Shown: piece by piece, positions 1-64,000 of the stretch
Numbering within the stretch: the stretch's first letter is position 1
Layout: each line of letters begins with the position of its first letter
Source of the DNA: Streptomyces davaonensis JCM 4913
GTDB taxonomy: Bacteria; Actinomycetota; Actinomycetes; Streptomycetales; Streptomycetaceae
Assembly: GCF_000349325.1 (NCBI RefSeq)
Contig: NC_020504.1
Span: forward strand, 3,692,053 to 3,756,052
DNA length: 64,000 bases
Direction: 5' to 3'
Made by a program: the position numbers and the translations under genes
The notes under the pieces: generated by a model
The model's input: the letters and a program-made list of their open reading frames with translations, nothing else
Databases searched by the model: none
Told to the model about the DNA's origin: nothing

Positions 1-490
1 GGGTCGTCGCCGGGTGCTGCACCGGCGGGGCGGGCGCCCAAGGGCCTGGCTCGCCGTAGGGCGGGGTGCTGTAGGGGTCGGGGTCGTGCAGGGGGCGGGG
101 GCGCTCGTCGGCGGGCGGGGGCGCGGGTTCGGCGGACAAGGCTGCTTCCCCACGCGGGGCGGCATCCCCCAGCGGGGGCGCTTCCGCAGGCAGGGCGGCT
201 TCCGCAGGCGGGACGGCATCCCCGAGCTGCGCGGCTTCCGTGGAGGCGGCCGGGGTCACCGGCTCGCTGCCGGTCGCCGGGATCGTCTCCCCGGCCGGCC
301 TGCTCAGCTCGTAGTCGCCCTCGGCCGAGGCGTCGGGGATGGGCCGCTTCAGCTCGAAGTCACCGTCGGCGTTCGGTATCGGGGCCGGTGCGGGCGGCGA
401 CGGCTCGGCCGTCTCGTCCGTCCGGCCCGAAGGCCCCTGGAGCCGAGGCCGGCTCCACCATTTCGCCTTCGTGGGCTTCCCCTCGTTCAT
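1..490 (-). CDS. HtrA-like trypsin-like serine protease, N-terminal part (cut by window start)
   Basis: The reverse strand is open from ATG at 490 to the window edge (163 codons seen). It starts MNEGKPTKAKWWSRP after a GGGGAG ribosome site. What is visible is only a cytosolic, low-complexity Pro/Ala/Glu-rich region with two loose acidic repeats (around DFELKRPIPDAS and DYELSRPAGET) and imperfect AEAALPAEAP-type repeats. The protease, membrane and PDZ parts would lie outside the window. The call rests on the N-terminal wording, which I recognise from Streptomyces trypsin-like membrane proteases, and on position: downstream of an ECF sigma factor and its anti-sigma factor, as in mycobacterial sigE-rseA-htrA. 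In that arrangement HtrA is an envelope-stress protease. No catalytic residue is visible, so function is inferred. Confidence 0.72.
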   Translation of the reverse strand, partial: MNEGKPTKAKWWSRPRLQGPSGRTDETAEPSPPAPAPIPNADGDFELKRPIPDASAEGDYELSRPAGETIPATGSEPVTPAASTEAAQLGDAVPPAEAALPAEAPPLGDAAPRGEAALSAEPAPPPADERPRPLHDPDPYSTPPYGEPGPWAPAPPVQHPATT

Positions 491-589
491 GCTCTCCCCA
501 CAGCCGGCCGCGGCACGGCCCGTCGGCGATGGCCGCGGCTCCTCGAACTCCGCCACCGCGCCCGGCTGCCTGCCATGAACGCGGCCCAC

Positions 590-606
590 CCTGGATTCAA
601 CCAGGT
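590..606 (-). other. small stem-loop between anti-sigma and htrA genes
   Basis: CCTGG-N6-CCAGG inverted repeat in the 142-nt gap between the anti-sigma stop (633) and the htrA start (490). It is too short to be a convincing terminator, so cotranscription is still likely. The rest of the gap shows only the htrA ribosome site. Confidence 0.25.
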
Positions 607-632
607 TCGTGGGCCGCCGCGCAGAGGCCGGG

Positions 633-1604
633 TCAGCGGCTGCTGATGGAAGGGGTGTTGGAGGCGGACGGGGACGCGGTCGCGTCGGGGACGGGTGCGG
701 CGAGCAGGCCCGGGGTGGTGACCTCCGGGTCGGTGTGCCAGGTGGTGAGGGTGAGCGGCGGGGTGGCGCTGAGCGGACGTATGAGCGGGGACAAGGCGGC
801 CGCGCCCGCGACCGCCGGGGTGGCCGATGCCTCGGCCTGGGCGGCGCCCGGGGCGGGCACTCCGGGCAGCAGCGGCGCGGACACCGAGGTCGTGGCGGCC
901 GGGGTGTCGCCGAGGGCACGCTGTCCCTGGCCCTGCACGAGCAGCGGCCCGACGCCACGGCGGCGCTGGTTCTCGGGTGCCGTCGAGGCTCCCGTGCCCT
1001 GGCTGCGCGCCGGGGTCACATTGCTGCCGGAGCCGGAACCGCGGGCGTCCGTCTCGGTCGGGACACCGGTGGTGACCCCGCCGAGCGCGATGGCCGCGAG
1101 GGACACCGCTCCGGCGGCGACGAAGGCGAACCGCAGCCCGCGCGAGGAGGACCGGTCGGCGTCGGGGCGGCCGACGGGGTGCACGCGGAAGCCGCCGGCC
1201 GGGGAGCCGGTGAGCGCCGGGGTGTGCGGCCGGGCAGGGACGTAGCCGAACTCGAAGCGCTCGCCCCGCCGCATGCCGAAGGCGCCGGGCGCGTGCTGCT
1301 CGGCGAGTCCGCCGAAGGGACCCCCGCCCAGCGGCGAGCCACCGCCGAGATCGTCTCCCGGCAGGCCCTGGAGCCGGGCCAGGAAGCTCTCGGAGGGCGG
1401 CGGCGGGGCCGCCTCCGCGAAGACGTTCTTCAGCCGGCGCTGGGCGTCGGCCTCCGCCTTGCACTTGGCGCAGGTGGCCAGGTGCGCGAGGACCCGCTCG
1501 CGCGAGTCATGACCGAGCTCTCCGTCCACCAGGGCGGAGAGTCGGTCTCCCAGGTGCTGTTCGGCGAGCCGGCGCTCGCCCGGTTCGGGTCGGGTCGCAC
1601 TCAC
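633..1604 (-). CDS. zinc-associated (ZAS) transmembrane anti-sigma factor
   Basis: 323-residue partner of the upstream ECF sigma factor, expected to hold it inactive at the membrane. The start is GTG at 1604, which overlaps the sigma stop (GTGA), so the genes are translationally coupled. The N-terminal domain carries the ZAS signature H-x3-C-x2-C (HLATCAKC, about residues 40-47) after a helix [19 protein letters not shown] low-complexity linker follows, then one hydrophobic segment ([19 protein letters not shown], about residues 150-170) and a long Ala/Pro/Thr-rich C-terminal half, probably extracytoplasmic. Mycobacterial RseA and Streptomyces RsrA use the same zinc motif; unlike RsrA this one has a membrane anchor. 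A longer reading frame runs upstream to 1799 but lies inside the sigma gene, so I rejected that start. Confidence 0.85.
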
Positions 1605-2368
1605 GCGGTCGCGCCCCCTCCCCCCAGTGCGGCCACACGCGGCACGAAGGACCGGCGCTCGGCCCGGGCTTCCGGGGAACGGTGCGCGAGGGCCTTGCGC
1701 AGCTGCGAGCGACCGCGGTGGATCCGGGACCGGACGGTGCCGAGCTTGACGCCGAGGGTGGCGGCGATCTCCTCGTACGACAGTCCCTCGATGTCGCACA
1801 GGACGACCGCGGCGCGGAACTCGGGCGCGAGGGTGTCGAGGGCCTGCTGGACGTCGGCGTCGAAGTGCGCGTCGTTGAAGACCTGCTGCGGGGACGGCTC
1901 ACGGCTGGGCAGGCGCTCGGCCGCGTCCTCGCCGAGAGCGTCGAAGCGGATGCGCTGCTTGCGGCGGACCATGTCCAGGAACAGGTTGGTGGTGATGCGG
2001 TGCAGCCAACCCTCGAAGGTCCCCGGGGTGTAGGTGGACAGCGAGCGGAAGACGCGGACGAAGACCTCCTGGGTGAGATCCTCGGCGTCGTGCTGGTTGC
2101 CGGTGAGCCGGTACGCGAGGCGGTAGACGCGGCCGCTGTGCGTGCTGACGATCTCCTCCCACGTGGGCGGAGTCCACGCCTGCCCGTCCGCGTCGGTGGA
2201 GAAGGTCGCGGTCTGGGCGTAGTCGTCGGCGTGGTCAGCAGCGGTGTCGTTCACGGATTTCGGCTTCCCTGCCGATCCGAGAAAGCGCCGTAGCACTCCT
2301 CCCCGATCCACAGGCGCAGCCGCACCTCCCCTGTCGGCTCTGGTGGTGTCCAGTGGAGCCCCTACCAT
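1601..2368 (-). CDS. sigE: ECF RNA polymerase sigma factor, SigE type
   Basis: 255-residue ECF sigma factor. Region 2 reads [23 protein letters not shown] followed by [11 protein letters not shown]; region 4 includes [44 protein letters not shown], a clear helix-turn-helix. I chose ATG at 2368 because GAGGTGGCT lies directly upstream; an open frame extends to 2575 with another ATG at 2413 but no ribosome site. Length matches mycobacterial SigE (about 257). It overlaps the ZAS anti-sigma gene by 4 nt and is divergent from a methyltransferase gene, the same arrangement as Rv1220c-sigE-rseA in M. tuberculosis, which controls envelope stress. Its own regulon is not visible here. This is not the S. 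coelicolor SigE of the CseBC system, so the symbol is by mycobacterial synteny only. Confidence 0.88.
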
Positions 2369-2596
2369 AGCCACCTCGCCCGTTAGCTCCGGATAAGCGG
2401 TTTTACGAGACATTGATCTGGGCTGATACGGCTCATGCGGCTGCGTCAGCATGTTCTGGACCTCTGGCCCGGTGTCGTGATCCAACCGTGTCCCCCCTAA
2501 CGTCTCCCACCCCTCTAAACGCCTGGTCCCATCTGCGGGTTCCCGGCCGCAACGGATACAGTCACGCCCAGGCAACCACGGGGACAGGAGAGGGTC

Positions 2597-3229
2597 ATTA
2601 CCGCCAACCGGCAGACGAGCTGGGCGTTCGCCGACGCCTATGTCGCCGAGGACGACGCACTGCGCTGGGCCCGTGACCGGGCACGCGAGGCAGGGCTGCG
2701 CTCGGTGTCGCCCGGCACGGGCGCGGCACTGCGGTTGCTAGCCGCCACCGTGGACGCGAAGGCGGTCGCGGAGATCGGCACCGGCACCGGCGTCTCCGGG
2801 ATCCATCTGCTGCACGGAATGCGTCCGGACGGCGTGCTGACCACCGTGGACCCCGAGCCGGAGCACCAGCAGTTCGCCCGGCAGGCCTTCCGGGCCTCAG
2901 GCTTCGCCAGCAACCGGGCACGGTTCATCCCCGGCCGCGCGCTGGACGTACTGCCCCGGCTCGCGGACGCGGGCTACGACCTGGTCTTCTGCGACGGCGA
3001 CCGGCTCGAGTTCCTGGACTACCTCGCTGAATCGTTGCGCCTGCTGCGTCCGGGTGGCCTGGTGGTCTTCGAGGGCGTCTTCGCGAACGGCCGTACGGTC
3101 GACTCGGGCCCCCAGCCGACCGAGGTGCTGCGGCTGCGGGAGCTGCTGCGCGCCGTGCGCGAGAGCCAGGACCTGGTGCCGTCACTGCTGCCGGTGGGCG
3201 ACGGACTGCTCTGCGCGGTCAAGCGCTGA
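2597..3229 (+). CDS. class I SAM-dependent O-methyltransferase (probable ATT start)
   Basis: About 210-residue methyltransferase of the catechol/caffeoyl-CoA O-methyltransferase fold. Motif I is [16 protein letters not shown], followed by the acidic [10 protein letters not shown] and [20 protein letters not shown]. The first conventional start (GTG 2705) would delete 36 codons that read as conserved protein ([18 protein letters not shown]). No in-frame ATG, GTG or TTG exists between 2705 and the upstream stop TAA at 2498. ATT at 2597 sits 6 nt after AGGAG, so it is my preferred start. The gene is divergent from the ECF sigma gene, as in M. tuberculosis Rv1220c. The substrate is unknown. It ends at a bidirectional hairpin. 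Confidence 0.82.
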
Positions 3230-3275
3230 CGGCTCGGCTCACGGAGCGTAGCGGTCAAGGCCGGGAAAACAGCGA

Positions 3276-3301
3276 CCCCGGCATCTCATACGATGCCGGG
3301 G
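3276..3301. terminator. bidirectional intrinsic-type terminator
   Basis: Perfect 10-bp stem CCCCGGCATC / GATGCCGGGG with a 6-nt loop, between the convergent methyltransferase and DUF3117 genes. Confidence 0.75.
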
Positions 3302-3329
3302 CAGCCGAAAGGATATGGTCGCTTCCGCG

Positions 3330-3497
3330 TCAGCCGACGACCTTCTTGAGGGCGTCGCCGAGCGCGTCGGCCTCGTCAGGGGTCAGCTCGACGACGAGCC
3401 GACCGCCGCCTTCGAGCGGAACGCGCATGACGATGCCCCGCCCCTCCTTGGTCACCTCGAGCGGGCCATCGCCCGTCCGCGGCTTCATGGCCGCCAT
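3330..3497 (-). CDS. DUF3117 small conserved actinobacterial protein
   Basis: 55-residue protein of unknown function, MAAMKPRTGDGPLEVTKEGR onward, ending ALGDALKKVVG. The start at 3497 is preceded by GGAAGGGGAAC; an upstream extension to 3596 lacks a ribosome site and family resemblance. DUF3117 proteins are nearly universal in actinobacteria, always about this size; the M. tuberculosis counterpart is Rv1211. Its neighbours here (tag, DivIVA, folP2) match the mycobacterial neighbours, so the assignment is secure although the role is not known. Confidence 0.9.
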   Translation of the reverse strand: MAAMKPRTGDGPLEVTKEGRGIVMRVPLEGGGRLVVELTPDEADALGDALKKVVG

Positions 3498-3852
3498 GCT
3501 CGTTCCCCTTCCTGAAACCAGCTCATCGTCAAAGCCGACGGCCCCATTGAGGGCATGCGCGGTCCTTGAAGGACACGCGACACCGGCATCGAACACATTG
3601 CTTCCAAGCCATTATCCCGCATCGCAGGACCCGATGACCAACATCAGTCGGCATCGCTTGGGCAACGCGCCCGAGCAAAACCACTCAATTCGGCGATGTG
3701 ACTGCGATACTGCGCCGCCGCACGCGTGTCCGCCGAACGGAAACCGGCGCGATTTCTTTGACGCAGGTCACACGTACGCTCCCGACGATCTCCGCCATGC
3801 TGTCCTCAGAGACGAGCCAGACATGAGCCGCGAACACCGGAGGGGATACGCC
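3498..3852. other. 355-nt divergent intergenic region
   Basis: Separates the divergent DUF3117 and enoyl-CoA hydratase genes and must hold both promoters. GC content is lower than in the flanking genes (for example around 3590-3690). A TTGACG at 3759 could be a -35 element but I found no convincing -10 at a proper distance. The open frame that runs through it on the plus strand has no coding character. Confidence 0.4.
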
Positions 3853-4644
3853 ATGGCCGACACCGTGCTCTACGAGGTGAGCGACGGACTCGCGACGATC
3901 ACGCTGAACCGCCCCGAGGCGATGAACGCGCTGAACATCGAGACGAAGGTCGCGCTGCGGGAGGCCGTGACGGCGGCGGGCGCCGACTCCTCGGTGCGGG
4001 CCGTGCTGCTGACCGCCGCCGGGGACCGGGCGTTCTGCGTGGGCCAGGACCTCAAGGAGCACATCGGGCTGCTGGCCGAGGGGTCCGGACAGGTGATGAG
4101 CACGGTGCGTGAGCACTACAACCCGATCGCCCGGGCGCTGACGGAGATGCCGAAGCCGGTGGTGGCCGGGGTGAACGGGGTCGCCGCGGGGGCGGGGTTC
4201 GGGTTCGCCCTCGCCGCGGACTACCGAGTCGTTGCCGACTCGGCTGCCTTCAATACGTCGTTCGCCGGTGTCGCGCTGACTGCGGACTCGGGGATCTCCT
4301 GGACGCTGCCTCGGGTGGTCGGGCCTGGGCGCGCTGCTGACCTGCTGCTGTTCCCTCGGAGCATCAAGGCTCAGGAGGCGTACGAGCTGGGGATCGCGAG
4401 TCGGGTGGTGCCCGCGGCGTCGCTCCGCGAGGAGGCGGAGAAGGTGGCTCGGGCGTTGGCCGAGGGGCCGACGGTGGCGTATTCGGCGATCAAGGAGTCT
4501 TTGGCGTACGGGTCCTCCCACTCCTTCGCCGAGGCGCTGGAGAAGGAGAACGAGCTCCAGACCAAGGCCGGGGCGTCGGAGGATCACACGATCGCTGTTC
4601 AGGCGTTTGTGAACAAGGAGAAGCCGAAGTATTTGGGGCGGTAG
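3853..4644 (+). CDS. enoyl-CoA hydratase/isomerase (crotonase family)
   Basis: 263 residues, start ATG at 3853 after GGAGGGGATACGCC. Crotonase-fold landmarks: NRPEAMNALN near the N-terminus, the oxyanion-hole loop AAGDRAFCVGQDLKEHIG (around residues 55-72), and VAGVNGVAAGAGFGFALAADYR (about 105-126), where the second oxyanion glycine lies. The usual catalytic glutamates are not obvious: the segment after the oxyanion loop reads FAGVALTADSGISWTLPRVVG, with Asp where some hydratases have Glu, which is more like PaaG-type isomerases. It acts on an acyl-CoA, substrate unknown. From about 4230 onwards T-ending codons become commoner than upstream. Confidence 0.85.
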   Translation: MADTVLYEVSDGLATITLNRPEAMNALNIETKVALREAVTAAGADSSVRAVLLTAAGDRAFCVGQDLKEHIGLLAEGSGQVMSTVREHYNPIARALTEMPKPVVAGVNGVAAGAGFGFALAADYRVVADSAAFNTSFAGVALTADSGISWTLPRVVGPGRAADLLLFPRSIKAQEAYELGIASRVVPAASLREEAEKVARALAEGPTVAYSAIKESLAYGSSHSFAEALEKENELQTKAGASEDHTIAVQAFVNKEKPKYLGR

Positions 4645-4660
4645 GGGCTTGGTGGCGTCG

Positions 4661-4735
4661 CGGGGTGCGGGTGCGTTGTGGCTGGTCGCGCCCACGCGGC
4701 GGAGCCGCAAATCGATACAGCCCCGCGCCCCTAAG
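4661..4735. repeat. dispersed repeat, copy 1
   Basis: A non-coding 3'-end sequence with core GGCTGGTCGCGCCCACGCGG followed by AGCCGCAAATCGATACAG and CCGCGCCCCT. The core recurs nearly unchanged at 56342-56411, 52 kb away. Both copies sit just after a stop codon and contain the small inverted repeat GCGGC-GGA-GCCGC. The sequence resembles an abundant Streptomyces intergenic family that I recognise from other genomes. It overlaps the last codons of tag by a few bases. Confidence 0.8.
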
Positions 4736-5312
4736 GTCGGATTCGCGCCGCGCAGGTTTCCAAGTGGTCGTTCACCAGGCCGCACGCCTGCATCAGGGCG
4801 TATGCCGTCGTCGGGCCCACGAACTTCAAGCCTCGCTTCTTCAGGGCCTTGGACAGGGCCGTTGACTCCGGAGTCACCGCTGGGACGTCTGCGATGGTCT
4901 TTGGGGCCGGGCCCGGCTCCGGGGCGTGGGACCAGATGAGGTCGTCGAGGTCGCCCGGGGTCCAGTCGGTCAGGGTCCGGGCGTTGGCGAGGGTGGCGTC
5001 GATTTTTGCCCTGTTGCGGATGATGCCCTCGTCGGCCAGGAGGCGGTCGCGGTCCTCGTCCGTGAAGGCGGCCACCTTCGCGATCTTGAACTCGGCGAAG
5101 GCCGTGCGGAAGCCGGGGCGGCGGCGCAGGATCGTGATCCAGGACAGGCCCGACTGGAAGGCCTCCAGGGAGAGGCGTTCGAACAGGGCGTCGTCGCCGT
5201 GGACCGGGCGGCCCCACTCCCCGTCGTGGTACGTCACGTAGTCCGGGGTGGACAGGGCCCAGGGGCAGCGCAGGGCGCCGTCGGGGCCGGCCAGGGCCGT
5301 GCCGTCGGTCAC
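4731..5312 (-). CDS. tag: DNA-3-methyladenine glycosylase I
   Basis: 193-residue base-excision repair enzyme that removes 3-methyladenine from alkylated DNA. N-terminal RCPWALSTPDYVTYHDGEWG carries the first zinc cysteine and the conserved YHDxEWG; the C-terminal FVGPTTAYALMQACGLVNDH followed by LETC supplies the remaining zinc ligands (H-x3-C). In between, LSLEAFQSGLSWITILRRRP and the helix-hairpin region NRAKIDATLANA are typical. The length is normal for TagI. GTG start at 5312 overlaps the stop of the DivIVA-domain gene (GTGA), so the two are coupled, as Rv1209-tagA are in M. tuberculosis. Confidence 0.93.
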   Translation of the reverse strand: MTDGTALAGPDGALRCPWALSTPDYVTYHDGEWGRPVHGDDALFERLSLEAFQSGLSWITILRRRPGFRTAFAEFKIAKVAAFTDEDRDRLLADEGIIRNRAKIDATLANARTLTDWTPGDLDDLIWSHAPEPGPAPKTIADVPAVTPESTALSKALKKRGLKFVGPTTAYALMQACGLVNDHLETCAARIRP

Positions 5313-5659
5313 TGGTCCTCCTGGGCGGGCTTCTCCATGGAGACGTGCCCACCGGACCGGGCCCCGGCCAGGGCCGACTCCAGGTCGGCGATACGGGAGT
5401 CGCGCTCGGCGAGCTCGGCGCCGAGGCGGCTGAGGGCGTCGTCGACGTCGGACATGCGGTAACCGCGGGCGGCGAGGGGGAAGCGCAGGTTCTCGACGTC
5501 GACTCGGCCCACGGGGCGGTCGAGCGGGAGCGGGTCCTGGAGGCGCTCCGGGGCGGCCTCCGGCAGCGGGCCGCCGCCCTCGCCGCCGCCCACCACCGCG
5601 AGGGTCACCGCGGCGACCACGACGGCGAGCGCGACGACCAGGAACAAGAACATAACCAT
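5309..5659 (-). CDS. DivIVA-domain single-pass membrane protein
   Basis: 116 residues from ATG 5659 (GTGGGGGC upstream; a GTG at 5674 and ATG at 5653 are alternatives). An N-terminal membrane helix MFLFLVVALAVVVAAVTLAV is followed by a Gly/Pro linker. Then comes a DivIVA-like segment, VDVENLRFPLAARGYRMSDV with DDALSRLGAELAERD, which is the short motif that recognises curved or septal membrane in DivIVA/Wag31, and a short coiled coil. It is the probable counterpart of M. tuberculosis Rv1209. A role at the pole or septum is inferred from the domain only. Translationally coupled to tag. Confidence 0.85.
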   Translation of the reverse strand: MVMFLFLVVALAVVVAAVTLAVVGGGEGGGPLPEAAPERLQDPLPLDRPVGRVDVENLRFPLAARGYRMSDVDDALSRLGAELAERDSRIADLESALAGARSGGHVSMEKPAQEDQ

Positions 5660-5786
5660 CGCTGAAGCCCCCACGGTCGGTGCAGTGTGCGGTCGAGTGT
5701 GTCAGGGTCCGATCGTGCCATGCGAGTGTGACAGTTAGGGTCGCAGGCGGCCGATGATCGGGACGTACGGGAGAGGTTCACAGGGG

Positions 5787-6647
5787 ATGCTCAGGCTGGG
5801 CAGACGGGAATTCGACCCGCACGAGCCGGTGATCATGGCGATCGTGAACCGGACCCCGGACTCCTTCTACGACCAAGGGGCGACGTTCCGGGACGAGCCT
5901 GCCCTCGCGCGCGTGGAGCAGGCCGTGGCGGAGGGGGCGGCGATCATCGACATCGGTGGGGTGAAGGCCGGGCCCGGGGAAGAGGTGTCCGCGGCGGAGG
6001 AAGTGCGGCGGACGGTGGGGTTCGTGGCGGAGGTGCGGCGGCGGTTCCCGGATGTCGTGATCTCCGTGGACACGTGGCGGGCGGAGGTCGGGGAGGCCGT
6101 CTGCGAGGCCGGGGCGGATGTGCTGAACGATGCGTGGGGTGGGGTGGATCCTCGTCTCGCCGAGGTGGCGGCTCGGTATCGGGTGGGGCTGGTGTGTACG
6201 CACGCGGGGGGCGCGGAGCCTCGTACGCGGCCGCATCGGGTGTCGTACGACGACGTGATGGCGGACATTCTGCGGGTGACGGTGGGTCTGGCGGAGCGGG
6301 CCGTCGCGCTCGGGGTGCCTCGGGAGTCGGTGATGATCGATCCCGGTCATGACTTCGGCAAGAACACGCGGCACAGCCTGGAGGCGACGCGGCGGCTGTC
6401 GGAGATGGTCGCGACGGGGTGGCCGGTGCTGGTGTCGCTGTCCAACAAGGACTTCGTGGGCGAGACGCTGGACCGCCCGGTGAAGGAACGGGTGATCGGA
6501 ACGCTGGCGACGACGGCGGTGTCGGCGTGGCTCGGGGCGCAGGTGTACCGAGTGCATGAGGTCGCCGAAACCCGTCAGGTCGTCGACATGGTGGCCTCGA
6601 TCGCAGGCCACCGCCCTCCGGCAGTCGCCCGCCGGGGCCTGGCGTAA
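5787..6647 (+). CDS. folP2: dihydropteroate synthase homologue, FolP2 type
   Basis: 286 residues, TIM-barrel pterin-binding family. Pterin-site signatures: MAIVNRTPDSFYD at about residues 14-26, IIDIGGVKAGPGEE, ISVDTWRAEVGEAV, VLNDAWGG and MIDPGHDFGKNT. Canonical FolP reads MGIxNVTPDSFSDGG and DIGGESTRPG; the changes to NRTPDSFYDQG and DIGGVKAGPG are those of the actinobacterial FolP2 paralogue. M. tuberculosis FolP2 (Rv1207) is reported not to make dihydropteroate, so folate synthesis should not be assumed. Start ATG 5787 is preceded by GGGAGAGG; an upstream extension to 5754 is unlikely. In mycobacteria it is followed by gpgS; here it is alone and ends at a perfect hairpin. Confidence 0.85.
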   Translation: MLRLGRREFDPHEPVIMAIVNRTPDSFYDQGATFRDEPALARVEQAVAEGAAIIDIGGVKAGPGEEVSAAEEVRRTVGFVAEVRRRFPDVVISVDTWRAEVGEAVCEAGADVLNDAWGGVDPRLAEVAARYRVGLVCTHAGGAEPRTRPHRVSYDDVMADILRVTVGLAERAVALGVPRESVMIDPGHDFGKNTRHSLEATRRLSEMVATGWPVLVSLSNKDFVGETLDRPVKERVIGTLATTAVSAWLGAQVYRVHEVAETRQVVDMVASIAGHRPPAVARRGLA

Positions 6648-6660
6648 GGACCCTCCTCGT

Positions 6661-6705
6661 CCTCAAGCGCCGGACGGGCTGAAACAGCCCGTCCGGCGCT
6701 TGAGG
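6661..6705. terminator. bidirectional terminator, common Streptomyces repeat type
   Basis: Perfect 20-bp stem CCTCAAGCGCCGGACGGGCT / its complement, loop GAAAC, between convergent folP2 and the LOG gene. The CAAGCGCCGGACGGGCTG sequence is a frequent Streptomyces terminator-type repeat (from memory). Confidence 0.88.
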
Positions 6706-6713
6706 AGCGGGGG

Positions 6714-7472
6714 TCAGCGGCCTGCCTCCTTGGAGACCAAGGCCACCGCTTCCTCCACCTCGTCCGTGACATGGAACAGGAGCAGGTCCTTCTCCGACGC
6801 CTTGCCCTGGGCGATCACTGTCTTGCGGAGCCAGTCGACCAGGCCGCCCCAGTACTCCGTGCCGAAGAGGACGATGGGGAAGCGGGTCACCTTCTGGGTC
6901 TGGACCAGGGTCAGGGCCTCGAAGAGTTCGTCGAGGGTGCCGAGGCCGCCTGGGAGGACCACGAAACCCTGCGCGTACTTGACGAACATCATCTTGCGGA
7001 CGAAGAAGTAACGGAAGTTCAGGCCGATGTCGACGTAGGGGTTCAGCCCCTGCTCGAAGGGGAGCTCGATGCCGAGGCCGACCGATGTTCCCTTCGCCTC
7101 GCACGCACCCTTGTTGGCTGCCTCCATGGCGCCCGGGCCACCACCCGTGATCACTGCGAAGCCCGCCTCCACCAGCCCTCGGCCCAGCCGCACTCCCGCG
7201 TCGTACTCCGGTGAATCCACCGGCGTCCGCGCGGAGCCGAACACGCTGATCGCGGGCGGGAGTTCGGCCAGCGTGCCGAAGCCCTCGATGAACTCCGACT
7301 GGATGCGCAGGACCCGCCAGGGGTCGGTGTGGACCCAGTCCGATGGGCCACCCGCGTCCAGCAGCCGCTGGTCGGTCGTACTCGCCGTGACCTGACCTCG
7401 CCGTCGGAGGACCGGTCCCAGGCGCTGCTCCTCCGGCGGCTGCTTCTTGCCCGCGGGGTTCCCGGTAGCCAT
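6714..7472 (-). CDS. LOG family protein (TIGR00730; possible cytokinin-nucleotide phosphoribohydrolase)
   Basis: 252 residues with the Rossmann-like lysine-decarboxylase-like/LOG fold. Key motifs are SVFGSARTP, VITGGGPGAMEAANKGA and the signature LPGGLGTLDELFEALT (PGGxGTxxE), which holds the catalytic region. LOG enzymes cleave cytokinin riboside 5'-monophosphates to free base and ribose 5-phosphate; despite old annotation they are not lysine decarboxylases. M. tuberculosis Rv1205 is the syntenic homologue and makes cytokinins. Start ATG 7472 has GGAGGGAGCGCAC upstream, which rules out the longer frame to 7541. The N-terminal 50 residues are basic and poorly structured. A 14-bp palindrome lies 36 nt upstream. 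Confidence 0.9.
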   Translation of the reverse strand: MATGNPAGKKQPPEEQRLGPVLRRRGQVTASTTDQRLLDAGGPSDWVHTDPWRVLRIQSEFIEGFGTLAELPPAISVFGSARTPVDSPEYDAGVRLGRGLVEAGFAVITGGGPGAMEAANKGACEAKGTSVGLGIELPFEQGLNPYVDIGLNFRYFFVRKMMFVKYAQGFVVLPGGLGTLDELFEALTLVQTQKVTRFPIVLFGTEYWGGLVDWLRKTVIAQGKASEKDLLLFHVTDEVEEAVALVSKEAGR

Positions 7473-7507
7473 GTGCGCTCCCTCCGTCTTGCGTTCGTTC
7501 CACCTCA

Positions 7508-7521
7508 GCGTAGATCTACGC
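7508..7521. promoter_or_regulatory. 14-bp perfect palindrome upstream of the LOG gene
   Basis: GCGTAGATCTACGC, centred about 42 nt before the LOG start codon and within the 105-nt gap to dapE. Its position suits an operator for a dimeric repressor, but no regulator is identified. Confidence 0.4.
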
Positions 7522-7577
7522 GGGTTACGGAGGGGGGACATCGGTATGTCCGGTGTCCCCCACCGCGGAGAGTCGTG

Positions 7578-8657
7578 CTACGCCGTCAGCCACGCCCTCA
7601 GGCGTTCCTCCCCCGCCAGGATCTTCGCCGTCTCCACCCGCTCGTCCCGCTTGTGCGCCAAGTGCGGGTTGCCGGGGCCGTAGTTGACCGCGGGGACGCC
7701 GAGGGCGGAGAAGCGGGACACGTCCGTCCAGCCGTACTTCGGCATCGGGGTCCCGCCCACCGCCTCGATGAAGGCCGCGGCCGCCGGGTGGGAGAGGCCG
7801 GGCAGCGCCCCGGGGCTGTGGTCGTCGACCACGAACTCCTCGATCCCGCAGTCCGCGAACACCTCGTGGACGTGGGCCAGCGCCTCCTCCTCCGTACGGT
7901 CGGGGGCGTAGCGGAAGTTGACCGTCACCACGCACTCGTCCGGGATGACGTTGCCTGCCACGCCGCCGGAGATGCCCACCGCGTTCAGGCCCTCCCGGTA
8001 CTCCAGGCCGTCGATCACCGGCCGGCGGGGCTCGTACGAGGCGAGGCGGGCCAGGATCGGGGCGGCCGCGTGGATCGCGTTGGAGCCCATCCAGCCGCGC
8101 GCCGAGTGCGCCCGCTCGCCCTTGGTCTTCAACAGGACCCGCAGGGTGCCCTGGCAACCGCCCTCGACCTGCCCGTCGGAGGGCTCCAGCAGCACCGCGA
8201 AGTCCCCGGCCAGCCACTCGGGGTGTGCCTCGGCCACATGACGCAGACCGTTGAGGTGTGCGGCGACCTCTTCGTTGTCGTAGAAGACGAAGGTCAGGTC
8301 GCGGTTGGGGGCGGGGACGGTCGCGGCGATGCGCAGTTGGACCGCGACGCCGGACTTCATGTCGCAGGTGCCGCAGCCCCACAGGATGCCGTCGTCGTCC
8401 AGCCGGGAGGGGACGTTCTCCGCAATGGGGACCGTGTCGATGTGGCCGGCGAGGATCACGCGCTCGGCGCGGCCGAGGTTCGTACGCGCCACGACGTTGT
8501 TGCCGTACCGGTCGACGGTGAGGTGCGGCAGCGCCCGCAAGGCGGTCTCGATGGCGTCCGCGAGGGGCTTCTCGGCGCCGCTCTCGGAGGGGAAGTCGAC
8601 GAGCCGGGCGGTCAGGAGCGCGGCGTCCAGCGTGAGGTCAAGCGGGGTGTCGGGCAT
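7578..8657 (-). CDS. dapE: succinyl-diaminopimelate desuccinylase
   Basis: 359-residue M20 metallopeptidase-family enzyme that hydrolyses N-succinyl-LL-diaminopimelate in lysine and peptidoglycan precursor synthesis. Zinc-binding motifs are AGHIDTVP (H72, D74) and GCGTCDMKSGVA (D99, metal bridging), then FYDNEEVAAHLNG with the catalytic/metal glutamates. The C-terminal metal His falls in a NYGPGNPHLAHKRDE-type segment, typical of actinobacterial DapE. The internal dimerisation domain lies between. With dapC at 10509-11603 it supplies two steps of the same pathway. Start ATG 8657 has GGAG a few nt upstream. Confidence 0.93.
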   Translation of the reverse strand: MPDTPLDLTLDAALLTARLVDFPSESGAEKPLADAIETALRALPHLTVDRYGNNVVARTNLGRAERVILAGHIDTVPIAENVPSRLDDDGILWGCGTCDMKSGVAVQLRIAATVPAPNRDLTFVFYDNEEVAAHLNGLRHVAEAHPEWLAGDFAVLLEPSDGQVEGGCQGTLRVLLKTKGERAHSARGWMGSNAIHAAAPILARLASYEPRRPVIDGLEYREGLNAVGISGGVAGNVIPDECVVTVNFRYAPDRTEEEALAHVHEVFADCGIEEFVVDDHSPGALPGLSHPAAAAFIEAVGGTPMPKYGWTDVSRFSALGVPAVNYGPGNPHLAHKRDERVETAKILAGEERLRAWLTA

Positions 8658-8740
8658 GGCTCCGACCCTAGCGTCCCGGTCGTCGGATCAGTTTTCGCAC
8701 CGATCTCGATGGCCGCCCTACTCTCCAGTACCTTGTACGC

Positions 8741-9676
8741 GTGCCAGAGCCGTCCCCCACTCCCAGACGTCGTGGCCGCCTCTTCCGTTTCGGGGCGGCC
8801 TTCGTGGTCCTGCTCGCCGTGGCGGGCTATCTCGTGGTGCAGTACGTCACCGGGGGCGCGGGGGCGCCCGGCTGCAAGGTCGTCTCGGGCGACGACGACT
8901 CCGCGACCTACGAGTTCTCGCCGGAGCAGGCCGTGAACGCGGCCACGATCGCCGCCGTAGGCACCGGGCGGGACCTGCCCGAACGGGCCGTGACCATAGC
9001 CCTGGCGACCGCGATCCAGGAGTCCGCGCTGCGCAACATCGAGCACGGCGACCGGGACTCGCTGGGCCTCTTCCAGCAGCGGCCCTCGCAGGGCTGGGGC
9101 ACCGAGAAGGAGATCATGGACCCGACCTACGCGGCGGGGATCTTCTACGACCACCTGGTCAAGGTGGAGGACTACACGAAGCTGCCGCTCACGGTCGCCG
9201 CACAGCGTGTGCAGCGCAGCGGCTACCCGGACGCGTACGCCAAGCACGAGCCGGACGCCGCGCTGCTCGCCGCCGCCCTGACCGGCCGTTCCGCGGCCAC
9301 CCTGACCTGCGAGGGGCGTCCTGGCACCACCCCGGTCACGGGGACCGACCCGGTGCGCACCGCGCTCGCGCGGGACTTCGGACGGGACGTCCTGGAGCCC
9401 GCCGGTGCGGTGGTCGGCGACAAGGCCTCGGCCTCCGCCAGCGCCGGCAGCGACGGGCGGACGCTCACCCTGCCCGTGGCCGAGGAGCCGCGGCGCGGCT
9501 GGCAGCTCGCACACTGGGCCGTGGCCAACGCCTCCGCCCTGCGCCTGGAGCGAGTGTCGTACGCGGGCCGGGAGTGGACGGCCGGGAACACGGACAGCCA
9601 GTGGCGCCCGACCGGGACCGGCGCCGCCGGTGCGGAGAAGGACACCGGTTCCGTCCGTATCGTGACCGCGCACTAG
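8741..9676 (+). CDS. membrane-anchored protein with lysozyme/transglycosylase-like segment
   Basis: 311 residues, GTG start. A positively charged start (PTPRRRGRLFRF) is followed by a membrane helix GAAFVVLLAVAGYLVVQYV (about residues 17-35), so most of the protein is probably extracellular. The middle resembles a goose-type or SLT lysozyme fold: NAATIAAVGTGRDLPERAVT, then IALATAIQESALRNI with a candidate catalytic Glu in QESALRN, and GDRDSLGLFQQRPSQGWG, a glutamine-rich loop often seen in Streptomyces muralytic or resuscitation proteins. The C-terminal third looks like a cell-wall-binding or amidase-accessory domain without a motif I can name. Peptidoglycan is the likely target; activity is inferred. 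A hairpin at 9703-9742 follows. Confidence 0.6.
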   Translation: MPEPSPTPRRRGRLFRFGAAFVVLLAVAGYLVVQYVTGGAGAPGCKVVSGDDDSATYEFSPEQAVNAATIAAVGTGRDLPERAVTIALATAIQESALRNIEHGDRDSLGLFQQRPSQGWGTEKEIMDPTYAAGIFYDHLVKVEDYTKLPLTVAAQRVQRSGYPDAYAKHEPDAALLAAALTGRSAATLTCEGRPGTTPVTGTDPVRTALARDFGRDVLEPAGAVVGDKASASASAGSDGRTLTLPVAEEPRRGWQLAHWAVANASALRLERVSYAGREWTAGNTDSQWRPTGTGAAGAEKDTGSVRIVTAH

Positions 9677-9702
9677 TGCGGCGAGTCATTCGCACGAGTT
9701 AC

Positions 9703-9742
9703 CGCCGAAGACGGGGGTTCACGATGCCCCGGGTTTTCGGCG
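9703..9742 (+). terminator. imperfect hairpin after the lysozyme-like gene
   Basis: CGCCGAA ... TTCGGCG outer stem with a GGGG/CCCC inner stem, 27 nt after the stop codon. Confidence 0.55.
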
Positions 9743-9988
9743 CGGGCGATCTCCGGTCCCCCGGAACCCTTGGGAACAAAGGGCTGTAAGGATTCGGCAG
9801 GCTTTCCGTTCTCGGATTCTTTGCCCGTTTTTATCCACAGCAGATAATGCGACGCATTACCAACTCTTTACGTTATCCCGCCGCAACCTTCGCGGACTTC
9901 GAGCGGTAGTCACTGCGTCCGAGGCCGGAGATCAAGTCCGGTCGGACAGTTCACCGCTCACACCACACACCCCCGTCGAAGGAGCATC
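9743..9988 (+). promoter_or_regulatory. A/T-richer upstream region of the small secreted protein gene
   Basis: The 312-nt gap (9677-9988) after the hairpin holds no gene. It contains TTATCCACAG (9831-9840), a match to the general DnaA-box consensus, directly followed by the dyad AATGCG-A-CGCATT (9845-9857) and an A/T-rich stretch. A weak stem CCGGA-N7-TCCGG lies near 9923. The ribosome site is GAAGGAGCATC. The single DnaA box is probably coincidental, or a titration/regulatory site; there is no origin here. Confidence 0.45.
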
Positions 9989-10441
9989 ATGACCCTCCCC
10001 CTGACCCGCCGGATCGCCCGTGCCGCGCTGCTCGTCGCTGCGGGAGCGGCCGCCGGGGTCGGTGCGGCCGGCTCCGCCAGCGCGGCCCCGGAACTGCCCG
10101 CCACCCCGAACCTCGGCGGTCTCACCGCCCTGGACGGGGCGAGCGTCGGCAACACGGTCGACGGTGCGGCGCAGAACGTCACCGGGCTCGCGGGCGAAAC
10201 CGGCAGCAAGGCGGTCAAGAAGTCGGTGCCGGCCGCGGGCAAGACCAGCGGCAAGGCGGTCAAGAAGGCCGCGCCCGCCGCGCAGAAGACCGCGGGTGAC
10301 GCCGCCGGTTCGGCCGGGGACATCCTGGGCGACACCACGTCCACCGCGACCAAGGGCGGTCTGCCGACGGACTCCCTGACCAAGGGCGGGCTGCCCGCGG
10401 CGGACTCCCTGCCGGTCGGGAACCTGCCGCTCGGCGGCTGA
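9989..10441 (+). CDS. small secreted Ala/Lys/Gly-rich protein
   Basis: 150 residues, strong GAAGGAG ribosome site. A Sec signal peptide (RRIARAALLVAAGAAAGVGA, cleavage near ASAAPEL, about residue 33) precedes a mature protein of low complexity. It has two imperfect Lys-rich repeats (GSKAVKKSVPAAGKTSG, GKAVKKAAPAAQKTAG) and a tail with two KGGLP repeats (TKGGLPTDSL, TKGGLPAADSL). It has no cysteines and no enzyme motif. The repeats suggest a surface or wall-associated structural polypeptide. I do not recognise a named family. It shares a very strong terminator with the convergent dapC. Confidence 0.75.
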   Translation: MTLPLTRRIARAALLVAAGAAAGVGAAGSASAAPELPATPNLGGLTALDGASVGNTVDGAAQNVTGLAGETGSKAVKKSVPAAGKTSGKAVKKAAPAAQKTAGDAAGSAGDILGDTTSTATKGGLPTDSLTKGGLPAADSLPVGNLPLGG

Positions 10442-10455
10442 TCGCCTGACCGCCG

Positions 10456-10499
10456 AACGGCGATGGGGCCCGGGGTTCTCCCCGGGCCCCATCGCCGTT
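10456..10499. terminator. strong bidirectional terminator
   Basis: Perfect 20-bp stem (AACGGCGATGGGGCCCGGGG and complement) with a TTCT tetraloop between the convergent secreted-protein and dapC genes. Confidence 0.93.
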
Positions 10500-10508
10500 T
10501 CTCAGGCA

Positions 10509-11603
10509 TCAGGAAAGCCGCCGCACCGCTTCCGCCACGCGCTCGTCCGTCGCCGTGAACGCCACCCGCACGTACCGCTCGCCCGCCTCGCCGTAGAAGT
10601 CGCCCGGCGCCACCAGGATGCCCAGCTCGGCCAGGTGGGCCACGGTGTCCCAGCAGGACTCGGACCGGGTGGCCCACAGGTAGAGGCTGGCCTCGCTGTG
10701 CTCGATGCGGAAGCCGTGGCCGACCAGGGCGGTGCGCAGGGCGTCGCGCCGGGCCGCGTAGCGCTCGCGCTGGATGCGGACGTGCTCGTCGTCGCCGAGG
10801 GCCGCGATCGCCGCCGCCTGGGTCGGCGCCGAGGTCATCATGCCGCCGTGCTTGCGGATCTCCAGGAGCGGGGCGAGGACCTCCGGGTCGCCCGCGAGGA
10901 AGGCCGCGCGATAGCCCGCGAGGTTGGAGCGCTTGGAGAGGGAGTGGACGGCCACGATCCCCTCGTGTGAACCGCCGTTGACGTCCGGGTGCAGCACCGA
11001 GACCGGGTCGGCGTCCCAGCCCAGCTCCAGGTAGCACTCGTCCGAGAAGAGCAGGACGCCGTGCTCACGGGCCCAGGCGACGATCCTCGTCAGCTCCTCC
11101 TTGGACAGCACCCTGCCCGTGGGGTTCGACGGGGAGTTGAGCCAGAGAAGCTTCAGGCCCTCGGGGTCCAGCGTCGTCGGGTCGTCGTAGACCTCGTAAT
11201 CGGCGCGGGCCAGGCGGGCGCCGACCTCGTAGGTCGGGTAGGCCAGGCGCGGGTACGCGACGCGGTCGCCGGGGCCGAGGCCCAGCTGGGTGGGGAGCCA
11301 GGCGACGAGTTCCTTGGAGCCGACGATCGGCAGGACGTGCCGGTGGGTGATCTCGCGGGCGCCCAGGCGGCGCTCCACCCAGCCCGTGATCGCGTCGCGC
11401 AGCTCCGGCGTGCCCCAGACCGTCGGATAGCCCGGCGAGTCGGCCGCCGCGATCAGTGCTTTCTGGATCAGCTCGGGGACCGGGTCGACCGGGGTGCCGA
11501 CGGAGAGGTCGACGATGCCGCCGGGATGCGCGGCCGCCGTCGCTTTGTACGGCGCCAGCTTGTCCCAGGGGAAGGTGGGGAGACGGTCGGAGACTGCGGA
11601 CAC
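10509..11603 (-). CDS. dapC: N-succinyldiaminopimelate aminotransferase (DapC-type, class I PLP)
   Basis: 364 residues. Fold-type I aminotransferase: VGTPVDPVPELIQKAL, TVWGTPELRDAITGWVERRL, then LNSPSNPTGRVLSKEEL (PLP/substrate-binding Asn), FSDECYLELGWDADP (Asp contacting the pyridine N) and VAVHSLSKRSNLAGYRAAFL, where the Schiff-base lysine is in SLSKRSN. C-terminal VRVAFTATDERVAEAV carries the carboxylate-binding Arg. The family matches mycobacterial DapC (Rv0858c), which is likewise next to a 7Fe ferredoxin gene (fdxC). It provides succinyl-LL-DAP for DapE, encoded 2 kb away. The start is GTG 11603 (reads MSAVSDRLPTFPWDKL); the ribosome site is weak (GAGAAAGTG). Confidence 0.88.
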   Translation of the reverse strand: MSAVSDRLPTFPWDKLAPYKATAAAHPGGIVDLSVGTPVDPVPELIQKALIAAADSPGYPTVWGTPELRDAITGWVERRLGAREITHRHVLPIVGSKELVAWLPTQLGLGPGDRVAYPRLAYPTYEVGARLARADYEVYDDPTTLDPEGLKLLWLNSPSNPTGRVLSKEELTRIVAWAREHGVLLFSDECYLELGWDADPVSVLHPDVNGGSHEGIVAVHSLSKRSNLAGYRAAFLAGDPEVLAPLLEIRKHGGMMTSAPTQAAAIAALGDDEHVRIQRERYAARRDALRTALVGHGFRIEHSEASLYLWATRSESCWDTVAHLAELGILVAPGDFYGEAGERYVRVAFTATDERVAEAVRRLS

Positions 11604-11637
11604 GGGATCTGGCTCACTTTCTCGTCCGTACGGCAAA

Positions 11638-11692
11638 CGCCTCGGCCCCGCAGGCGATCGAGGGCGATCAGGCCGTGCGGGACCGAGGCGGC
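11638..11692 (-). terminator. hairpin between fdxA and dapC
   Basis: CGCCTCGGCCCCGCA pairs with TGCGGGACCGAGGCG (one mismatch) across a 25-nt loop in the 108-nt gap. It may partly uncouple dapC from fdxA. Confidence 0.6.
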
Positions 11693-11711
11693 GCGGTGAT
11701 GCGGGCCGCTC

Positions 11712-12032
11712 TCAGCCGTTCTGCGGCGGCAGCGCGGCGATGAAGGGGTGGTCCCGCTCGATCAGACCGAGCTTGCTGGCGCCGCCGGGGGAGCCGAGCT
11801 CATCGAAGAACTCGACGTTCGCCTTGTAGTAGTCCTTCCACTCCTCCGGAGTGTCGTCCTCGTAGAAGATCGCCTCGACCGGGCAGACCGGCTCGCAGGC
11901 ACCACAGTCGACGCATTCGTCCGGGTGGATGTACAAGGACCGGGAGCCCTCGTAGATGCAGTCGACCGGGCACTCCTCGATGCACGCCTTGTCCTTCACG
12001 TCGACACAAGGCTGCGCGATGACGTAGGTCAC
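11712..12032 (-). CDS. fdxA: 7Fe ferredoxin ([3Fe-4S][4Fe-4S])
   Basis: 106-residue electron carrier. Cluster ligands: PCVDVKDKACIEECPVDCI near residues 8-26 (C-x7-C-x3-C with the CP of the second cluster) and ECVDCGACEPVCPVEAI (about 39-55). The second Cys set CxxCxxxCP holds the 4Fe cluster and the first, lacking one ligand, the 3Fe cluster, as in mycobacterial FdxA/FdxC. The acidic C-terminal extension (EWKDYYKANVEFFDEL) is typical of the seven-iron class. GTG start at 12032 with GGAGGAACGACAGC upstream. It is divergent from the GNAT gene and likely cotranscribed with dapC. Confidence 0.93.
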   Translation of the reverse strand: MTYVIAQPCVDVKDKACIEECPVDCIYEGSRSLYIHPDECVDCGACEPVCPVEAIFYEDDTPEEWKDYYKANVEFFDELGSPGGASKLGLIERDHPFIAALPPQNG

Positions 12033-12172
12033 GCTGTCGTTCCTCCTCGATTGGGCGCTGGCGGGCCTCCACAGGCTCCGCCGCCTGGCGCGCGGGAGCG
12101 CGGCGTCGTCGATGCCCGCCCCTAGTATCTCCGTTCTTGGGCATGATCCGAACAGGAGGGGTGAACTGACCT

Positions 12173-13195
12173 GTGGAAATCTCTGCGACGGGGCGCCTTG
12201 AGGTCCGTATCACCGCTGCTGACGTGGGTAAACGGGTCTCCGTACGACGCCTGAACGATCTCCCGCGTGAGGGTGAGAAGTTCACCGACACGGTGGGTGT
12301 TCTCGCATCATGGGACAACGGTGTGCTGCTGATCACACGGAAGACCGGCGAAACCGTCCGTATCGCGGAATCGTCGCTGGTCGCGGGCAAGGTCGTGCCG
12401 AGCGCCCCGGCCCGCCGCAGGGGACCCGCCGCCTCGTACACGGAACTGGCGCACATCGCCACGCGCGCGTGGCGGCCGGTGGAGAGCGAACGGCTCGGCG
12501 AGTGGGAGCTGCGCGCCGCCTCCGGCTTCACCCGCCGCGCCAACTCCGTGCTCCCGCTGGGCGACCCGGGGATGCCGCTCGACGACGCCCTGGCGGCCGT
12601 ACGGCGCTGGTACGGCGAGCGTGGGCTGCCTGCCTACGTCCAGACCGCGACCGGCGCGGAGGGCACGCAGGAGCTGCTCTGCGCGGAGCTGGAGCGACGG
12701 GGCTGGACCCGTGAGGTCTCCGCCGAGCTGTGGATCGGGGCGCTGGCCCCGCTCGCCGACCGCGAGGAGCCCGCCGGGGTCGTGCTGTCCCGGACGGCGG
12801 ACGATGCCTGGCTGGCCCGCTACCAGCGCAAGGGGCTCGGCGAGGTGGCCCTGAAGGTGCTGGGCAGCGGCCCCTCGGTGTGGTTCGCGACGGTTCCGGG
12901 CGACGGCGAAGTGCCCGCGGCGATCGGACGGTGCGTGGTCGACGGCCGCTGGGCCGGCTTCGCCGCCGTCGAGGTCGATCCGGCGCTACGGCGCCGGGGG
13001 CTGGCCTCCGCCGTCATGGCCGCGCTGGCCGCACGCGCCCTGGACGAGGGGGCGTCGGCGGCCTGGCTCCAGGTCGAGACGGACAACACGGCGGCGCAGG
13101 CCCTGTACGCGGGGAACGGTTTCTCCGCGCATCACGCGTACCACCACTACCGCCAGCCCGACAGCGAGCCGGGGAACTCCGGCTCGGGCCGGTAA
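12173..13195 (+). CDS. GNAT family N-acetyltransferase with N-terminal beta-rich domain
   Basis: 340 residues; GTG start after GGAGGGGTGAACTGACCT. The N-terminal 80 residues (TGRLEVRITAADVGKRVSV through DNGVLLITRKTGETVRIAES) look like a small beta-barrel reading domain that precedes many actinobacterial GNATs of this type. A degenerate first GNAT-like half follows (ARYQRKGLGEVALKVLG), then the real acetyl-CoA site: FAAVEVDPALRRRGLASAVM (R/Q-x-x-G-x-G/A loop as RRRGLAS) and QVETDNTAAQALYAGNGF. The acceptor substrate is unknown. The start codon of the next gene lies 9 nt after its stop, so both are one operon. Confidence 0.82.
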   Translation: MEISATGRLEVRITAADVGKRVSVRRLNDLPREGEKFTDTVGVLASWDNGVLLITRKTGETVRIAESSLVAGKVVPSAPARRRGPAASYTELAHIATRAWRPVESERLGEWELRAASGFTRRANSVLPLGDPGMPLDDALAAVRRWYGERGLPAYVQTATGAEGTQELLCAELERRGWTREVSAELWIGALAPLADREEPAGVVLSRTADDAWLARYQRKGLGEVALKVLGSGPSVWFATVPGDGEVPAAIGRCVVDGRWAGFAAVEVDPALRRRGLASAVMAALAARALDEGASAAWLQVETDNTAAQALYAGNGFSAHHAYHHYRQPDSEPGNSGSGR

Positions 13196-13204
13196 CCGAT
13201 CGCC

Positions 13205-14077
13205 GTGAGAGGGCACGAGCCTGCTATGCGTCCCCCCTACCCACCGCCGCCCGAACGTTCGCTCGAACTGCGCCGCCGGTTCGCCGAGGAGGCCCGCTGC
13301 GAGCGGCCCGATCTGTCGACGCTCTGTCTGCTGCTGGGCGCCGAGGCGGACGGCACGCTGGACGAGGCGGGCATGGACGCGGCCCAGATGGAGCTGGACC
13401 GGCTGGCGGGGCTGCTGCCGTTCCGGCCCGGCGGTCCGCGCGCCTGGGCCGTGGCCCTGCGCGAACTCCTCGGCGACCGGCTCGGTTTCCGGGGCGCCCC
13501 GGGTGACTATCAGCGGCTGGAGTCCTCGCTGCTGCACGAGGTGCTGCGGCGGGGGCGCGGGCTGCCGATCCTGCTGTCGGTGGTGTGGATGGAGGTGGCC
13601 CGCAGGGCGGGGGCGCCGGTGTACGGCGTGGCTCTGCCGGGGCACTTCGTGGTGGGGTTCGGGGAGCCGGGCGAGCAGGTGCTCGCCGATCCGTTCAACG
13701 GCGGCCGGGCGCTCACGGGGGCCGACGCCGAGCTGCTGGTGGCGGGGGCCACGGGGGCGGCGCTGGATCCCTCGATGCTGGTGCCCGCGACGCCGCTGGA
13801 GGTCGTCTCGCGGATCCTCAACAACATCCGGGCCTGGGCCGCGGCCCGGCCGGAGCGCTCGGACGTGGCGCTGTGGGCGGTCGAGCTGGCGCTGCTGCTG
13901 CCCGCGCATCCGGCCAGGCTGCGGTACGAGCGGGCGCAGCTGCTGGTGCAGCGCGGCGACTTCGTGGCAGGCGCGGCGGAGCTGGAGGCGTACGCGGAGG
14001 TGGTGGAGGCGGTCGACGCCCCCGCCGCGGGCCGGGTACGGCAGCAGGCGCGCGCGGCGCGGGCGATGCTGAACTGA
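13205..14077 (+). CDS. SirB1/transglutaminase-like family protein with C-terminal helical repeats
   Basis: 290 residues (GTG 13205; ATG 13226, reading MRPPYPPPPERS, is a plausible alternative). It belongs to the SirB1_N transglutaminase-like group: SSLLHEVLRRGRGLPILLSVVWMEVARRAG, then YGVALPGHFVVGFGEPGEQVLADPFNGGR, which contains the family His and Asp but no obvious catalytic Cys (the position reads I/L in LPILLSV). It is therefore probably a non-catalytic protein. The C-terminal 90 residues form TPR-like helices (WAVELALLLPAHPARLRYER). Cotranscribed with the GNAT gene. Biochemical role unknown. Confidence 0.72.
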   Translation: MRGHEPAMRPPYPPPPERSLELRRRFAEEARCERPDLSTLCLLLGAEADGTLDEAGMDAAQMELDRLAGLLPFRPGGPRAWAVALRELLGDRLGFRGAPGDYQRLESSLLHEVLRRGRGLPILLSVVWMEVARRAGAPVYGVALPGHFVVGFGEPGEQVLADPFNGGRALTGADAELLVAGATGAALDPSMLVPATPLEVVSRILNNIRAWAAARPERSDVALWAVELALLLPAHPARLRYERAQLLVQRGDFVAGAAELEAYAEVVEAVDAPAAGRVRQQARAARAMLN

Positions 14078-14085
14078 GGCGGAGG

Positions 14086-14126
14086 CCGGAGTGCCGGACG
14101 ACCGAGGCGGCCGTGCGGCACTCCGG
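14086..14126. terminator. bidirectional terminator
   Basis: Perfect 11-bp stem CCGGAGTGCCG / CGGCACTCCGG with a 19-nt loop between the convergent SirB1-type gene and the large membrane protein gene. Confidence 0.75.
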
Positions 14127-14131
14127 GTGGC

Positions 14132-16261
14132 TCAGCTCGGGTTGGTGTCGATGACGGCGGTGCGGTCCGCGGTGGTCTTGCCGCGCAGGGCCTGACGCAG
14201 TGCGGAGACGACGTCCTCGGGGGTGACGGCGGTCTTCTTGCCGGTGCCCCGGGTGATCAGGACGCCGTCGAAGGTGGTGCCGTAGGCCTCCTTGAGCGCG
14301 TCGAGGTCGTAGGTGTCGACGAGCTTTCCGTCGACGGCCTTGACGCCGAGGATCTTCGGCAGGGACAGCTTGCCGAACTGGATGCGGTGCGCCGCGTCCG
14401 TCTGCACGGTCGCGAGGTCGGACATCGCGGGCTCCGCGAACTCCTTCATCATCCGGTCGACCTCGGCATTGGAGATCGTCGGCTGCTGGGCCGTGGTCTC
14501 GACCGACACCGCGGGTGCCGCGCCGGTCTCCACCTGGGTGCGGTACGCCTCCTCGACCGCGTCGGCCGACTTGGCGGCGTCGATGCCCTTGCCTGCCTTG
14601 CCGTAGACGGCGACGGCCTTGCCGGAGTCGAACTTGATGGTGCCTTCGGTCACCGAGCCGGAGCCGCCGCCCGCGTTCTCCAGGGCGGCCGCCAGCTTCT
14701 CCTCGTCGACCGGCATGACCGGCTCGACCACCCGCTGCTGCCCGAAGAGCGAGCCGATCACGGAGACCGGGTTGTAGTCGCTCTGCGCGGCCTCGCTGAC
14801 CGTGGCGGCGGCGTCGAGCTGGAGCCCCGCCTGGTCCGGCTTGAGGGTGACGGTCTTGCCGCCCACCGTCAGCTTCAGCTCCTTGTTGACGCGCTCCCCG
14901 AACGCGTCGTCGAGCTTCTGCACGGCGTCGTCACGGGTGCCGCCGCCGATGTCGACGCCGAGCACGGTGGTGCCCTTGGGCACGTCGGAGTGGTTCATCA
15001 GCAGGCCCGCGCCGTAGAGGCCGCCGCCCAGGACGACCACACCGCCGATGAGCAGGCCCGACTTGCCGCGGCCCTTCTTTTTCTTCGGCGCGGGGGCCGC
15101 GGGCGCGGGCTGGGCGACGGGCTCGGGCAGCCTCGGGGGCGTGTGCGGCAGGGGTCCGTCGGTGTGCGCGCCGGGCCCGAACGGGGCGTGCTGAGCGGCG
15201 GCGGGCGGGACGACGGGGATGCCGCTGGTGACGGTGTGCCCGGAGACGTTGTCCGCGGGGTTGCCGTAGCCGGGGGTGCCCGGTTCGGGGGCCGGCTTCT
15301 GCGGGGTGAGGATCGCGGTGTCGTCGCTCAGGCCGCCGCCGGGTGCGTGCATGCCGGGGGCGCCCATGGCCGCCGCGGGGCCGCCGCTGACCGGGGGCAC
15401 CACGGGGCCGTCGCCGGTGACCGGGCCGGTGGTGGGGCCCGCGGGGCCGTGCGGGCCGCCGACGGGGGCGGGGCCGCCGGGGCCGCCCGGGCCGTTGAAG
15501 CCGTTGGGGCCGCCGGGGGCGCCCTGGCCGGCGTAGCCGTGCTGGCCGTTGTCGGAGAAGTACGGCAGATCGTCGCGGCGCGGTTCGTCGCCGGGGCGGG
15601 GGCCGCCGCCGAGCGGGCCCGCGGCCAGCGCCTCGGTCACGTCGAAGGAGCCGGTGCCGCCGCCGTGTCCGGGCGCCACGGGGCCGCCGGTCGCGCCCGG
15701 CAGGCCGGCGCCGTTGGTGGCGCCGGGGCGGGGGCCGCCCGGCAGGTTCATGGAGCCGGTGACCGAGCCGGGGCGCGGGGCCGAGGGCGCCGCACCTGCG
15801 GCGGGACGTGCGCCGGAAGGCGCCGCGCCCGAACCTCCGGGCGTACCCGCCCCGTTGCTCTGGCCGCCGCCCGGACCGGCCTTGGGGGCCGAGGACTTGC
15901 GCGGGGCGAACCACCCGCTCGCCGGCTTCTCCTCGGCGGCCGGGGCCGCGGGCTCGGCGGGCGGCTCGGGGGCACGCGCGGCGGACGCCTCCGGCTCGGT
16001 GCTCGCGGCGGAGCTCTCGGTCTCACCGACGGGCTTGCGCACGACGACCGGCGGAATGGGCCGGGATCCGGGGATGTTGATCCGGATCCGGGTGGTCAGC
16101 GTGGTCTCGGTCTTGCGTTCCTCCGGCCGCGCGGCCGAACGGCCCGCGTCCGGACCGGCGTCGGGAACCGCGGGGGTCCCGTACGGCGGCGTGCCCGAGG
16201 GGTATGCGGCTCCGCCGCGCCCGTTGGGCCCGGAGGACGGACTGTCAGTTTCACGACTCAA
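14132..16261 (-). CDS. Pro/Gly-rich single-pass membrane protein with peptidoglycan-binding_4 (VanW/YoaR-type) domains
   Basis: 709 residues starting at TTG 16261 (GGGAGAACCTGCC upstream). Residues 1 to about 380 are cytoplasmic, unstructured, Pro/Gly/Ala-rich. A basic stretch KKKKGRGK precedes a single membrane helix (GLLIGGVVVLGGGLYGAGLL, about 400-420). The extracellular part begins TTVLGVDIGGGTRDDAVQKL, the opening of a PG_binding_4/YoaR-type domain, with a second copy after about residue 560. That domain is found in VanW-like and L,D-transpeptidase-associated proteins and is thought to bind peptidoglycan. It has no catalytic domain. A wall-sensing or scaffold role is plausible. The long disordered cytoplasmic arm is striking. 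It is upstream of nothing on its strand; a hairpin closes it. Confidence 0.78.
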   Translation of the reverse strand: MSRETDSPSSGPNGRGGAAYPSGTPPYGTPAVPDAGPDAGRSAARPEERKTETTLTTRIRINIPGSRPIPPVVVRKPVGETESSAASTEPEASAARAPEPPAEPAAPAAEEKPASGWFAPRKSSAPKAGPGGGQSNGAGTPGGSGAAPSGARPAAGAAPSAPRPGSVTGSMNLPGGPRPGATNGAGLPGATGGPVAPGHGGGTGSFDVTEALAAGPLGGGPRPGDEPRRDDLPYFSDNGQHGYAGQGAPGGPNGFNGPGGPGGPAPVGGPHGPAGPTTGPVTGDGPVVPPVSGGPAAAMGAPGMHAPGGGLSDDTAILTPQKPAPEPGTPGYGNPADNVSGHTVTSGIPVVPPAAAQHAPFGPGAHTDGPLPHTPPRLPEPVAQPAPAAPAPKKKKGRGKSGLLIGGVVVLGGGLYGAGLLMNHSDVPKGTTVLGVDIGGGTRDDAVQKLDDAFGERVNKELKLTVGGKTVTLKPDQAGLQLDAAATVSEAAQSDYNPVSVIGSLFGQQRVVEPVMPVDEEKLAAALENAGGGSGSVTEGTIKFDSGKAVAVYGKAGKGIDAAKSADAVEEAYRTQVETGAAPAVSVETTAQQPTISNAEVDRMMKEFAEPAMSDLATVQTDAAHRIQFGKLSLPKILGVKAVDGKLVDTYDLDALKEAYGTTFDGVLITRGTGKKTAVTPEDVVSALRQALRGKTTADRTAVIDTNPS

Positions 16262-16421
16262 GGCAGGTTCTCCCGGTTGGCTCCGCCGCCCGATTCGACC
16301 TCACTGCTCCGGGCGGCTCGGCGGCGCGCACCACCATACTGGCCACTTCTGGCCCGTATCCCACGACCGTCAGGGAAACCCACACGGGACTCGCACGTGC
16401 GCGGCGGGGTGAAGTGGTACG

Positions 16422-16838
16422 TCACTTGCGAAGTCGGCCCCCGACGCCGTCCGGTTGCCGCGTGGGGGCGAGGGTGGCGCACATCACAGCCGCGGCCATG
16501 CCGCCGAGCAGGAAGACGTAGGAGCCGCCGTCCGAGGCGAAGACGAAGTCGCCCTCCGGGCGGCTGGCGGTGAGCAGGATGACGGCGATCATCCAGCCGG
16601 CGGCGGGCGCCACCGCACCGGCCCGGCTGCGGACGGCGAGGGCGCCGCCGGCGCAGAGCCCGATCTCGCCCGCGAGCGCGAGCAGCAGCCCGAGCGGGAA
16701 CCAGGCCGCCTGGATCAACGCGCCGGCGGCACCGACGACCGCGCCGAGCAGGAACAGGCCGAACAGAAGTGCGGCGCGGCCCAGGGAAGGGGGTCTCAGG
16801 GGCTGAGCGAGCACGGAAGTCGGTTCGGTGGTCTTCAT
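16422..16838 (-). CDS. four-helix integral membrane protein (DUF6113-like)
   Basis: 138 residues, about four membrane helices ([74 protein letters not shown]) with the conserved S-R-P-E-G-D-F-V-F loop between helices 3 and 4 that marks this Streptomyces family. ATG at 16838 overlaps the mshB stop (ATGA), so the two are translated together in all likelihood. No enzymatic residues. Its tight link to mshB is its only functional clue. Confidence 0.8.
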
Positions 16839-17695
16839 CGCGCTTCCTCGATCCCCGCGAACAGGTCGGTCTCGGGCGCCGTCCGACCGCCCTGTCCCCG
16901 CACCAGCTCGTAGTACTCAGTCGTGAAAACGGGCTGGGCGAGTTCGTTGGAGAGGACGAAGTACTCTCCGGACACCTCGATCTGGGTGGCGTGGGCGGCC
17001 ATCGCCGCGGTCTTGGCGGCGGTGTGCGCGGTGCCGTCGACGACGGTGGTGATCCGCTCGTCCGCCACCACTCCGGGGACGTCGTCCAGGACGGCCGTCT
17101 TGGTGAAGGGCAGCTCCGGCAGGGCGTCCTGGAGCCGGGCGAAGGCCTGCTCGCCGACGGTGCGCGGGACGCGGTTCCAGTAGACCTTGGCGATCGGCAG
17201 GCCCGCGTCGGCCGCCAGCTCGACGGCGCGCATGGCGACACGGTGGGCCTGGATGTGGTCCGGGTGGCCGTATCCGCCGTTCTCGTCGTAGGTGATCAGC
17301 ACCTGGGGCCGCACCTCCCGAATCACCTCGACCAGGTGTCCGGCGGCCTCGTCGACGTCGGCCTGCCAGAAGCAGTCGGGGTCGTCGTTGTCGGGCAGGC
17401 CCATCATCCCGGAGTCGCAGTAGCGGCCGGGGCCGCCGAGCAGGCGGAAGTCGTCGACGCCGAGCGCCCGCATGGCCGCGGTCAGCTCACCCAGTCGGTA
17501 CTGGCCGAGGGCGGCACCGGACAGATGCGCGAGACCGGGCGGAATGACCTCGCCCCGCTCACCGAGCGTGCAGGTGACCAGGGTCACCCGGGCACCGTCG
17601 GCGGCGTAGGCGGCCATGGTCGCGCCGTTGTTGATCGACTCGTCGTCCGGGTGCGCATGCACCAGCAGCAGACGCCGCTCGGGCAGTTCCGTCAT
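16835..17695 (-). CDS. mshB: mycothiol synthesis deacetylase MshB
   Basis: 286-residue zinc-dependent LmbE/PIG-L-type deacetylase that converts GlcNAc-inositol to GlcN-inositol, the second step of mycothiol synthesis. The zinc/catalytic motif [18 protein letters not shown] (His, Asp, Asp near residues 13-17) and the later [14 protein letters not shown] supply the metal ligands (HPDD ... HPDH). The inserted [15 protein letters not shown] and [13 protein letters not shown] segments match MshB rather than the paralogue Mca. Mycothiol is restricted to actinobacteria, which fixes the phylum. Length is normal. Confidence 0.92.
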
Positions 17696-17739
17696 GGGCC
17701 CACCCTACGAGGCCCCCGGGACTGCTCCCCCGCCCGCCG

Positions 17740-17934
17740 TCAGAACTTGATGCTGCCGATCATGTCCGCCACGCTCGTGGTCAGGTCGTTGATCGTCGGC
17801 GACAGGGTCGACGAGGCCAGGTAGAAGCCGAGCAGCATGCAGACGACCGCGTGGCCGCCCTTCAGGCCCGACTTCTTGATCAGCAAGAAGACGATGATCG
17901 CCAGCAGCACCACCGCCGAAATCGAGAGTGCCAC
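17740..17934 (-). CDS. tiny two-helix membrane protein
   Basis: 64 residues, GTG start at 17934 with an excellent GGAGGTGAG ribosome site. First helix SISAVVLLAIIVFLLIKKSG, then GHAVVCMLLGFYLASSTLSP and a polar tail NDLTTSVADMIGSIKF. I recognise the family as a conserved Streptomyces small membrane protein of unknown role (related tails occur in plasmid/phage-type proteins), not a named one. The strong ribosome site and its codon use argue that it is a real gene. Confidence 0.78.
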   Translation of the reverse strand: MALSISAVVLLAIIVFLLIKKSGLKGGHAVVCMLLGFYLASSTLSPTINDLTTSVADMIGSIKF

Positions 17935-18071
17935 GGCGGCTCACCTCCAAAGAACCCAGGGACGTGGGGGTGGGACAGGACAGGACCAACTGACCTACCA
18001 GGCAGATAAATCCACACAGTGGAACAGCAGGTTCATACCCACTATGCGCTAACGATCATAACTATCCGTAC

Positions 18072-18091
18072 GTGCGCATCGATCGGCGCAC
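18072..18091. promoter_or_regulatory. inverted repeat upstream of the S9 peptidase gene
   Basis: GTGCGC-ATCGATCG-GCGCAC, 38 nt before the peptidase start codon in a 195-nt divergent gap that is A/T-richer (17995-18065). Operator-like by shape only. Confidence 0.35.
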
Positions 18092-18129
18092 GGCCGCACA
18101 AGGGGGCGCATGGCCAATATGGTCGGTCC

Positions 18130-20244
18130 ATGACGACGAGGTCTGACTCCTTCCCCCGGCGGCACGCCCGCACCCAGCGGTTCACGCTCGGCGCGCCGCG
18201 CGCTTTCACCGTGGCGCCCGACGGTGCGCGAGTCGCGTTCCTTCGCTCCTCCTCCGGCGCGGACCGGGCCAACGCCCTGTGGGTTCTCGACCCGGAGGAC
18301 GGGCGGGAGCGCGTGGCGGCGGACCCGCGCGCCCTCCTCGGCGGTACGGCGGAGCGCCTCTCCGCGCAGGAGCGCGCCCGGCGCGAACGCAGCCGCGAGG
18401 GCGGCGCCGGCATCGTCGGCTACGCCACCGACACAGCCCTGGAGTTGGCGTCTTTCGCCTTGTCAGGGCGGCTCTTCGTGGCGGAGCTGCGGGCCGGCAC
18501 GGCGCGCGAACTCCCCGTCCGGGGACCGGTGATCGACCCGCGCCCCTCCCCCGACGGCCGCCATGTCGCCTACGTCGCCGACGGCGCCCTGCGGGTCGTC
18601 GGCGCCGAGGGCGAGGGTGAACGGACGCTCGCCGAGGAGGAGTCGGAGCAGGTCTCCTACGGTCTGGCCGAGTTCATCGCGGCCGAGGAGATGGGGCGGG
18701 CGCGGGGCTTCTGGTGGGGCCCGGAGTCGGACCGGCTGCTCGTGGCGCGGGTGGACGACACGCCGGTGAGCCGCTGGTGGATCTCCGATCCGGCCCATCC
18801 GGAACGCGCGCCCCAGCGGACCGCGTACCCGGTGGCGGGCAGCGCCAACGCGGACGTACGGCTGTTCGTGCTCGGCCTCGACGGGGAGCGCACGGAGGTG
18901 CTGTGGGACCGGGCGCGCTATCCGTATCTGGCGCATGTGCACTGGTCAGCGGCGGGTGCGCCGCTGCTGCTCGTCCAGGCTCGCGACCAGCGCAGCCAGT
19001 TGTTCCTGGCGGTGGACCCGGACTCGGGGGCGACCCGGATGGTGCACGCGGACGAAGATCCAGTTTGGCTGGATCTTTTCCCCGGGGTGCCGTGCTGGTC
19101 TCCGTCCGGACAGCTTGTGCGGATCGCCGACGAGGGTGGCGCCCGGGTGCTCGCAGTGGGTGAACGTCCCTTGACGGGCGCCCAGTTGCACGTCCGTGCG
19201 GTGCTCGATGTCTCGGACGACGACGTGCTCGTATCGGCGTCCGCAGGGGAGGCGGCCGCCGAGCCGGAGATCGGCGAAGTGCATGTGTACCGGGTCAATG
19301 AACTGGGCCTGGAGCGCGTGTCGCAGGAGCCCGGCGTGCACTCGGCGGTGCGCGCCGGGGGCGTGACCGTTCTGGTGTCCGCCTCGCTGGACCGGCCGGG
19401 GGCGCGGGTGCGGGTACTGCGGGACGGGAAGCAGACGGCGACGGTCACCTCGTATGCCGAAGATCCCGGTTTGACCCCGCGCGTGGCATTCGTCGAGGGG
19501 GGCGCACGTCGCGTCCCGTGCGCCGTGCTTATGCCAACGGACTACCGCGGTGACACCTCCCTGCCGGTCCTGCTGGACCCCTATGGCGGTCCGCACGGGC
19601 CTCGGGTGGTCGCCGCGCACAACGCGCTGCTGACCTCGCAGTGGTTCGCCGACCAGGGGTTTGCGGTGATCGTCGCGGACGGCCGGGGCACGCCGGGGCG
19701 CTCGCCCGGGTGGGAGAAGGCCATTCACCACGACTTCACCGTCACGCTCGACGACCAGATCGACGCCCTCCAGGACCTCGCCAAGACCTACCCGCTCGAT
19801 CTGTCCCGGGTCGCGATCCGCGGCTGGTCCTTCGGGGGCTGGCTGGCGGGGCTCGCGGTGCTGCGACGCCCGGACGTCTTCCACGCGGGGATCGCGGGCG
19901 CGCCGGTCACGGACTGGCGGCTGTACGACACCCACTACACCGAGCGGTACCTGGGCGATCCGGCGGCGGCGCCGGACTCGTACGCGAAGAGTTCGCTCGT
20001 CACCGACGAGGGGCTGTCCGAACCGGCCGAGCCGCACCGTCCGTTGATGATCGTGCACGGTCTTGCCGACGACAACGTCGTGGTCGCCCACGCCCTCCGG
20101 CTGTCCTCGGCCCTGCTGTCCGCGGGCCGCCCGCACGAGGTCCTGCCGCTGTCCGGGGTGACCCACATGACACCCCAGGAACAGGTCGCGGAGAACCTGC
20201 TGCTGCTCCAAGTGGACTTCCTGAAGCGGTCGTTGGGGATGTAG
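18130..20244 (+). CDS. S9 family prolyl/dipeptidyl peptidase (DPP IV-like)
   Basis: 704 residues. The N-terminal 450 residues form a beta-propeller-type DPPIV_N domain (FTVAPDGARVAFLRS, PRPSPDGRHVAYVADGALRV, FIAAEEMGRARGFWWGPES; the EE pair that binds the substrate N-terminus is in this last segment). The C-terminal alpha/beta hydrolase domain has the nucleophile in GWSFGGW (Ser567), the Asp in HGLADDNVV (647/648) and His679 in GVTHMTP. No signal peptide or anchor, so cytoplasmic. DPP IV-type enzymes remove X-Pro dipeptides. It sits directly beside a peptide importer, which suggests intracellular use of imported oligopeptides. Start ATG 18130; the ribosome site is weak. The large frame upstream to 18019 is not coding. 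Confidence 0.88.
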   Translation: MTTRSDSFPRRHARTQRFTLGAPRAFTVAPDGARVAFLRSSSGADRANALWVLDPEDGRERVAADPRALLGGTAERLSAQERARRERSREGGAGIVGYATDTALELASFALSGRLFVAELRAGTARELPVRGPVIDPRPSPDGRHVAYVADGALRVVGAEGEGERTLAEEESEQVSYGLAEFIAAEEMGRARGFWWGPESDRLLVARVDDTPVSRWWISDPAHPERAPQRTAYPVAGSANADVRLFVLGLDGERTEVLWDRARYPYLAHVHWSAAGAPLLLVQARDQRSQLFLAVDPDSGATRMVHADEDPVWLDLFPGVPCWSPSGQLVRIADEGGARVLAVGERPLTGAQLHVRAVLDVSDDDVLVSASAGEAAAEPEIGEVHVYRVNELGLERVSQEPGVHSAVRAGGVTVLVSASLDRPGARVRVLRDGKQTATVTSYAEDPGLTPRVAFVEGGARRVPCAVLMPTDYRGDTSLPVLLDPYGGPHGPRVVAAHNALLTSQWFADQGFAVIVADGRGTPGRSPGWEKAIHHDFTVTLDDQIDALQDLAKTYPLDLSRVAIRGWSFGGWLAGLAVLRRPDVFHAGIAGAPVTDWRLYDTHYTERYLGDPAAAPDSYAKSSLVTDEGLSEPAEPHRPLMIVHGLADDNVVVAHALRLSSALLSAGRPHEVLPLSGVTHMTPQEQVAENLLLLQVDFLKRSLGM

Positions 20245-20251
20245 GTACGGC

Positions 20252-20287
20252 AACGGACCGGGGTTACATGGCGAACCCCGGTCCGTT
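20252..20287. terminator. bidirectional terminator
   Basis: Perfect 14-bp stem AACGGACCGGGGTT / AACCCCGGTCCGTT, 8-nt loop, between the convergent peptidase gene and ABC operon A. Confidence 0.88.
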
Positions 20288-20366
20288 TACGGCACCCGCA
20301 CGGCCGTACGTTGTTCAGACTGACGCGTCCGTATATCGGAACCGGGTCAGCGGAGTTGCCTGTTTG

Positions 20367-21407
20367 TTACTCCGACGGCTCCTCCGGGGGGACCACCTGC
20401 TTCTCCTCGGCGAAGTGGCAGGCCGAGTCATGGGCCGTGGGGCCCGGAAGCAGGCTGAGGTGCGGCGGGACCGCGAGCAGGGGGACCTCCGCGGCGCAGC
20501 GGTCCTGGGCCTTCCAGCAGCGGGTGCGGAAGCGGCAGCCGGAGGGGATGTTCGTCGGGGACGGGACGTCGCCCGCGAGGATGATCCGCTCCCGGTGTTC
20601 GCGGGCCTCCGGGTCGGGCACCGGGACCGCGGAGAGCAGCGCCTGGGTGTAGGGGTGCGTGGGATGGTCGTAGATCTCGGCGTCCTTGCCGATCTCCACG
20701 ATGCGGCCCAGGTACATCACGCCGACCCGGTCGGAGATGTGCCGGACGATCGACAGGTCGTGGGCGATGAAGATGTAGGAGAGCTCGAAGTCGTTCTGGA
20801 GGCGGTCCAGCAGGTTGATGACCTGGGCCTGGATCGAGACGTCCAGCGCGGAGACCGGCTCGTCGGCGACGATGATCTCCGGGCGCAGCGCCAACCCGCG
20901 TGCGATGCCGATGCGTTGGCGCTGGCCGCCGGAGAACTGGTGCGGATAGCGGTTGATGTACTCGGGGTTGAGGCCGACGACGTCCAGCAGATCCTGGACC
21001 TTGCGGCGCCGGTCGCCCTTCGGGGCCACCTCGGGGTGGATGTCGTAGGGCTCCCCGATGATGTCACCCACCGTCATCCGGGGGTTGAGCGAGGTGTAGG
21101 GGTCCTGGAAGACCATCTGGATGTTGCGGCGGACCGATCTGAGGGCCTTGCCGGACAGGGTGGTGATGTCCTCGCCCTTGTACGTGATCGAACCGGCCGT
21201 CGGCCGCTCCAGGTTGACCAGCATCTTGGCGACCGTCGACTTCCCGCAGCCGGACTCGCCGACGATGCCGAGGGTCTCTCCCTGGTCCAGCTGGAAGTCC
21301 ACGCCGTCGACGGCCTTGACCGCGCCGACCTGCTTCTTGAAGAGGATGCCGGTGGTCAGCGGGTAGTGCTTGACCAGCCCGCTGACCTCAAGGATCGGCT
21401 CAGCCAT
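20367..21407 (-). CDS. oligopeptide ABC importer ATPase, OppF/DppF type (operon A)
   Basis: 346 residues. Walker [10 protein letters not shown] (about 50-58), Q-loop QMVFQDPYTSLNPR, signature [17 protein letters not shown], Walker [15 protein letters not shown], switch His in FIAHDLSIVRH. The C-terminal oligo_HPY extension has the four-cysteine iron-sulfur-type pattern ([16 protein letters not shown] ... SACHF) found in Dpp/Opp ATPases. Couples ATP hydrolysis to import with its OppD partner (overlap of 8 bp). Last gene of a five-gene minus-strand operon, closed by the terminator at 20252. Confidence 0.9.
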   Translation of the reverse strand: MAEPILEVSGLVKHYPLTTGILFKKQVGAVKAVDGVDFQLDQGETLGIVGESGCGKSTVAKMLVNLERPTAGSITYKGEDITTLSGKALRSVRRNIQMVFQDPYTSLNPRMTVGDIIGEPYDIHPEVAPKGDRRRKVQDLLDVVGLNPEYINRYPHQFSGGQRQRIGIARGLALRPEIIVADEPVSALDVSIQAQVINLLDRLQNDFELSYIFIAHDLSIVRHISDRVGVMYLGRIVEIGKDAEIYDHPTHPYTQALLSAVPVPDPEAREHRERIILAGDVPSPTNIPSGCRFRTRCWKAQDRCAAEVPLLAVPPHLSLLPGPTAHDSACHFAEEKQVVPPEEPSE

Positions 21408-22374
21408 GCAGGCACTCCCTCCAGAAGTGGCAGGCGCTGCCCCGCTCCTCCGATACGTCGTACAGGGGCGGCTCGTCGGTGCGGCACACGTCCTGGGCCA
21501 TGGGACAGCGCGGGTGGAAGGCGCAGCCCGAGGGGATGCGCATCAGGTTGGGCGGCAGGCCCTTGATGGCGTAGAGCTCCTGGCCCTTCTGGTCCAGGCG
21601 CGGGATGGAGTCGAGCAGGCCGCGGGTGTAGGGGTGGGCCGGGGCCTTGTAGATGTCGTGCACGGGCGCCGACTCCACGATCCGGCCCGCGTACATCACG
21701 GCGATCCGGTCGGCGACGTCCGCGACCACTCCGAGGTCGTGGGTGATGAGGATCAGGCCCATGTTGTACTCGCGCTGGAGCTCCGCGAGCAGATCCATCA
21801 CCTGGGCCTGGACGGTGACGTCGAGGGCGGTGGTCGGCTCGTCGGCGATGATCAGGGCGGGCTCCAGGGCCAGCGCCATCGCGATCATGATGCGTTGGCG
21901 CATTCCGCCGGAGAACTGGTGCGGGTACTGCTTGACCCGCTCCTTCGCGGCGGGGATGCGGACCCGGTCCATCAGCTCCACGGCCTTGGCGCGCGCGTCC
22001 TTGCGGGACATCCCGCGGTGCACCGTGAACATCTCGCCGAGCTGGTCGCCGACGCTGAGCACCGGGTTCAGGGAGGACAGCGCGTCCTGGAAGATCATCG
22101 CCATCTCGGCGCCGCGGATCTTCCGGCGCTCCTCCTCCTTCAGCTTCAGCAGGTCCTTGCCCTGGAAGAGGATCTCGCCCGAGGTGATCCGGCCCGGCGG
22201 CATGTCGAGGATGCCCATGACCGCCTGCGCGGTGACCGACTTGCCGGAGCCGGACTCGCCGAGCACGGCGAGGGTCTCGCCGGCGTCCACGGCGTAGTTG
22301 ACGCCGTTGACCGCCTTGGCGACGCCGTCCCTGGTCCGGAACTCCACGTGCAGATCACGCACTTCGAGGAGCAC
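21400..22374 (-). CDS. oligopeptide ABC importer ATPase, OppD/DppD type (operon A)
   Basis: 324 residues, GTG start. Walker [11 protein letters not shown]-loop MIFQDALSSLNPV, signature [19 protein letters not shown], Walker [14 protein letters not shown], His in LITHDLGVVADVADRI; C-terminal HPY domain with RIPSGCAFHPRCPMAQDVC and ACHFW cysteines. The GMRQR signature and GSGKSV Walker A separate it from the OppF partner. Spaced 3 nt after the OppC gene and overlapping OppF by 8 bp. Confidence 0.9.
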   Translation of the reverse strand: MLLEVRDLHVEFRTRDGVAKAVNGVNYAVDAGETLAVLGESGSGKSVTAQAVMGILDMPPGRITSGEILFQGKDLLKLKEEERRKIRGAEMAMIFQDALSSLNPVLSVGDQLGEMFTVHRGMSRKDARAKAVELMDRVRIPAAKERVKQYPHQFSGGMRQRIMIAMALALEPALIIADEPTTALDVTVQAQVMDLLAELQREYNMGLILITHDLGVVADVADRIAVMYAGRIVESAPVHDIYKAPAHPYTRGLLDSIPRLDQKGQELYAIKGLPPNLMRIPSGCAFHPRCPMAQDVCRTDEPPLYDVSEERGSACHFWRECLHG

Positions 22375-22377
22375 GTC

Positions 22378-23382
22378 TCACCTCAGCTTCGGATCGAGGG
22401 CGTCGCGGACCGCGTCGCCGAGCATGATGAAGGCCAGGACGGTGATCGCCAGGGCGCCCGAGGGCCAGAGCAGGGCGTGCGGCGCGTTGCGGATGTAGGG
22501 CGAGGCGGACGAGATGTCGATGCCCCAGGAGACGCTGGGCGGCTTCAGGCCGACGCCCAGATACGACAGGGTCGCCTCCAGGGAGATGTAGGTGCCGAGC
22601 GCGATGGTCGCCACGACGATCACCGGAGCGACCGCGTTGGGCGTGATGTGCCGCAGCAGCATGCGGGAGTTGGAGGCGCCGAGCGCGCGGGCGGCCTGCA
22701 CGTAGTCGTTCTGTTTGACGGTGATGACCGAGCCGCGGCCGATCCGGGAGATCTGCGGCCAGCCCAGCAGCACCATGAACCCGATGACCGGCCAGATGCT
22801 GTTGTTGGTGACCACCGACAGCAGCACCAGTCCGCCGAGGACGACGGGGATCGCGAAGAAGATGTCGGTGATCCGGGACAGCACCGAGTCCCACCCTCCG
22901 CCGAAGAACCCGGCGAGCCCGCCGAGCACGCTGCCGAGGATCGCGACCCCGAGCGTGGCGCAGACGCCGACGGCGACGGAGGTGCGGGCGCCGTAGACCG
23001 TACGGGTGTAGACGTCGCAGCCCTGGCCGTTGAAGCCGAACGGGTGGCCCGGCTGGGAGCCCTGCTGGGCCTTGGCCAGGTCGCACTTGAGGGGGCTCAT
23101 CCAGGTGATGGAGCCCGGCCACAGGGAGATGAAGACGAGGAAGAGGATGACCAGCCCGGCGATGATGAAGACCGGGTTGCGGCGCAGATCGCGCCAGGCG
23201 TCGGACCAGAGGGAACGGGGCTTCTCCTGCGGGCCTGTGCCCTCGGGGCCGCCGGGGGCCCGTCCGCCGGAGGCGGCTGATGGATGCTGCTCCAACGTCT
23301 CCCCCTCGGAGGTCGCGAGGTCCATGGCACCACCCATCCCCGTCGGGGCGATCGCTCCGTCGTCGTGAGGCTGCTCAGGCAT
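22378..23382 (-). CDS. oligopeptide ABC importer permease, OppC/DppC type (operon A)
   Basis: 334 residues (ATG at 23340, reading MDLATSEGETL, is an alternative start). Cytoplasmic Pro/Gly-rich N-terminus, then SDAWRDLRRNPVFIIAGLVI with the first helix, a long extracellular loop (GSITWMSPLKC...GQGCDVYTRTVYGARTS), and five more helices. The EAA coupling motif is QAARALGASNSRMLLRHITPN. Overlaps the OppB gene by 8 bp. Confidence 0.9.
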   Translation of the reverse strand: MPEQPHDDGAIAPTGMGGAMDLATSEGETLEQHPSAASGGRAPGGPEGTGPQEKPRSLWSDAWRDLRRNPVFIIAGLVILFLVFISLWPGSITWMSPLKCDLAKAQQGSQPGHPFGFNGQGCDVYTRTVYGARTSVAVGVCATLGVAILGSVLGGLAGFFGGGWDSVLSRITDIFFAIPVVLGGLVLLSVVTNNSIWPVIGFMVLLGWPQISRIGRGSVITVKQNDYVQAARALGASNSRMLLRHITPNAVAPVIVVATIALGTYISLEATLSYLGVGLKPPSVSWGIDISSASPYIRNAPHALLWPSGALAITVLAFIMLGDAVRDALDPKLR

Positions 23383-24298
23383 AGCGGATCCTGGGGTCGA
23401 GGACGGCGTAGAGGAGATCGACGAGCAGGTTGGCGATCAGGAAGACCAGCACGAGGACGGTCACGAAGCCGACCACGGTCTGGGTGTTCTGCCGCAGGAT
23501 GCCCTGGTAGAGCTGGTAGCCCACGCCGTGGATGTTGAAGATCCGCTCGGTGACGATGGCGCCGCCCATCAGGGCGCCGATGTCGGTGCCGATGAAGGTG
23601 ACCACGGGGATCAGCGAGTTGCGCAGCAGATGCCTGGTGATCACCCGGCGCCGGGGCAGGCCCTTGGCGACGGCCGTACGGACGTAGTCGGACCGCTTGT
23701 TCTCCGCGATGGAGGTCCGGGTCAGCCGGGTGACATAGGCGAGCGAGACCGAGGCGAGGACCAGGCCCGGGACGATCAGTTCGTCGAAGTTCGCGTCGGT
23801 GGAGACCGAGGGCTTGATCCAGCCCCACTCGACGCCGAGCAGGAGCTGGAGCAGCAGACCGGTGACGAAGGTCGGCACGCTGATCACCACGAGGGTGATC
23901 AGCAGGACGCCGGTGTCGACGGGCCGGCCTCGCTTCAGGCCCGTGATCACGCCCAGGGTGATGCCGATGACGATCTCGAAGAGGATCGCCACGATCGTCA
24001 GCCGGATGGTCACCGGGAACGCCGACGCCATCAGCTCGGTGACCTCCTGCCCGTTGAACGCGGTGCCGAAGTCGCCGGTGAAGACGTTCCCCATGTACGT
24101 CAGGTATTGCTGCCACACCGGCTTGTCGAGGCCGAACTCCTTCTCCAGCTGGGCGGCCGTCGCCGGGTCGCACTGCCGGTCACCGCACAGGCCCGCGATG
24201 GGGTCGCCCATCACGTTCACCATGAGGAAGATCAGCAGCGTCGCCCCGATGAAGACCGGGATCATCTGGAGCAGGCGCCGGACGACGTACCGTCCCAT
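23375..24298 (-). CDS. oligopeptide ABC importer permease, OppB/DppB type (operon A)
   Basis: 307 residues, six membrane helices. Typical OppB opening RYVVRRLLQMIPVFIGATLL; extracellular loop GLCGDRQCDPATAAQLEKEF; coupling motif SDYVRTAVAKGLPRRRVITR followed by NSLIPVVTFIG, and C-terminal LLVDLLYAVLDPRIRYA. Begins 6 nt after the binding-protein stop. Confidence 0.9.
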   Translation of the reverse strand: MGRYVVRRLLQMIPVFIGATLLIFLMVNVMGDPIAGLCGDRQCDPATAAQLEKEFGLDKPVWQQYLTYMGNVFTGDFGTAFNGQEVTELMASAFPVTIRLTIVAILFEIVIGITLGVITGLKRGRPVDTGVLLITLVVISVPTFVTGLLLQLLLGVEWGWIKPSVSTDANFDELIVPGLVLASVSLAYVTRLTRTSIAENKRSDYVRTAVAKGLPRRRVITRHLLRNSLIPVVTFIGTDIGALMGGAIVTERIFNIHGVGYQLYQGILRQNTQTVVGFVTVLVLVFLIANLLVDLLYAVLDPRIRYA

Positions 24299-24304
24299 GG
24301 GCGC

Positions 24305-25933
24305 TCAGCCGACCTTGATCTCGTTGTAGACGGGGACGCTGAACGGGTTGAGCTTGACGTTGGACAGCCGCTCCGAGAAGCCCGCGCTGCCGTTCTGGTA
24401 CCAGAGCGGAATGGCGGCCATGTTGTCCCGGACGACCGCCTCGGCCTCCTTGAACAGATCGACCGCCTTGGCGGTGTCGGTCTCGGCGTTGGCCTGGTCG
24501 ACGAGGTCGTCGAACTCCTTGTTGGACCACTTGCCGTCGTTGGAGGAGGCGTTGGTGTAGTAGAGCGGCTGGAGGAAGTTCTGGATGAGCGGGTAGTCCA
24601 TCTGCCAGCCCGCGCGGAACGGGCCGCTCATCTTCAGGTCGGTGATCTGGCTGCGGAAGTCGGCGAAGGTGCCGACCGGGTTGCCGACGCAGGCCTTCTC
24701 GTTGTCGAGGGCGTTGTTGATGGAGTTGCAGACGGCGTCCACCCACTCCTTGTGCGAGCCCGTGTCCGCGTTGTACGTGATCTTGACCTGGCCGCCGGGG
24801 AGCCCGCCGCCCTCCTCGATGAGCTGCTTGGCCGCGGCGGGGTCGTACTCGCAGGCGTCGCCGCAGAACCCCTCCTGGAAGCCGCCCTCCTCGCCGAGCA
24901 CCGGGGAGGTCCAGTCGGTGGCCGGGGTGCGGGTCTTCTGGAAGATGGTCTCGGTGATCTGGTCGCGGTCGATGGCCCGGGAGAGTCCGGTGCGGACCTT
25001 GTCCGTCCCGGCCTTGTCCCAGTCCTCGTCGTAGAAGGGGAAGGCGAGCGTCTGGATGATGCCGGCCGGGGTGTTGAGGTAGCGGTCGCCGAGGTCGGCC
25101 TCGACGTTCTTGAGCTGGGCGGCGGGCACGTCGTCGACCAGGTCGAGGTTGCCGGCCAGCAGGTCGGTGTAGGCGGTGTTGTTGTCGGTGTAGACCTTGA
25201 GGTCGACGCCGCCGTTCTGCGCCTTGTCGTCACCCGGGTAGTCGTTCCAGGCGCGCAGGGACATCTGGGAGCCCTTGGCGTAGGAGTCGATGGTGTACGG
25301 GCCGTTGCCGACGGGCTTGCTCAGCCAGGCGTCGTGGTCGTCGAAGAACGCCTTCGGCAGCGGGGCGTAGGCGGGGTAGCCGAGGGTCTCGGGGAAGGTC
25401 GAGAACTTCTGGTTGAGCTTGACGGTGAAGGTCTTGTCGTCGACGACCTTCAGCCCGGAGAGGGTGTCGGCGGTCTGCTTGCTGCCGTCCTCCGGGTGGG
25501 TCTTGTCGTAGCCCTCGATGTAGCCGAAGAAGTACGCGTTCTTCTGGTTGTTCTTCAGGCTGGCGCCGTAGTTCCAGGCGTCCACGAACGAGCTGGCGGT
25601 GACCTTCTCGCCGTTGCTGAAGGTCCAGTCCTTGATCTTGACGGTGAAGTTCTGCGAGTCGGTCGTCTCGATGGACTCGGCGAGCATGTCCTTGGCCTCG
25701 CCGGTCTCCGGGTCGTACTTCTTCAGGCTGCGGAAGATCATGTCGAGGACCTTGCCGCCCTGCACCTCATTGGTGTTGGCGGGCTCCAGCGGGTTCTGCG
25801 GGTCGCCCCAGGAGGAGCTCAGTACGGCGCTGGTGTCGCCCCCGCTGTCTCCGTCGTCGCCGCCGCAGGCCGTCGCCGCGAGCGCTACCGCCGCCGCGCA
25901 AGCGGCCCATTTGGCGTGCGTGGCTCCACGCAT
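24305..25933 (-). CDS. oligopeptide-binding lipoprotein, family 5 SBP (operon A)
   Basis: 542 residues, extracytoplasmic peptide-binding partner of operon A, anchored by lipid. Sec lipoprotein signal MRGATHAKWAACAAAVALAA with lipobox ATAC-GG. SBP_bac_5 motifs are present: GKVLDMIFRSLKKYDPETGE, FTVKIKDWTFSNGEKVTASS, and the C-terminal FSVPVYNEIKVG. A paired-Cys loop (EGFCGDACEYDPAAAKQL) could form a disulfide. ATG 25933 follows GAGGAGG at good spacing; ATG 25948 and a frame to 26161 are less likely. First gene of operon A, transcribed from a 473-nt region shared with the divergent operon B. Order SBP-B-C-D-F differs from operons B and C. By S. coelicolor order this would be the SCO5117 to SCO5121 operon. 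Confidence 0.88.
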   Translation of the reverse strand: MRGATHAKWAACAAAVALAATACGGDDGDSGGDTSAVLSSSWGDPQNPLEPANTNEVQGGKVLDMIFRSLKKYDPETGEAKDMLAESIETTDSQNFTVKIKDWTFSNGEKVTASSFVDAWNYGASLKNNQKNAYFFGYIEGYDKTHPEDGSKQTADTLSGLKVVDDKTFTVKLNQKFSTFPETLGYPAYAPLPKAFFDDHDAWLSKPVGNGPYTIDSYAKGSQMSLRAWNDYPGDDKAQNGGVDLKVYTDNNTAYTDLLAGNLDLVDDVPAAQLKNVEADLGDRYLNTPAGIIQTLAFPFYDEDWDKAGTDKVRTGLSRAIDRDQITETIFQKTRTPATDWTSPVLGEEGGFQEGFCGDACEYDPAAAKQLIEEGGGLPGGQVKITYNADTGSHKEWVDAVCNSINNALDNEKACVGNPVGTFADFRSQITDLKMSGPFRAGWQMDYPLIQNFLQPLYYTNASSNDGKWSNKEFDDLVDQANAETDTAKAVDLFKEAEAVVRDNMAAIPLWYQNGSAGFSERLSNVKLNPFSVPVYNEIKVG

Positions 25934-26072
25934 GGAGTGCCTCCTCATGACTGCGCTGTGCCTCCAGCGCCGGAGCGCTGGACCGTTACCGGCAAATATC
26001 AAGGCAAAAGCGGCAATCCGCACTCGCACCGGACCTTTCGGGGGGTCTCGGTTACCCATTCGGACCCGCCCG

Positions 26073-26121
26073 AATGGATCTTCGATGCACCACGCAATGG
26101 ATCTTCGGCATCCGATGCCGA
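26073..26121. promoter_or_regulatory. direct repeats plus palindrome upstream of operon A
   Basis: Two copies of AATGGATCTTCG (26073-26084 and 26096-26107, 23-bp period, about two helical turns) and a perfect palindrome TCGGCAT-CCG-ATGCCGA (26105-26121) that overlaps the second repeat. They lie 140-190 nt before the operon A binding-protein gene. Probable regulator-binding site or leader structure; the regulator is unknown. Confidence 0.5.
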
Positions 26122-26406
26122 ACCGTTGGATTAGGACCCCCTGATGTACGCATTTCGGCACACCACCGTCCGCATAACGAACTCCTTGACCGATTAGTCC
26201 AGTTGGTCCGAGTCAAGGCACAACTCGATCACATTGGGCTACCCGCGTAGCTACGGAACAGTCAAGACAGAGCAAAGAAAGTAAAGAGGCAACCAAGTCG
26301 ACCGAGAATTTATTGACCTTGAATGAATTGCGTTGAAAAAGTCCGGCGTAGCCCGTAGGGAGCGCCCTGCGGAGTCATTCAGACCCTCCCTTGGGCCAGG
26401 AGCACC
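26122..26406. promoter_or_regulatory. A/T-rich divergent promoter region of operons A and B
   Basis: The remainder of the 473-nt gap is clearly A/T-richer than the genome average, especially 26256-26340 (contains TTATTGACC and GAATGAATTGCGTTG). Operon B has AGGAG 6 nt before its ATG. TTGACC at 26312 resembles a -35 but I could not place a good -10, so no promoter is claimed. Confidence 0.45.
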
Positions 26407-27435
26407 ATGACCCCCCCAACTCCATCAGCGGCTGCCCCGCTTGAGGCGACCGACGAGAGCGTCGAGAAGTCGATCACTTCTGACGCCCCGAAGGTGAACG
26501 AGAGCCGGTCTCCCGGGCAGCTGGCCTGGCGCCGGTTCAAGCGGGACCGCGCGGGCGTCATTTCGGCCTGCATCGTGATCTTCTTCTTCGTGATCGCGCT
26601 GTGCGCCCCGCTGATAGCCAAGCTGTACGGGAAGGATCCGTACACGACGTACGGGCTCTCGAACCCGATGCTGCTGGGCGACAACGGCCTCCCCGTGAAG
26701 CCGAACGGCGGCATCGACAGCGAGTTCTGGTTCGGCATCGAACCGCAACTCGGCCGGGACCTCTTCACCTTCCTGCTCTACGCGATCCGCAACTCGCTGC
26801 TCATCGCCACGGCCATCACGCTCCTCGTGGTGATCATCGGCGTGGCGGTCGGTGTCACCGCCGGCTATGTGGGCGGCAAGACGGATTGGTTCATCGGCCG
26901 GGTCATCGACATCCTGCTGGCGTTCCCCTCGCAGCTCTTCTTCGTGGCCTTCACCCCTGTGGTGCTCGCCCTGTTCGTGTCCGCCGACGAGAACACACCG
27001 GTCTGGCTCACCGTCGTCTGCCTGATCGGACTGCTCACCGTCTTCGGCTGGGCCTCCATCGCCCGATTGCTGCGCGGCCAGGTACTGGCCCTGCGTGAAC
27101 GGGAGTTCGTGGAGGCCGCCAAGGTCACGGGCGCGTCTCCGGCGCGCATCATCTTCAAGGAGCTGCTGCCCAACCTCTGGACCCCCATCCTGATCCAGGC
27201 AACTCTCAACCTCCCGCTGATGGTCACCACGGAGGCAGGTCTTGCCTTCCTCGGCGTGGGCATCTCGGATCCGACCCCGGACTGGGGCGTCATGATCGGA
27301 CGCGCCGCCCAGGTCTATCAGGACGACATCACCTTCCTGCTCTTCCCGGGCCTCGCGATGGTGATCTTCGTCCTGGCGTTCAACCTGCTCGGCGACTCGG
27401 TGCGCGACGCGCTCGACCCGAAGACCAAGCGCTGA
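26407..27435 (+). CDS. oligopeptide ABC importer permease, OppC type (operon B, BldKA-like)
   Basis: 342 residues. After a 40-residue acidic cytoplasmic tail, SPGQLAWRRFKRDRAGVISA leads into helix 1; long external loop with PNGGIDSEFWFGIEPQLGRD; coupling motif EFVEAAKVTGASPARIIFKE followed by LLPNLWTP; C-terminal LLGDSVRDALDPKTKR. Closely parallel to the operon C OppC (39367-40416), sharing segments such as APLIAKLYGK, ALREREF and AFNLLGDSVRDA. First gene of the plus-strand operon. Confidence 0.9.
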   Translation: MTPPTPSAAAPLEATDESVEKSITSDAPKVNESRSPGQLAWRRFKRDRAGVISACIVIFFFVIALCAPLIAKLYGKDPYTTYGLSNPMLLGDNGLPVKPNGGIDSEFWFGIEPQLGRDLFTFLLYAIRNSLLIATAITLLVVIIGVAVGVTAGYVGGKTDWFIGRVIDILLAFPSQLFFVAFTPVVLALFVSADENTPVWLTVVCLIGLLTVFGWASIARLLRGQVLALREREFVEAAKVTGASPARIIFKELLPNLWTPILIQATLNLPLMVTTEAGLAFLGVGISDPTPDWGVMIGRAAQVYQDDITFLLFPGLAMVIFVLAFNLLGDSVRDALDPKTKR

Positions 27436-27518
27436 CTCTCCGGCCCTTTTCAGGACCGCGGCAAAGGTGCCGGGGTGCCGGATCCCTCTCAACACACTCA
27501 TTTCGAAGGCAGGATGCG

Positions 27519-29285
27519 ATGTCCTTCTCGCGTAGAAACTTCCTGATAGCCACCGGTGTCGTGGCGGCGTCGAGCTCCGTGCTGTCCGCGTGCAGCAGCG
27601 GCGACTCCACCTCCAACTCCGGCAAGGGCGGGAAGGCCGAGGCCGCCAAGGCCAACGCGACCACGGTCAAGATCGGTACCGCCGAGGACTCCAAGGGCCC
27701 GGCCCCCGAGGTCTCCGGTGCGAAGAAGGGCGGCACCGTCCGCCTGCTGAACGACGACGACTTCTCGCACCTCGACCCGCAGCGCATCTACTACGCCTGG
27801 AACTCCCTCGCGGCGGTCGTCCTCTCCCGCACGCTGACCGGCTACAAGATCGCCGACGACGGCTCCATGACGCTGGTCGGTGACCTCGCCACCGACACGG
27901 GCAAGATGGAGGACGGCGGCAAGAAGTGGACCTTCACGCTGAAGGACGGCGTGAAGTGGGAGGACGGCTCCGACGTCACCGTCGACGATGTCCGCCACGG
28001 TATCGAGCGTGCCTTCGCCGACTACATCACCGAAGGCGCCTTCTACGTCCAGACCTGGCTGACCGGCTCGGCGGACTACCGCAAGTCGTACTCGGGGCCG
28101 TACAAGAACAAGCACCTGAAGTCGATCGAGACGAGCGGGAAGTCCATCACCTTCCACCTCTCCGAGGCCCGTCCTGACTTCAACTACGTCGTCGCGATGC
28201 ACTCCTACGCGCCGACCCCGGTGAAGAAGGACACGAAGCAGGACTACGACAAGAAGCCTGTCTCCAACGGTCCTTACAAGATCAAGTCCCACACCACCGA
28301 CAAGTCGATGGTCCTCGTGCGCAACGAGAACTGGGACCCGGCGACGGACCCGATCCGCAACGCCTACCCGGACCAGTTCGACTTCACCTTCGGAGTCGAG
28401 CAGCTGACGGCCATCGACCGTCTGCTGGCCGACGCGGGTGACGACCAGTACGCCGTCTCCTGGCGCACCATCCCGCAGGAGCGTCTCCAGAAGGCCCAGA
28501 CCGAGGCCAAGGACCGCGTCTTCTCGGAGCTCGGCAGCGGTGTCTCCTGCTACTGGATCAACACCAGCCGGGTGACGGACAAGGCCGTCCGCGAGGCCCT
28601 CATCAAGGCCTGGCCGACCGAGGCGATCCGTCGTCTCCAGGGTGGCGAGGTCCGGGGTGACTACGCGACCGGCATCATGAGCCCGCTCGTCGCCGGCTAC
28701 GAGTCGCAGGACGTGTGGGGCAAGCTGAAGAACCCGGCGGGCGACCCGGCTGCCGCGAAGAAGGTCCTGGAGAAGGCCGGCAAGGCCGGCTACAAGGTCG
28801 TCTACGCGTACCAGCAGGACGACACCCAGTCGAAGATCAAGGTCGTCATCGAGAACGCCCTCAAGGCCGCCGGCTTCGAGGTCGTCACCAAGGGCATCGA
28901 CTCCACGACCTGGTACGACCAGGTCGGCAAGCTGGACAACCAGTACGACGTGTACTGGGGTGGCTGGTCCTCCGACTGGCCGACCGGTTACTCCGTGTTC
29001 CAGCCGCTCTTCGACAGCGCCAACGTCGTGGACCAGGGCCAGAACTACTCGCACCTGAAGGACGACGCCGTCGACGCCGCCATCAAGGCCGCGACCGCCG
29101 AGGTCGACCAGGACAAGGCCAACAAGATGTGGGCGGCGCTGGACAAGCAGGTCACCGAGACCGGCGCGTTCATCCCCGACGTCTACATGCGTCGCATCTA
29201 CATGCACGGCTCGAAGCTCGGCAACGTGAAGATGGACCCGAACTTCGACGGCTGCATGCTCTACAAGCTGTACGTCAAGGCCTGA
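27519..29285 (+). CDS. oligopeptide-binding lipoprotein with Tat signal (operon B)
   Basis: 588 residues. The signal peptide has a twin-arginine motif, SRRNFLIATGVVAASSSV, and lipobox LSAC-SSG (Cys25), so export is probably by Tat, unlike the Sec signals of the other binding proteins here. Mature protein is SBP_bac_5: GGTVRLLNDDDFSHLDPQRI, WTFTLKDGVKWEDGSDVTVD, KAWPTEAIRRLQGG, and a tryptophan-rich WGGWSSDWPTGYSVFQP pocket segment near residue 490. Ribosome site GAAGGCAGG. Followed by a strong hairpin before the next gene. Diverged strongly from the operon C binding protein, so a different peptide range is likely. Confidence 0.9.
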   Translation: MSFSRRNFLIATGVVAASSSVLSACSSGDSTSNSGKGGKAEAAKANATTVKIGTAEDSKGPAPEVSGAKKGGTVRLLNDDDFSHLDPQRIYYAWNSLAAVVLSRTLTGYKIADDGSMTLVGDLATDTGKMEDGGKKWTFTLKDGVKWEDGSDVTVDDVRHGIERAFADYITEGAFYVQTWLTGSADYRKSYSGPYKNKHLKSIETSGKSITFHLSEARPDFNYVVAMHSYAPTPVKKDTKQDYDKKPVSNGPYKIKSHTTDKSMVLVRNENWDPATDPIRNAYPDQFDFTFGVEQLTAIDRLLADAGDDQYAVSWRTIPQERLQKAQTEAKDRVFSELGSGVSCYWINTSRVTDKAVREALIKAWPTEAIRRLQGGEVRGDYATGIMSPLVAGYESQDVWGKLKNPAGDPAAAKKVLEKAGKAGYKVVYAYQQDDTQSKIKVVIENALKAAGFEVVTKGIDSTTWYDQVGKLDNQYDVYWGGWSSDWPTGYSVFQPLFDSANVVDQGQNYSHLKDDAVDAAIKAATAEVDQDKANKMWAALDKQVTETGAFIPDVYMRRIYMHGSKLGNVKMDPNFDGCMLYKLYVKA

Positions 29286-29298
29286 TCCACACCTGAGA

Positions 29299-29327
29299 GG
29301 TGGGGCGGTCCCCGGGACCGCCCCACC
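29299..29327 (+). terminator. strong hairpin between binding-protein and permease genes (operon B)
   Basis: GGTGGGGCGGTCC pairs with GGACCGCCCCACC (loop CCG), 14 nt after the binding-protein stop and 80 nt before the OppB start. No T-run. It is likely to attenuate readthrough or protect the upstream transcript. The same position in operon C has one too. Confidence 0.7.
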
Positions 29328-29407
29328 CTCGGCTCGTCCACCGTGGCCTCCGGTCACCCCGGTCCGGCCTCTCCTTACGACGGCCCTCCCAGGAAAGCCA
29401 CCACCCC

Positions 29408-30388
29408 ATGCTTCGCTTCCTAGTCCGCCGGCTCCTCGGCGCCGTGATCACGCTGCTGATCATCAGCGCGGTCACGTTCATGCTCTTCTACGCGGTGCCG
29501 CGCGATCCGGCCCGCATCGCCTGCGGCAAGATCTGTACTCCGGAGACGCTGGAGCTGATCAAGCACAACATGGGGATCGCGGACCCGGTGCCGGTGCAGT
29601 TCTGGAACTGGCTCACGGGCATCTTCCTCGGCCGCGACTACCCGGGCTTCGGCCACTGCGACGCGCCGTGCCTGGGCTACTCGTTCGTCAACCGTGAGCC
29701 CGTCCTCGACACCATCCTGGACCGGTTCCCGACGACGTTCTCCCTGTTCATCGGCTCGTCCGTGGTGTTCCTGGTGTTCGGCGTCGGCACCGGCATGATC
29801 GCCGCGCTGAAGCAGGGCAAGCCGATGGACAAGATCGCCAGCAGCGCCTCGCTCATCGCCTCGTCGATGCAGATCTACTTCGTGGGCACGCTGGCCCTGT
29901 ACTTCTTCGTCTACCAGTGGCAGATCCTGGACCAGCCCGGGTACACGCCCTTCTCCGACAACCCGGGCAAGTGGTTCAGCGGGCTCCTGCTGCCCTGGCT
30001 GATCCTGGCGTTGATCTTCACCGCCAACTACACCCGTATGACGCGCTCCCAGATGGTCGAGCAGCTCAACGAGGACTACGTCCGCACGGCCCGGGCCAAG
30101 GGCCTGTCCGGTCCGAACGTGTTCTTCCGGTTCGCCTGGCGCGGTGCGATGGGCCCGATCGTCACCATCTTCGGTGTCGACGTCGGTGTGCTGCTCGGCG
30201 GCGGCATGATCACCGAGAAGACCTTCAGCATCCAGGGCATCGGCCTGCTCTCCGTCAAGTCCGTGCAGACCAACGACCTGCCCATGCTGCTCGGCATCAT
30301 GGTCCTGACGGCCGGCTTCGTCGTGCTCGCCAACATCGTGGTCGACGCCTGCTACGCCCTCATCGACCCGCGCATCAGGCTCGCCTGA
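29408..30388 (+). CDS. oligopeptide ABC importer permease, OppB type (operon B, BldKC-like)
   Basis: 326 residues from ATG 29408 (AGGAAAG upstream); the frame upstream to 29300 runs through the hairpin and is not coding. Starts MLRFLVRRLLGAVITLLIIS. Extracellular loop with two cysteine pairs, IACGKICTPETL and GHCDAPCLGYSF, a hallmark shared with the operon C homologue. Coupling motif EDYVRTARAKGLSGPNVFFR, then WRGAMGPIVTIFG and C-terminal VVDACYALIDPRIRLA. Exactly the same length as the operon C OppB. Confidence 0.9.
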   Translation: MLRFLVRRLLGAVITLLIISAVTFMLFYAVPRDPARIACGKICTPETLELIKHNMGIADPVPVQFWNWLTGIFLGRDYPGFGHCDAPCLGYSFVNREPVLDTILDRFPTTFSLFIGSSVVFLVFGVGTGMIAALKQGKPMDKIASSASLIASSMQIYFVGTLALYFFVYQWQILDQPGYTPFSDNPGKWFSGLLLPWLILALIFTANYTRMTRSQMVEQLNEDYVRTARAKGLSGPNVFFRFAWRGAMGPIVTIFGVDVGVLLGGGMITEKTFSIQGIGLLSVKSVQTNDLPMLLGIMVLTAGFVVLANIVVDACYALIDPRIRLA

Positions 30389-30436
30389 CCCTCGCCCCCA
30401 CCAGCTACCCCGCATCACCCCTCCTGGAGCGTCCCC

Positions 30437-31474
30437 GTGACGAGCACCGAACAGCAGCCCTTCCTGTCCATCAAGGACCTGAAGGTGCACTTCTCGACCG
30501 AGGACGGCATCGTCAAGGCCGTCGACGGTCTGTCCTTCGACCTCGTACGCGGCAAGACGCTGGGCATCGTGGGTGAGTCGGGGTCCGGCAAGTCGGTCAC
30601 CAACCTGACCATCCTGGGTCTGCACAACCCGGACAGCACCAAGGTCGAGGGCTCGATCACCCTCGACGGCCAGGAGCTGAACGGGGCGCCGGAGAAGACC
30701 CTGGAGAAGCTCCGCGGCAACAAGATGTCGATGATCTTCCAGGACGCGCTGACCTCGCTGTCGCCGTACCACACCATCGGCAAGCAGATCGGCGAGACGT
30801 ACCGCAAGCACACGGGCTGCTCCAAGCAGCAGGCGCGGGCGCGGGCGATCGAGATGCTGACCCGGGTCGGCATCCCGCAGCCGGAGGTGCGGGTGGACGA
30901 CTACCCGCACCAGTTCTCCGGCGGTATGCGCCAGCGCGCGATGATCGCCATGGCCCTGGTCTGCGACCCCGAGCTGCTGATCGCCGACGAGCCGACCACC
31001 GCACTGGACGTGACCGTGCAGGCCCAGATCATGGACCTGCTCAAGGACCTCCAGCGGGAGTTCGGCACCGCGATCATCTTCATCACGCACGACCTGGGCG
31101 TGATCGCCGACATCGCCGACGACGTGCTGGTGATGTACGGCGGGCGCTGTGTGGAGCGCGGCACCAAGAAGGAGGTGCTGAGCAACCCTCAGCACCCCTA
31201 CACCTGGGGCCTGCTCGGCTCCATGCCGAGCCTGGACCACCCGGTCGACGTGCCCCTCAACCCGATCCCGGGTGCGCCGCCGTCGCTGCTGAACCCGCCG
31301 TCGGGCTGCCGCTTCCACCCGCGATGCGCCTTCACCGAGAAGGTCGAGGGCGGGCTGTGCTCGTCCGAGCGGCCGCTCCTGGAGATCGTCGACGGCCGTG
31401 GCTCCGCCTGCCACCTGACCGACGAGCAGCGCCGCGACTTCTTCACCGACCTGGCCGGCAGCGCGGCCAACTGA
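30437..31474 (+). CDS. oligopeptide ABC importer ATPase, OppD type (operon B, BldKD-like)
   Basis: 345 residues, GTG start. Walker [26 protein letters not shown], signature [19 protein letters not shown], Walker [14 protein letters not shown], His in [15 protein letters not shown]-terminal HPY cysteines in [20 protein letters not shown] and [10 protein letters not shown]. It shares the unusual [13 protein letters not shown] helix with the operon C OppD, supporting their paralogy. Confidence 0.9.
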
Positions 31475-31500
31475 CGTACAAGAGACGGGATTTCACCACC

Positions 31501-32547
31501 ATGAGCAACACCTCCCCCCTCCTGGACGTCTCCGGGCTGACCAAACACTTCCCGATCAAGGGCGGTTTCCCGATCCGTCGCACCGTCGGCGCCGTCCAGG
31601 CCGTCGACGGGCTCGACTTCCAGGTCAACGAGGGTGAGAGCCTCGGTCTGGTCGGCGAGTCGGGCTGCGGCAAGTCGACGACGGGTCGCCTCATCACCCG
31701 CCTGCTGGAGCCCACGGCGGGCACGATCTCCTACCGCGGGCAGGACATCACCCACGCCAACCGCAAGCAGTTGGCGCCGGTCCGCTCCGAGATCCAGATG
31801 ATCTTCCAGGACCCGTACGCCTCGCTGAACCCGCGGCACACGGTCGGCAAGATCATCTCGGGTCCGATGGAGATCAACGGCATCAACCCGGAGGGCGGCC
31901 GCGAGAAGCGCGTGCGCGAACTCCTGGAGATCGTCGGTCTGAACCCCGAGCACTACAACCGCTTCCCGCACGAGTTCTCCGGCGGCCAGCGTCAGCGCAT
32001 CGGCGTCGCCCGCGCGCTCGCCCTGGAGCCCAAGCTGATCGTCGCCGACGAGCCGGTCTCCGCGCTCGACGTCTCGATCCAGGCCCAGGTAGTGAACCTG
32101 CTCCAGAAGGTGCAGCGGGAACTCGGCATCGCGTTCGTCTTCATCGCCCACGACCTCGCCGTCGTACGGCACTTCTCGCAGCGCGTCGCGGTCATGTACC
32201 TGGGTAAGATCGTCGAGATCGCCGACCGCGATGACCTGTACGACAACCCGCGCCACCCCTACACGCGGGCCCTGCTGTCCGCCGTCCCCGAAGCGACGGT
32301 GGACGACACGCCCGCCCGCGAGCGCATCCGCCTGACCGGCGACGTGCCCTCCCCGATCAACCCGCCCTCCGGCTGCCGCTTCCGCACCCGCTGCTGGAAG
32401 GCGACGGAGAAGTGCGCCACCGAGGCGCCGCCGCTGGTCCAGGTCGAGGGCAACAAGCCGGGCCACCTGACCGCCTGCCACTACCCGGAGATGGAGGGAA
32501 CCATTCCGGCTCCCCGTCTCTCCAAGGACCCTGAGGTGGCGTCCTGA
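31501..32547 (+). CDS. oligopeptide ABC importer ATPase, OppF type (operon B, BldKE-like)
   Basis: 348 residues, ATG 31501. Walker [32 protein letters not shown], signature [19 protein letters not shown], Walker [15 protein letters not shown], His in [16 protein letters not shown]-terminal cysteines [15 protein letters not shown] and ACHYPE. Much of residues 125-225 is identical to the operon C OppF, although the DNA differs at synonymous sites. Last gene of operon B; the terminator at 32636 follows. Confidence 0.9.
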   Translation: MSNTSPLLDVSGLTKHFPIKGGFPIRRTVGAVQAVDGLDFQVNEGESLGLVGESGCGKSTTGRLITRLLEPTAGTISYRGQDITHANRKQLAPVRSEIQMIFQDPYASLNPRHTVGKIISGPMEINGINPEGGREKRVRELLEIVGLNPEHYNRFPHEFSGGQRQRIGVARALALEPKLIVADEPVSALDVSIQAQVVNLLQKVQRELGIAFVFIAHDLAVVRHFSQRVAVMYLGKIVEIADRDDLYDNPRHPYTRALLSAVPEATVDDTPARERIRLTGDVPSPINPPSGCRFRTRCWKATEKCATEAPPLVQVEGNKPGHLTACHYPEMEGTIPAPRLSKDPEVAS

Positions 32548-32635
32548 CACACCCCTTTTCGTCAGGCGCCGCCCTTGGAACGGACTTTCACCGGCCCATT
32601 GACCCGAGCCCATGAGTGTCCGCTCCCAGGGGAGC

Positions 32636-32666
32636 GAGGGCCCGTGCCTCCCCGGCACGGGCCCTC
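32636..32666. terminator. bidirectional terminator after operon B
   Basis: Perfect 13-bp stem GAGGGCCCGTGCC / GGCACGGGCCCTC, TCCCC loop, followed by TTCC. It was probably shared by the convergent operons B and C before the IS inserted between it and operon C. Confidence 0.88.
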
Positions 32667-32690
32667 TTCCGTTACCTGTTGTTCGTTGCC

Positions 32691-32710
32691 CTAGTAGGGC
32701 TTGGTCAGGT
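32691..32710 (+). repeat. left inverted end of the IS (CTAG duplication plus 16-bp IR)
   Basis: CTAGTAGGGCTTGGTCAGGT; perfect complement of 34121-34140. Confidence 0.93.
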
Positions 32711-32805
32711 TCGTATGGGTGTGGGTATGTCCCGGTGGCAGGTGGGGCAGGCGCCGGCCCAAAGGGCGAGGAGTGTCTGTAGCTCGCGGACGACTTGGTA
32801 GAGGC

Positions 32806-34071
32806 TCAGGCCGGCGCTGCTTCTTTTGGGGTCCGGGCCAGTCGTTGCAGCGTGCAGAAGGCGTGCGCGACGGAGACGAGGGTGACGTGGTGGTGCCATC
32901 CGTTCCAGGTCCGGCCCTCGAAGTGGGCGAGTCCCAGGGCCTGTTTCATCTCCCGGTAGTCGTGCTCGATGCGCCAGCGGAGTTTGGCGAGGCGGACCAG
33001 TGTGGTCAGGGGCATGCCGGAGGGCAGGTCGGACAGCCAGTACTGCACCGGCTCGCTCTCGCCGGCCGGCCATTCGGCCAGCAGCCAGCACACAGGCAGT
33101 TCCGGGCCGTCGACGTGCTGGCGGACCTCGCGTCCGGCGGACCGGATCCGCAGCGCCACGAAGCGGGAGTACATCCGCTTGCGGCCGGAGCGGCCGGTGC
33201 CGGGCCGGGAGCCCTCCCGCCACTGCACCGGCCGGGCCGCCTTCCGGCCCGCCGCGATGACCAGCTCCTTCACCGGCCGCGGCTTGTCGGGATACTTCGC
33301 CACCGGCGGGCGTCCGGACCCGGAGTGCGGTTCGGCCACCGGCACCGCGTCGGCGGGCTGGGCAGACAGCGTGGTGGAGATGCCCACCACGTAGTTCAGG
33401 CCGCGTTCCTGCAGTCCGTTCCGGAACGCGGCGGCGTCACCGTATCCGGCGTCCGCGACGGCCAGCGGCACCTCGATGCCCCAGGAGCGGGTCTCGTCGA
33501 GCATATCCAGGGCCAGCTGCCACTTCTCCACATGCCCGACATCGTCCGGGATACCGCAGGCTGTGCGGCGGGCGACCTTGTCCGCATCGGCCTTCGGCGA
33601 GGCGGGATCCCAGCTCTGGGGCAGGAACAACCGCCAGTTGACCGCCGCCGAGGCGTGGTCGGACGCGAGGTGGAGGGAGACGCCGACCTGGCAATTGGTG
33701 ACCTTGCCGGCCGTGCCGGTGTACTGCCGCGACACACACGCCGAGGCAGTCCCGTCCTTGAGGAACCCTGTGTCGTCGAAGACGAAGGCGTCGGGCCCGA
33801 TCCTCTCCTCCATCCGCCAGGCGAGCTGGGCCCGGATGTGTGCCGGGTCCCAGGGACTGGTGGTGATGAAGTTGGCCAGTGCCTGCCGGTTCCCGTCCTC
33901 ACCCAGGCGGGCGGCCATCGGCTCGACCGATTTACGCTGCCCGTCGGTCAGCAGCCCCCGCAGATAGACCTGCCCCCACCGTCGCTGATCCCTGCGCGCA
34001 AACGGCTCGAACACCTCCGCCGCGAACGTCTCCAACTCACCACGCACCAACGCAATCTCGTCCGGAGTCAC
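32806..34071 (-). CDS. IS701-family DDE transposase
   Basis: 421 residues, intact. DDE superfamily (DDE_5-type) features: [12 protein letters not shown] (first Asp, about residue 98), [20 protein letters not shown] (second Asp), and [23 protein letters not shown] (Glu in the Y-2-E-type helix). Start at 34071, 50 nt inside the right end. Its transcription runs in the same direction as bldK operon C, directly downstream, so operon transcripts could read into it. No frameshift or internal stop, suggesting recent activity. Confidence 0.9.
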
Positions 34072-34120
34072 ACACTCTCAACGCCACACCGGCCCAGCAG
34101 GACACGCAACACCACAACCG

Positions 34121-34140
34121 ACCTGACCAAGCCCTACTAG
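34121..34140 (-). repeat. right inverted end of the IS
   Basis: ACCTGACCAAGCCCTACTAG. Bases 34137-34140 (CTAG) are the second target-duplication copy and contain the TAG stop of the adjacent ABC ATPase gene. Confidence 0.93.
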
Positions 34141-35273
34141 GAAGTCGTCGAACCGCCATCCTCTTCGAGCTGTTCCTCCAGCGCCGCCAGCGCCGGGTCC
34201 AGCACGATGTCCTCGTCCCGTGCCTCGATCGTCGGGTCCTCCGGGAAGTGGCAGGCCGTCAGGTGGCCCTCGTGGTTGCCGGAGAGGCGAATCAGCGGGG
34301 GTTCCTCCGTCGCGCACTTGTCCTGGGCCTTCCAGCACCGGGTGCGGAAGCGGCAGCCCGACGGTGGGGAGATCGGGGACGGTACGTCACCGGCCAGCCG
34401 GATGCGTTCCCGGGGCGACGCGGACTCGTCCGCCAGGTTCACCTCGGGCACCGCCGAGAGCAGGGCGTGGGTGTAGGGGTGGCGAGGACGGGTGTAGATG
34501 GACTCCCGGTCGCCGACCTCGATCACCTTCCCGAGGTACATGACCGCGACGCGCTGCGAGAAGTGCCGTACGACGGCGAGGTCGTGGGCGATGAACAGGA
34601 ACGCGATGCCGAGTTCCCGCTGCACCTCCTGGAGCAGGTTGACCACCTGCGCCTGGATGGAGACGTCCAGGGCCGACACCGGTTCGTCCGCCACGATCAG
34701 CTTCGGTTCCAGAGCCAACGCGCGGGCCACGCCGATGCGTTGGCGCTGGCCGCCGGAGAACTCGTGCGGGAAGCGGTTGTAGTGCTCGGGGTTGAGGCCC
34801 ACGATCTCCAGGAGTTCACGGACCCGCTTCTCCCGGCCGCCGTCCGGATCGATGCCGTTGATCTCCATCGGACTGGAGATGATCTTGCCGACCGTCTGGC
34901 GGGGGTTGAGCGAGGAGTAGGGGTCCTGGAAGATCATCTGGATCTCGGACCTGATCGGGGCCAACTGCTTGCGGCTGGCGTGGGTGATGTCCTGGCCCCG
35001 GTAGGAGATCGAGCCCGACGTGGGCTCCAGCAGCCGGGTGATGAGGCGGCCGGTGGTCGACTTGCCGCAGCCCGACTCCCCCACCAGGCCGAAGCTCTCA
35101 CCGACGTTCACGGTCAGGTCGATGCCGTCCACGGCCTGGACGGCGCCGACGGTCCGGCGGATGGGAAACCCGCCCTTGACCGGGAAGTGCTTGGTCAGCC
35201 CCTCCACTTTCAGCAGCGGCTCCCCGGCCGTCGCGGCCTGCCGGGGAGCGGGGAGGACGAGGTCCTCTGTCAT
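34137..35273 (-). CDS. bldKE: oligopeptide ABC importer ATPase, OppF type (operon C, probable BldKE)
   Basis: 378 residues, start ATG 35273 (GAGGACACGTC upstream). Walker [32 protein letters not shown], signature [19 protein letters not shown], Walker [15 protein letters not shown], His in [11 protein letters not shown]; cysteines [15 protein letters not shown] and ACHFPED. It has an extra acidic C-terminal tail ([20 protein letters not shown] ending GGSTTS). Its TAG stop lies in the CTAG target duplication of the IS, so the product is intact. BldK imports an extracellular oligopeptide needed for aerial mycelium formation in S. coelicolor; the name here is by gene order next to typA. Confidence 0.82.
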
Positions 35274-35290
35274 GACGTGTCCTCCTGGCC

Positions 35291-36352
35291 TCAGCCCAGC
35301 CGGGGCTTGATCTCTTCGATGAAGATGGTCCGCTTCTGGTCCGCCGTCAGATGGCAGGCCGAGGCCCGGTCAGGGGCCAGCAGCGGGCGTTCGGTGACGC
35401 AGCGGCTGCCGCCCACCCGGTCCTGGAAGGTGCAGCGCGGATGGAACCGGCAGCCCGGGGGCGGCTTCAGCAGCGAGGGCGGGGAGCCCGGGATGGGCGC
35501 CAGCGGCGCGCCGACGTCCGAGTTGATCCGCGGCATCGAGTTCAGCAGGCCCCAGGTGTACGGGTGTTGCGGCGCCCTGAGCACCTCTGCGGCCGAGCCC
35601 CGCTCGATCGCGCCGCCCGCGTACATCACCATGATGTCGTCGGCCATGTCGGCGATGACCCCGAGGTCGTGGGTGATGAAGATGATCGCCGAGCCGAACT
35701 CCTGCTGGAGGTCCTTCAAGAGGTCCAGGATCTGTGCCTGGACGGTGACGTCCAAGGCCGTGGTCGGTTCGTCGGCGATCAGGAGGTCCGGGTCGCAGAC
35801 CAGGGCCATGGCGATCATCGCGCGCTGGCGCATACCGCCGGAGAACTGATGGGGATAGTCCTTCGCCCGCTCCTTGGGGTTGGGGATGCCGACCTTGCCG
35901 AGCATCTCCACGGCCCGTGACCACGCCTCCTTCTTGGAGGCGCCGCGGTGCTTCATGTACGGCTCGGCGATCTGCCGGCCCACCGTGTAGTACGGGGAGA
36001 GCGCGGTCAGCGGGTCCTGGAAGATCATCGCGACCTTGTTGCCGCGCAGCCGCTCCAGCTCCGACTCCCGCGCGGTGGTCAGCTCCTGACCCTCCAGCAG
36101 GATCTCGCCCTCGACGGTGGTGAACATCGGGTTGTGCAGGCCGAGGATGGTCAGGTTGGTGACGGACTTGCCCGAGCCCGACTCCCCGACGATGCCGAGG
36201 GTGCGGCCGCGTTCGAGGTCGAAGGAGAGCCCGTCCACGGCCCGGACGATGCCGTCCTCGGTCCGGAAGCTGACATGCAGGTCCCGCACCGAGAGAAACG
36301 CGCCCGCGCCGGCCGGGACGGGCGCCCCGGCCTCCTTGGTCAAAGTGGTCAC
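35291..36352 (-). CDS. bldKD: oligopeptide ABC importer ATPase, OppD type (operon C, probable BldKD)
   Basis: 353 residues, GTG start after AGGAGCACTTC. Walker [26 protein letters not shown], signature [19 protein letters not shown], Walker [14 protein letters not shown], His in [15 protein letters not shown]-terminal cysteines [18 protein letters not shown] and ACHLTADQK. Ends 17 nt before the OppF gene. Very similar to the operon B OppD. Confidence 0.82.
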
Positions 36353-36374
36353 GAAGTGCTCCTAAGGGGCGCGG

Positions 36375-37355
36375 CTACGACAGCCGCACGCGCGGGTCGA
36401 TCACGGCGTAGAAGGCGTCGACGATGATGTTGCACAGCAGGATCATGGTGGCGGCGAACAACATCACGCCCAGCAGCAGCGGAAGGTCGCTGAACTGCAC
36501 CGACTCCACCGCCAGATGCCCGAGTCCGGGCAGTCCGAAGGTGTACTCGGTGATGATCGCGCCGCCCAGCATCGAGGAGAGGTCGATACCGAGGATGGTG
36601 ACGATCGGGATGAGCGAGCCGCGCCAGGCGTACCGGAAGAAGACATAGCGTCTGCTCATGCCCTTGGCGCGGGCGGTGCGGACGTGTTCCTCCTGGAGCT
36701 GTTCGATCATCGAGGAGCGCGCCATACGGGTGTACTGCGCGGCGAAGATCGTGGACAGCACGACCCACGGGATGATCAGCCCGGTGAACCAGGCGACCGG
36801 ATCCGCGGTGAGTTCGGTGTAGCGGGGTTCGTCGAAGAGATGGGTCTGGTACACCAGCACGGCCATGGCCAGCGGGCCCAGGAAGTAGATCTGCATGGAA
36901 CTGAGCACCATGGAGCCCGCGGTGAAGGACTTGTCCACCAGCGTGCCGCGCCGCCAGGCGGCGATCATTCCGGTGCCGAGGCCGACGAAGAGGAACACCA
37001 CGGTGGCGCCGAGCGCGAGCGAGGCGGTCAGCGGCAGCCGGTCCATCAGGGTGGACCAGACCTCCTCGTTGGTGTGGTACGAGTAGCCGAAACAGGGGGC
37101 GGGGCAGGGCCCTTGGTTGAAGTCGTCGCGGCCCATGAAGACGCCCTGAAGGAAGATCCAGAACTGCTCGGGGATCGACTTGTCGATGCCGAGCGTGGTG
37201 TGGATGTTCTCCAGTGCCTCGGGCGTACACGTCTTGCCGCACATCAGCAGCGCCGGGTCACGGGGCATACCGAAGAAGAGCAGGAAGGCGACGACGGTCA
37301 GCAGGATCAGGATCACGATCGAGCCGAGGATCCGGCGGAAGAGGAAGCGCAGCAT
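36375..37355 (-). CDS. bldKC: oligopeptide ABC importer permease, OppB type (operon C, probable BldKC)
   Basis: 326 residues from ATG 37355, same length as the operon B copy. MLRFLFRRILGSIVILILLT opens helix 1; cysteine pairs MCGKTCTPEAL and GPCPAPCFGYSY in the outer loop; coupling motif EEHVRTARAKGMSRRYVFFR; end VDAFYAVIDPRVRLS. A frame continuing upstream to 37766 runs through the hairpin and the binding-protein gene and is not coding. Confidence 0.82.
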   Translation of the reverse strand: MLRFLFRRILGSIVILILLTVVAFLLFFGMPRDPALLMCGKTCTPEALENIHTTLGIDKSIPEQFWIFLQGVFMGRDDFNQGPCPAPCFGYSYHTNEEVWSTLMDRLPLTASLALGATVVFLFVGLGTGMIAAWRRGTLVDKSFTAGSMVLSSMQIYFLGPLAMAVLVYQTHLFDEPRYTELTADPVAWFTGLIIPWVVLSTIFAAQYTRMARSSMIEQLQEEHVRTARAKGMSRRYVFFRYAWRGSLIPIVTILGIDLSSMLGGAIITEYTFGLPGLGHLAVESVQFSDLPLLLGVMLFAATMILLCNIIVDAFYAVIDPRVRLS

Positions 37356-37393
37356 CTCAGTGGCAGCTTTCGGACTCGAAGGCCGTGCGGCGC

Positions 37394-37423
37394 GGTGCGC
37401 CCCGTCACGGGACGGGGCGCACC
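37394..37423 (-). terminator. strong hairpin between binding-protein and permease genes (operon C)
   Basis: Perfect 13-bp stem GGTGCGCCCCGTC / GACGGGGCGCACC with ACGG loop, about 20 nt after the binding-protein stop (37445) and 39 nt before the permease start. No T-run. Placed like the hairpin in operon B. Confidence 0.75.
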
Positions 37424-37444
37424 GGGCACGCGGTCGGGAAGGGG

Positions 37445-39256
37445 TTACTTCACGAACAGCCGGCGCGGGTCGACGCCGCCGATGACGTCGTCGTAGACCA
37501 GGCCACCGAGCTTGGAGCCGGCGATCTGGGTCTGCTTGTAGTACGCCGTCGGGATGTTGGAGACGACGTCCTTGACGATGTACTCGTTGATCGCGTTCCA
37601 CGCCTCGGCGGCCTTCACCGGGTCGGTGATGGTGGACGCCTTGTCGATGTCCGCGTTGACCTTCGGGTCGTTGATGTGCGAGTAGTTCGAGGCGCCGTCC
37701 TGGATCTGACGGCCGTCGTACAGCGGCGGGATGACGGTCGAGGCGCTCGGCCAGTCGGCACCCCACGCGGTGTGGTAGATGTCGAAGTTGTTGTCGACCT
37801 TGCTGACCTGGTCGTAGTACGTCTCGGCCGGGATCTCCTGGCGCTGCACGTCGAAGCCGGCCTTCTCCAGGCCCGCCGCCATGGCGGTGGAGTACTGCTG
37901 GCCCTCGGGGGTGTTGATGTAGCCGAAGGTGAGCTTCAGGCCCGTCTTGCCGGCCTTCTCCAGCAGTTCCTTGGCCTTCGCCGGGTCACCCGCGGGCTTC
38001 TTCTTCTTGCCGAAGGGGTCGAAGCCGGGGTCGAAGCCGGTGACGGTCGGGCTGATCAGACCGCCGGCGACCTCCATCGCGTCGGTGCCGCCGAAGGCGC
38101 GCACGAACGGGGTGATGGGCAGGGCGTAGGCGATCGCCTCACGGACCGTCTTGTCCTGCATCTCCGGGTGGGTCAGGTTCACGTTCATCTGACCCACGTA
38201 CGGCTGGTAGCCGGAGATCCGGCGGGATTCCAGCGCCGTGTCGTTCAGCACCTTGGACAGGTTGCCCGCGTCGACCTGGTTGCTGAAGCTGACCGCGGTC
38301 GCGTTGGTGCCGGAGTCGTCGAGGATGGCCTTGGTGGAGTCCTCGTACTGCTTGTTGAACTGGAAGTTGAACTGGTCGGCGTACTGGTGCCGGATCGGGT
38401 CGGTCTTCGCGTCCCAGTTGGTGTTCTTCACCAGGACCATCGACTTGCCGGACTTGAACTCCTGGATCTTGTACGGGCCGGCCGTCATCGGCTCCTTGTC
38501 GTACTTCTCCTTGGTGTCGTTCTTCTCGGAGACGATCGAGTAGCCCGCCATGGCCAGCGCGTACGGCAGGTCGGGCTTGGCCGACTTGAACTTGAACAGG
38601 ATCGTTTTGTCGTCCGGAGTCTCCAGGATGGAGTCCGGCAGGTGCTTGCCCTTGTACGGACCGTCCTTGAGGAGCTTGCGGTACTCCGCGCCCGGGGTGT
38701 CCGCGAGCCACTGCTGAAGGAACGTCGGGCCGTTGGAGACGAACGGCGCGAACAGCCGCTCGTAGGTGTGGCGCACGTCGGCGGAGGTGATCGCGGAGCC
38801 GTCGGCCCACTTGATCCCGTCCTTCAGCGTGAACTTCCAGGTCTTGCCGCCGTCCGTGGTGGTACCGGAGTCGGTGGCCAGGTCGCCGACGACCTCGTGC
38901 TCCTTGCCGTCGTCGCTGGTGGCCTTGTAGCCGGTGAGCCCTCTGTGGATCAGCTGCGACAGGGCCATCTCGTCGGAGACGTAGATCTGTCCGGGGTCCA
39001 GGTGCGCGAAGCTGTCGCGCTGGAGCACGGTGATCGTGCCGCCCGGCTTGGCGCCGGGGACTTCGGCGGCGGGGCCGGTCGACGCCTTCTCGTCACCGAA
39101 CTCGATGCCCGCCTGCTGCCGCTCGGCGTTCTCCTTGTCCTGCTTGTCGTTGCCCGTGCCCTCACTGCCGCCCTCGCTGCAACCGGTGAGCACAAGAGCT
39201 CCCGCCGCGAGCAGTGAGACCGCGGCGTACGCGTGGCGTCCACCCTTACCCATCAC
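37445..39256 (-). CDS. bldKB: oligopeptide-binding lipoprotein (operon C, probable BldKB)
   Basis: 603 residues (GTG 39256 after GGTGGG; ATG 39253 is the alternative). Sec lipoprotein signal HAYAAVSLLAAGALVLTGC with lipobox LTGC at about residue 25. SBP_bac_5 domain: GGTITVLQRDSFAHLDPGQI, WKFTLKDGIKWADGSAITSA, a hinge segment AGGLISPTVTGFDPGFDPFG, and the aromatic AWGADWPSASTVIPPLYDGR. BldKB of S. coelicolor is a lipoprotein of about 600 residues that binds the morphogenetic peptide; the size and the place next to typA fit. No twin-arginine motif, in contrast to operon B. Confidence 0.8.
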   Translation of the reverse strand: MMGKGGRHAYAAVSLLAAGALVLTGCSEGGSEGTGNDKQDKENAERQQAGIEFGDEKASTGPAAEVPGAKPGGTITVLQRDSFAHLDPGQIYVSDEMALSQLIHRGLTGYKATSDDGKEHEVVGDLATDSGTTTDGGKTWKFTLKDGIKWADGSAITSADVRHTYERLFAPFVSNGPTFLQQWLADTPGAEYRKLLKDGPYKGKHLPDSILETPDDKTILFKFKSAKPDLPYALAMAGYSIVSEKNDTKEKYDKEPMTAGPYKIQEFKSGKSMVLVKNTNWDAKTDPIRHQYADQFNFQFNKQYEDSTKAILDDSGTNATAVSFSNQVDAGNLSKVLNDTALESRRISGYQPYVGQMNVNLTHPEMQDKTVREAIAYALPITPFVRAFGGTDAMEVAGGLISPTVTGFDPGFDPFGKKKKPAGDPAKAKELLEKAGKTGLKLTFGYINTPEGQQYSTAMAAGLEKAGFDVQRQEIPAETYYDQVSKVDNNFDIYHTAWGADWPSASTVIPPLYDGRQIQDGASNYSHINDPKVNADIDKASTITDPVKAAEAWNAINEYIVKDVVSNIPTAYYKQTQIAGSKLGGLVYDDVIGGVDPRRLFVK

Positions 39257-39366
39257 TCAATTCCCACCCATCTTGTCGTTCACCAGTGCTGATGAAGTGA
39301 ATTGCTGTCCGCCGACAGTCGTGCCGTCGGCCGGAGTTCGGGCGAGGACGCCCCTCAACGTGTCGG

Positions 39367-40416
39367 TCAGCGAGCCGTCTTGGGATCGAAGGCGTCCCGG
39401 ACCGAGTCCCCGAGCAGGTTGAACGCCACGATGAAGACGATCATCGAGATGCCCGGGAAGAACATGTAGGTGATGTCGTTCTGCATGACGAGCTCGGTGG
39501 CCGCCTTGGAGAACATCTGGCCCCAGTCAGGGGTCGGTTCGACCAGCCCCACTCCGAGGAAGGAAAGACCGGCTTCGGCGGTCACGAAGTTCGGCAGCAT
39601 GTAGGTCGCCTGCACCAGGATCGGGGTGACCACGTTGGGCAGGATCTCCTTGCGGATGATCCGTCCCGGTGGCGCTCCGCTGACCTTGGCGGCCTCGATG
39701 AACTCCCGTTCTCGCAGGGCGAGTGCGGTGCCGCGCAGGATGCGCGCGAGGCTCATCCAGCCGAGCACCCACATCACCGAGATCAGCGCCACCACCCGGA
39801 CGTAGACCGGGGTCTCGTCGCGCGGGCTGACGAACAGGGAGACCACGACCGGCATGCTCGCGATGAAGAAGAGCTGGGAGGGGATGGCGAGCAGGAAGTC
39901 GATCACCCGGCTGATCACGTAGTCGGTCTTGCCACCGAGGTAGCCGGCCGCGACGCCGAGGACGATGCCGGTCAGCACGGTGGCCAGGGTCACCGCGAGC
40001 GAGATGCCCAGGGAGTTGCGGATGCCGTAGATCAGCTTGGTGAAGACGTCGTAGCCGTTGCCCGGTTCGAGGCCGAACCAGAACTCGCCGCTGATGCCTC
40101 CGTTGGGCTGTACCGGCACACCCGCGCTGTCGAACAGCTCGGGGCGCTCGTCGGCGTAGACCGTGTACGGGGTCTTGCCGTACAGCTTGGCGATCAGCGG
40201 GGCGAGCAGTCCGATCAGGAAGAAGAAGATGACGACGTAGGCCGAGATCACTCCGGTGCGGTCGCGTTTGAAGCGGATCCACATCAGCTGGCCGGGTGAC
40301 CGGCCGACGAGTGTCTCGTCCTCGGGCTTCGTCTTCGGCTCTGGTTCGCCGTCGACGACGACCGAACTCCCGCCGCCCTCAATGTCGATAGGACTTGTCA
40401 CAGTTCGTCCGTTCAC
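39367..40416 (-). CDS. bldKA: oligopeptide ABC importer permease, OppC type (operon C, probable BldKA)
   Basis: 349 residues (GTG 40416 or GTG 40401, neither with a perfect ribosome site). Acidic N-terminal tail, then RSPGQLMWIRFKRDRTGVIS; outer loop PNGGISGEFWFGLEPGNGYD; coupling motif EFIEAAKVSGAPPGRIIRKE; end LLGDSVRDAFDPKTAR. First gene of the operon, about 110 nt before the binding-protein gene. Parallel to the operon B OppC throughout. Confidence 0.82.
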   Translation of the reverse strand: MNGRTVTSPIDIEGGGSSVVVDGEPEPKTKPEDETLVGRSPGQLMWIRFKRDRTGVISAYVVIFFFLIGLLAPLIAKLYGKTPYTVYADERPELFDSAGVPVQPNGGISGEFWFGLEPGNGYDVFTKLIYGIRNSLGISLAVTLATVLTGIVLGVAAGYLGGKTDYVISRVIDFLLAIPSQLFFIASMPVVVSLFVSPRDETPVYVRVVALISVMWVLGWMSLARILRGTALALREREFIEAAKVSGAPPGRIIRKEILPNVVTPILVQATYMLPNFVTAEAGLSFLGVGLVEPTPDWGQMFSKAATELVMQNDITYMFFPGISMIVFIVAFNLLGDSVRDAFDPKTAR

Positions 40417-41042
40417 AGGTGTGGGTGTGCCGAACCCACGACCGGCGCAGGGTGTGCGTGGTCGCGGATCGGATCATGGAGAAACGTCGGGGCACCCCGA
40501 GGCGTGCGGGAAATCCGCAGCCGGACGCGCGTAGTTGAACGGCGGCTTCAACCCGCCGACAGCCGCCTCAGCGGCAACTGCCCCGCGCGTCGCGTGGATT
40601 GACGACTGCGGACGGCATGACCCACTTGGTGTGCACAACACCGCACATGGGTTCCTCCTAGTGACTCAACGCGTTCACCGACAGGAGGGGGTACATGCCT
40701 TTCCTCCGACACCCCTGACGGAGGGTCAGGCACCCCCTGGTGCTCGTGAGCCGGCGCTGTCCCCACAGCGCGAGACCCATTGACCCGAGCGCTACGCGGC
40801 TAACTATCTGCCATGTGCCAACTACCGACCACTGTCTTTAAATCTCAATTCAGTCACAGCTGGCGCGTAGACCTTCCAAAATCTGGACAAAGCGTTCGCC
40901 TCAAGAAGGGCGCGAAACGGACGTGTTACATGGCTATCGGGCGAGGATCTCCGCATTTCGGACAGGAGGGGGTCGGAAAACGGGTTGCAAAAAGCCCGGA
41001 TCTCCCCATGATCGGGGGGACCCGGGCTCAAATGCCGGAGGA
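40417..41042. promoter_or_regulatory. 626-nt upstream region of bldK operon C and 3' region of typA
   Basis: No convincing gene. Short open frames here lack codon bias. From left to right: the bldK leader; small dyads CCTGAC-GGAG-GTCAGG type and GCACC-CCCT-GGTGC near 40716-40742; an unusually A/T-rich stretch at 40800-40900 (CTTTAAATCTCAATTCAG) that is a good place for the bldK promoter; then the typA terminator. The long spacing fits a developmentally controlled promoter. Confidence 0.5.
40993..41028 (-). terminator. rho-independent terminator of typA
   Basis: AGCCCGGATCTCCCC pairs with GGGGGGACCCGGGCT around ATGAT; on the minus strand the hairpin is followed by CTTTTTGC, giving a rare T-run. 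Confidence 0.88.
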
Positions 41043-42950
41043 TCAGCCGTGCTTGGCGCGGCTCGCGGTGCGGGCGCGGTCACGCTGGTCGAGCACGACC
41101 TTGCGGATGCGAACGGCCTCCGGGGTCACCTCGACGCACTCGTCGTCGCGGCAGAACTCCAGGGACTGCTCCAGCGAGAGCTTGCGCGGCGGGACGATCG
41201 CCTCGAACGAGTCGGCCGAGGACGACCGCATGTTCGTGAGCTTCTTCTCCTTGGTGATGTTCACGTCCATGTCGTCGGAGCGCGAGTTCTCGCCGACGAT
41301 CATGCCCTCGTACACCTCGGTGCCGGGGTCGGTGAACAGCACGCCGCGCTCCTGGAGGTTCGTCATCGCGAACGCGGTGACGGCACCGGAGCGGTCGGCG
41401 ACGAGCGAGCCGTTGTTGCGGGTCTGGAGCGTGCCGAACCAGGGCTCGAAGCCCTCGTGGATGGAGTGGCCGATGCCGGTGCCGCGGGTCTGGGTCAGGA
41501 ACTCCGTCCGGAATCCGATCAGGCCGCGCGAGGGCACCACGAACTCCATGCGGACCCAGCCGGAGCCGTGGTTGGACATGTTGTCCATCCGGCCCTTGCG
41601 GACGCCCATGAGCTGCGTGACCGCGCCCATGTGCTCCTCGGGCACGTCGATCGTCATGCGCTCGACGGGCTCGTAGGTCTTGCCGTCGACCTCCTTGGTG
41701 ACGACCTGGGGCTTGCCGATGGTCAGCTCGAAGCCCTCGCGGCGCATCTGCTCGACCAGGATGGCGAGCGCGAGCTCACCACGGCCCTGGACCTCCCAGG
41801 CGTCCGGGCGCTCGGTGTCGAGCACGCGGAGGGAGACGTTACCGATCAGCTCGCGGTCCAGGCGGTCCTTGACCTGACGGGCGGTGACCTTGCGGTCCTT
41901 GACCACGGCCTTGGCGTCCGCGCCCTTGCCGGTGGCACCACGGCCGACCAGCGGCGAGGTGTTGGTACCGATGACCATGGAGATCGCGGGCTCGTCGACC
42001 GTGATCAGCGGAAGGGCGATCGGGTTCTCGGTGTCGGCGAGGGTCTCACCGATCATGATGTCCGGGATACCGGCGACGGCGCAGATGTCACCGGGGCCGG
42101 CCACCTCGGCGGGCTTGCGGGTGAGCGCCTCGGTCATCAGCAGCTCGGTGATGCGGACGTTGGACATGGTCCCGTCGCGCTTGATCCACGTGACGGTCTG
42201 GCCCTTGCGCAGCTCGCCCTGCTCGACGCGGAGCAGCGCGATACGGCCGAGGAAGTTGTCGGCGTCCAGGTTGGTGACGTGCGCCTGGAGCGGGGCGGCC
42301 TCGTCGTAGTTCGGGGCCGGGATGTGCTCCAGGATCGTCGAGAAGAACGGCTCCAGGCTGGTGGAGTCCGCGGGAACGGTCCCGTCCTCCGGCTTGGTCA
42401 GCGAGGCGACGCCGTCCCGGCCGCAGGCGTAGACGATCGGGAACTCGATCTGGTCCTCGTCGGCGTCCAGGTCGAGGAAGAGGTCGTACGTCTCGTTGAC
42501 GACCTCGTCGATCCGGGAGTCCGGGCGGTCCGTCTTGTTGATGCACAGAATCACGGGCAGGCGCTGCTGGAGCGCCTTGCGCAGCACGAAGCGGGTCTGC
42601 GGAAGCGGGCCCTCGGAGGCGTCCACGAGGAGGACGACACCGTCGACCATCGACAGACCGCGCTCGACCTCACCGCCGAAGTCGGCGTGGCCGGGGGTGT
42701 CGATGATGTTGATCGTGATCGGCTCGCCGCCGTCCTTGGGGTGGTACTTCACCGCCGTGTTCTTGGCGAGGATCGTGATGCCCTTCTCACGCTCCAGGTC
42801 GTTCGAGTCCATCATGCGGTCGTCGACGGAGTCGAGCTGGTGCGCGGCGAAGGCGCCGGCCTGCTTCAGCATGCCGTCGACGATGGTGGTCTTGCCGTGG
42901 TCGACGTGGGCGACGATAGCGACGTTACGGATGTCGTGGCGCGTGGCCAT
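41043..42950 (-). CDS. typA: ribosome-associated translational GTPase TypA/BipA
   Basis: 635 residues, ATG 42950. Translation-factor GTPase: G1 AHVDHGKTT, G2 REKGITI, G3 DTPGHADFGGEVER, G4 NKTDRPD, G5 near YACGRDG. The second half has EF-G-like domains and the TypA-specific C-terminal part (VPSRGLIGFRTEFLTQTRGT). BipA helps 50S assembly and stress adaptation. In S. coelicolor it is next to bldK, which supports naming operon C. Upstream open frame to 43031 is rejected because GGGAGAA precedes 42950. Confidence 0.93.
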   Translation of the reverse strand: MATRHDIRNVAIVAHVDHGKTTIVDGMLKQAGAFAAHQLDSVDDRMMDSNDLEREKGITILAKNTAVKYHPKDGGEPITINIIDTPGHADFGGEVERGLSMVDGVVLLVDASEGPLPQTRFVLRKALQQRLPVILCINKTDRPDSRIDEVVNETYDLFLDLDADEDQIEFPIVYACGRDGVASLTKPEDGTVPADSTSLEPFFSTILEHIPAPNYDEAAPLQAHVTNLDADNFLGRIALLRVEQGELRKGQTVTWIKRDGTMSNVRITELLMTEALTRKPAEVAGPGDICAVAGIPDIMIGETLADTENPIALPLITVDEPAISMVIGTNTSPLVGRGATGKGADAKAVVKDRKVTARQVKDRLDRELIGNVSLRVLDTERPDAWEVQGRGELALAILVEQMRREGFELTIGKPQVVTKEVDGKTYEPVERMTIDVPEEHMGAVTQLMGVRKGRMDNMSNHGSGWVRMEFVVPSRGLIGFRTEFLTQTRGTGIGHSIHEGFEPWFGTLQTRNNGSLVADRSGAVTAFAMTNLQERGVLFTDPGTEVYEGMIVGENSRSDDMDVNITKEKKLTNMRSSSADSFEAIVPPRKLSLEQSLEFCRDDECVEVTPEAVRIRKVVLDQRDRARTASRAKHG

Positions 42951-43053
42951 ATTGCGGCGTTCTCCCGGAGTGTGAGGACGGCCTGCGCGTACATCTGTGT
43001 TACGCGGGCCCTGCCGGGCTTGACATGCCACGGCCTCACCCCATGGTACGGGG

Positions 43054-43092
43054 CCTGGGCAGCTGAGGCGCGCCGGGCTACTTCTGCCCAGG
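43054..43092 (-). terminator. hairpin after the lone binding-protein gene
   Basis: CCTGGGCAG / CTGCCCAGG, 21-nt loop, between the binding-protein stop (43111) and typA. Confidence 0.5.
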
Positions 43093-43110
43093 TAGGAGTG
43101 GGTTTGGGAG

Positions 43111-45216
43111 CTACTTCTTGGTCGGTCCGGCGGCCGGGCGGGCGCCCTTCCTCAGGAAGCCCATGTCCTCGTACACCGGGGTCCGGAAACCGAACGCGCC
43201 GGTGTTGGCCAGGTTCTTCCTGGCCGCGGTGAGCTGGGGGCGCTGGTAGAGGGGGATGGAGCCGGCCGACGCCCAGATCCGGGAGTCCGCCTTGCGGATC
43301 AGCCCTCGGCTCTCGGACTCGTTCAGGGTGGAGAGCGCCTGATCGAACAGTTGATCGACCTGGTCGGTGCCGACCCGGGTGTAGTTCTGCTCCACGTTCA
43401 GGGAGCCGTCCGCCGCCGGGACCGGCTTGGCGTAGATCGGGCGGGCGTCGGTGGCGGGGAAGGCGGAGGCGGGCCAGGAGTAGAGGGCCAGGTCGTACTC
43501 GCCGGAGGCGATGTGGTCCTTGAAGTAGCTCTCGTCCGCGACCTTCGACAGCTCGGTGCGGATGCCGACCCGGTCGAGCATGCGGCGGATGCGCTCGGCG
43601 ACCGTGCGCAGGGTCTGAGAACCCGACCCCGAAGGCAGGACGAAGCGGAGCGTGAGCGCCTTGCCGTCCTTCGCCAGCGCGCCGGCCGCGGCGCCCGCGC
43701 TGTCCTTCTTGGGGGCCGCGGTGCCCTTGGGCGCGTAGGCGCCCTGCGCCCCGCCCTGCTGCTTCAGGTCGTGCCGCTTCTTCTCCCGGTCCGCCTCCGC
43801 GGGCGCCTTGTCGTCCTCCCCGACGATGTAGGTGCCCTCGTCCTCGCCGGAGGACTCGTCCTTGTCCCCCTTCTTCCGCTCCTTCTCCGCCCCCGCCGCC
43901 TTCTCGCCCTTCTTCTCCTTCACCGGGCCGCCGGGCACCCATCCGGCGTCCGCGAGGAGCGCCTGGGCCTCCGCGGTGTCCTGGTCGCCCAGGGCCCCGC
44001 TGTTGTCGGCGTAGGCGGCCTGTCCGGCCAGCGCCAGATGGCTGCCGACGGGCTCGGCGGGCAGCCCCAGCGGCTTCAGCACGACCCTGGCGAGCTCCTC
44101 CCGGTCCAGTGCCCGCGCCACCGCCCGGCGGACCCGTTCGTCGGCGAGCGGGCCGTCCGCGCCGTTCAGAGCGAGCTGGGTGAAGGCGGGCTCCAGCGAC
44201 CGGCGCACCTCGAAGCTCTTCAGGGCCTGCTGTCGGCGGTCGTACTTCGTCAGCGCCTTGGGCCGCTCGGCGGCCCGCTTGCCCTCGGGGCCGGACAGCG
44301 GAGTGCCGCTGTTGCGCGGGGTGCTCGTGCCCTGGGCGCCGTGGCGGGCGGGCGGCAGGCCGATGCGGCGGACGGTGTCGGGGTCGATCTCGGCCAGGTC
44401 GAGTGTCCCGGCGGCCAGCGCCTGGGCCCGTTCGTCGCGCGGCACCGCGCGCAGCACGATCTCGTTCAGCTTGGCCGGGCTGCCCCACCAGCGAGGGTTG
44501 CGGGCGAGGGTGATCTCGTCGTCCTTGCGGTCGATCTTCCGCACGGCGAAGGGCCCGGCGGTGACCTTGAGCTTGCGCCGGGCGCCGTCGTTGAAGGAGT
44601 CCGGGGTGCCCATGACGTCCTTCGGGTACAGCGGGGAGAACAGCGAGCGCCAGTCCCCGTAGGGGCGGGCGAAGGTGACCTTGACCTCCAGGTCGTTGGC
44701 GCCCCGCTCGATGCGCTGGATGCGCTCGTACCCGGCGTTGCGGGCGGTCCAGTACGCCGAGTCCTTGCCGGACAGCGCCCGCCACTGGGCCGCGAAGTCG
44801 GCGGCGCCGATCTCCCGCCCGTCGCTCCAGACGGCCTGCTGGTTCAGCTTGTACAGCACGACCTGCTTGGGCTCGGTCTCGACGACCTTGGCCGACTCCA
44901 GGTAGTCGGAGTTGATCTCCGGCCGCCCGTTCTCGTCGAGGCGGTACAGCGAGGGCAGCACGGCCTGCGCGACCCGGGTGGTGGTCGCGTCGGCGTCGGC
45001 CTGGAAGGTGTTCAGGGTGTCCGGCACGGTGTCCACGGCCCAGCGCAGGGTGCCGCCGTCGGCGAGCAGGGAACGGGCGGCGGGGGCGATGTCCTGCCCG
45101 GCGAGCGGCCGGCCCGCGGGGTCCTTGGAGGCACAGCCGGACAGCGCCAGGGCGCCGGCGGTGAGGAAGAGCACCGAGCGCGTCACAGCACGCGGTGCAG
45201 GGCCGTCGTAGGACAT
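43111..45216 (-). CDS. orphan family-5 peptide-binding lipoprotein with charged insert
   Basis: 701 residues, ATG 45216 after GGAGGTAAGCGG. Sec lipoprotein signal RAVTRSVLFLTAGALALSGC (lipobox LSGC, Cys28). SBP_bac_5 fold: RWAVDTVPDTLNTFQADADA, LNQQAVWSDGREIGAADFAA, YPKDVMGTPDSFND. Between about residues 429 and 519 a Lys/Glu-rich, low-complexity insert (for example GEKAAGAEKERKKGDKDESS) separates the two halves, absent from ordinary Opp-binding proteins. No permease or ATPase genes adjoin it, so it may feed one of the three nearby importers. The region upstream (45217-45501) has two TGATCAC boxes at 45246 and 45272. Confidence 0.85.
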   Translation of the reverse strand: MSYDGPAPRAVTRSVLFLTAGALALSGCASKDPAGRPLAGQDIAPAARSLLADGGTLRWAVDTVPDTLNTFQADADATTTRVAQAVLPSLYRLDENGRPEINSDYLESAKVVETEPKQVVLYKLNQQAVWSDGREIGAADFAAQWRALSGKDSAYWTARNAGYERIQRIERGANDLEVKVTFARPYGDWRSLFSPLYPKDVMGTPDSFNDGARRKLKVTAGPFAVRKIDRKDDEITLARNPRWWGSPAKLNEIVLRAVPRDERAQALAAGTLDLAEIDPDTVRRIGLPPARHGAQGTSTPRNSGTPLSGPEGKRAAERPKALTKYDRRQQALKSFEVRRSLEPAFTQLALNGADGPLADERVRRAVARALDREELARVVLKPLGLPAEPVGSHLALAGQAAYADNSGALGDQDTAEAQALLADAGWVPGGPVKEKKGEKAAGAEKERKKGDKDESSGEDEGTYIVGEDDKAPAEADREKKRHDLKQQGGAQGAYAPKGTAAPKKDSAGAAAGALAKDGKALTLRFVLPSGSGSQTLRTVAERIRRMLDRVGIRTELSKVADESYFKDHIASGEYDLALYSWPASAFPATDARPIYAKPVPAADGSLNVEQNYTRVGTDQVDQLFDQALSTLNESESRGLIRKADSRIWASAGSIPLYQRPQLTAARKNLANTGAFGFRTPVYEDMGFLRKGARPAAGPTKK

Positions 45217-45501
45217 CCGCTTACCTCCGGGAGCCGCGGGAGTTATGATCACGTTTGGCGGTATATGGAGCTGATCACATCTATGCGGCCACTGAAGAGG
45301 AAAGGGTTCGGCAACGGAGGGCGACACGGCGAGCGACGCCGGGAACCCCACCCGTGCGGCGCAACGCACCAAGGGATGCACCTACGCGCCTCGGCCAATC
45401 GGTGCACGTCCCTTCACAGCGACAGGTGTGACGCGCAACACTCGCAGGCGCATGAACGTTGCCACCCACGGCCGCACGGCCGACGGAAGTGAGGTCACGT
45501 C
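45217..45501. promoter_or_regulatory. divergent intergenic region with repeated TGATCAC
   Basis: Holds the promoters for the orphan binding protein and the sdh-linked gene. TGATCAC occurs at 45246-45252 and 45272-45278 (26 bp apart), and a GGCCGCACGGCCG dyad at about 45471-45483. No gene. Confidence 0.4.
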
Positions 45502-45792
45502 ATGTCCGTGCACGACGACCTGATGTCAGTCCAGCGGTGCCTCGACGACCTGAACCGGTCGGTGAGCCGTCTGGAGCAGCAGCTCGGCAGCGGCGGTCTG
45601 GACATCCGCCGCGTCCGTACCGACTGCGATCACCTGCGCGAGAGCGTGGCCATGCTGCGGGCGGCGGCCAACACCACCACGCCGCAGAAGCGCCCGGATC
45701 TCGTCACGATCCCGGACACCCCGTACGACGACTCGCTGTGGATCGACACCGACGACGAGGGTCTCGGCGCCCGGGACCGGCGAGCACCCTGA
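45502..45792 (+). CDS. small coiled-coil hypothetical protein
   Basis: 96 residues. N-terminal MSVHDDLMSVQRCLDDLNRS followed by VSRLEQQLGSG and CDHLRESVAMLRAA reads as two short amphipathic helices or a coiled coil; acidic C-terminal half (IPDTPYDDSLWIDTDDEG). One Streptomyces-typical protein of unknown function. It sits 24 nt before the succinate dehydrogenase genes and is probably cotranscribed, so it may belong to the same regulon. Confidence 0.75.
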   Translation: MSVHDDLMSVQRCLDDLNRSVSRLEQQLGSGGLDIRRVRTDCDHLRESVAMLRAAANTTTPQKRPDLVTIPDTPYDDSLWIDTDDEGLGARDRRAP

Positions 45793-45816
45793 ACCCGAAA
45801 CCGACCGGAGTCAGAC

Positions 45817-46650
45817 TTGGCCACTGGTACGGAACCCCCCGACACAGACCCCCATCCGTCCGGCGGCGTACACACCCGTACGCGCGCCGCGATCACCGCC
45901 CCGCATCTGCGGACCGACCGCTGGTGGCTGGCGCCCGCCGCCACGGCGGCCGGTCTGCTGGCGTTCATCGTGTACTCGACCTGGCGCGCCTTCGCCAACG
46001 CCGACTACTACGCGGCGCCGTACGTCTCGCCGTTCTACTCCCCGTGTCTCGCGGAGAACTGCGAGCCGATGAAGAACGGGCCCAACTGGGAGATCTTCGG
46101 GAGTTGGTGGGGCATCTCCCCCGCCATCCTGATCCTGATCTTCCCGCTCGGCTTCCGGCTGACCTGCTACTACTACCGCAAGGCCTACTACCGGGGCTTC
46201 TGGGCCTCGCCCCCGGCCTGCGCGGTCGCCGAGCCGCACCAGAAGTACACCGGTGAGACCCGCTTCCCGCTGATCCTCCAGAACATCCACCGGTACTTCT
46301 TCTACGCCGCGATCCCGGTCGCCGGAATCCTCACCTACGACACGGTGCTGACCTTCCGCGACGAGCACTACGAGTGGGGCCACATGGGCCTCGGCACCCT
46401 GGTGTTCCTCGTCAACATCGTGCTGATCTGGGCGTACACGATCTCCTGCCACTCGTGCAGGCACATCGTCGGCGGCAAGCTCAAGCACTTCTCCAAGCAC
46501 CCCGTGCGCTACCGGATGTGGCAGTGGGTCGGGAAGCTGAACGCCCGTCACATGCTGCTCGCCTGGTCCTCGTTGGTGAGCGTGGCGCTCGCCGACTTCT
46601 ACGTCTTCCTTCTCGCGTCCGGTGCCTTCGACGATCCGAGGTTGTTCTGA
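45817..46650 (+). CDS. succinate dehydrogenase membrane anchor / cytochrome b-type subunit
   Basis: 277 residues with a TTG start (GGAG before TTGGCCACT). About five membrane helices: PAATAAGLLAFIVYSTW, WGISPAILILIFPLGF, LILQNIHRYFFYAAIPVAG, LGTLVFLVNIVLIWAYTI, HMLLAWSSLVSVALADF. Histidines in NIHRYFF and CHSCRHIVGGKLKHF are candidate heme or quinone ligands, with paired cysteines C-x2-C at ISCHSCRH. It matches the anchor of the Sdh1-type complex (M. tuberculosis Rv0249c). Stop overlaps the sdhA start (TGATG). Confidence 0.82.
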   Translation: MATGTEPPDTDPHPSGGVHTRTRAAITAPHLRTDRWWLAPAATAAGLLAFIVYSTWRAFANADYYAAPYVSPFYSPCLAENCEPMKNGPNWEIFGSWWGISPAILILIFPLGFRLTCYYYRKAYYRGFWASPPACAVAEPHQKYTGETRFPLILQNIHRYFFYAAIPVAGILTYDTVLTFRDEHYEWGHMGLGTLVFLVNIVLIWAYTISCHSCRHIVGGKLKHFSKHPVRYRMWQWVGKLNARHMLLAWSSLVSVALADFYVFLLASGAFDDPRLF

Positions 46651-48578
46651 TGTCCGTGGTGGACCGGCAGGAGTGGGATGTCGTCGTGATCGGCGCGGGC
46701 GGCGCGGGCCTGCGCGCCGCCATCGAGGCGCGTGAGCGCGGCGCCCGTACGGCGGTCATCTGCAAGTCGCTGTTCGGCAAGGCGCACACGGTGATGGCCG
46801 AGGGCGGGATCGCGGCCGCGATGGCCAACGTCAACGAACACGACAGCTGGCAGGTTCACTTCCGCGACACCATGCGCGGCGGGAAGTTCCTCAACCAGTG
46901 GCGGATGGCCGAGCTGCACGCGCAGGAGGCCCCGGACCGGGTGTGGGAACTGGAGACCTGGGGCGCCCTGTTCGACCGTACGAAGGACGGGAAGATCTCC
47001 CAGCGCAACTTCGGCGGCCATGAATATCCGCGGCTCGCGCATGTCGGTGACCGCACCGGCCTGGAACTGATCCGCACCCTCCAGCAGAAGATCGTCTCCT
47101 TGCAGCAGCAGGACTTCAAGGAGACCGGCGACTACGAGTCCCGCCTGAAGGTCTTCCAGGAGTGCACGGTCACCCGGGTCCTCAAGGACGGCCCCCGGGT
47201 CTCGGGCGTCTTCGCCTACGACCGCGAAACCGGCCGTTTCTTCGTCCTCGAAGCGCCCGCCGTCGTCATCGCCACCGGTGGCATCGGCAAGTCCTTCAAG
47301 GTGACGTCGAACTCGTGGGAGTACACCGGCGACGGCCACGCGCTGGCGCTGCTCGCGGGAGCGCCGCTGCTCAACATGGAGTTCGTGCAGTTCCACCCGA
47401 CCGGCATGGTCTGGCCGCCGTCGGTGAAGGGCATCCTGGTCACCGAGTCGGTGCGCGGCGACGGCGGGGTGCTCAGGAACTCCGAGGGCAAGCGGTTCAT
47501 GTTCGACTACGTCCCGGACGTCTTCAAGGAGAAGTACGCCGAGTCCGAGGAGGAGGGCGACCGCTGGTACGACGACCCGGACAACAACCGGCGGCCCCCT
47601 GAACTGCTCCCCCGCGACGAGGTGGCCCGCGCCATCAACTCCGAGGTGAAGGCGGGCCGCGGCTCCCCGCACGGCGGGGTCTTCCTGGACGTGTCGACGC
47701 GGATGCCCGCCGAGGTGATCAAGCGCCGACTGCCGTCGATGTATCACCAGTTCAAGGAGCTGGCGGACGTCGACATCACCGCGGAGGCGATGGAGGTCGG
47801 GCCGACCTGTCACTACGTGATGGGCGGGATCGCGGTGGACTCCGACACGGCCGCCGCGCGCGGGGTGCCGGGGCTTTTCGCGGCCGGTGAGGTCGCGGGC
47901 GGGATGCACGGCTCGAACCGGCTCGGCGGCAACTCCCTGTCCGATCTCCTGGTGTTCGGGCGCCGGGCGGGCTGGCACGCGGCCGAGTACACCGCCGCCC
48001 TCGCCTTCGAACGCCCCGAGGTCGACGACGTCCAGATCGACACCGCGGCGGCCGAGGCGCTGCGCCCCTTCTCCGCGGAGAGCCCCGACGAGGCCGCGCC
48101 GGAGAACCCGTACAGCCTCCATCAGGAACTCCAGCAGACCATGAACGACCTGGTGGGCATCATCCGCCGCGAGGGCGAGATGGCGCACGCGCTGGAGAAA
48201 CTGGGCGAGCTGCGGGTACGGGCCCGCAGGGCCGGGGTCGAGGGGCACCGGCAGTTCAACCCCGGCTGGCATCTGGCCCTGGACCTCAGGAACATGCTGC
48301 TGGTCAGCGAGTGCGTGGCGCGGGCCGCCCTGGAGCGCAGCGAGTCGCGCGGCGGCCACACCCGCGAGGACCATCCGACGATGGAGCGCGTCTGGCGCAA
48401 CATCAATCTGCTGTGCCGGCTGGCCGACCCCACGGGTGGTCTGGCGGCGACCGATCCCGAGCGCGGCCAGATCGACCTCACCCGGGAGACCACCGACCCC
48501 ATCCGCCCGGACCTGCTCGCCCTCTTCGACAAGGAGGAGCTGGTCAAGTACCTCGCCGAAGAGGAGCTGTACGAGTGA
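46650..48578 (+). CDS. sdhA: succinate dehydrogenase / fumarate reductase flavoprotein subunit
   Basis: 642 residues, ATG 46650. FAD site VVVIGAGGAGLRAAIEARER; covalent-FAD His region LFGKAHTVMAEGGIAAAM; NSVR-like active-site segments TESVRGDGGVLRNSEG and FVQFHPTGMV, and the catalytic R/H area GPTCHYVMGGIAVD and HGSNRLGGNSL. Length and TMAEGG-type wording match actinobacterial Sdh1. It catalyses succinate-to-fumarate oxidation, passing electrons to SdhB. Translationally coupled at both ends. Confidence 0.94.
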   Translation: MSVVDRQEWDVVVIGAGGAGLRAAIEARERGARTAVICKSLFGKAHTVMAEGGIAAAMANVNEHDSWQVHFRDTMRGGKFLNQWRMAELHAQEAPDRVWELETWGALFDRTKDGKISQRNFGGHEYPRLAHVGDRTGLELIRTLQQKIVSLQQQDFKETGDYESRLKVFQECTVTRVLKDGPRVSGVFAYDRETGRFFVLEAPAVVIATGGIGKSFKVTSNSWEYTGDGHALALLAGAPLLNMEFVQFHPTGMVWPPSVKGILVTESVRGDGGVLRNSEGKRFMFDYVPDVFKEKYAESEEEGDRWYDDPDNNRRPPELLPRDEVARAINSEVKAGRGSPHGGVFLDVSTRMPAEVIKRRLPSMYHQFKELADVDITAEAMEVGPTCHYVMGGIAVDSDTAAARGVPGLFAAGEVAGGMHGSNRLGGNSLSDLLVFGRRAGWHAAEYTAALAFERPEVDDVQIDTAAAEALRPFSAESPDEAAPENPYSLHQELQQTMNDLVGIIRREGEMAHALEKLGELRVRARRAGVEGHRQFNPGWHLALDLRNMLLVSECVARAALERSESRGGHTREDHPTMERVWRNINLLCRLADPTGGLAATDPERGQIDLTRETTDPIRPDLLALFDKEELVKYLAEEELYE

Positions 48579-49345
48579 GCAGCTACGAGGCCCGCTTCAA
48601 GGTGTGGCGCGGTGATGTCGGGGGCGGCGGTCTGGAGGATTTCGCGGTCGAGGTGAACGACGGGGAGGTCGTCCTCGACATCATCCACCGCCTCCAGGCC
48701 ACCCAGGCCCCCGACCTCGCCGTCCGCTGGAACTGCAAGGCGGGCAAGTGCGGTTCGTGCTCGGCGGAGATCAACGGCCGGCCGCGGCTGATGTGCATGA
48801 CGCGGATGTCGGTGTTCGACCGTGCCGAGACGATCACCGTGACGCCCCTGCGCGCCTTCCCGGTCGTCCGGGATCTCGTCACCGACGTCGGCTTCAACTA
48901 CACCAAGGCGCGCGAGGTCCCGGCCTTCGTGCCGCCGGAGAAGCTCGGCCCGGGTGAGTACCGGATGATGCAGGAGGACGTGGACCGCTCGCAGGAGTTC
49001 CGCAAGTGCATCGAGTGCTTCCTGTGCCAGGACACCTGCCATGTGGTCCGCGACCACGAGGAGAACAAGCAGGCGTTCGCCGGTCCGCGCTTCCTGATGC
49101 GGGTGGCGGAGCTGGACATGCACCCGCTGGACGCCGCCGCCGAGTCCGGCCTGGACCGCAAGAGCACCGCCCAGGACGAACACGGTCTCGGCTACTGCAA
49201 CATCACCAAATGCTGTACGGAGGTCTGCCCGGAAGGCATCAAGATCACGGACAACGCGCTGATCCCGCTGAAGGAGCGGGCCGTGGACCGCAAGTACGAC
49301 CCCCTGGTGTGGCTGGGATCGAAGATCCGCAGGCGGTCAGTCTGA
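48575..49345 (+). CDS. sdhB: succinate dehydrogenase iron-sulfur subunit
   Basis: 256 residues, GTG start overlapping the sdhA stop. [2Fe-2S] site NCKAGKCGSCSAEINGRPRL followed by MCMT; 4Fe/3Fe ferredoxin domain with CIECFLCQDTCHVV and later YCNITKCCTEVCPEGI. Residue set CxxCxxxC ... CxxC(C)xxxC matches SdhB, with the 3Fe-4S ligand pattern TKCCTEVCP. Its last 9 nt overlap the convergent methyltransferase gene. Confidence 0.94.
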   Translation: MSSYEARFKVWRGDVGGGGLEDFAVEVNDGEVVLDIIHRLQATQAPDLAVRWNCKAGKCGSCSAEINGRPRLMCMTRMSVFDRAETITVTPLRAFPVVRDLVTDVGFNYTKAREVPAFVPPEKLGPGEYRMMQEDVDRSQEFRKCIECFLCQDTCHVVRDHEENKQAFAGPRFLMRVAELDMHPLDAAAESGLDRKSTAQDEHGLGYCNITKCCTEVCPEGIKITDNALIPLKERAVDRKYDPLVWLGSKIRRRSV

Positions 49346-50260
49346 GTTGGCGCGCAGATACCCGGAGTGGGCCACCTGCCCCAGGAACTTGAACCGGGTG
49401 TCCGTGGTCATGTGCTTCTCGAACGCCTCCTTGATCCCGGGCCACTTCGGATGCCCGAAGTCGTCGAGTACGACGATCCCGCCCGGGGCGACGATCTGTT
49501 CGGCCCACTCCAGGTCGGCGGCGACGCCGGCCGCGGAGTGGTCGCCGTCGACGATGACGACGCCGTAGGGGCGATCGGCGACCTTGGCCCGGACCTCGGG
49601 GTCCTCACTGAAACCCTGCTGGATCCGGGCGGCGGCACCCGCCGGACCGGCCAGGCCCAGATTGGTGCGGACGGCGGCGAGGTTGACGGGCGTCCCGGAG
49701 GCGTCGTTGCCCATGGTGGCGCCGGGCTGGAGCTGGGTGCCGGCGAGCGGGTCGACGATGGTCAGGCTCGGCGCCCGTCCGGCGCGCTCCAGCATCCGGA
49801 TGAGCGCCGCGCTGAACATCCCGTACAGGGTGCCGATCTCCAGGACCTCGTCGGTCGGCGGATCGAGCAGCGGTACGGCGGACAGCTTGCCGACGATGTT
49901 CATCGTGCCGCCCGCGATCCGGCCGACGCCGAGCGCCTCCATCGCGATCAGCAGCCGGAAGGCCTGGGCGACATTGCGCTCGGCGGCCTCCCGCTCGACG
50001 CTGGTGGTGTCCACCAACTCCGTGATGGTGCGGCTGAGATGGGGTGCCGAGGGCAGCCGGGACGCGCCGCGGCCGGTGCCGTCGAAGAAGAGCTCCAGAG
50101 GGCGCTGACGGTTGCGCAGGGTGCGCAACTCCTTCTGGAGGGTGTCCTTCGAGGTGATCTCGATGTGCCGGCGCACCTCGCGTTCGATGCGCTGGTCGAT
50201 CAGTTGCACTACCGGCCTCAGGGCGCGCCTGGCGGCCTTGCTGGTGATTAACGCTCGCAT
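49337..50260 (-). CDS. SAM-dependent methyltransferase (class I), TTA codon 4
   Basis: 307 residues. SAM motifs EVLEIGTLYGMFSAALIRML and VVIVDGDHSAAGVAADLEWA with EQIVAPGGIVVLDDF, the layout of CmcI/macrocin-type and sugar O-methyltransferases. The start is ATG CGA GCG TTA (TTA at 50249-50251), so full translation probably needs the bldA tRNA. No good ribosome site is visible, and 50260 is the only start upstream of the conserved part. Convergent with and overlapping sdhB by 9 nt. Substrate unknown; it could methylate a sugar or a specialised metabolite. Confidence 0.8.
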   Translation of the reverse strand: MRALITSKAARRALRPVVQLIDQRIEREVRRHIEITSKDTLQKELRTLRNRQRPLELFFDGTGRGASRLPSAPHLSRTITELVDTTSVEREAAERNVAQAFRLLIAMEALGVGRIAGGTMNIVGKLSAVPLLDPPTDEVLEIGTLYGMFSAALIRMLERAGRAPSLTIVDPLAGTQLQPGATMGNDASGTPVNLAAVRTNLGLAGPAGAAARIQQGFSEDPEVRAKVADRPYGVVIVDGDHSAAGVAADLEWAEQIVAPGGIVVLDDFGHPKWPGIKEAFEKHMTTDTRFKFLGQVAHSGYLRANSD

Positions 50261-50350
50261 CCGTGGACCGTAGGTCGCTCACAGCCGGTCCACAACTAAC
50301 AGCAGGGTGCGCGGAGTTAAAGCACGCATGACGACTGCTTCACGCCGAGT

Positions 50351-51451
50351 TCACCGCACCCACCCCTCGCGGTAAGCCGTCCAGTCCTTCTCCTTCGCCG
50401 CGAAGTCGACGTACAGGGCGACGCCGAAGCGGTCCCGGTCCGGGTCGGTGCGGGAGAGACCGAGGCGGGTCCCGCGCACGGCTGCTGACACTGTCTCGGC
50501 GGACTCGTGGTGCCCGATGTCGCTCTCGTGGAAGAAGGGCAGGCCGATCAGCAGGTCGGTGGTGGGCGGGGCGACCTCCAGGGCGAGCGAGGTCTGCTGG
50601 GCGACATAGCCGCCGTACAGGCTCTCCAGCGGCATGGCGGTGTCGTAGGACATCACGGCGATCTGGTCGACCCGCCGGGCGACCTCGCCGAAGAACTTCT
50701 GCGACCACCACTTGGGGTGCCCGGTGAGGGTTCCGGCGACCGAGTGCAGGCCCGGGAGCGGGTCGATCTGGTGGGCGGCGACGGAGAGCGGAACGCCCCG
50801 GGCGCGGGTCTCCTTGCGGAGGGCGTCGAGGAGGGCGAGGTAGTCGCGGTCACCGGAGTGCAGGGGTTCGAGATCGAAGTGGGCGCCGTCGAACCCGGCG
50901 CCGAGGATCTGCCGAGTGGACGCGACGACGGCAGCACGGCTGCCCGCGTCATCGAGGCGGAGCCCGTCCGGCCCCTCACTGGCGAGCTTGTCCCCCAGCC
51001 ATGCCTGGACCCTTACCCCGGGCGCCGCGCGATGCATCGCGTCGATGAACCAACGGGCCCTCGGATACCTGCTCCGCGGCAGCGTCCCGTCGTGCTCCAG
51101 GGGCCCGGCGTGGACGTAGAGGTCCCGGATGCCGGTGCCGGCCAGTCGCCGGGCGAGTGCGTCGACGTCCGCGTCCCTCTTCCGCCCGTCCACCCAGGCG
51201 TGGCCGAGCCAGACGGCGTCGCGGTCGCGGGTGTAGGTGCCGTCCTTCGGGTCGCCGGTGTAGTTCAGGCGGAGGGCGAGGGCGGCGGTGACGGTGGGGA
51301 GCAGCAGCACGAGGGCGAGGACAAGCCCGACCCGCCCGGCTCTACGGCGCCACAGCCGCCACCGCCCCGACCGCGTGGGTACGTCGTCCTCCGGGTCCAC
51401 CCCGGTCGCGCCGACGGTTTCCTGCTCATACGCTCCGAAATGTGACGTCAT
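50351..51451 (-). CDS. secreted/membrane-anchored TIM-barrel protein (glycoside-hydrolase-18-like)
   Basis: 366 residues from ATG 51451. Basic cytoplasmic start WRLWRRRAGRVG, then a membrane helix or signal LVLALVLLLPTVTAALALRL (about 40-60), so the enzyme part is outside. Sequence order fits a TIM barrel: DLYVHAGPLEHDG, WFIDAMHRAAPGVRVQAWLG, GFDGAHFDLEPLHSGDRDYL (acidic FDLEP, like the catalytic DxxDxDxE of GH18 but incomplete), QIAVMSYDTAMPLESL, and a C-terminal VALYVDFAAKEKDW. I do not know its substrate. The start codon overlaps the divergent gene's by 10 bp. Confidence 0.6.
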   Translation of the reverse strand: MTSHFGAYEQETVGATGVDPEDDVPTRSGRWRLWRRRAGRVGLVLALVLLLPTVTAALALRLNYTGDPKDGTYTRDRDAVWLGHAWVDGRKRDADVDALARRLAGTGIRDLYVHAGPLEHDGTLPRSRYPRARWFIDAMHRAAPGVRVQAWLGDKLASEGPDGLRLDDAGSRAAVVASTRQILGAGFDGAHFDLEPLHSGDRDYLALLDALRKETRARGVPLSVAAHQIDPLPGLHSVAGTLTGHPKWWSQKFFGEVARRVDQIAVMSYDTAMPLESLYGGYVAQQTSLALEVAPPTTDLLIGLPFFHESDIGHHESAETVSAAVRGTRLGLSRTDPDRDRFGVALYVDFAAKEKDWTAYREGWVR

Positions 51452-52932
51452 CCTTGATCCGGGGTCGGCCTCGGCGAGGCACCGCGCACATATCCGTGCG
51501 GGTGGTGCATGCCGTGGTGGGTGTCCTGTTCGCCGTGGCGTGGCTGGTGCTGCCGGGGATGACGTCGGGGGCCGAGGCTCCGGTTGCGGGCGGCGGGGAC
51601 GGACCGGTGGCCGGTGCGGCCGCCCAGGATGCGCCGGAGGACTCGTCGGCGGGCGATCTGGTGCTGCCTTTGGTGGCGGCCGTCGCAGCGGTGGCGGTCG
51701 CCGGATACGCGTACGTACGCCGCTCCCGGCGGGCGCGAACCCGGACCACACCCGGCGGTGAGCCCGTCCCGGACGCCGGCCCGGCGATCGGCGAGCTGGA
51801 CGCTCGGGCGCAGGCCCTGCTGGTCGAGGCGGACGACTGGGTGCGGACGAGCCGGGAGGAGCTGTCCTTCGCTGATGGTCGTCCGGGGATGGAGGCCGCC
51901 GCGCGGGCCCTTCGGGAGGCCGAGGCCGAGCTTGCTTCCGCGTTTCGGATGCGGCAGCGCTTCGACGACGGGCTTCCGGAGGATGACGCCGGGCGGCAGC
52001 AGGTGCTCGCGGGGATCGTCGGGCGGTGCGAGGAGGCGGGGCGGCGGCTGGATGCGGAGGCTGCCGGGTTCGATCAACTGCGGGGGCTGGAAGGGGATCC
52101 GGGCGGGGCGCTGGAGGCGGCGGAGGGGCGGTTTCGGGAACTGACCGCCCGTACCGGGGGTGCGGGGGCGACCCTCGTCGAGCTGGACAAGAAATACGGG
52201 CCCGCGGCGACCGCCCCCGTCGCCGGGTACGTCGAACAGGCCAAGGACCGGCTGGTGTTCGCCACCTCGCGACTCAACGAGGCCCGGCAGGGCGCCGACC
52301 TCGACGCGACCGAGCGGGCCATCGGGCGGTTGCGCGCGGCGGAGGCCGCCATCGCCCGGGCCGAGATCCTCGTCCACGGCGTCGAACGGCTCGCGGAGGA
52401 CCTGGCCGCGGCCGCGGCGCTGGTACCGGCGGCTCTGACCGGCGGCGAGGCGGAGATCGCCGGGGCGCGCGAGCGGGCGGGGGCCGGGGGTGTGCCCGGC
52501 GGGCCGCCGGACGTCCGGATGGGGCACGCGGACGGCGTCCTGGCCGACGTACGGGAAGAGCTGGCCAGGGGGCCGTACGACCCGGTCGAGGCGCTGCGGC
52601 GGATCGTGCGGGGTGTCGTGCCGGTCGCCGACGGGCGGGCCGGGGTGGTGTCGGCGGCGGCGTGGCTCGTCGCGCGCGCTTCCTCCGCCGCGGCGGAGGA
52701 TCACATCGCCGCCCATCGAAGCGCGATCGGCTACGCCCCGCGCACCCGCCTCGCGGAGGCCCGGCGCCTGCTCACTTCCACCCCCGGCCTCACCGACCTC
52801 CTCACCACCGACGCACTGGCGCGCCGCGCCCGGGAACTGGCGGAACAGGACATACGCCTACGGGGCGCCGAACCCGAGCCCGAGACATCCCCCAGCTTCG
52901 GGGGCCCGCGCACGTGTGGGCGGCGCGGCTGA
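51442..52932 (+). CDS. TPM-family-like membrane protein lacking the TPM domain
   Basis: 496 residues, GTG 51442 (another start at about 51499). A signal-like segment VRVVHAVVGVLFAVAWLVLP is followed by only about 45 residues of Pro/Gly/Ala linker, a membrane helix LVLPLVAAVAAVAVAGYAYV, and a long alpha-helical coiled-coil region (ARALREAEAELASAFRMRQR, AGYVEQAKDRLVFATSRLNE, DGVLADVREELARGPYDPVE). The helical part matches the C-terminal half of Streptomyces TPM-domain proteins. There the roughly 140-residue TPM_phosphatase domain normally sits between the signal peptide and the membrane helix; here it is absent. Function unknown, perhaps a scaffold. Confidence 0.62.
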   Translation: MTSSLIRGRPRRGTAHISVRVVHAVVGVLFAVAWLVLPGMTSGAEAPVAGGGDGPVAGAAAQDAPEDSSAGDLVLPLVAAVAAVAVAGYAYVRRSRRARTRTTPGGEPVPDAGPAIGELDARAQALLVEADDWVRTSREELSFADGRPGMEAAARALREAEAELASAFRMRQRFDDGLPEDDAGRQQVLAGIVGRCEEAGRRLDAEAAGFDQLRGLEGDPGGALEAAEGRFRELTARTGGAGATLVELDKKYGPAATAPVAGYVEQAKDRLVFATSRLNEARQGADLDATERAIGRLRAAEAAIARAEILVHGVERLAEDLAAAAALVPAALTGGEAEIAGARERAGAGGVPGGPPDVRMGHADGVLADVREELARGPYDPVEALRRIVRGVVPVADGRAGVVSAAAWLVARASSAAAEDHIAAHRSAIGYAPRTRLAEARRLLTSTPGLTDLLTTDALARRARELAEQDIRLRGAEPEPETSPSFGGPRTCGRRG

Positions 52933-52943
52933 CATCACCGGCG

Positions 52944-55547
52944 TCAGAACAGGCTCAGCAACGCCTCCGCCGGATCCGTGAGCCCCGTTTCGCCGTCCGG
53001 CAGCGGGAGTTCGAACCAGACCGTCTTCCCTCGCGGGGTGCGGCGGGAGCCCCAGGCCGCGCTCAGGAGGCCGACGAGTTGGAGGCCGCGGCCGCCCTCG
53101 TCCGTGTCGCGGGCTCTGCGGCGGCGGGGCTGGACCAGGCCCGCGTCCCAGACCTCGCAGACCAGGGTGCGGTCCAGGAGGAGGCGCAGGCGGATGTCGC
53201 CCTCGCCGTAGCGCAGGGCGTTGGTGACCAGCTCGCTGACCAGGAGTTCCGTGGTGTCGACGAGGGGTTCGAGGTCCCAGGAGAGGAGTCGGCCGCGGGC
53301 GTGCTCCCGGGCTCGGCCCACGCTGCGCGGCTCGCGCGGGAGCGTCCAGTCGCCGACCGAGTCGACGGGCAGGCCCTGGACGCGGGCCATGAGCAGCGCG
53401 ATGTCGTCCTCGCCGTGGTGGGTGTCCAGGGTGTTGAGGACGTGGTCGCAGACGTCCTCAAGCGGGCGGGCGGGGTCCGTCAGCGCTCCTACGAACGCCT
53501 GGAGGCCCTCGTCCAGCGGGTGATCGCGGCTCTCGACCAGGCCGTCCGTGTAGAGGGCGAGAAGGGCGCCTTCCGGCAGCTCGACCTCCACCTCCTCGAA
53601 CGGCTCCCCGCCCACGCCCAGCGGCATGCCCGGCGGCACGTCCAGCATCAGCGCGTCCTCGCCCGGTTCGACCAGAACCGGCGGCAGATGGCCCGCGTTG
53701 GCGAAGGTGCAGCGTCTGGTCACCGAGTCGTAGACCGCGTACACGCAGGTGGCCAGGTACACCTCGGACAGGTCGGCCTCACGGGGGCGGCGGGCGGCGC
53801 GGGTCGCCTGCTGGACCCCGCCCGGGGCGCCGAGTCCGCGTGCGATCTCGTCCAACGCGCTCAGTACTTCCGCCGGTTCCAGGTCCAGCAGGGCCAAGGT
53901 GCGCACGGCCGAACGGAGTTCGCCCATCGCCACAGCCGCACGCAGACCGCGGCCCATGACGTCCCCGACCACCAACGCCGTACGGTGTCCGGGCAGTTCG
54001 ATCACGTCGAACCAGTCGCCGCCCACCTCGCTCGGCCGGTCCGCGGAGGAGTTGCCCGGCAGATAGCGGCAGGCGATGTCCAGACCGGAGGCGACCGGGT
54101 CGCCGGGCGGCAGCAGGGACCTTTGCAGTATCAGCGCCCGCTCGTGCTCCCTGCGGTACAGCCGCGCATTGTCGATGCACACCGCCGCCCGCGCCGCCAG
54201 CTCCACCGCCAGATCCCGGTCCCGGTCCCCGAACGGCTCGCTCCCCTTCGTCCGCGAGAACTGCGCCAGTCCTACGACGGTGTCATGGGCGACCATCGGC
54301 ACGGCCAGCGTGGACTGCACGAGGCCGCCTTCCTCGGCGGGCACGGACCGCGGGCGTGCGGTGCGCAGGGCGTCCGCGCACGGGGAGTTGAACGGGTAGT
54401 GGTGGACCGCGCCGACCGCGACGGCCGCGGCGCCGCCGACGAAGGGCGCGTCGGAGACCGCGCTGGCGAAGGCCACCCGGCGCAGTTCCGCGCTGCCGTC
54501 GGCGAGGCCCGGCGGGGTCTCGTCACCGGCCAGCAGGCCCTGGTAGAGGTCGACGGTGGCCAGATCGCAGAAGCCGGGGACGACGACGTCGAGGAGTTCG
54601 CGGGCCGTGGTCTCCAGGTCGAGGGAGTTCCCGATCCGGGCACCGGCCTCGTTCAGAAGGGCGAGATTGCGCCGCGCGGCGGCCGCTTCCCGGGCGGCGG
54701 CGCGGCGGGCCGTGATGTCGGTCCCGAGCCAGGCGATGCCGATGGGACGACCGGAGCCGCTGTGCACCCGGTAGAGGTTGATGGACCAGTGCCGTCGCTC
54801 GTCGGAGTTGGGCAGAAAGCCTGTGACGTGCATGTCCGTGATGGACTCGCCGGTCTCCAGCACCCGGCGCAGGGTCGCGGTGACCCGCTCCGCCTCCGGC
54901 CTCGGCAGATAGTCGTGGACGCCGTTGCCGCGATGGTCGTCCGGGGTGCCGCCGAACAGCGAGGCGAACCGGTGGTTGGCCCGGCGGACCCGGAGGTCGG
55001 TGTCGATCAGCAGGAAGCCGAAAGGAGATTGACCGAAAATCGCCTGCGAGGCGGCCAGGTCGGTCTCGATGGTCCGCAGGGTGCGCACATCGACGACGAT
55101 GCAGACGGCGGCCTTCTCGCCCTCCTCGGTGCGCGTCGGCATGACGTAGACCTCGGCGAGGGCCTCCTCGCCGCGCAGGCCGGTCTCCTCGTCGGGCTTG
55201 CGGAAGGGGACGACTCCGGTCCACTCCCTGCCGTCGAGGATCTCGGCCATCTTGCGGTGGCCCTGCTCGCGCCGGTCGGGGTCGATGAAGGCCGCGATGG
55301 GGTCCATGCCGACCGCGCGCTCGGCGGGGATGCCGAAGAGCTGCTCGGCGCGCAGGCTCCACTGCTCGACCAGACCGTCGGGGCCGATGGAGAAGGACGC
55401 GACCCGGATGTAGTCGTACATGGAGCCGGGCGGACTGCTCTGCCACATGGCGTCGACCGCGTCGGCCGTATCAGCACCCACGGCACCCGTCCTCGCGCCG
55501 TCCGACGGGTCCATGGACTCCGTGGCCTTCGCTGGTATCTCGCTCAC
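52944..55547 (-). CDS. multidomain PP2C (SpoIIE-type) phosphatase with PAS, GAF and HATPase domains
   Basis: 867 residues from GTG 55547 (GAGGGGACGGTTCGC upstream; the frame to 55652 is unlikely). Domains in order: PAS 1 (residues about 40-150, SIGPDGLVEQWSLRAEQLFG), PAS 2 (GFLLIDTDLRVRRANHRFAS), GAF (ALLNEAGARIG ... CIDNARLYRRE), SpoIIE phosphatase (SEVGGDWFDVIELPGHRTAL with VVGDVMGRGL, then GEDDIALLMAR) and a C-terminal histidine-kinase-like ATPase (ELLVSELVTNALRYGEGDIR). Such proteins couple a sensed ligand to dephosphorylation of anti-anti-sigma factors, with the HATPase acting as a serine kinase. Paired with the stand-alone HATPase next door. Confidence 0.9.
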   Translation of the reverse strand: MSEIPAKATESMDPSDGARTGAVGADTADAVDAMWQSSPPGSMYDYIRVASFSIGPDGLVEQWSLRAEQLFGIPAERAVGMDPIAAFIDPDRREQGHRKMAEILDGREWTGVVPFRKPDEETGLRGEEALAEVYVMPTRTEEGEKAAVCIVVDVRTLRTIETDLAASQAIFGQSPFGFLLIDTDLRVRRANHRFASLFGGTPDDHRGNGVHDYLPRPEAERVTATLRRVLETGESITDMHVTGFLPNSDERRHWSINLYRVHSGSGRPIGIAWLGTDITARRAAAREAAAARRNLALLNEAGARIGNSLDLETTARELLDVVVPGFCDLATVDLYQGLLAGDETPPGLADGSAELRRVAFASAVSDAPFVGGAAAVAVGAVHHYPFNSPCADALRTARPRSVPAEEGGLVQSTLAVPMVAHDTVVGLAQFSRTKGSEPFGDRDRDLAVELAARAAVCIDNARLYRREHERALILQRSLLPPGDPVASGLDIACRYLPGNSSADRPSEVGGDWFDVIELPGHRTALVVGDVMGRGLRAAVAMGELRSAVRTLALLDLEPAEVLSALDEIARGLGAPGGVQQATRAARRPREADLSEVYLATCVYAVYDSVTRRCTFANAGHLPPVLVEPGEDALMLDVPPGMPLGVGGEPFEEVEVELPEGALLALYTDGLVESRDHPLDEGLQAFVGALTDPARPLEDVCDHVLNTLDTHHGEDDIALLMARVQGLPVDSVGDWTLPREPRSVGRAREHARGRLLSWDLEPLVDTTELLVSELVTNALRYGEGDIRLRLLLDRTLVCEVWDAGLVQPRRRRARDTDEGGRGLQLVGLLSAAWGSRRTPRGKTVWFELPLPDGETGLTDPAEALLSLF

Positions 55548-55831
55548 GCGAACCGTCCCCTCCAGCTCACCGCGTCCGGCACCGGTCACCGAAAGGCGGC
55601 TGCCCGCAGTATCCAGCACTACGGCACCGCACAACACGGTGTTCACGATCACAGCACGTTCCCGATCGTTTTTGGACCGGACCGCGGAAACACTTCCAGT
55701 CTTCTAACCAGCCAACACGCTGTCGAATCACACACTCCGACAACTGCCAGTGGCCTGAACCAGTCACTCGACAGCGCGGGGGCGGACGTACAGCGTTCGC
55801 ACGGGTTTCGGGACGGGTTCCGGAGGGGGTC

Positions 55832-56233
55832 TCAGGGCACCGCCAGCTCGAACCAGACGGTCTTCCCGGCCTCCCCGGGGCGGGTGCCCCAGCGGCGCGA
55901 GGAGTGGGCGACCAGTTGAAGTCCGCGGCCGCTCTCGTCCTCGGGGCGGGCGACGCGCTCGCGCGGGAGGTCCGGGAGGGGGTCGGAGACCTCCACCAGC
56001 AGGACTCCGCCGGGGTGGGAGGGGCGGACCAGGCGGACGCCGATGGGGCCGGTGGCGTGCCGGAGGGCGTTGGTGACGAGTTCGCTGACCAGCAGGGCGG
56101 CGATGTCGGCGAGGCTGTCGAGGTTCCAGTCGTGCAGCCGGCTGCGGACTGCGGCGCGGGCGGCGCGCACGGCGCCGGGCTCGGCGGAGAAGGTCCACTC
56201 GACGCGGTCGCCTCCGGCGGTCACACGGATCAC
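55832..56233 (-). CDS. stand-alone HATPase anti-sigma-type serine kinase
   Basis: 133 residues, GTG start. Histidine-kinase-like ATPase: N box LLVSELVTNALRHATGPIGV, G1-type DPLPDLPRERVARPEDESGR, G2 GRGLQLVAHSSRRWGTRPGE. No phosphorylatable His domain, so an RsbW/PrsW-type regulator. Sequence and motif order closely match the C-terminal domain of the adjacent phosphatase (for example LLVSELVTNALR and GKTVWFEL in both). One of many such proteins in Streptomyces; the cognate sigma factor is not in the window. Confidence 0.85.
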   Translation of the reverse strand: MIRVTAGGDRVEWTFSAEPGAVRAARAAVRSRLHDWNLDSLADIAALLVSELVTNALRHATGPIGVRLVRPSHPGGVLLVEVSDPLPDLPRERVARPEDESGRGLQLVAHSSRRWGTRPGEAGKTVWFELAVP

Positions 56234-56341
56234 TTCCCCGGCTGGGGCCCAGCTTTGTGCGGTTTCGTGGGGCTAAGAGGCACATACCCGATATTTGGGG
56301 CGGTGTATCGCCTATTGGGGTGGGGGTGATGTTGTCCGGCG

Positions 56342-56411
56342 ACTGCGGGTGTGGGGTGGCTGGTCGCGCCCACGCGGCGGAGCCGCAAATCGATACAGTC
56401 CCGCGCCCCTA
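56342..56411. repeat. dispersed repeat, copy 2
   Basis: Matches copy 1 (4661-4735) over the core from GGCTGGTCGCGCCC to CGATACAG, with C-to-T change after it, then CCGCGCCCCTA. It directly abuts the stop of the NUDIX gene. Confidence 0.8.
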
Positions 56412-56813
56412 GGGAAGCCTCAGGCGCCCCTCGATTTTCTGTACCGCCGGAACATCCTGGTCCAGCCACTCCACGTCCCACAGTTCCGCGAGCGTCAGCC
56501 AGCGCAGTTCGTCGTGGTCCTGTAGCGGCTTCGGGGCCGGGGAACCCGGGAGCAGGTGTGCCGTCCAGACCTTCAGGACGTACGGGGCACGCAGCGGCCA
56601 CTCTCCCGGCACGCGCTCGCCCGTCTCCGTCTCCACGCCCAACTCCTCGCGGAGTTCGCGGACGAGGGCCGCCTCGGGGGTCTCGCCCGGTTCGACCTTG
56701 CCGCCGGGGAGTTCCCAGCGGCCGGCCAGTTCGGGGGGTGCGCTGCGGCGCGCGGCCAGGAGGCGGCCGTCGTCGAGCAGGGCGGCTCCGACCACCACGA
56801 TCCGTTCCGTCAT
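56409..56813 (-). CDS. NUDIX hydrolase, MutT type
   Basis: 134 residues. Nudix box GKVEPGETPEAALVRELREE followed by LGV, giving G-x5-E-x7-REUxEE-xGU. MutT-like size; typical role is hydrolysis of oxidised or unusual nucleoside triphosphates. WELPGGK precedes the box, as in MutT/8-oxo-dGTPases. C-terminal HDELRWLTLAELWDVEW. The C-terminal end abuts repeat copy 2. Confidence 0.9.
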   Translation of the reverse strand: MTERIVVVGAALLDDGRLLAARRSAPPELAGRWELPGGKVEPGETPEAALVRELREELGVETETGERVPGEWPLRAPYVLKVWTAHLLPGSPAPKPLQDHDELRWLTLAELWDVEWLDQDVPAVQKIEGRLRLP

Positions 56814-56844
56814 GCGCCGGAGCCTACGGGACCCGCAGGGCGTC

Positions 56845-57036
56845 TCAGTTGGCGGTCTCGGTGCCGCCCTGGCCGATCCGCTCGACCCAGTAGAGCTGCT
56901 TGTGTCCGCGGGAGTCGAGGCTGTCCGCGATCTTCTGGGCCTCGGCCCGGGTCGCGTACCGGCCCACGCGGTAGCGATTGCCGTTGTCGTCCTGTCGTAT
57001 GACGAGCCAGGGAAGAGTGATCGTGCTGTCGTTCAT
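56845..57036 (-). CDS. small SPOR-like protein
   Basis: 63 residues from ATG 57036. RYRVGRYATRAEAQKIADSL and QLYWVERIG resemble a single SPOR repeat, a beta-alpha-beta fold that binds denuded septal glycans, but here without a membrane anchor or signal. Conserved in Streptomyces as far as I recall. Role unknown. Confidence 0.75.
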   Translation of the reverse strand: MNDSTITLPWLVIRQDDNGNRYRVGRYATRAEAQKIADSLDSRGHKQLYWVERIGQGGTETAN

Positions 57037-57367
57037 CGCGCCCCACCGCTCCTTCCCGCCCAAGGCCGCACGAGTCCTGCCCGCGGCCTGTGCCGTGCCC
57101 CGCCCGCTAAGGAAACCGCAATACGCATATGCCCGAGCCTACGCCTAACCTTTACGCAGCGAATACGGCTTTTCACAAAGAGGTACGCAACCGGCCAGGA
57201 CGCAGGGGGCGCACGTCATCGAATGCGCCGTCGGCGCACGCCGACGCATCCGGTCAGCGGCATGTCGGGCACATCGGTGACGACCTGCGAGAACGACCAG
57301 ATTCCAACCCCGGTCCACGGGGCTCCGGTCGACCGGGTGACGGGGGCAACTGCCTCGGGGTTGTGCG
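57037..57367. other. 331-nt intergenic region
   Basis: Between the SPOR-like gene and the stop of the GntR gene, both on the minus strand. Includes an A/T-richer stretch (57120-57180; CTTTACGCAG, GCTTTTCACAAAG) likely to hold the SPOR-gene promoter and a strong dyad CGTCGGCG-CA-CGCCGACG (57229-57246), probably the GntR terminator. No gene. Confidence 0.5.
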
Positions 57368-58120
57368 CTACTTCACTGGGAGGTGGTAGGCGACCCGGTA
57401 ACGGTCGGCGGGGACGACCACGTCCGCGGTCTCCACGGGGCGGCCGGAGGCGTAGTAAGTGCGCTGGATGACCAGGACGACATGGCCGGGGACGCCGCCC
57501 AGGGTGGCCAACTCCTCGGCGAGGCCGGGGCGGGCGCCGACCTCCTCGGTGACGTTGTCCACGACGACGTCGATGCCGCGCATCCGCTCGACGACGCCCA
57601 TGCCGCCGAGCGGGCCCTCCTCGGGGAGCATCACGGGGGTGCGGCCGGTGACCGCGAGGGGCTCCCAGGAGGTGGAGAGCATCATCGCCTCGCCGCCCTC
57701 CCGGAACAGATACCGGGTGCACATGACCCGGTCGCCGGGATGGATGCCGAGCCGCTCGGCGACCGCCCCGCTCGCCTCGACCTGCTCACTGCTGGACTCC
57801 CAGGTGCCGCGCGCCTCGCCGTCGGACTGCTCCTGCCGGAACGGCGTGGCCCCGCCGATGGGGCGGAATCCGGAGCGGGCGATACGGCGGGGCACCGGCC
57901 GCTCGCGCACATAGGTGCCGGAGCCGGAGCGGCCCTCGACCAGCCCCTCGGCCATCAGCACCTTGCGCGCCTCCAGGGCGACGGTGTCCGAGACGCCGTA
58001 CTCCTCACGGATCCTGGCCTGGGACGGGAGGCGGGTATGCGGTGGCAGCGAGCCGTCGACGATCTTCTTGCGGAGATCACCCGCGACGCGCAGGTACGCC
58101 GGCTGCTCACCGAATGTCAC
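57368..58120 (-). CDS. GntR family transcriptional regulator, HutC/UTRA type
   Basis: 250 residues, GTG start after GGGAGCGG. N-terminal winged helix YLRVAGDLRKKIVDGSLPPH with TRLPSQARIREEYGVSDTV, then the UTRA effector domain (EASGAVAERLGIHPGDRVMC ... STSWEPLAV ... EVGARPGLAEELATLG ... VLVIQRTYYASGRPVETADV). UTRA domains bind small metabolites such as sugar phosphates or histidine derivatives. Its targets are not identified. Alone on its strand. Confidence 0.9.
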   Translation of the reverse strand: MTFGEQPAYLRVAGDLRKKIVDGSLPPHTRLPSQARIREEYGVSDTVALEARKVLMAEGLVEGRSGSGTYVRERPVPRRIARSGFRPIGGATPFRQEQSDGEARGTWESSSEQVEASGAVAERLGIHPGDRVMCTRYLFREGGEAMMLSTSWEPLAVTGRTPVMLPEEGPLGGMGVVERMRGIDVVVDNVTEEVGARPGLAEELATLGGVPGHVVLVIQRTYYASGRPVETADVVVPADRYRVAYHLPVK

Positions 58121-58267
58121 TGGCCGCTCCCATCAGGTTGTACAGACAGCAACAGCGTGGCAACCGTGGGTTGTGCGGTGCAAGCAAAGGCCAGAGAATC
58201 ACTCGATGTGATGACTTGTGATTGCCAGTGCCTTTACGCAGGCACTTTCTCCCCGCTTTAGCCGCGC

Positions 58268-59461
58268 TCACACATCGAGTTCGTCGCCACCCGGGCTCTC
58301 GTCGCCGCCCTCGTACTCCCCGTCGTAGGACGGCACGGTGGTGGCGAGGCCCAGAGCCTCGCGTGCGGTGACCGTGGTGGGGCCGTCGACGTACTCGTAG
58401 CCGGTGTCGTAGTGCTCGTAGAAGGTGTCCACGTCGTCGGTCCCGGCCGCCTTCGCCCAGGCCGTGCGGGCGTCCTTCATGTCCGCGAGCAGGTCGGCGA
58501 CGGGGTCCTCGGCGGCGGACTTCCAGCCGTGTCCCTCCAGCGCCTCGATCTGCTCACCGAGCACGCCCTCGACGTCCTTCGCCCAGGCCCGGTTGGCGGG
58601 CAGGTCGTCCTCGGGGAAGTCCTCCGGCTCCTCGAAGAGCACGTCGTCGACGGTGTTCATGGCCTTGAGGAAGGCGATCTGGTCGGCGTCGAGCGTGGTC
58701 TCGTCGTTGCGCAGCGAGCCGGTGAGGGTGCCGTTCTCGTCGGTGTTGCCGAACAGGCAGGTGATCTCGCGGTCGCCGAACCGCCAGCTCTGGCTGGACG
58801 GCACGAGGTAGTAGACAGTGGCGTCCTCGGGCACGGCCCAGGGGTCCATCGCGTACTCGGCCTGGAGCGTGTAGCACTTGTCCTCGGCGGTCGCGGTCAC
58901 CGAGTCGTCGCCGGGGAAGCGTCCGCCGGGCAGGGTGATCACGGCGAACACCTCGCCGTCGTGCCGGCCTGCGCAGGGCACCTCCTCCACGTCGTAGGTG
59001 GCGCCCTCCAGGGAGCCGGTCGGGGAGTCGAAGCAGTCGCCCTTGGCGAGGGAGTAGGCGGTGCCGTCCTGGCCCGCGGCGTCCTTCAGGGTGTCCCAGG
59101 TGTCGGAGGCGATCCCGGTGGTCAGGGTGACCGTCCACAGCACGAGCCCGACGCAGGACAGCACCGAGCCCGCGATCGCCATCCCCCGGCCACGCTCGCC
59201 CTTCTTCTTGATCTGCGCCAGCGCCACCAGACCGAGGACCAGGCCCACGGCCGGGAGGAAGCAGAGGATGCCGAGCACCAGGGCGGCGATGGCGACGCCG
59301 TTGACCGGCGCGGGGCGCCCGTAGGGCCCGTAGGGGTGGTACGGGTACGGGGCGTACGGGCCCTGCGGCGGGAACTGGCCCTGCGGGTACGGCCCATAGG
59401 GTCCCGGAGGCTCCTGGGGCCCGTATGGCTGATGGGGCCCGTGGGGCGGGGGTATGGACAC
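58268..59461 (-). CDS. Pro/Tyr-rich membrane protein with DUF4190 and septum-formation domain
   Basis: 397 residues from GTG 59461. An N-terminal Pro/Tyr/Gly-rich tail with PYGP-type repeats (residues 1-50) is followed by a DUF4190-type double helix (VAIAALVLGILCFLPAVGLV, then RGRGMAIAGSVLSCVGLVLW). The extracellular part has paired cysteines and the pattern AKGDCFDSP / VPCAGRHDGEVFAVITLPGG, which is the septum_form (PF13845)-like motif. A probable structural or wall-related protein. The longer frame to 59833 is rejected. Confidence 0.75.
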   Translation of the reverse strand: MSIPPPHGPHQPYGPQEPPGPYGPYPQGQFPPQGPYAPYPYHPYGPYGRPAPVNGVAIAALVLGILCFLPAVGLVLGLVALAQIKKKGERGRGMAIAGSVLSCVGLVLWTVTLTTGIASDTWDTLKDAAGQDGTAYSLAKGDCFDSPTGSLEGATYDVEEVPCAGRHDGEVFAVITLPGGRFPGDDSVTATAEDKCYTLQAEYAMDPWAVPEDATVYYLVPSSQSWRFGDREITCLFGNTDENGTLTGSLRNDETTLDADQIAFLKAMNTVDDVLFEEPEDFPEDDLPANRAWAKDVEGVLGEQIEALEGHGWKSAAEDPVADLLADMKDARTAWAKAAGTDDVDTFYEHYDTGYEYVDGPTTVTAREALGLATTVPSYDGEYEGGDESPGGDELDV

Positions 59462-59561
59462 GAGTACCGTGCTCCTGGTTCGGGCGGCGGTGGCCGGGGC
59501 GAGGCAGAACTGGCGTACGTGAACGCACGCGCATGGTAAGCGCGGTACGGGCGGGGGCGGA

Positions 59562-60752
59562 ATGCAGGGCACGAATGCGGCAATCCGGGCGGTGAACGGG
59601 CTGACGGGGCGGTGGGCCGGGGCCGTGGAGGGCAGCACCGTGTTCTCGGCCGTGGGTGTGTGGCCGCTGCTCGCCCTGCTCGCGGACGGCGCCGCCGACC
59701 TGACGCGGGAGGAGCTGGCGGAGGCGCTCGGGGCTCCGGCGGACCGGGCGGCCGAGGCGGCGCGGGAGTTGCTGGGGTTCCTGGAGGCCGTGGACGGCCT
59801 GGACTCCGCGCTGGGGCTGTGGATGCGCGCCACACTTCAGCCGCGGCCGGAGTGGGTGGCGGGACTGCCCCCGGGGGCGCACGGGGTGCTCGGCGGGGAC
59901 CTCGGGGCGGACCGGAAGACCCTGGACGCCTGGGCCGCCGAGCGGACCGGCGGGCTCGTCGAGGCCATGCCGGTGGAGCTGACGCCGCTGACAGAGCTGG
60001 TGCTGGCGAGCGCGCTGGTGCTGCGGACGACTTGGGAGGAGCCGTTCGAGGGCGGCTACGCCTACTGGCTCGGCGCCTTCGGGCGCGCGGGGCTCAGCCG
60101 TACCACCGAGGGACTTGAGGGGCTGGCCGTCGCGCGTACGCCCTCCGGGAAGGTCACCCGGGTCGTAGTGCGCGGTGACAACGGCCTCGACGTCCATCTC
60201 CTGCTCGGCGAGGAGGAGATGGCTCCTGGTCAGGTGCTCGGCGCGGGTCTCGACTGTCTCTCCGGCGCCCTCGCCCCGACCGCGGGCGGGCGGCTGAAGC
60301 AGGGGGCGGCGGGCCCCGGGCTGCACGTCTCCGAGAGGCGCGGCGCGCGGCCGGTGTCCTCGCAACTGACCTTGGACACCGTGGAGTTCGCTCTCAACGC
60401 CCGGCACGATCTGCTGGCCCGTCCGGAGCTGTTCGGGCTCTCCTGCGCCGACGACCCGGCTTGGGGCGGCTTCCCCGGTATCAGCGCGGAACCGCTCGGG
60501 GTGGGCTCGGCGGGGCAGTCCGTGACGGCCCGCTTCAGCGCCGAGGGCTTCCGCGCGGCGGCGGTGACGGCGGTGGGCATGGCGTGGCTGGGGGCGCCCG
60601 GCGACGGACTGCCGTACACGGCGACCACGGCGTACGTCCGGATCGACCGGCCCTTCGGCTTCCTCGCCGTGCACCGGGAGACGCGCCTCGCCCTCGTCGC
60701 GGGCTGGGTGACGGATCCCAGGCCCGGCGACGAGGACGAGTTCAGCGGGTGA
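59562..60752 (+). CDS. serpin (serine protease inhibitor I4)
   Basis: 396 residues, no signal peptide. Serpin landmarks: GSTVFSAVGVWPLLALLADG (the IFISPLSIxxALAMxxLGA region), LTELVLASALVLRTTWEEPF (breach/strand-3A, TNAIYFKGxW position), hinge FSAEGFRAAAVTAVG (residues about 325-339; compare consensus EEGTEAAAATA), and the C-terminal DRPFGFLAVHRETRLALVAG with W-V-T-D-P. The reactive loop between 338 and about 355 reads VGMAWLGAPGDGLPYTAT, with no canonical P1 that I can pick with certainty. The hinge is compatible with inhibition. Its stop is 3 nt from that of a convergent secreted subtilisin. Confidence 0.85.
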   Translation: MQGTNAAIRAVNGLTGRWAGAVEGSTVFSAVGVWPLLALLADGAADLTREELAEALGAPADRAAEAARELLGFLEAVDGLDSALGLWMRATLQPRPEWVAGLPPGAHGVLGGDLGADRKTLDAWAAERTGGLVEAMPVELTPLTELVLASALVLRTTWEEPFEGGYAYWLGAFGRAGLSRTTEGLEGLAVARTPSGKVTRVVVRGDNGLDVHLLLGEEEMAPGQVLGAGLDCLSGALAPTAGGRLKQGAAGPGLHVSERRGARPVSSQLTLDTVEFALNARHDLLARPELFGLSCADDPAWGGFPGISAEPLGVGSAGQSVTARFSAEGFRAAAVTAVGMAWLGAPGDGLPYTATTAYVRIDRPFGFLAVHRETRLALVAGWVTDPRPGDEDEFSG

Positions 60753-60755
60753 GCG

Positions 60756-62330
60756 TCAGAACTGGAGCGCCCAGGCGTCGATCCGCCCGGTGTCCAGATT
60801 CGCGTTGTCGCTGACCCTGAGCTTCCACGTGCCGTTGGCGGCCTCGGAGGAGGCGTTCACCGAGTACGTGGTGTTGATGTTGTCCGAACTGCCGCCGGTG
60901 CCATAGCCCTTGAGCGTGTAAGCCGACCCGTCGGGGGCGATCAGCTGGACCTGGAGGTCACCGATGTAGGTGTGGACGATGTGCACCTCGACGGCCAGGG
61001 CCGAGGGCGCGTTGCCGGACACGCCGGAGACGGTCACCGGGGACTCCACGGTGGAGTTGTCGTTGATCGCGTAGTCGCCGGTGTTCTCGAAGCGCGGTCC
61101 GGGCGGGGTGGTGGTGCCGCCACCGACGTAGAGCAGCCGGTTGGGCGAGCCGGTGCCGGGGCTCGTGACGACGTTCGGGGTGGCCGCGGTCGTCAGGGCC
61201 GTGGAGACCTGCGCGGGGGTGGCCGTCGGGTTCGCGCCCAGGTGGAGCGCGGCCGCGCCGGCCACGTGCGGGGTCGCCATCGACGTACCGGAGATGGTGT
61301 TGGTGGCGGAGTCGCTGGTGTTCCACGCCGAGGTGATGGACGAGCCCGGGGCGAACAGGTCAAGGACCGTGCCGTAGTTGGAGTAGCTGGCCTTCGCGTC
61401 CGTCGAGGTGGTCGCGCCGACCGTGATGGCCTCCGTCACGCGTGCCGGGGACCTGGTGGAGGCGTTGGTGGACTCGTTGCCCGCCGCCACGGCGAAGGTG
61501 ACGCCGGAGGCGATGGCGTTGCGGACCGCGGTGTCGATCGCGGTGTCCGCCCCGCCGCCGAGGGACATGTTGGCGACGGCCGGCTTGACCGCGTTCTGCG
61601 CCACCCAGTCGATACCTGCGACGACCTGCGCGGTCGTACCGGACCCGGAGTTGTTCAGCACCCGGACGCCGACGACCCGCGCCTTCTTGGCGACACCGTA
61701 GGAGGTGCCGGCGACGGTGCCCGCGACATGGGTGCCGTGGCCGTGGCCGTCCTGGGCGGTGTTGTCGTTGTCGACGGCGTCGTAGCCGTAGGAGGCCCGG
61801 CCGCCGAAGTCGCCGTGGGTGATGCGCACGCCGGTGTCGATGACGTACGCGGTCACACCCTGCCCGGCCGAGTCCGGGTAGGTGTACGAGCTGTTCAGCG
61901 GGAGGGCCCGCTGGTCGACCCGGTCCAGGCCCCAGGAGGGCGGGTTGGGCTGGGTCGCGGCGATGCTGAAGGTGCGGTTCTGCACGACGGAGGCGACGGC
62001 CGGATCGGCGGCGAACTTCTTCGCCTCGGCCGCGGAGGCCTCGACCGCGTAGCCGTTGAGCGCCTTCTTGTACGTGCGCTCGATGTCGGCGCCGTACTTC
62101 TCGGCGAGCGCCCGGCCCTCGGCGGAACCGGCGCGGGCCGCCTCCGACTTGAGGGTCACGATGTAGCTCTCGGCGACGGCGTTGGCCGCGCCCGCGTACT
62201 GGACCTGCCCCTCGGCGGCGGTCGGAGCGGCGCCGGCGGGGAGGGCGGAGACGAGGCCCGCGGTGAGCACCGCTGAGGCCGCCACGCTGATCGCGGCCAG
62301 TCTTCGCCGAGTGGAACGCATCACTGCCAT
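60756..62330 (-). CDS. secreted subtilisin-like protease (S8) with I9 propeptide and C-terminal P-domain
   Basis: 524 residues from ATG 62330 (GAGGAGG upstream). Signal peptide RRRLAAISVAASAVLTAGLV to about LPAGAA; I9 inhibitor propeptide (ESYIVTLKSEAARAGSAEGR ... YAVEASAAEAKKFAADPAVA); S8 domain with catalytic Asp in AYVIDTGVRITH, His in GHGTHVAGTVAG and Ser in GTSMATPHVAGAAAL, plus SLGGG; and a C-terminal proprotein-convertase P-domain (NTGDYAINDNSTVESPVTVS ... LDTGRIDAWALQF). Extracellular protein degradation is the expected role, probably in development or nutrition. Possible target of the adjacent serpin. Confidence 0.93.
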   Translation of the reverse strand: MAVMRSTRRRLAAISVAASAVLTAGLVSALPAGAAPTAAEGQVQYAGAANAVAESYIVTLKSEAARAGSAEGRALAEKYGADIERTYKKALNGYAVEASAAEAKKFAADPAVASVVQNRTFSIAATQPNPPSWGLDRVDQRALPLNSSYTYPDSAGQGVTAYVIDTGVRITHGDFGGRASYGYDAVDNDNTAQDGHGHGTHVAGTVAGTSYGVAKKARVVGVRVLNNSGSGTTAQVVAGIDWVAQNAVKPAVANMSLGGGADTAIDTAVRNAIASGVTFAVAAGNESTNASTRSPARVTEAITVGATTSTDAKASYSNYGTVLDLFAPGSSITSAWNTSDSATNTISGTSMATPHVAGAAALHLGANPTATPAQVSTALTTAATPNVVTSPGTGSPNRLLYVGGGTTTPPGPRFENTGDYAINDNSTVESPVTVSGVSGNAPSALAVEVHIVHTYIGDLQVQLIAPDGSAYTLKGYGTGGSSDNINTTYSVNASSEAANGTWKLRVSDNANLDTGRIDAWALQF

Positions 62331-62479
62331 CTGAGGGATCCTCCTCAATCGGTGGTGCGCGGTGGGGGGGTGGTGCAGGCATGCCGGAGCCCGCCAGGAG
62401 TGGCGTGATCATGTCAATCTTGCTGTCCTGTGCGAACTCTGTGCACCAGCCGAAAGATTGAGGCTTCCACAGGAATTCC

Positions 62480-62509
62480 GCAAGGGCCCTGTCCGTGCAG
62501 GGCCCTTGC
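62480..62509 (-). terminator. terminator of the SDR gene
   Basis: Perfect 12-bp stem GCAAGGGCCCTG / CAGGGCCCTTGC, loop TCCGTG, 35 nt after the SDR stop, in the 214-nt gap before the subtilisin start. Confidence 0.85.
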
Positions 62510-62544
62510 GTCGAGGTTCGCCGGTAGGTACGTCAGTCGGTCGC

Positions 62545-63375
62545 TCAGTCGTCGAAGGAGGTCGCCCGGGTGCGCTTCTCCCAGGTGGTGACGTCCTCCC
62601 TGACCTGGTCGAGATGAGCCAGTACGGCGTCCACCCCGTCACCGCCGAGCGGCAGGTGCAGCGGGGTCTTCTCGGCCCGGAGCGCGGCCAGGATGGCGGC
62701 CGCCGCCTTCGCCGGGTCGCCGGGCTGCGAGCCGTCGCCCCCCTCGACGAAACCACGGGTCCGACTCACCTTGGGGTAAAGGCCGCTGTCACCGCTCACC
62801 CCGGCCCGGTCAGGAGCGAACAGCGAGGTGCGGAAGGCACCCGGCTCCACGATCAGCACCTTGATCCCGAACTCGGCGACCTCGTCGGCGAGCCCCTCGG
62901 ACAGGCCCTCCAGCGCGAACTTCGTGGCGCTGTACGCCGAGAAGCCCGCGACGGACATCTGCCCGCCCATGCTGCTCATCTGCACAATCGCCCCGGACTT
63001 CCGCTCCCGCATGTGCGGCAGCACCGCCCGCGTGAGGGCGGCGGGCCCGAAGACATGCACCTCGAACAGATCCCGCAGCTCCTGCTCGGTGGTCTCCTCC
63101 AGAGCACCCACATGCGTCCGGCCCGCATTGTTGACCAGCACATCGATCCGCCCGTGCCGCGCGAGCACGTCCTGTACGGCTGCCTCGGCGGCCGAGGTGT
63201 CGGCGACGTCCAGCCTCAGCGCCTCCACCTGGTCCGGATGCGCGGCCACGAGATCGTCCAGCGCCTCCGGCCGGCGTACCGCGCCGACCACCACATCGCC
63301 CTCGGCGAGCGCCGCCTCGGTGAGCGCCCGGCCGAACCCGCTGCTCGCACCCGTGATCAGCCACACCCTGTTCAT
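62545..63375 (-). CDS. short-chain dehydrogenase/reductase
   Basis: 276 residues (ATG 63375 with GGGGAG upstream; GTG 63378 also possible). Classical SDR: cofactor motif LITGASSGFGRALTE (TGxxxGxG), NNAG at DVLVNNAGRTHVG, catalytic Ser in SSMGGQMSV and Tyr/Lys in YSATKFA. NADP preference is suggested by Arg after the second strand (AVRRPEAL). Substrate unknown. Divergent from a LysR gene, which probably controls it. Confidence 0.9.
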   Translation of the reverse strand: MNRVWLITGASSGFGRALTEAALAEGDVVVGAVRRPEALDDLVAAHPDQVEALRLDVADTSAAEAAVQDVLARHGRIDVLVNNAGRTHVGALEETTEQELRDLFEVHVFGPAALTRAVLPHMRERKSGAIVQMSSMGGQMSVAGFSAYSATKFALEGLSEGLADEVAEFGIKVLIVEPGAFRTSLFAPDRAGVSGDSGLYPKVSRTRGFVEGGDGSQPGDPAKAAAAILAALRAEKTPLHLPLGGDGVDAVLAHLDQVREDVTTWEKRTRATSFDD

Positions 63376-63401
63376 CACAGCTCCCCGTGCTCCCGGTGAT
63401 C

Positions 63402-63418
63402 GGTTGATGTGAACAACC
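63402..63418. promoter_or_regulatory. LysR-type operator (T-N11-A dyad) between SDR and LysR genes
   Basis: GGTTG-ATGTGAA-CAACC contains a T-N11-A core (63404 to 63416), the LTTR recognition pattern, in the 89-nt divergent gap. Confidence 0.55.
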
Positions 63419-63464
63419 TTGCCCCGGAGGTGCGTTACCCGTCCAAGACCTAGGCTGATAACCG

Positions 63465-64000
63465 ATGGCTATGACGACGGACGTACATGTGCGGGACCTG
63501 CGGTACTTCGTGACGGTGGCGGAGGAACTGCACTTCACGCGGGCGGCCGAGCGGCTGTACGTCTCCCAGCCCGCCCTCAGCAAGCAGGTGCGCGCGCTGG
63601 AGCGGCAGCTCGGTGCGGAGCTGTTCCACCGCGGACCGCAGGGCGTGACGCTCACCGCGGCCGGTACGGCCCTGCTGCCGCACGCCCGGCAGGTGCTCGA
63701 CGCGTGGGCCGAGGGGGCGGCCGCGCTGGAGTCGGCGCGGGCCGCCGCGCGCGGGACGCTGGTGGTGGGGATGAGCACCAGCCCGGGGCGGGGCGGACTG
63801 CTGCCCGCGATCCGCTCCCGGTTCACCGACGCGCACCCCGACACCGTCCTGCGGGTGCGCCAGGTGGCCTGGGACGACCCGACGGCGGGCCTCGCGGACG
63901 GCGCCGCGGACGTGGCCTTCGTCTGGCTGCCGCTGCCCGACGCCGAGCGCTACGGCTGGGTCGTGGTCGCCGAGGAGCCCCGGCTGCTCGCCCTGCCGGA
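63465..64000 (+). CDS. LysR-family transcriptional regulator, N-terminal part (cut by window end)
   Basis: 178 codons visible, ATG 63465. Winged HTH: RDLRYFVTVAEELHFTRAAE with RLYVSQPALSKQVRALERQL, then the start of the effector domain (GTLVVGMSTSPGRGGLLPAI). Divergent from the SDR gene with an LTTR-type dyad between them, the usual autoregulated arrangement. C-terminus lies outside the window. Confidence 0.92.
   Translation, partial: MAMTTDVHVRDLRYFVTVAEELHFTRAAERLYVSQPALSKQVRALERQLGAELFHRGPQGVTLTAAGTALLPHARQVLDAWAEGAAALESARAAARGTLVVGMSTSPGRGGLLPAIRSRFTDAHPDTVLRVRQVAWDDPTAGLADGAADVAFVWLPLPDAERYGWVVVAEEPRLLALP

Follow-up and report, generated by a model that had tools for sequence, protein, structure and literature searches.

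An IS701-family element on the stop codon of an oppF-type gene in Streptomyces davaonensis: insertion at CTAG and the availability of its targets

In the gap separating two converging peptide-transporter operons in the genome of Streptomyces davaonensis JCM 4913 (9.56 Mb, two contigs) there is an IS701-family element whose edge falls exactly on the stop codon of the last gene of one operon, an oppF-type gene, raising the question as to whether this position reflects a functional association with the operon or the manner in which the element chooses its targets. A sequence-only reading of the window (the whole 64,000-nucleotide stretch of DNA that was analysed, to which the coordinates below refer unless a contig is named) took the first view, and proposed that transposition may be tied to developmental expression of bldK. 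Our analyses point to target choice rather than developmental wiring, and coupling of the two is unsupported; we consider it very probable that this is an insertion into CTAG in which the 4 bp were duplicated and the stop codon was kept, leaving a harmless copy of the element after oppF.

The element is 1442 bp long (32695 to 34136, minus strand) and lies between two copies of CTAG, at 32691 to 32694 and at 34137 to 34140. Its terminal inverted repeats, TAGGGCTTGGTCAGGT (32695 to 32710) and ACCTGACCAAGCCCTA (34121 to 34136), are perfect over 16 bp and are contained within 33-bp arms that are 85% complementary; the perfect 20-bp ends described earlier are obtained once the flanking CTAG is counted in, but the inverted repeat proper is only 16 bp. 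The transposase gene (32806 to 34071, minus strand) has a GTG start, and its 421-residue product matches NCBIfam NF033540 (transpos_IS701) with 416.3 bits over the whole model, against a cut-off of 150, as well as Pfam DDE_5 (E 6.4e-98). The element therefore combines an IS701-type DDE transposase with terminal inverted repeats and a 4-bp target duplication, in agreement with its earlier assignment to the IS701 family, and its insertion presumably followed DDE transposase chemistry.

The oppF-type gene (34137 to 35273, minus strand; Pfam ABC_tran and oligo_HPY, NCBIfam dipeptide ABC ATPase) ends with the residues GGSTTS, and its TAG stop codon (34139 to 34137 on the minus strand) lies inside the right-hand CTAG. 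When the flanks are joined without the element they read GTTGCC-CTAG-GAAGTCG, just as the sequence-only reading had reconstructed the site, and the OppF protein is unchanged by the insertion. The outer three bases of the right inverted repeat are TAG on the minus strand, and the frame across the end of oppF consequently reads TCC TAG TAG GGC, with the tip of the element contributing a second in-frame stop. The operon, which extends from 40416 down to 34137 and encodes a permease, a solute-binding protein, a second permease and two ATPases (Pfam), has the gene order of BldKABCDE as its make-up is given in the accessible part of PMC11303876. By gene order it is thus bldK-like, and a candidate only, since a second transporter operon faces it (26407 to 32547, with two ATPase genes at 30437 to 32547 identified by Pfam). 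Among the 120 homologues listed, out of 1492, for the neighbouring solute-binding protein, those named by organism are all from Streptomyces, the best being 96% identical, and the name BldK does not occur among these 120, whose names are abbreviated. The interval between the operons, which occupies 32548 to 34136 in the window, ranges from near zero in relative G175 to about 7 kb in G007 and G024 (compared in G003, G007, G011, G016, G024 and G175).

The genome contains 17 matches to the element, six of which are full-length and near-identical (the window copy included), two full-length at 79–80%, and nine partial or weak. That the insertion is special to bldK finds no support, five near-identical copies being located elsewhere and four of these (L002 to L005) being mutually identical. 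The window copy differs from those four by two bases, one of which alters residue 311 (S in the window, P in the others). The remaining one, L006 (G000:C1:8123521-8124971), carries a transposase gene one base longer than that of the four identical copies, probably a frameshift. CTAG is present on both sides of all six near-identical copies, more often than chance would give, such that the CTAG noted earlier at the outer edges of the window copy is a regular feature; of the two diverged full-length copies L008 likewise has CTAG flanks, and both flanks of L007 are CTAC. L003 (G000:C1:4880105-4881554) interrupts a CTAG in which two converging genes both have their stop codon; duplication of the target there gives each gene a stop of its own. 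The open transposase frame together with the identical copies suggests recent mobility. Strong matches to the element (E up to 1e-200) are found in 44 of 392 genomes of the genus, and 36 plasmid records carry at least 80% of it in one place. S. europaeiscabiei is a plant pathogen.

To describe target choice more broadly we assembled insertions from the S. davaonensis genome, from genus genomes (150, then 392, the two sets overlapping), from a scan of public contigs (79 loci) and from 13 deep-searched genomes. An insertion was kept if both ends were recognised (no more than 3 mismatches in 14 nt) and its length was 1430–1450 bp, with one row for each distinct flank; truncated copies and those with unrecognised ends were excluded, and the site set is correspondingly biased to intact elements. 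In a further genome sample 9 of 150 matched, and the four new loci proved to be two places already in the set and two incomplete copies. Equal 4-bp flanks occur at 110 of the 116 distinct sites, CTAG on both sides at 105 and other pairs at five (GTAG twice, CTAC, ATAG and CTGG), while the flanks of six are unequal through decay, rearrangement or recombination. The five equal non-CTAG pairs show the 4 bp to be target that was duplicated, as opposed to part of the element, and it is from them that the two CTAG copies in the window take their status as a target-site duplication; the earlier proposal that duplication regenerates the oppF stop is well founded, the TAG being kept within CTAG. That CTAG belongs instead to the ends of the element, with no duplicated target, would also account for the 105 sites, but it is scarcely credible given the five exceptions and the uninterrupted homologues of two interrupted sites (L074 and L084), which have a single 4-bp copy (CCAG and CTGG, respectively) where the interrupted site has two. 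These homologues came from a plasmid search with three joined-flank queries, in which the matches are homologues with a single 4-bp target and not identical alleles; at L082 the homologue has one CTAG, but only about 11 bases align on one side.

Members of the IS701 family are usually assigned a YTAR target. At several positions next to CTAG the bases at insertion sites are unlike those at genomic CTAGs (254 genomic flanks compared with 210 from the 105 sites; lowest p 4e-5), a difference to which repeats common to the sites may contribute, and the tetranucleotide is accordingly only part of the target. The weak preference outside it at the 105 CTAG/CTAG sites is approximately (A/G)GGC(C/A), read towards the target from each side.

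Why such insertions are so often found exactly on stop codons is explained by the availability of the target. For an 800-kb sample of the S. davaonensis genome (L147 to L186) base composition predicts 2151 occurrences of CTAG, of which 127 are seen, a depletion of about 17-fold. Genes were called with a home-made codon-usage classifier trained on 265 long open reading frames of this sample, with a 100-codon window and a threshold of 0.05 as the main setting; by these calls C precedes 38 of 128 predicted TAG stops and 277 of 469 TGA stops. Five of the 127 genomic CTAGs were too near the end of a stretch and three of the 105 CTAG insertions had too little flank, leaving 122 and 102. A predicted stop is hit by 29 of the 102 insertions; among the genomic CTAGs the figure is 32 of 122, and among random positions 4 of 4000. 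The first two shares are indistinguishable (Fisher p=0.76), although the background comes from one genome and the insertions from many. Across four classifier settings the stop hits were 25–31 of 102 for insertions and 29–35 of 122 for background (Fisher p 0.45 to 0.88). Predicted genes contain 4 of the 102 insertions, 12 of the 122 genomic CTAGs and 3102 of the 4000 random positions; the in-gene share of insertions is below that of other genomic CTAGs, but this difference is not significant (p=0.12). Because about one quarter of CTAGs lie on TAG stops, about one quarter of insertions should do so by availability alone, and the stop hit after oppF is ordinary for this element. That the element recognises gene ends or stop codons themselves, and not CTAG alone, might be imagined from the 28% of CTAG insertions that fall on a predicted stop; we regard it as very improbable, as genomic CTAGs are predicted stops equally often (26%) and the three equal non-CTAG pairs that were classified include two in the 'other' category, one within a gene and none on a stop. 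The classifier is imperfect at single sites, in that at a stricter setting L004 was placed in 'other' although the site reads like a true gene end, the frame ending there resembling the end of a LysR-type regulator gene.

The alternative that functional coupling was selected, with transcription of oppF entering the transposase gene so that transposition follows developmental bldK expression, draws on the anatomy of the junction. The transposase gene is indeed co-oriented with oppF and directly downstream of it, both being on the minus strand and 65 nt apart. The element had also been said to separate the operon from the only strong terminator of the junction, of which the displacement stands but the terminator is less certain. 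A G+C-rich hairpin at 32636 to 32666 lies 24 bp beyond the element, which thus parts oppF from it; the 71-nt stretch containing it folds at -42.2 kcal/mol on the plus strand and -42.0 kcal/mol on the minus strand (z -4.9 and -4.1), and it has a counterpart in the IS-free junctions of two relatives. A consensus terminator scan requiring a T-run found none between 32300 and 34500, and Rfam at gathering scores gave no match between 29000 and 36500. Stability on both strands and the counterpart in relatives suggest that the hairpin may end both operons, and it is probably a two-way terminator. On the strand by which transcription from oppF would enter, the initial 104 nt of the element are no more stably folded than shuffled sequences (z -0.6), and this, together with the displaced hairpin and the lack of a T-run terminator in the scan, makes read-through from oppF into the transposase gene possible.

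A selected coupling would be more persuasive if the element tended to share the orientation of the gene that it hits, and in our smaller first set of 77 sites, which counts one two-gene stop site twice, there is such an excess at the loosest setting (16:6, p=0.05; 10:4 to 16:6 by setting, p 0.05 to 0.33). In the larger set of 102 sites, from which the two-gene site is omitted, 28 insertions lie on the stop of just one gene, 17 in the direction of that gene and 11 against it (p=0.35), a ratio obtained at two settings, with 14:10 (p 0.54) and 19:11 (p 0.20) at the others. Since the window copy is moreover one of six near-identical copies, and stop hits equal target availability, we consider selected coupling unlikely, and the tie between IS activity and developmental bldK expression that had been suggested finds no support in either the orientations or the stop hits. 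Co-orientation of an element behind an operon should accordingly not be taken as regulation.

The comparison with empty sites in sister strains that the sequence-only reading had put forward could be realised in part. A search with the joined flanks against 392 genomes of the genus found no exact empty allele of the oppF site, while two relatives have IS-free junctions, G175 with a contiguous match (79%) and G183 with its two halves some 160 bp further apart; CTAG is absent from the oppF end in both, and most other listed matches covered one half only. Elsewhere among relatives, 4 of the 20 oppF orthologues examined (L039, L041, L042 and L057) end in CTAG and lack the element. The joined flanks of L003 matched in 134 of the 392 genomes, many across the whole query, such that the element is absent there; in the 19 loci that were aligned, divergence of the gene ends obscures the individual bases of the site.

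Insertion at CTAG can thus be pictured as follows. The element inserts almost only at CTAG, presumably by means of its DDE transposase, and duplicates the 4 bp, in a host where CTAG is strongly depleted, lies mostly outside gene interiors and about a quarter of the time is a TAG stop. With the palindromic CTAG duplicated, each side has its own copy and the stop is retained, the TAG at the tip of the element adding a second in-frame stop after the duplicated one; the copy after oppF is one such harmless insertion. More tentatively, and perhaps doubtfully, targeting of CTAG could be a safe-site strategy suited to high-G+C genomes, directed at a rare palindrome that hosts exclude from coding sequence. 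If so, the element would spread with only about 4% of its insertions breaking predicted genes, and with the stop doubled. The element offers a measurable example of an insertion sequence rendered nearly harmless by the depletion of its target word from genes.

In the open-access literature, as represented by titles and the beginnings of abstracts, we found no work on Streptomyces that deals with IS701 elements at CTAG or at stop codons, but there are informative comparisons with known systems. According to the accessible part of PMC8024623, other IS701 family members duplicate 4 or 5 bp, which fits the 4 bp duplicated here. The same portion of that source describes the Geobacillus elements ISGka1 and ISGka2, also of the IS701 family, as having repeats of 4–9 bp and insertion sites with no surrounding consensus, in contrast to the near-strict CTAG of the window element. 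A likeness in target is offered by IS5 of Escherichia coli, for which the accessible part of PMC11894529 gives the target consensus CA/TAG/A and CTAG flanks in fucAO activation mutants; like the window element it duplicates a short target and has CTAG flanks. IS5 nevertheless belongs, by name, to another family, and in the case described there it is intergenic, with a fusion promoter by which it switches on the downstream operon.
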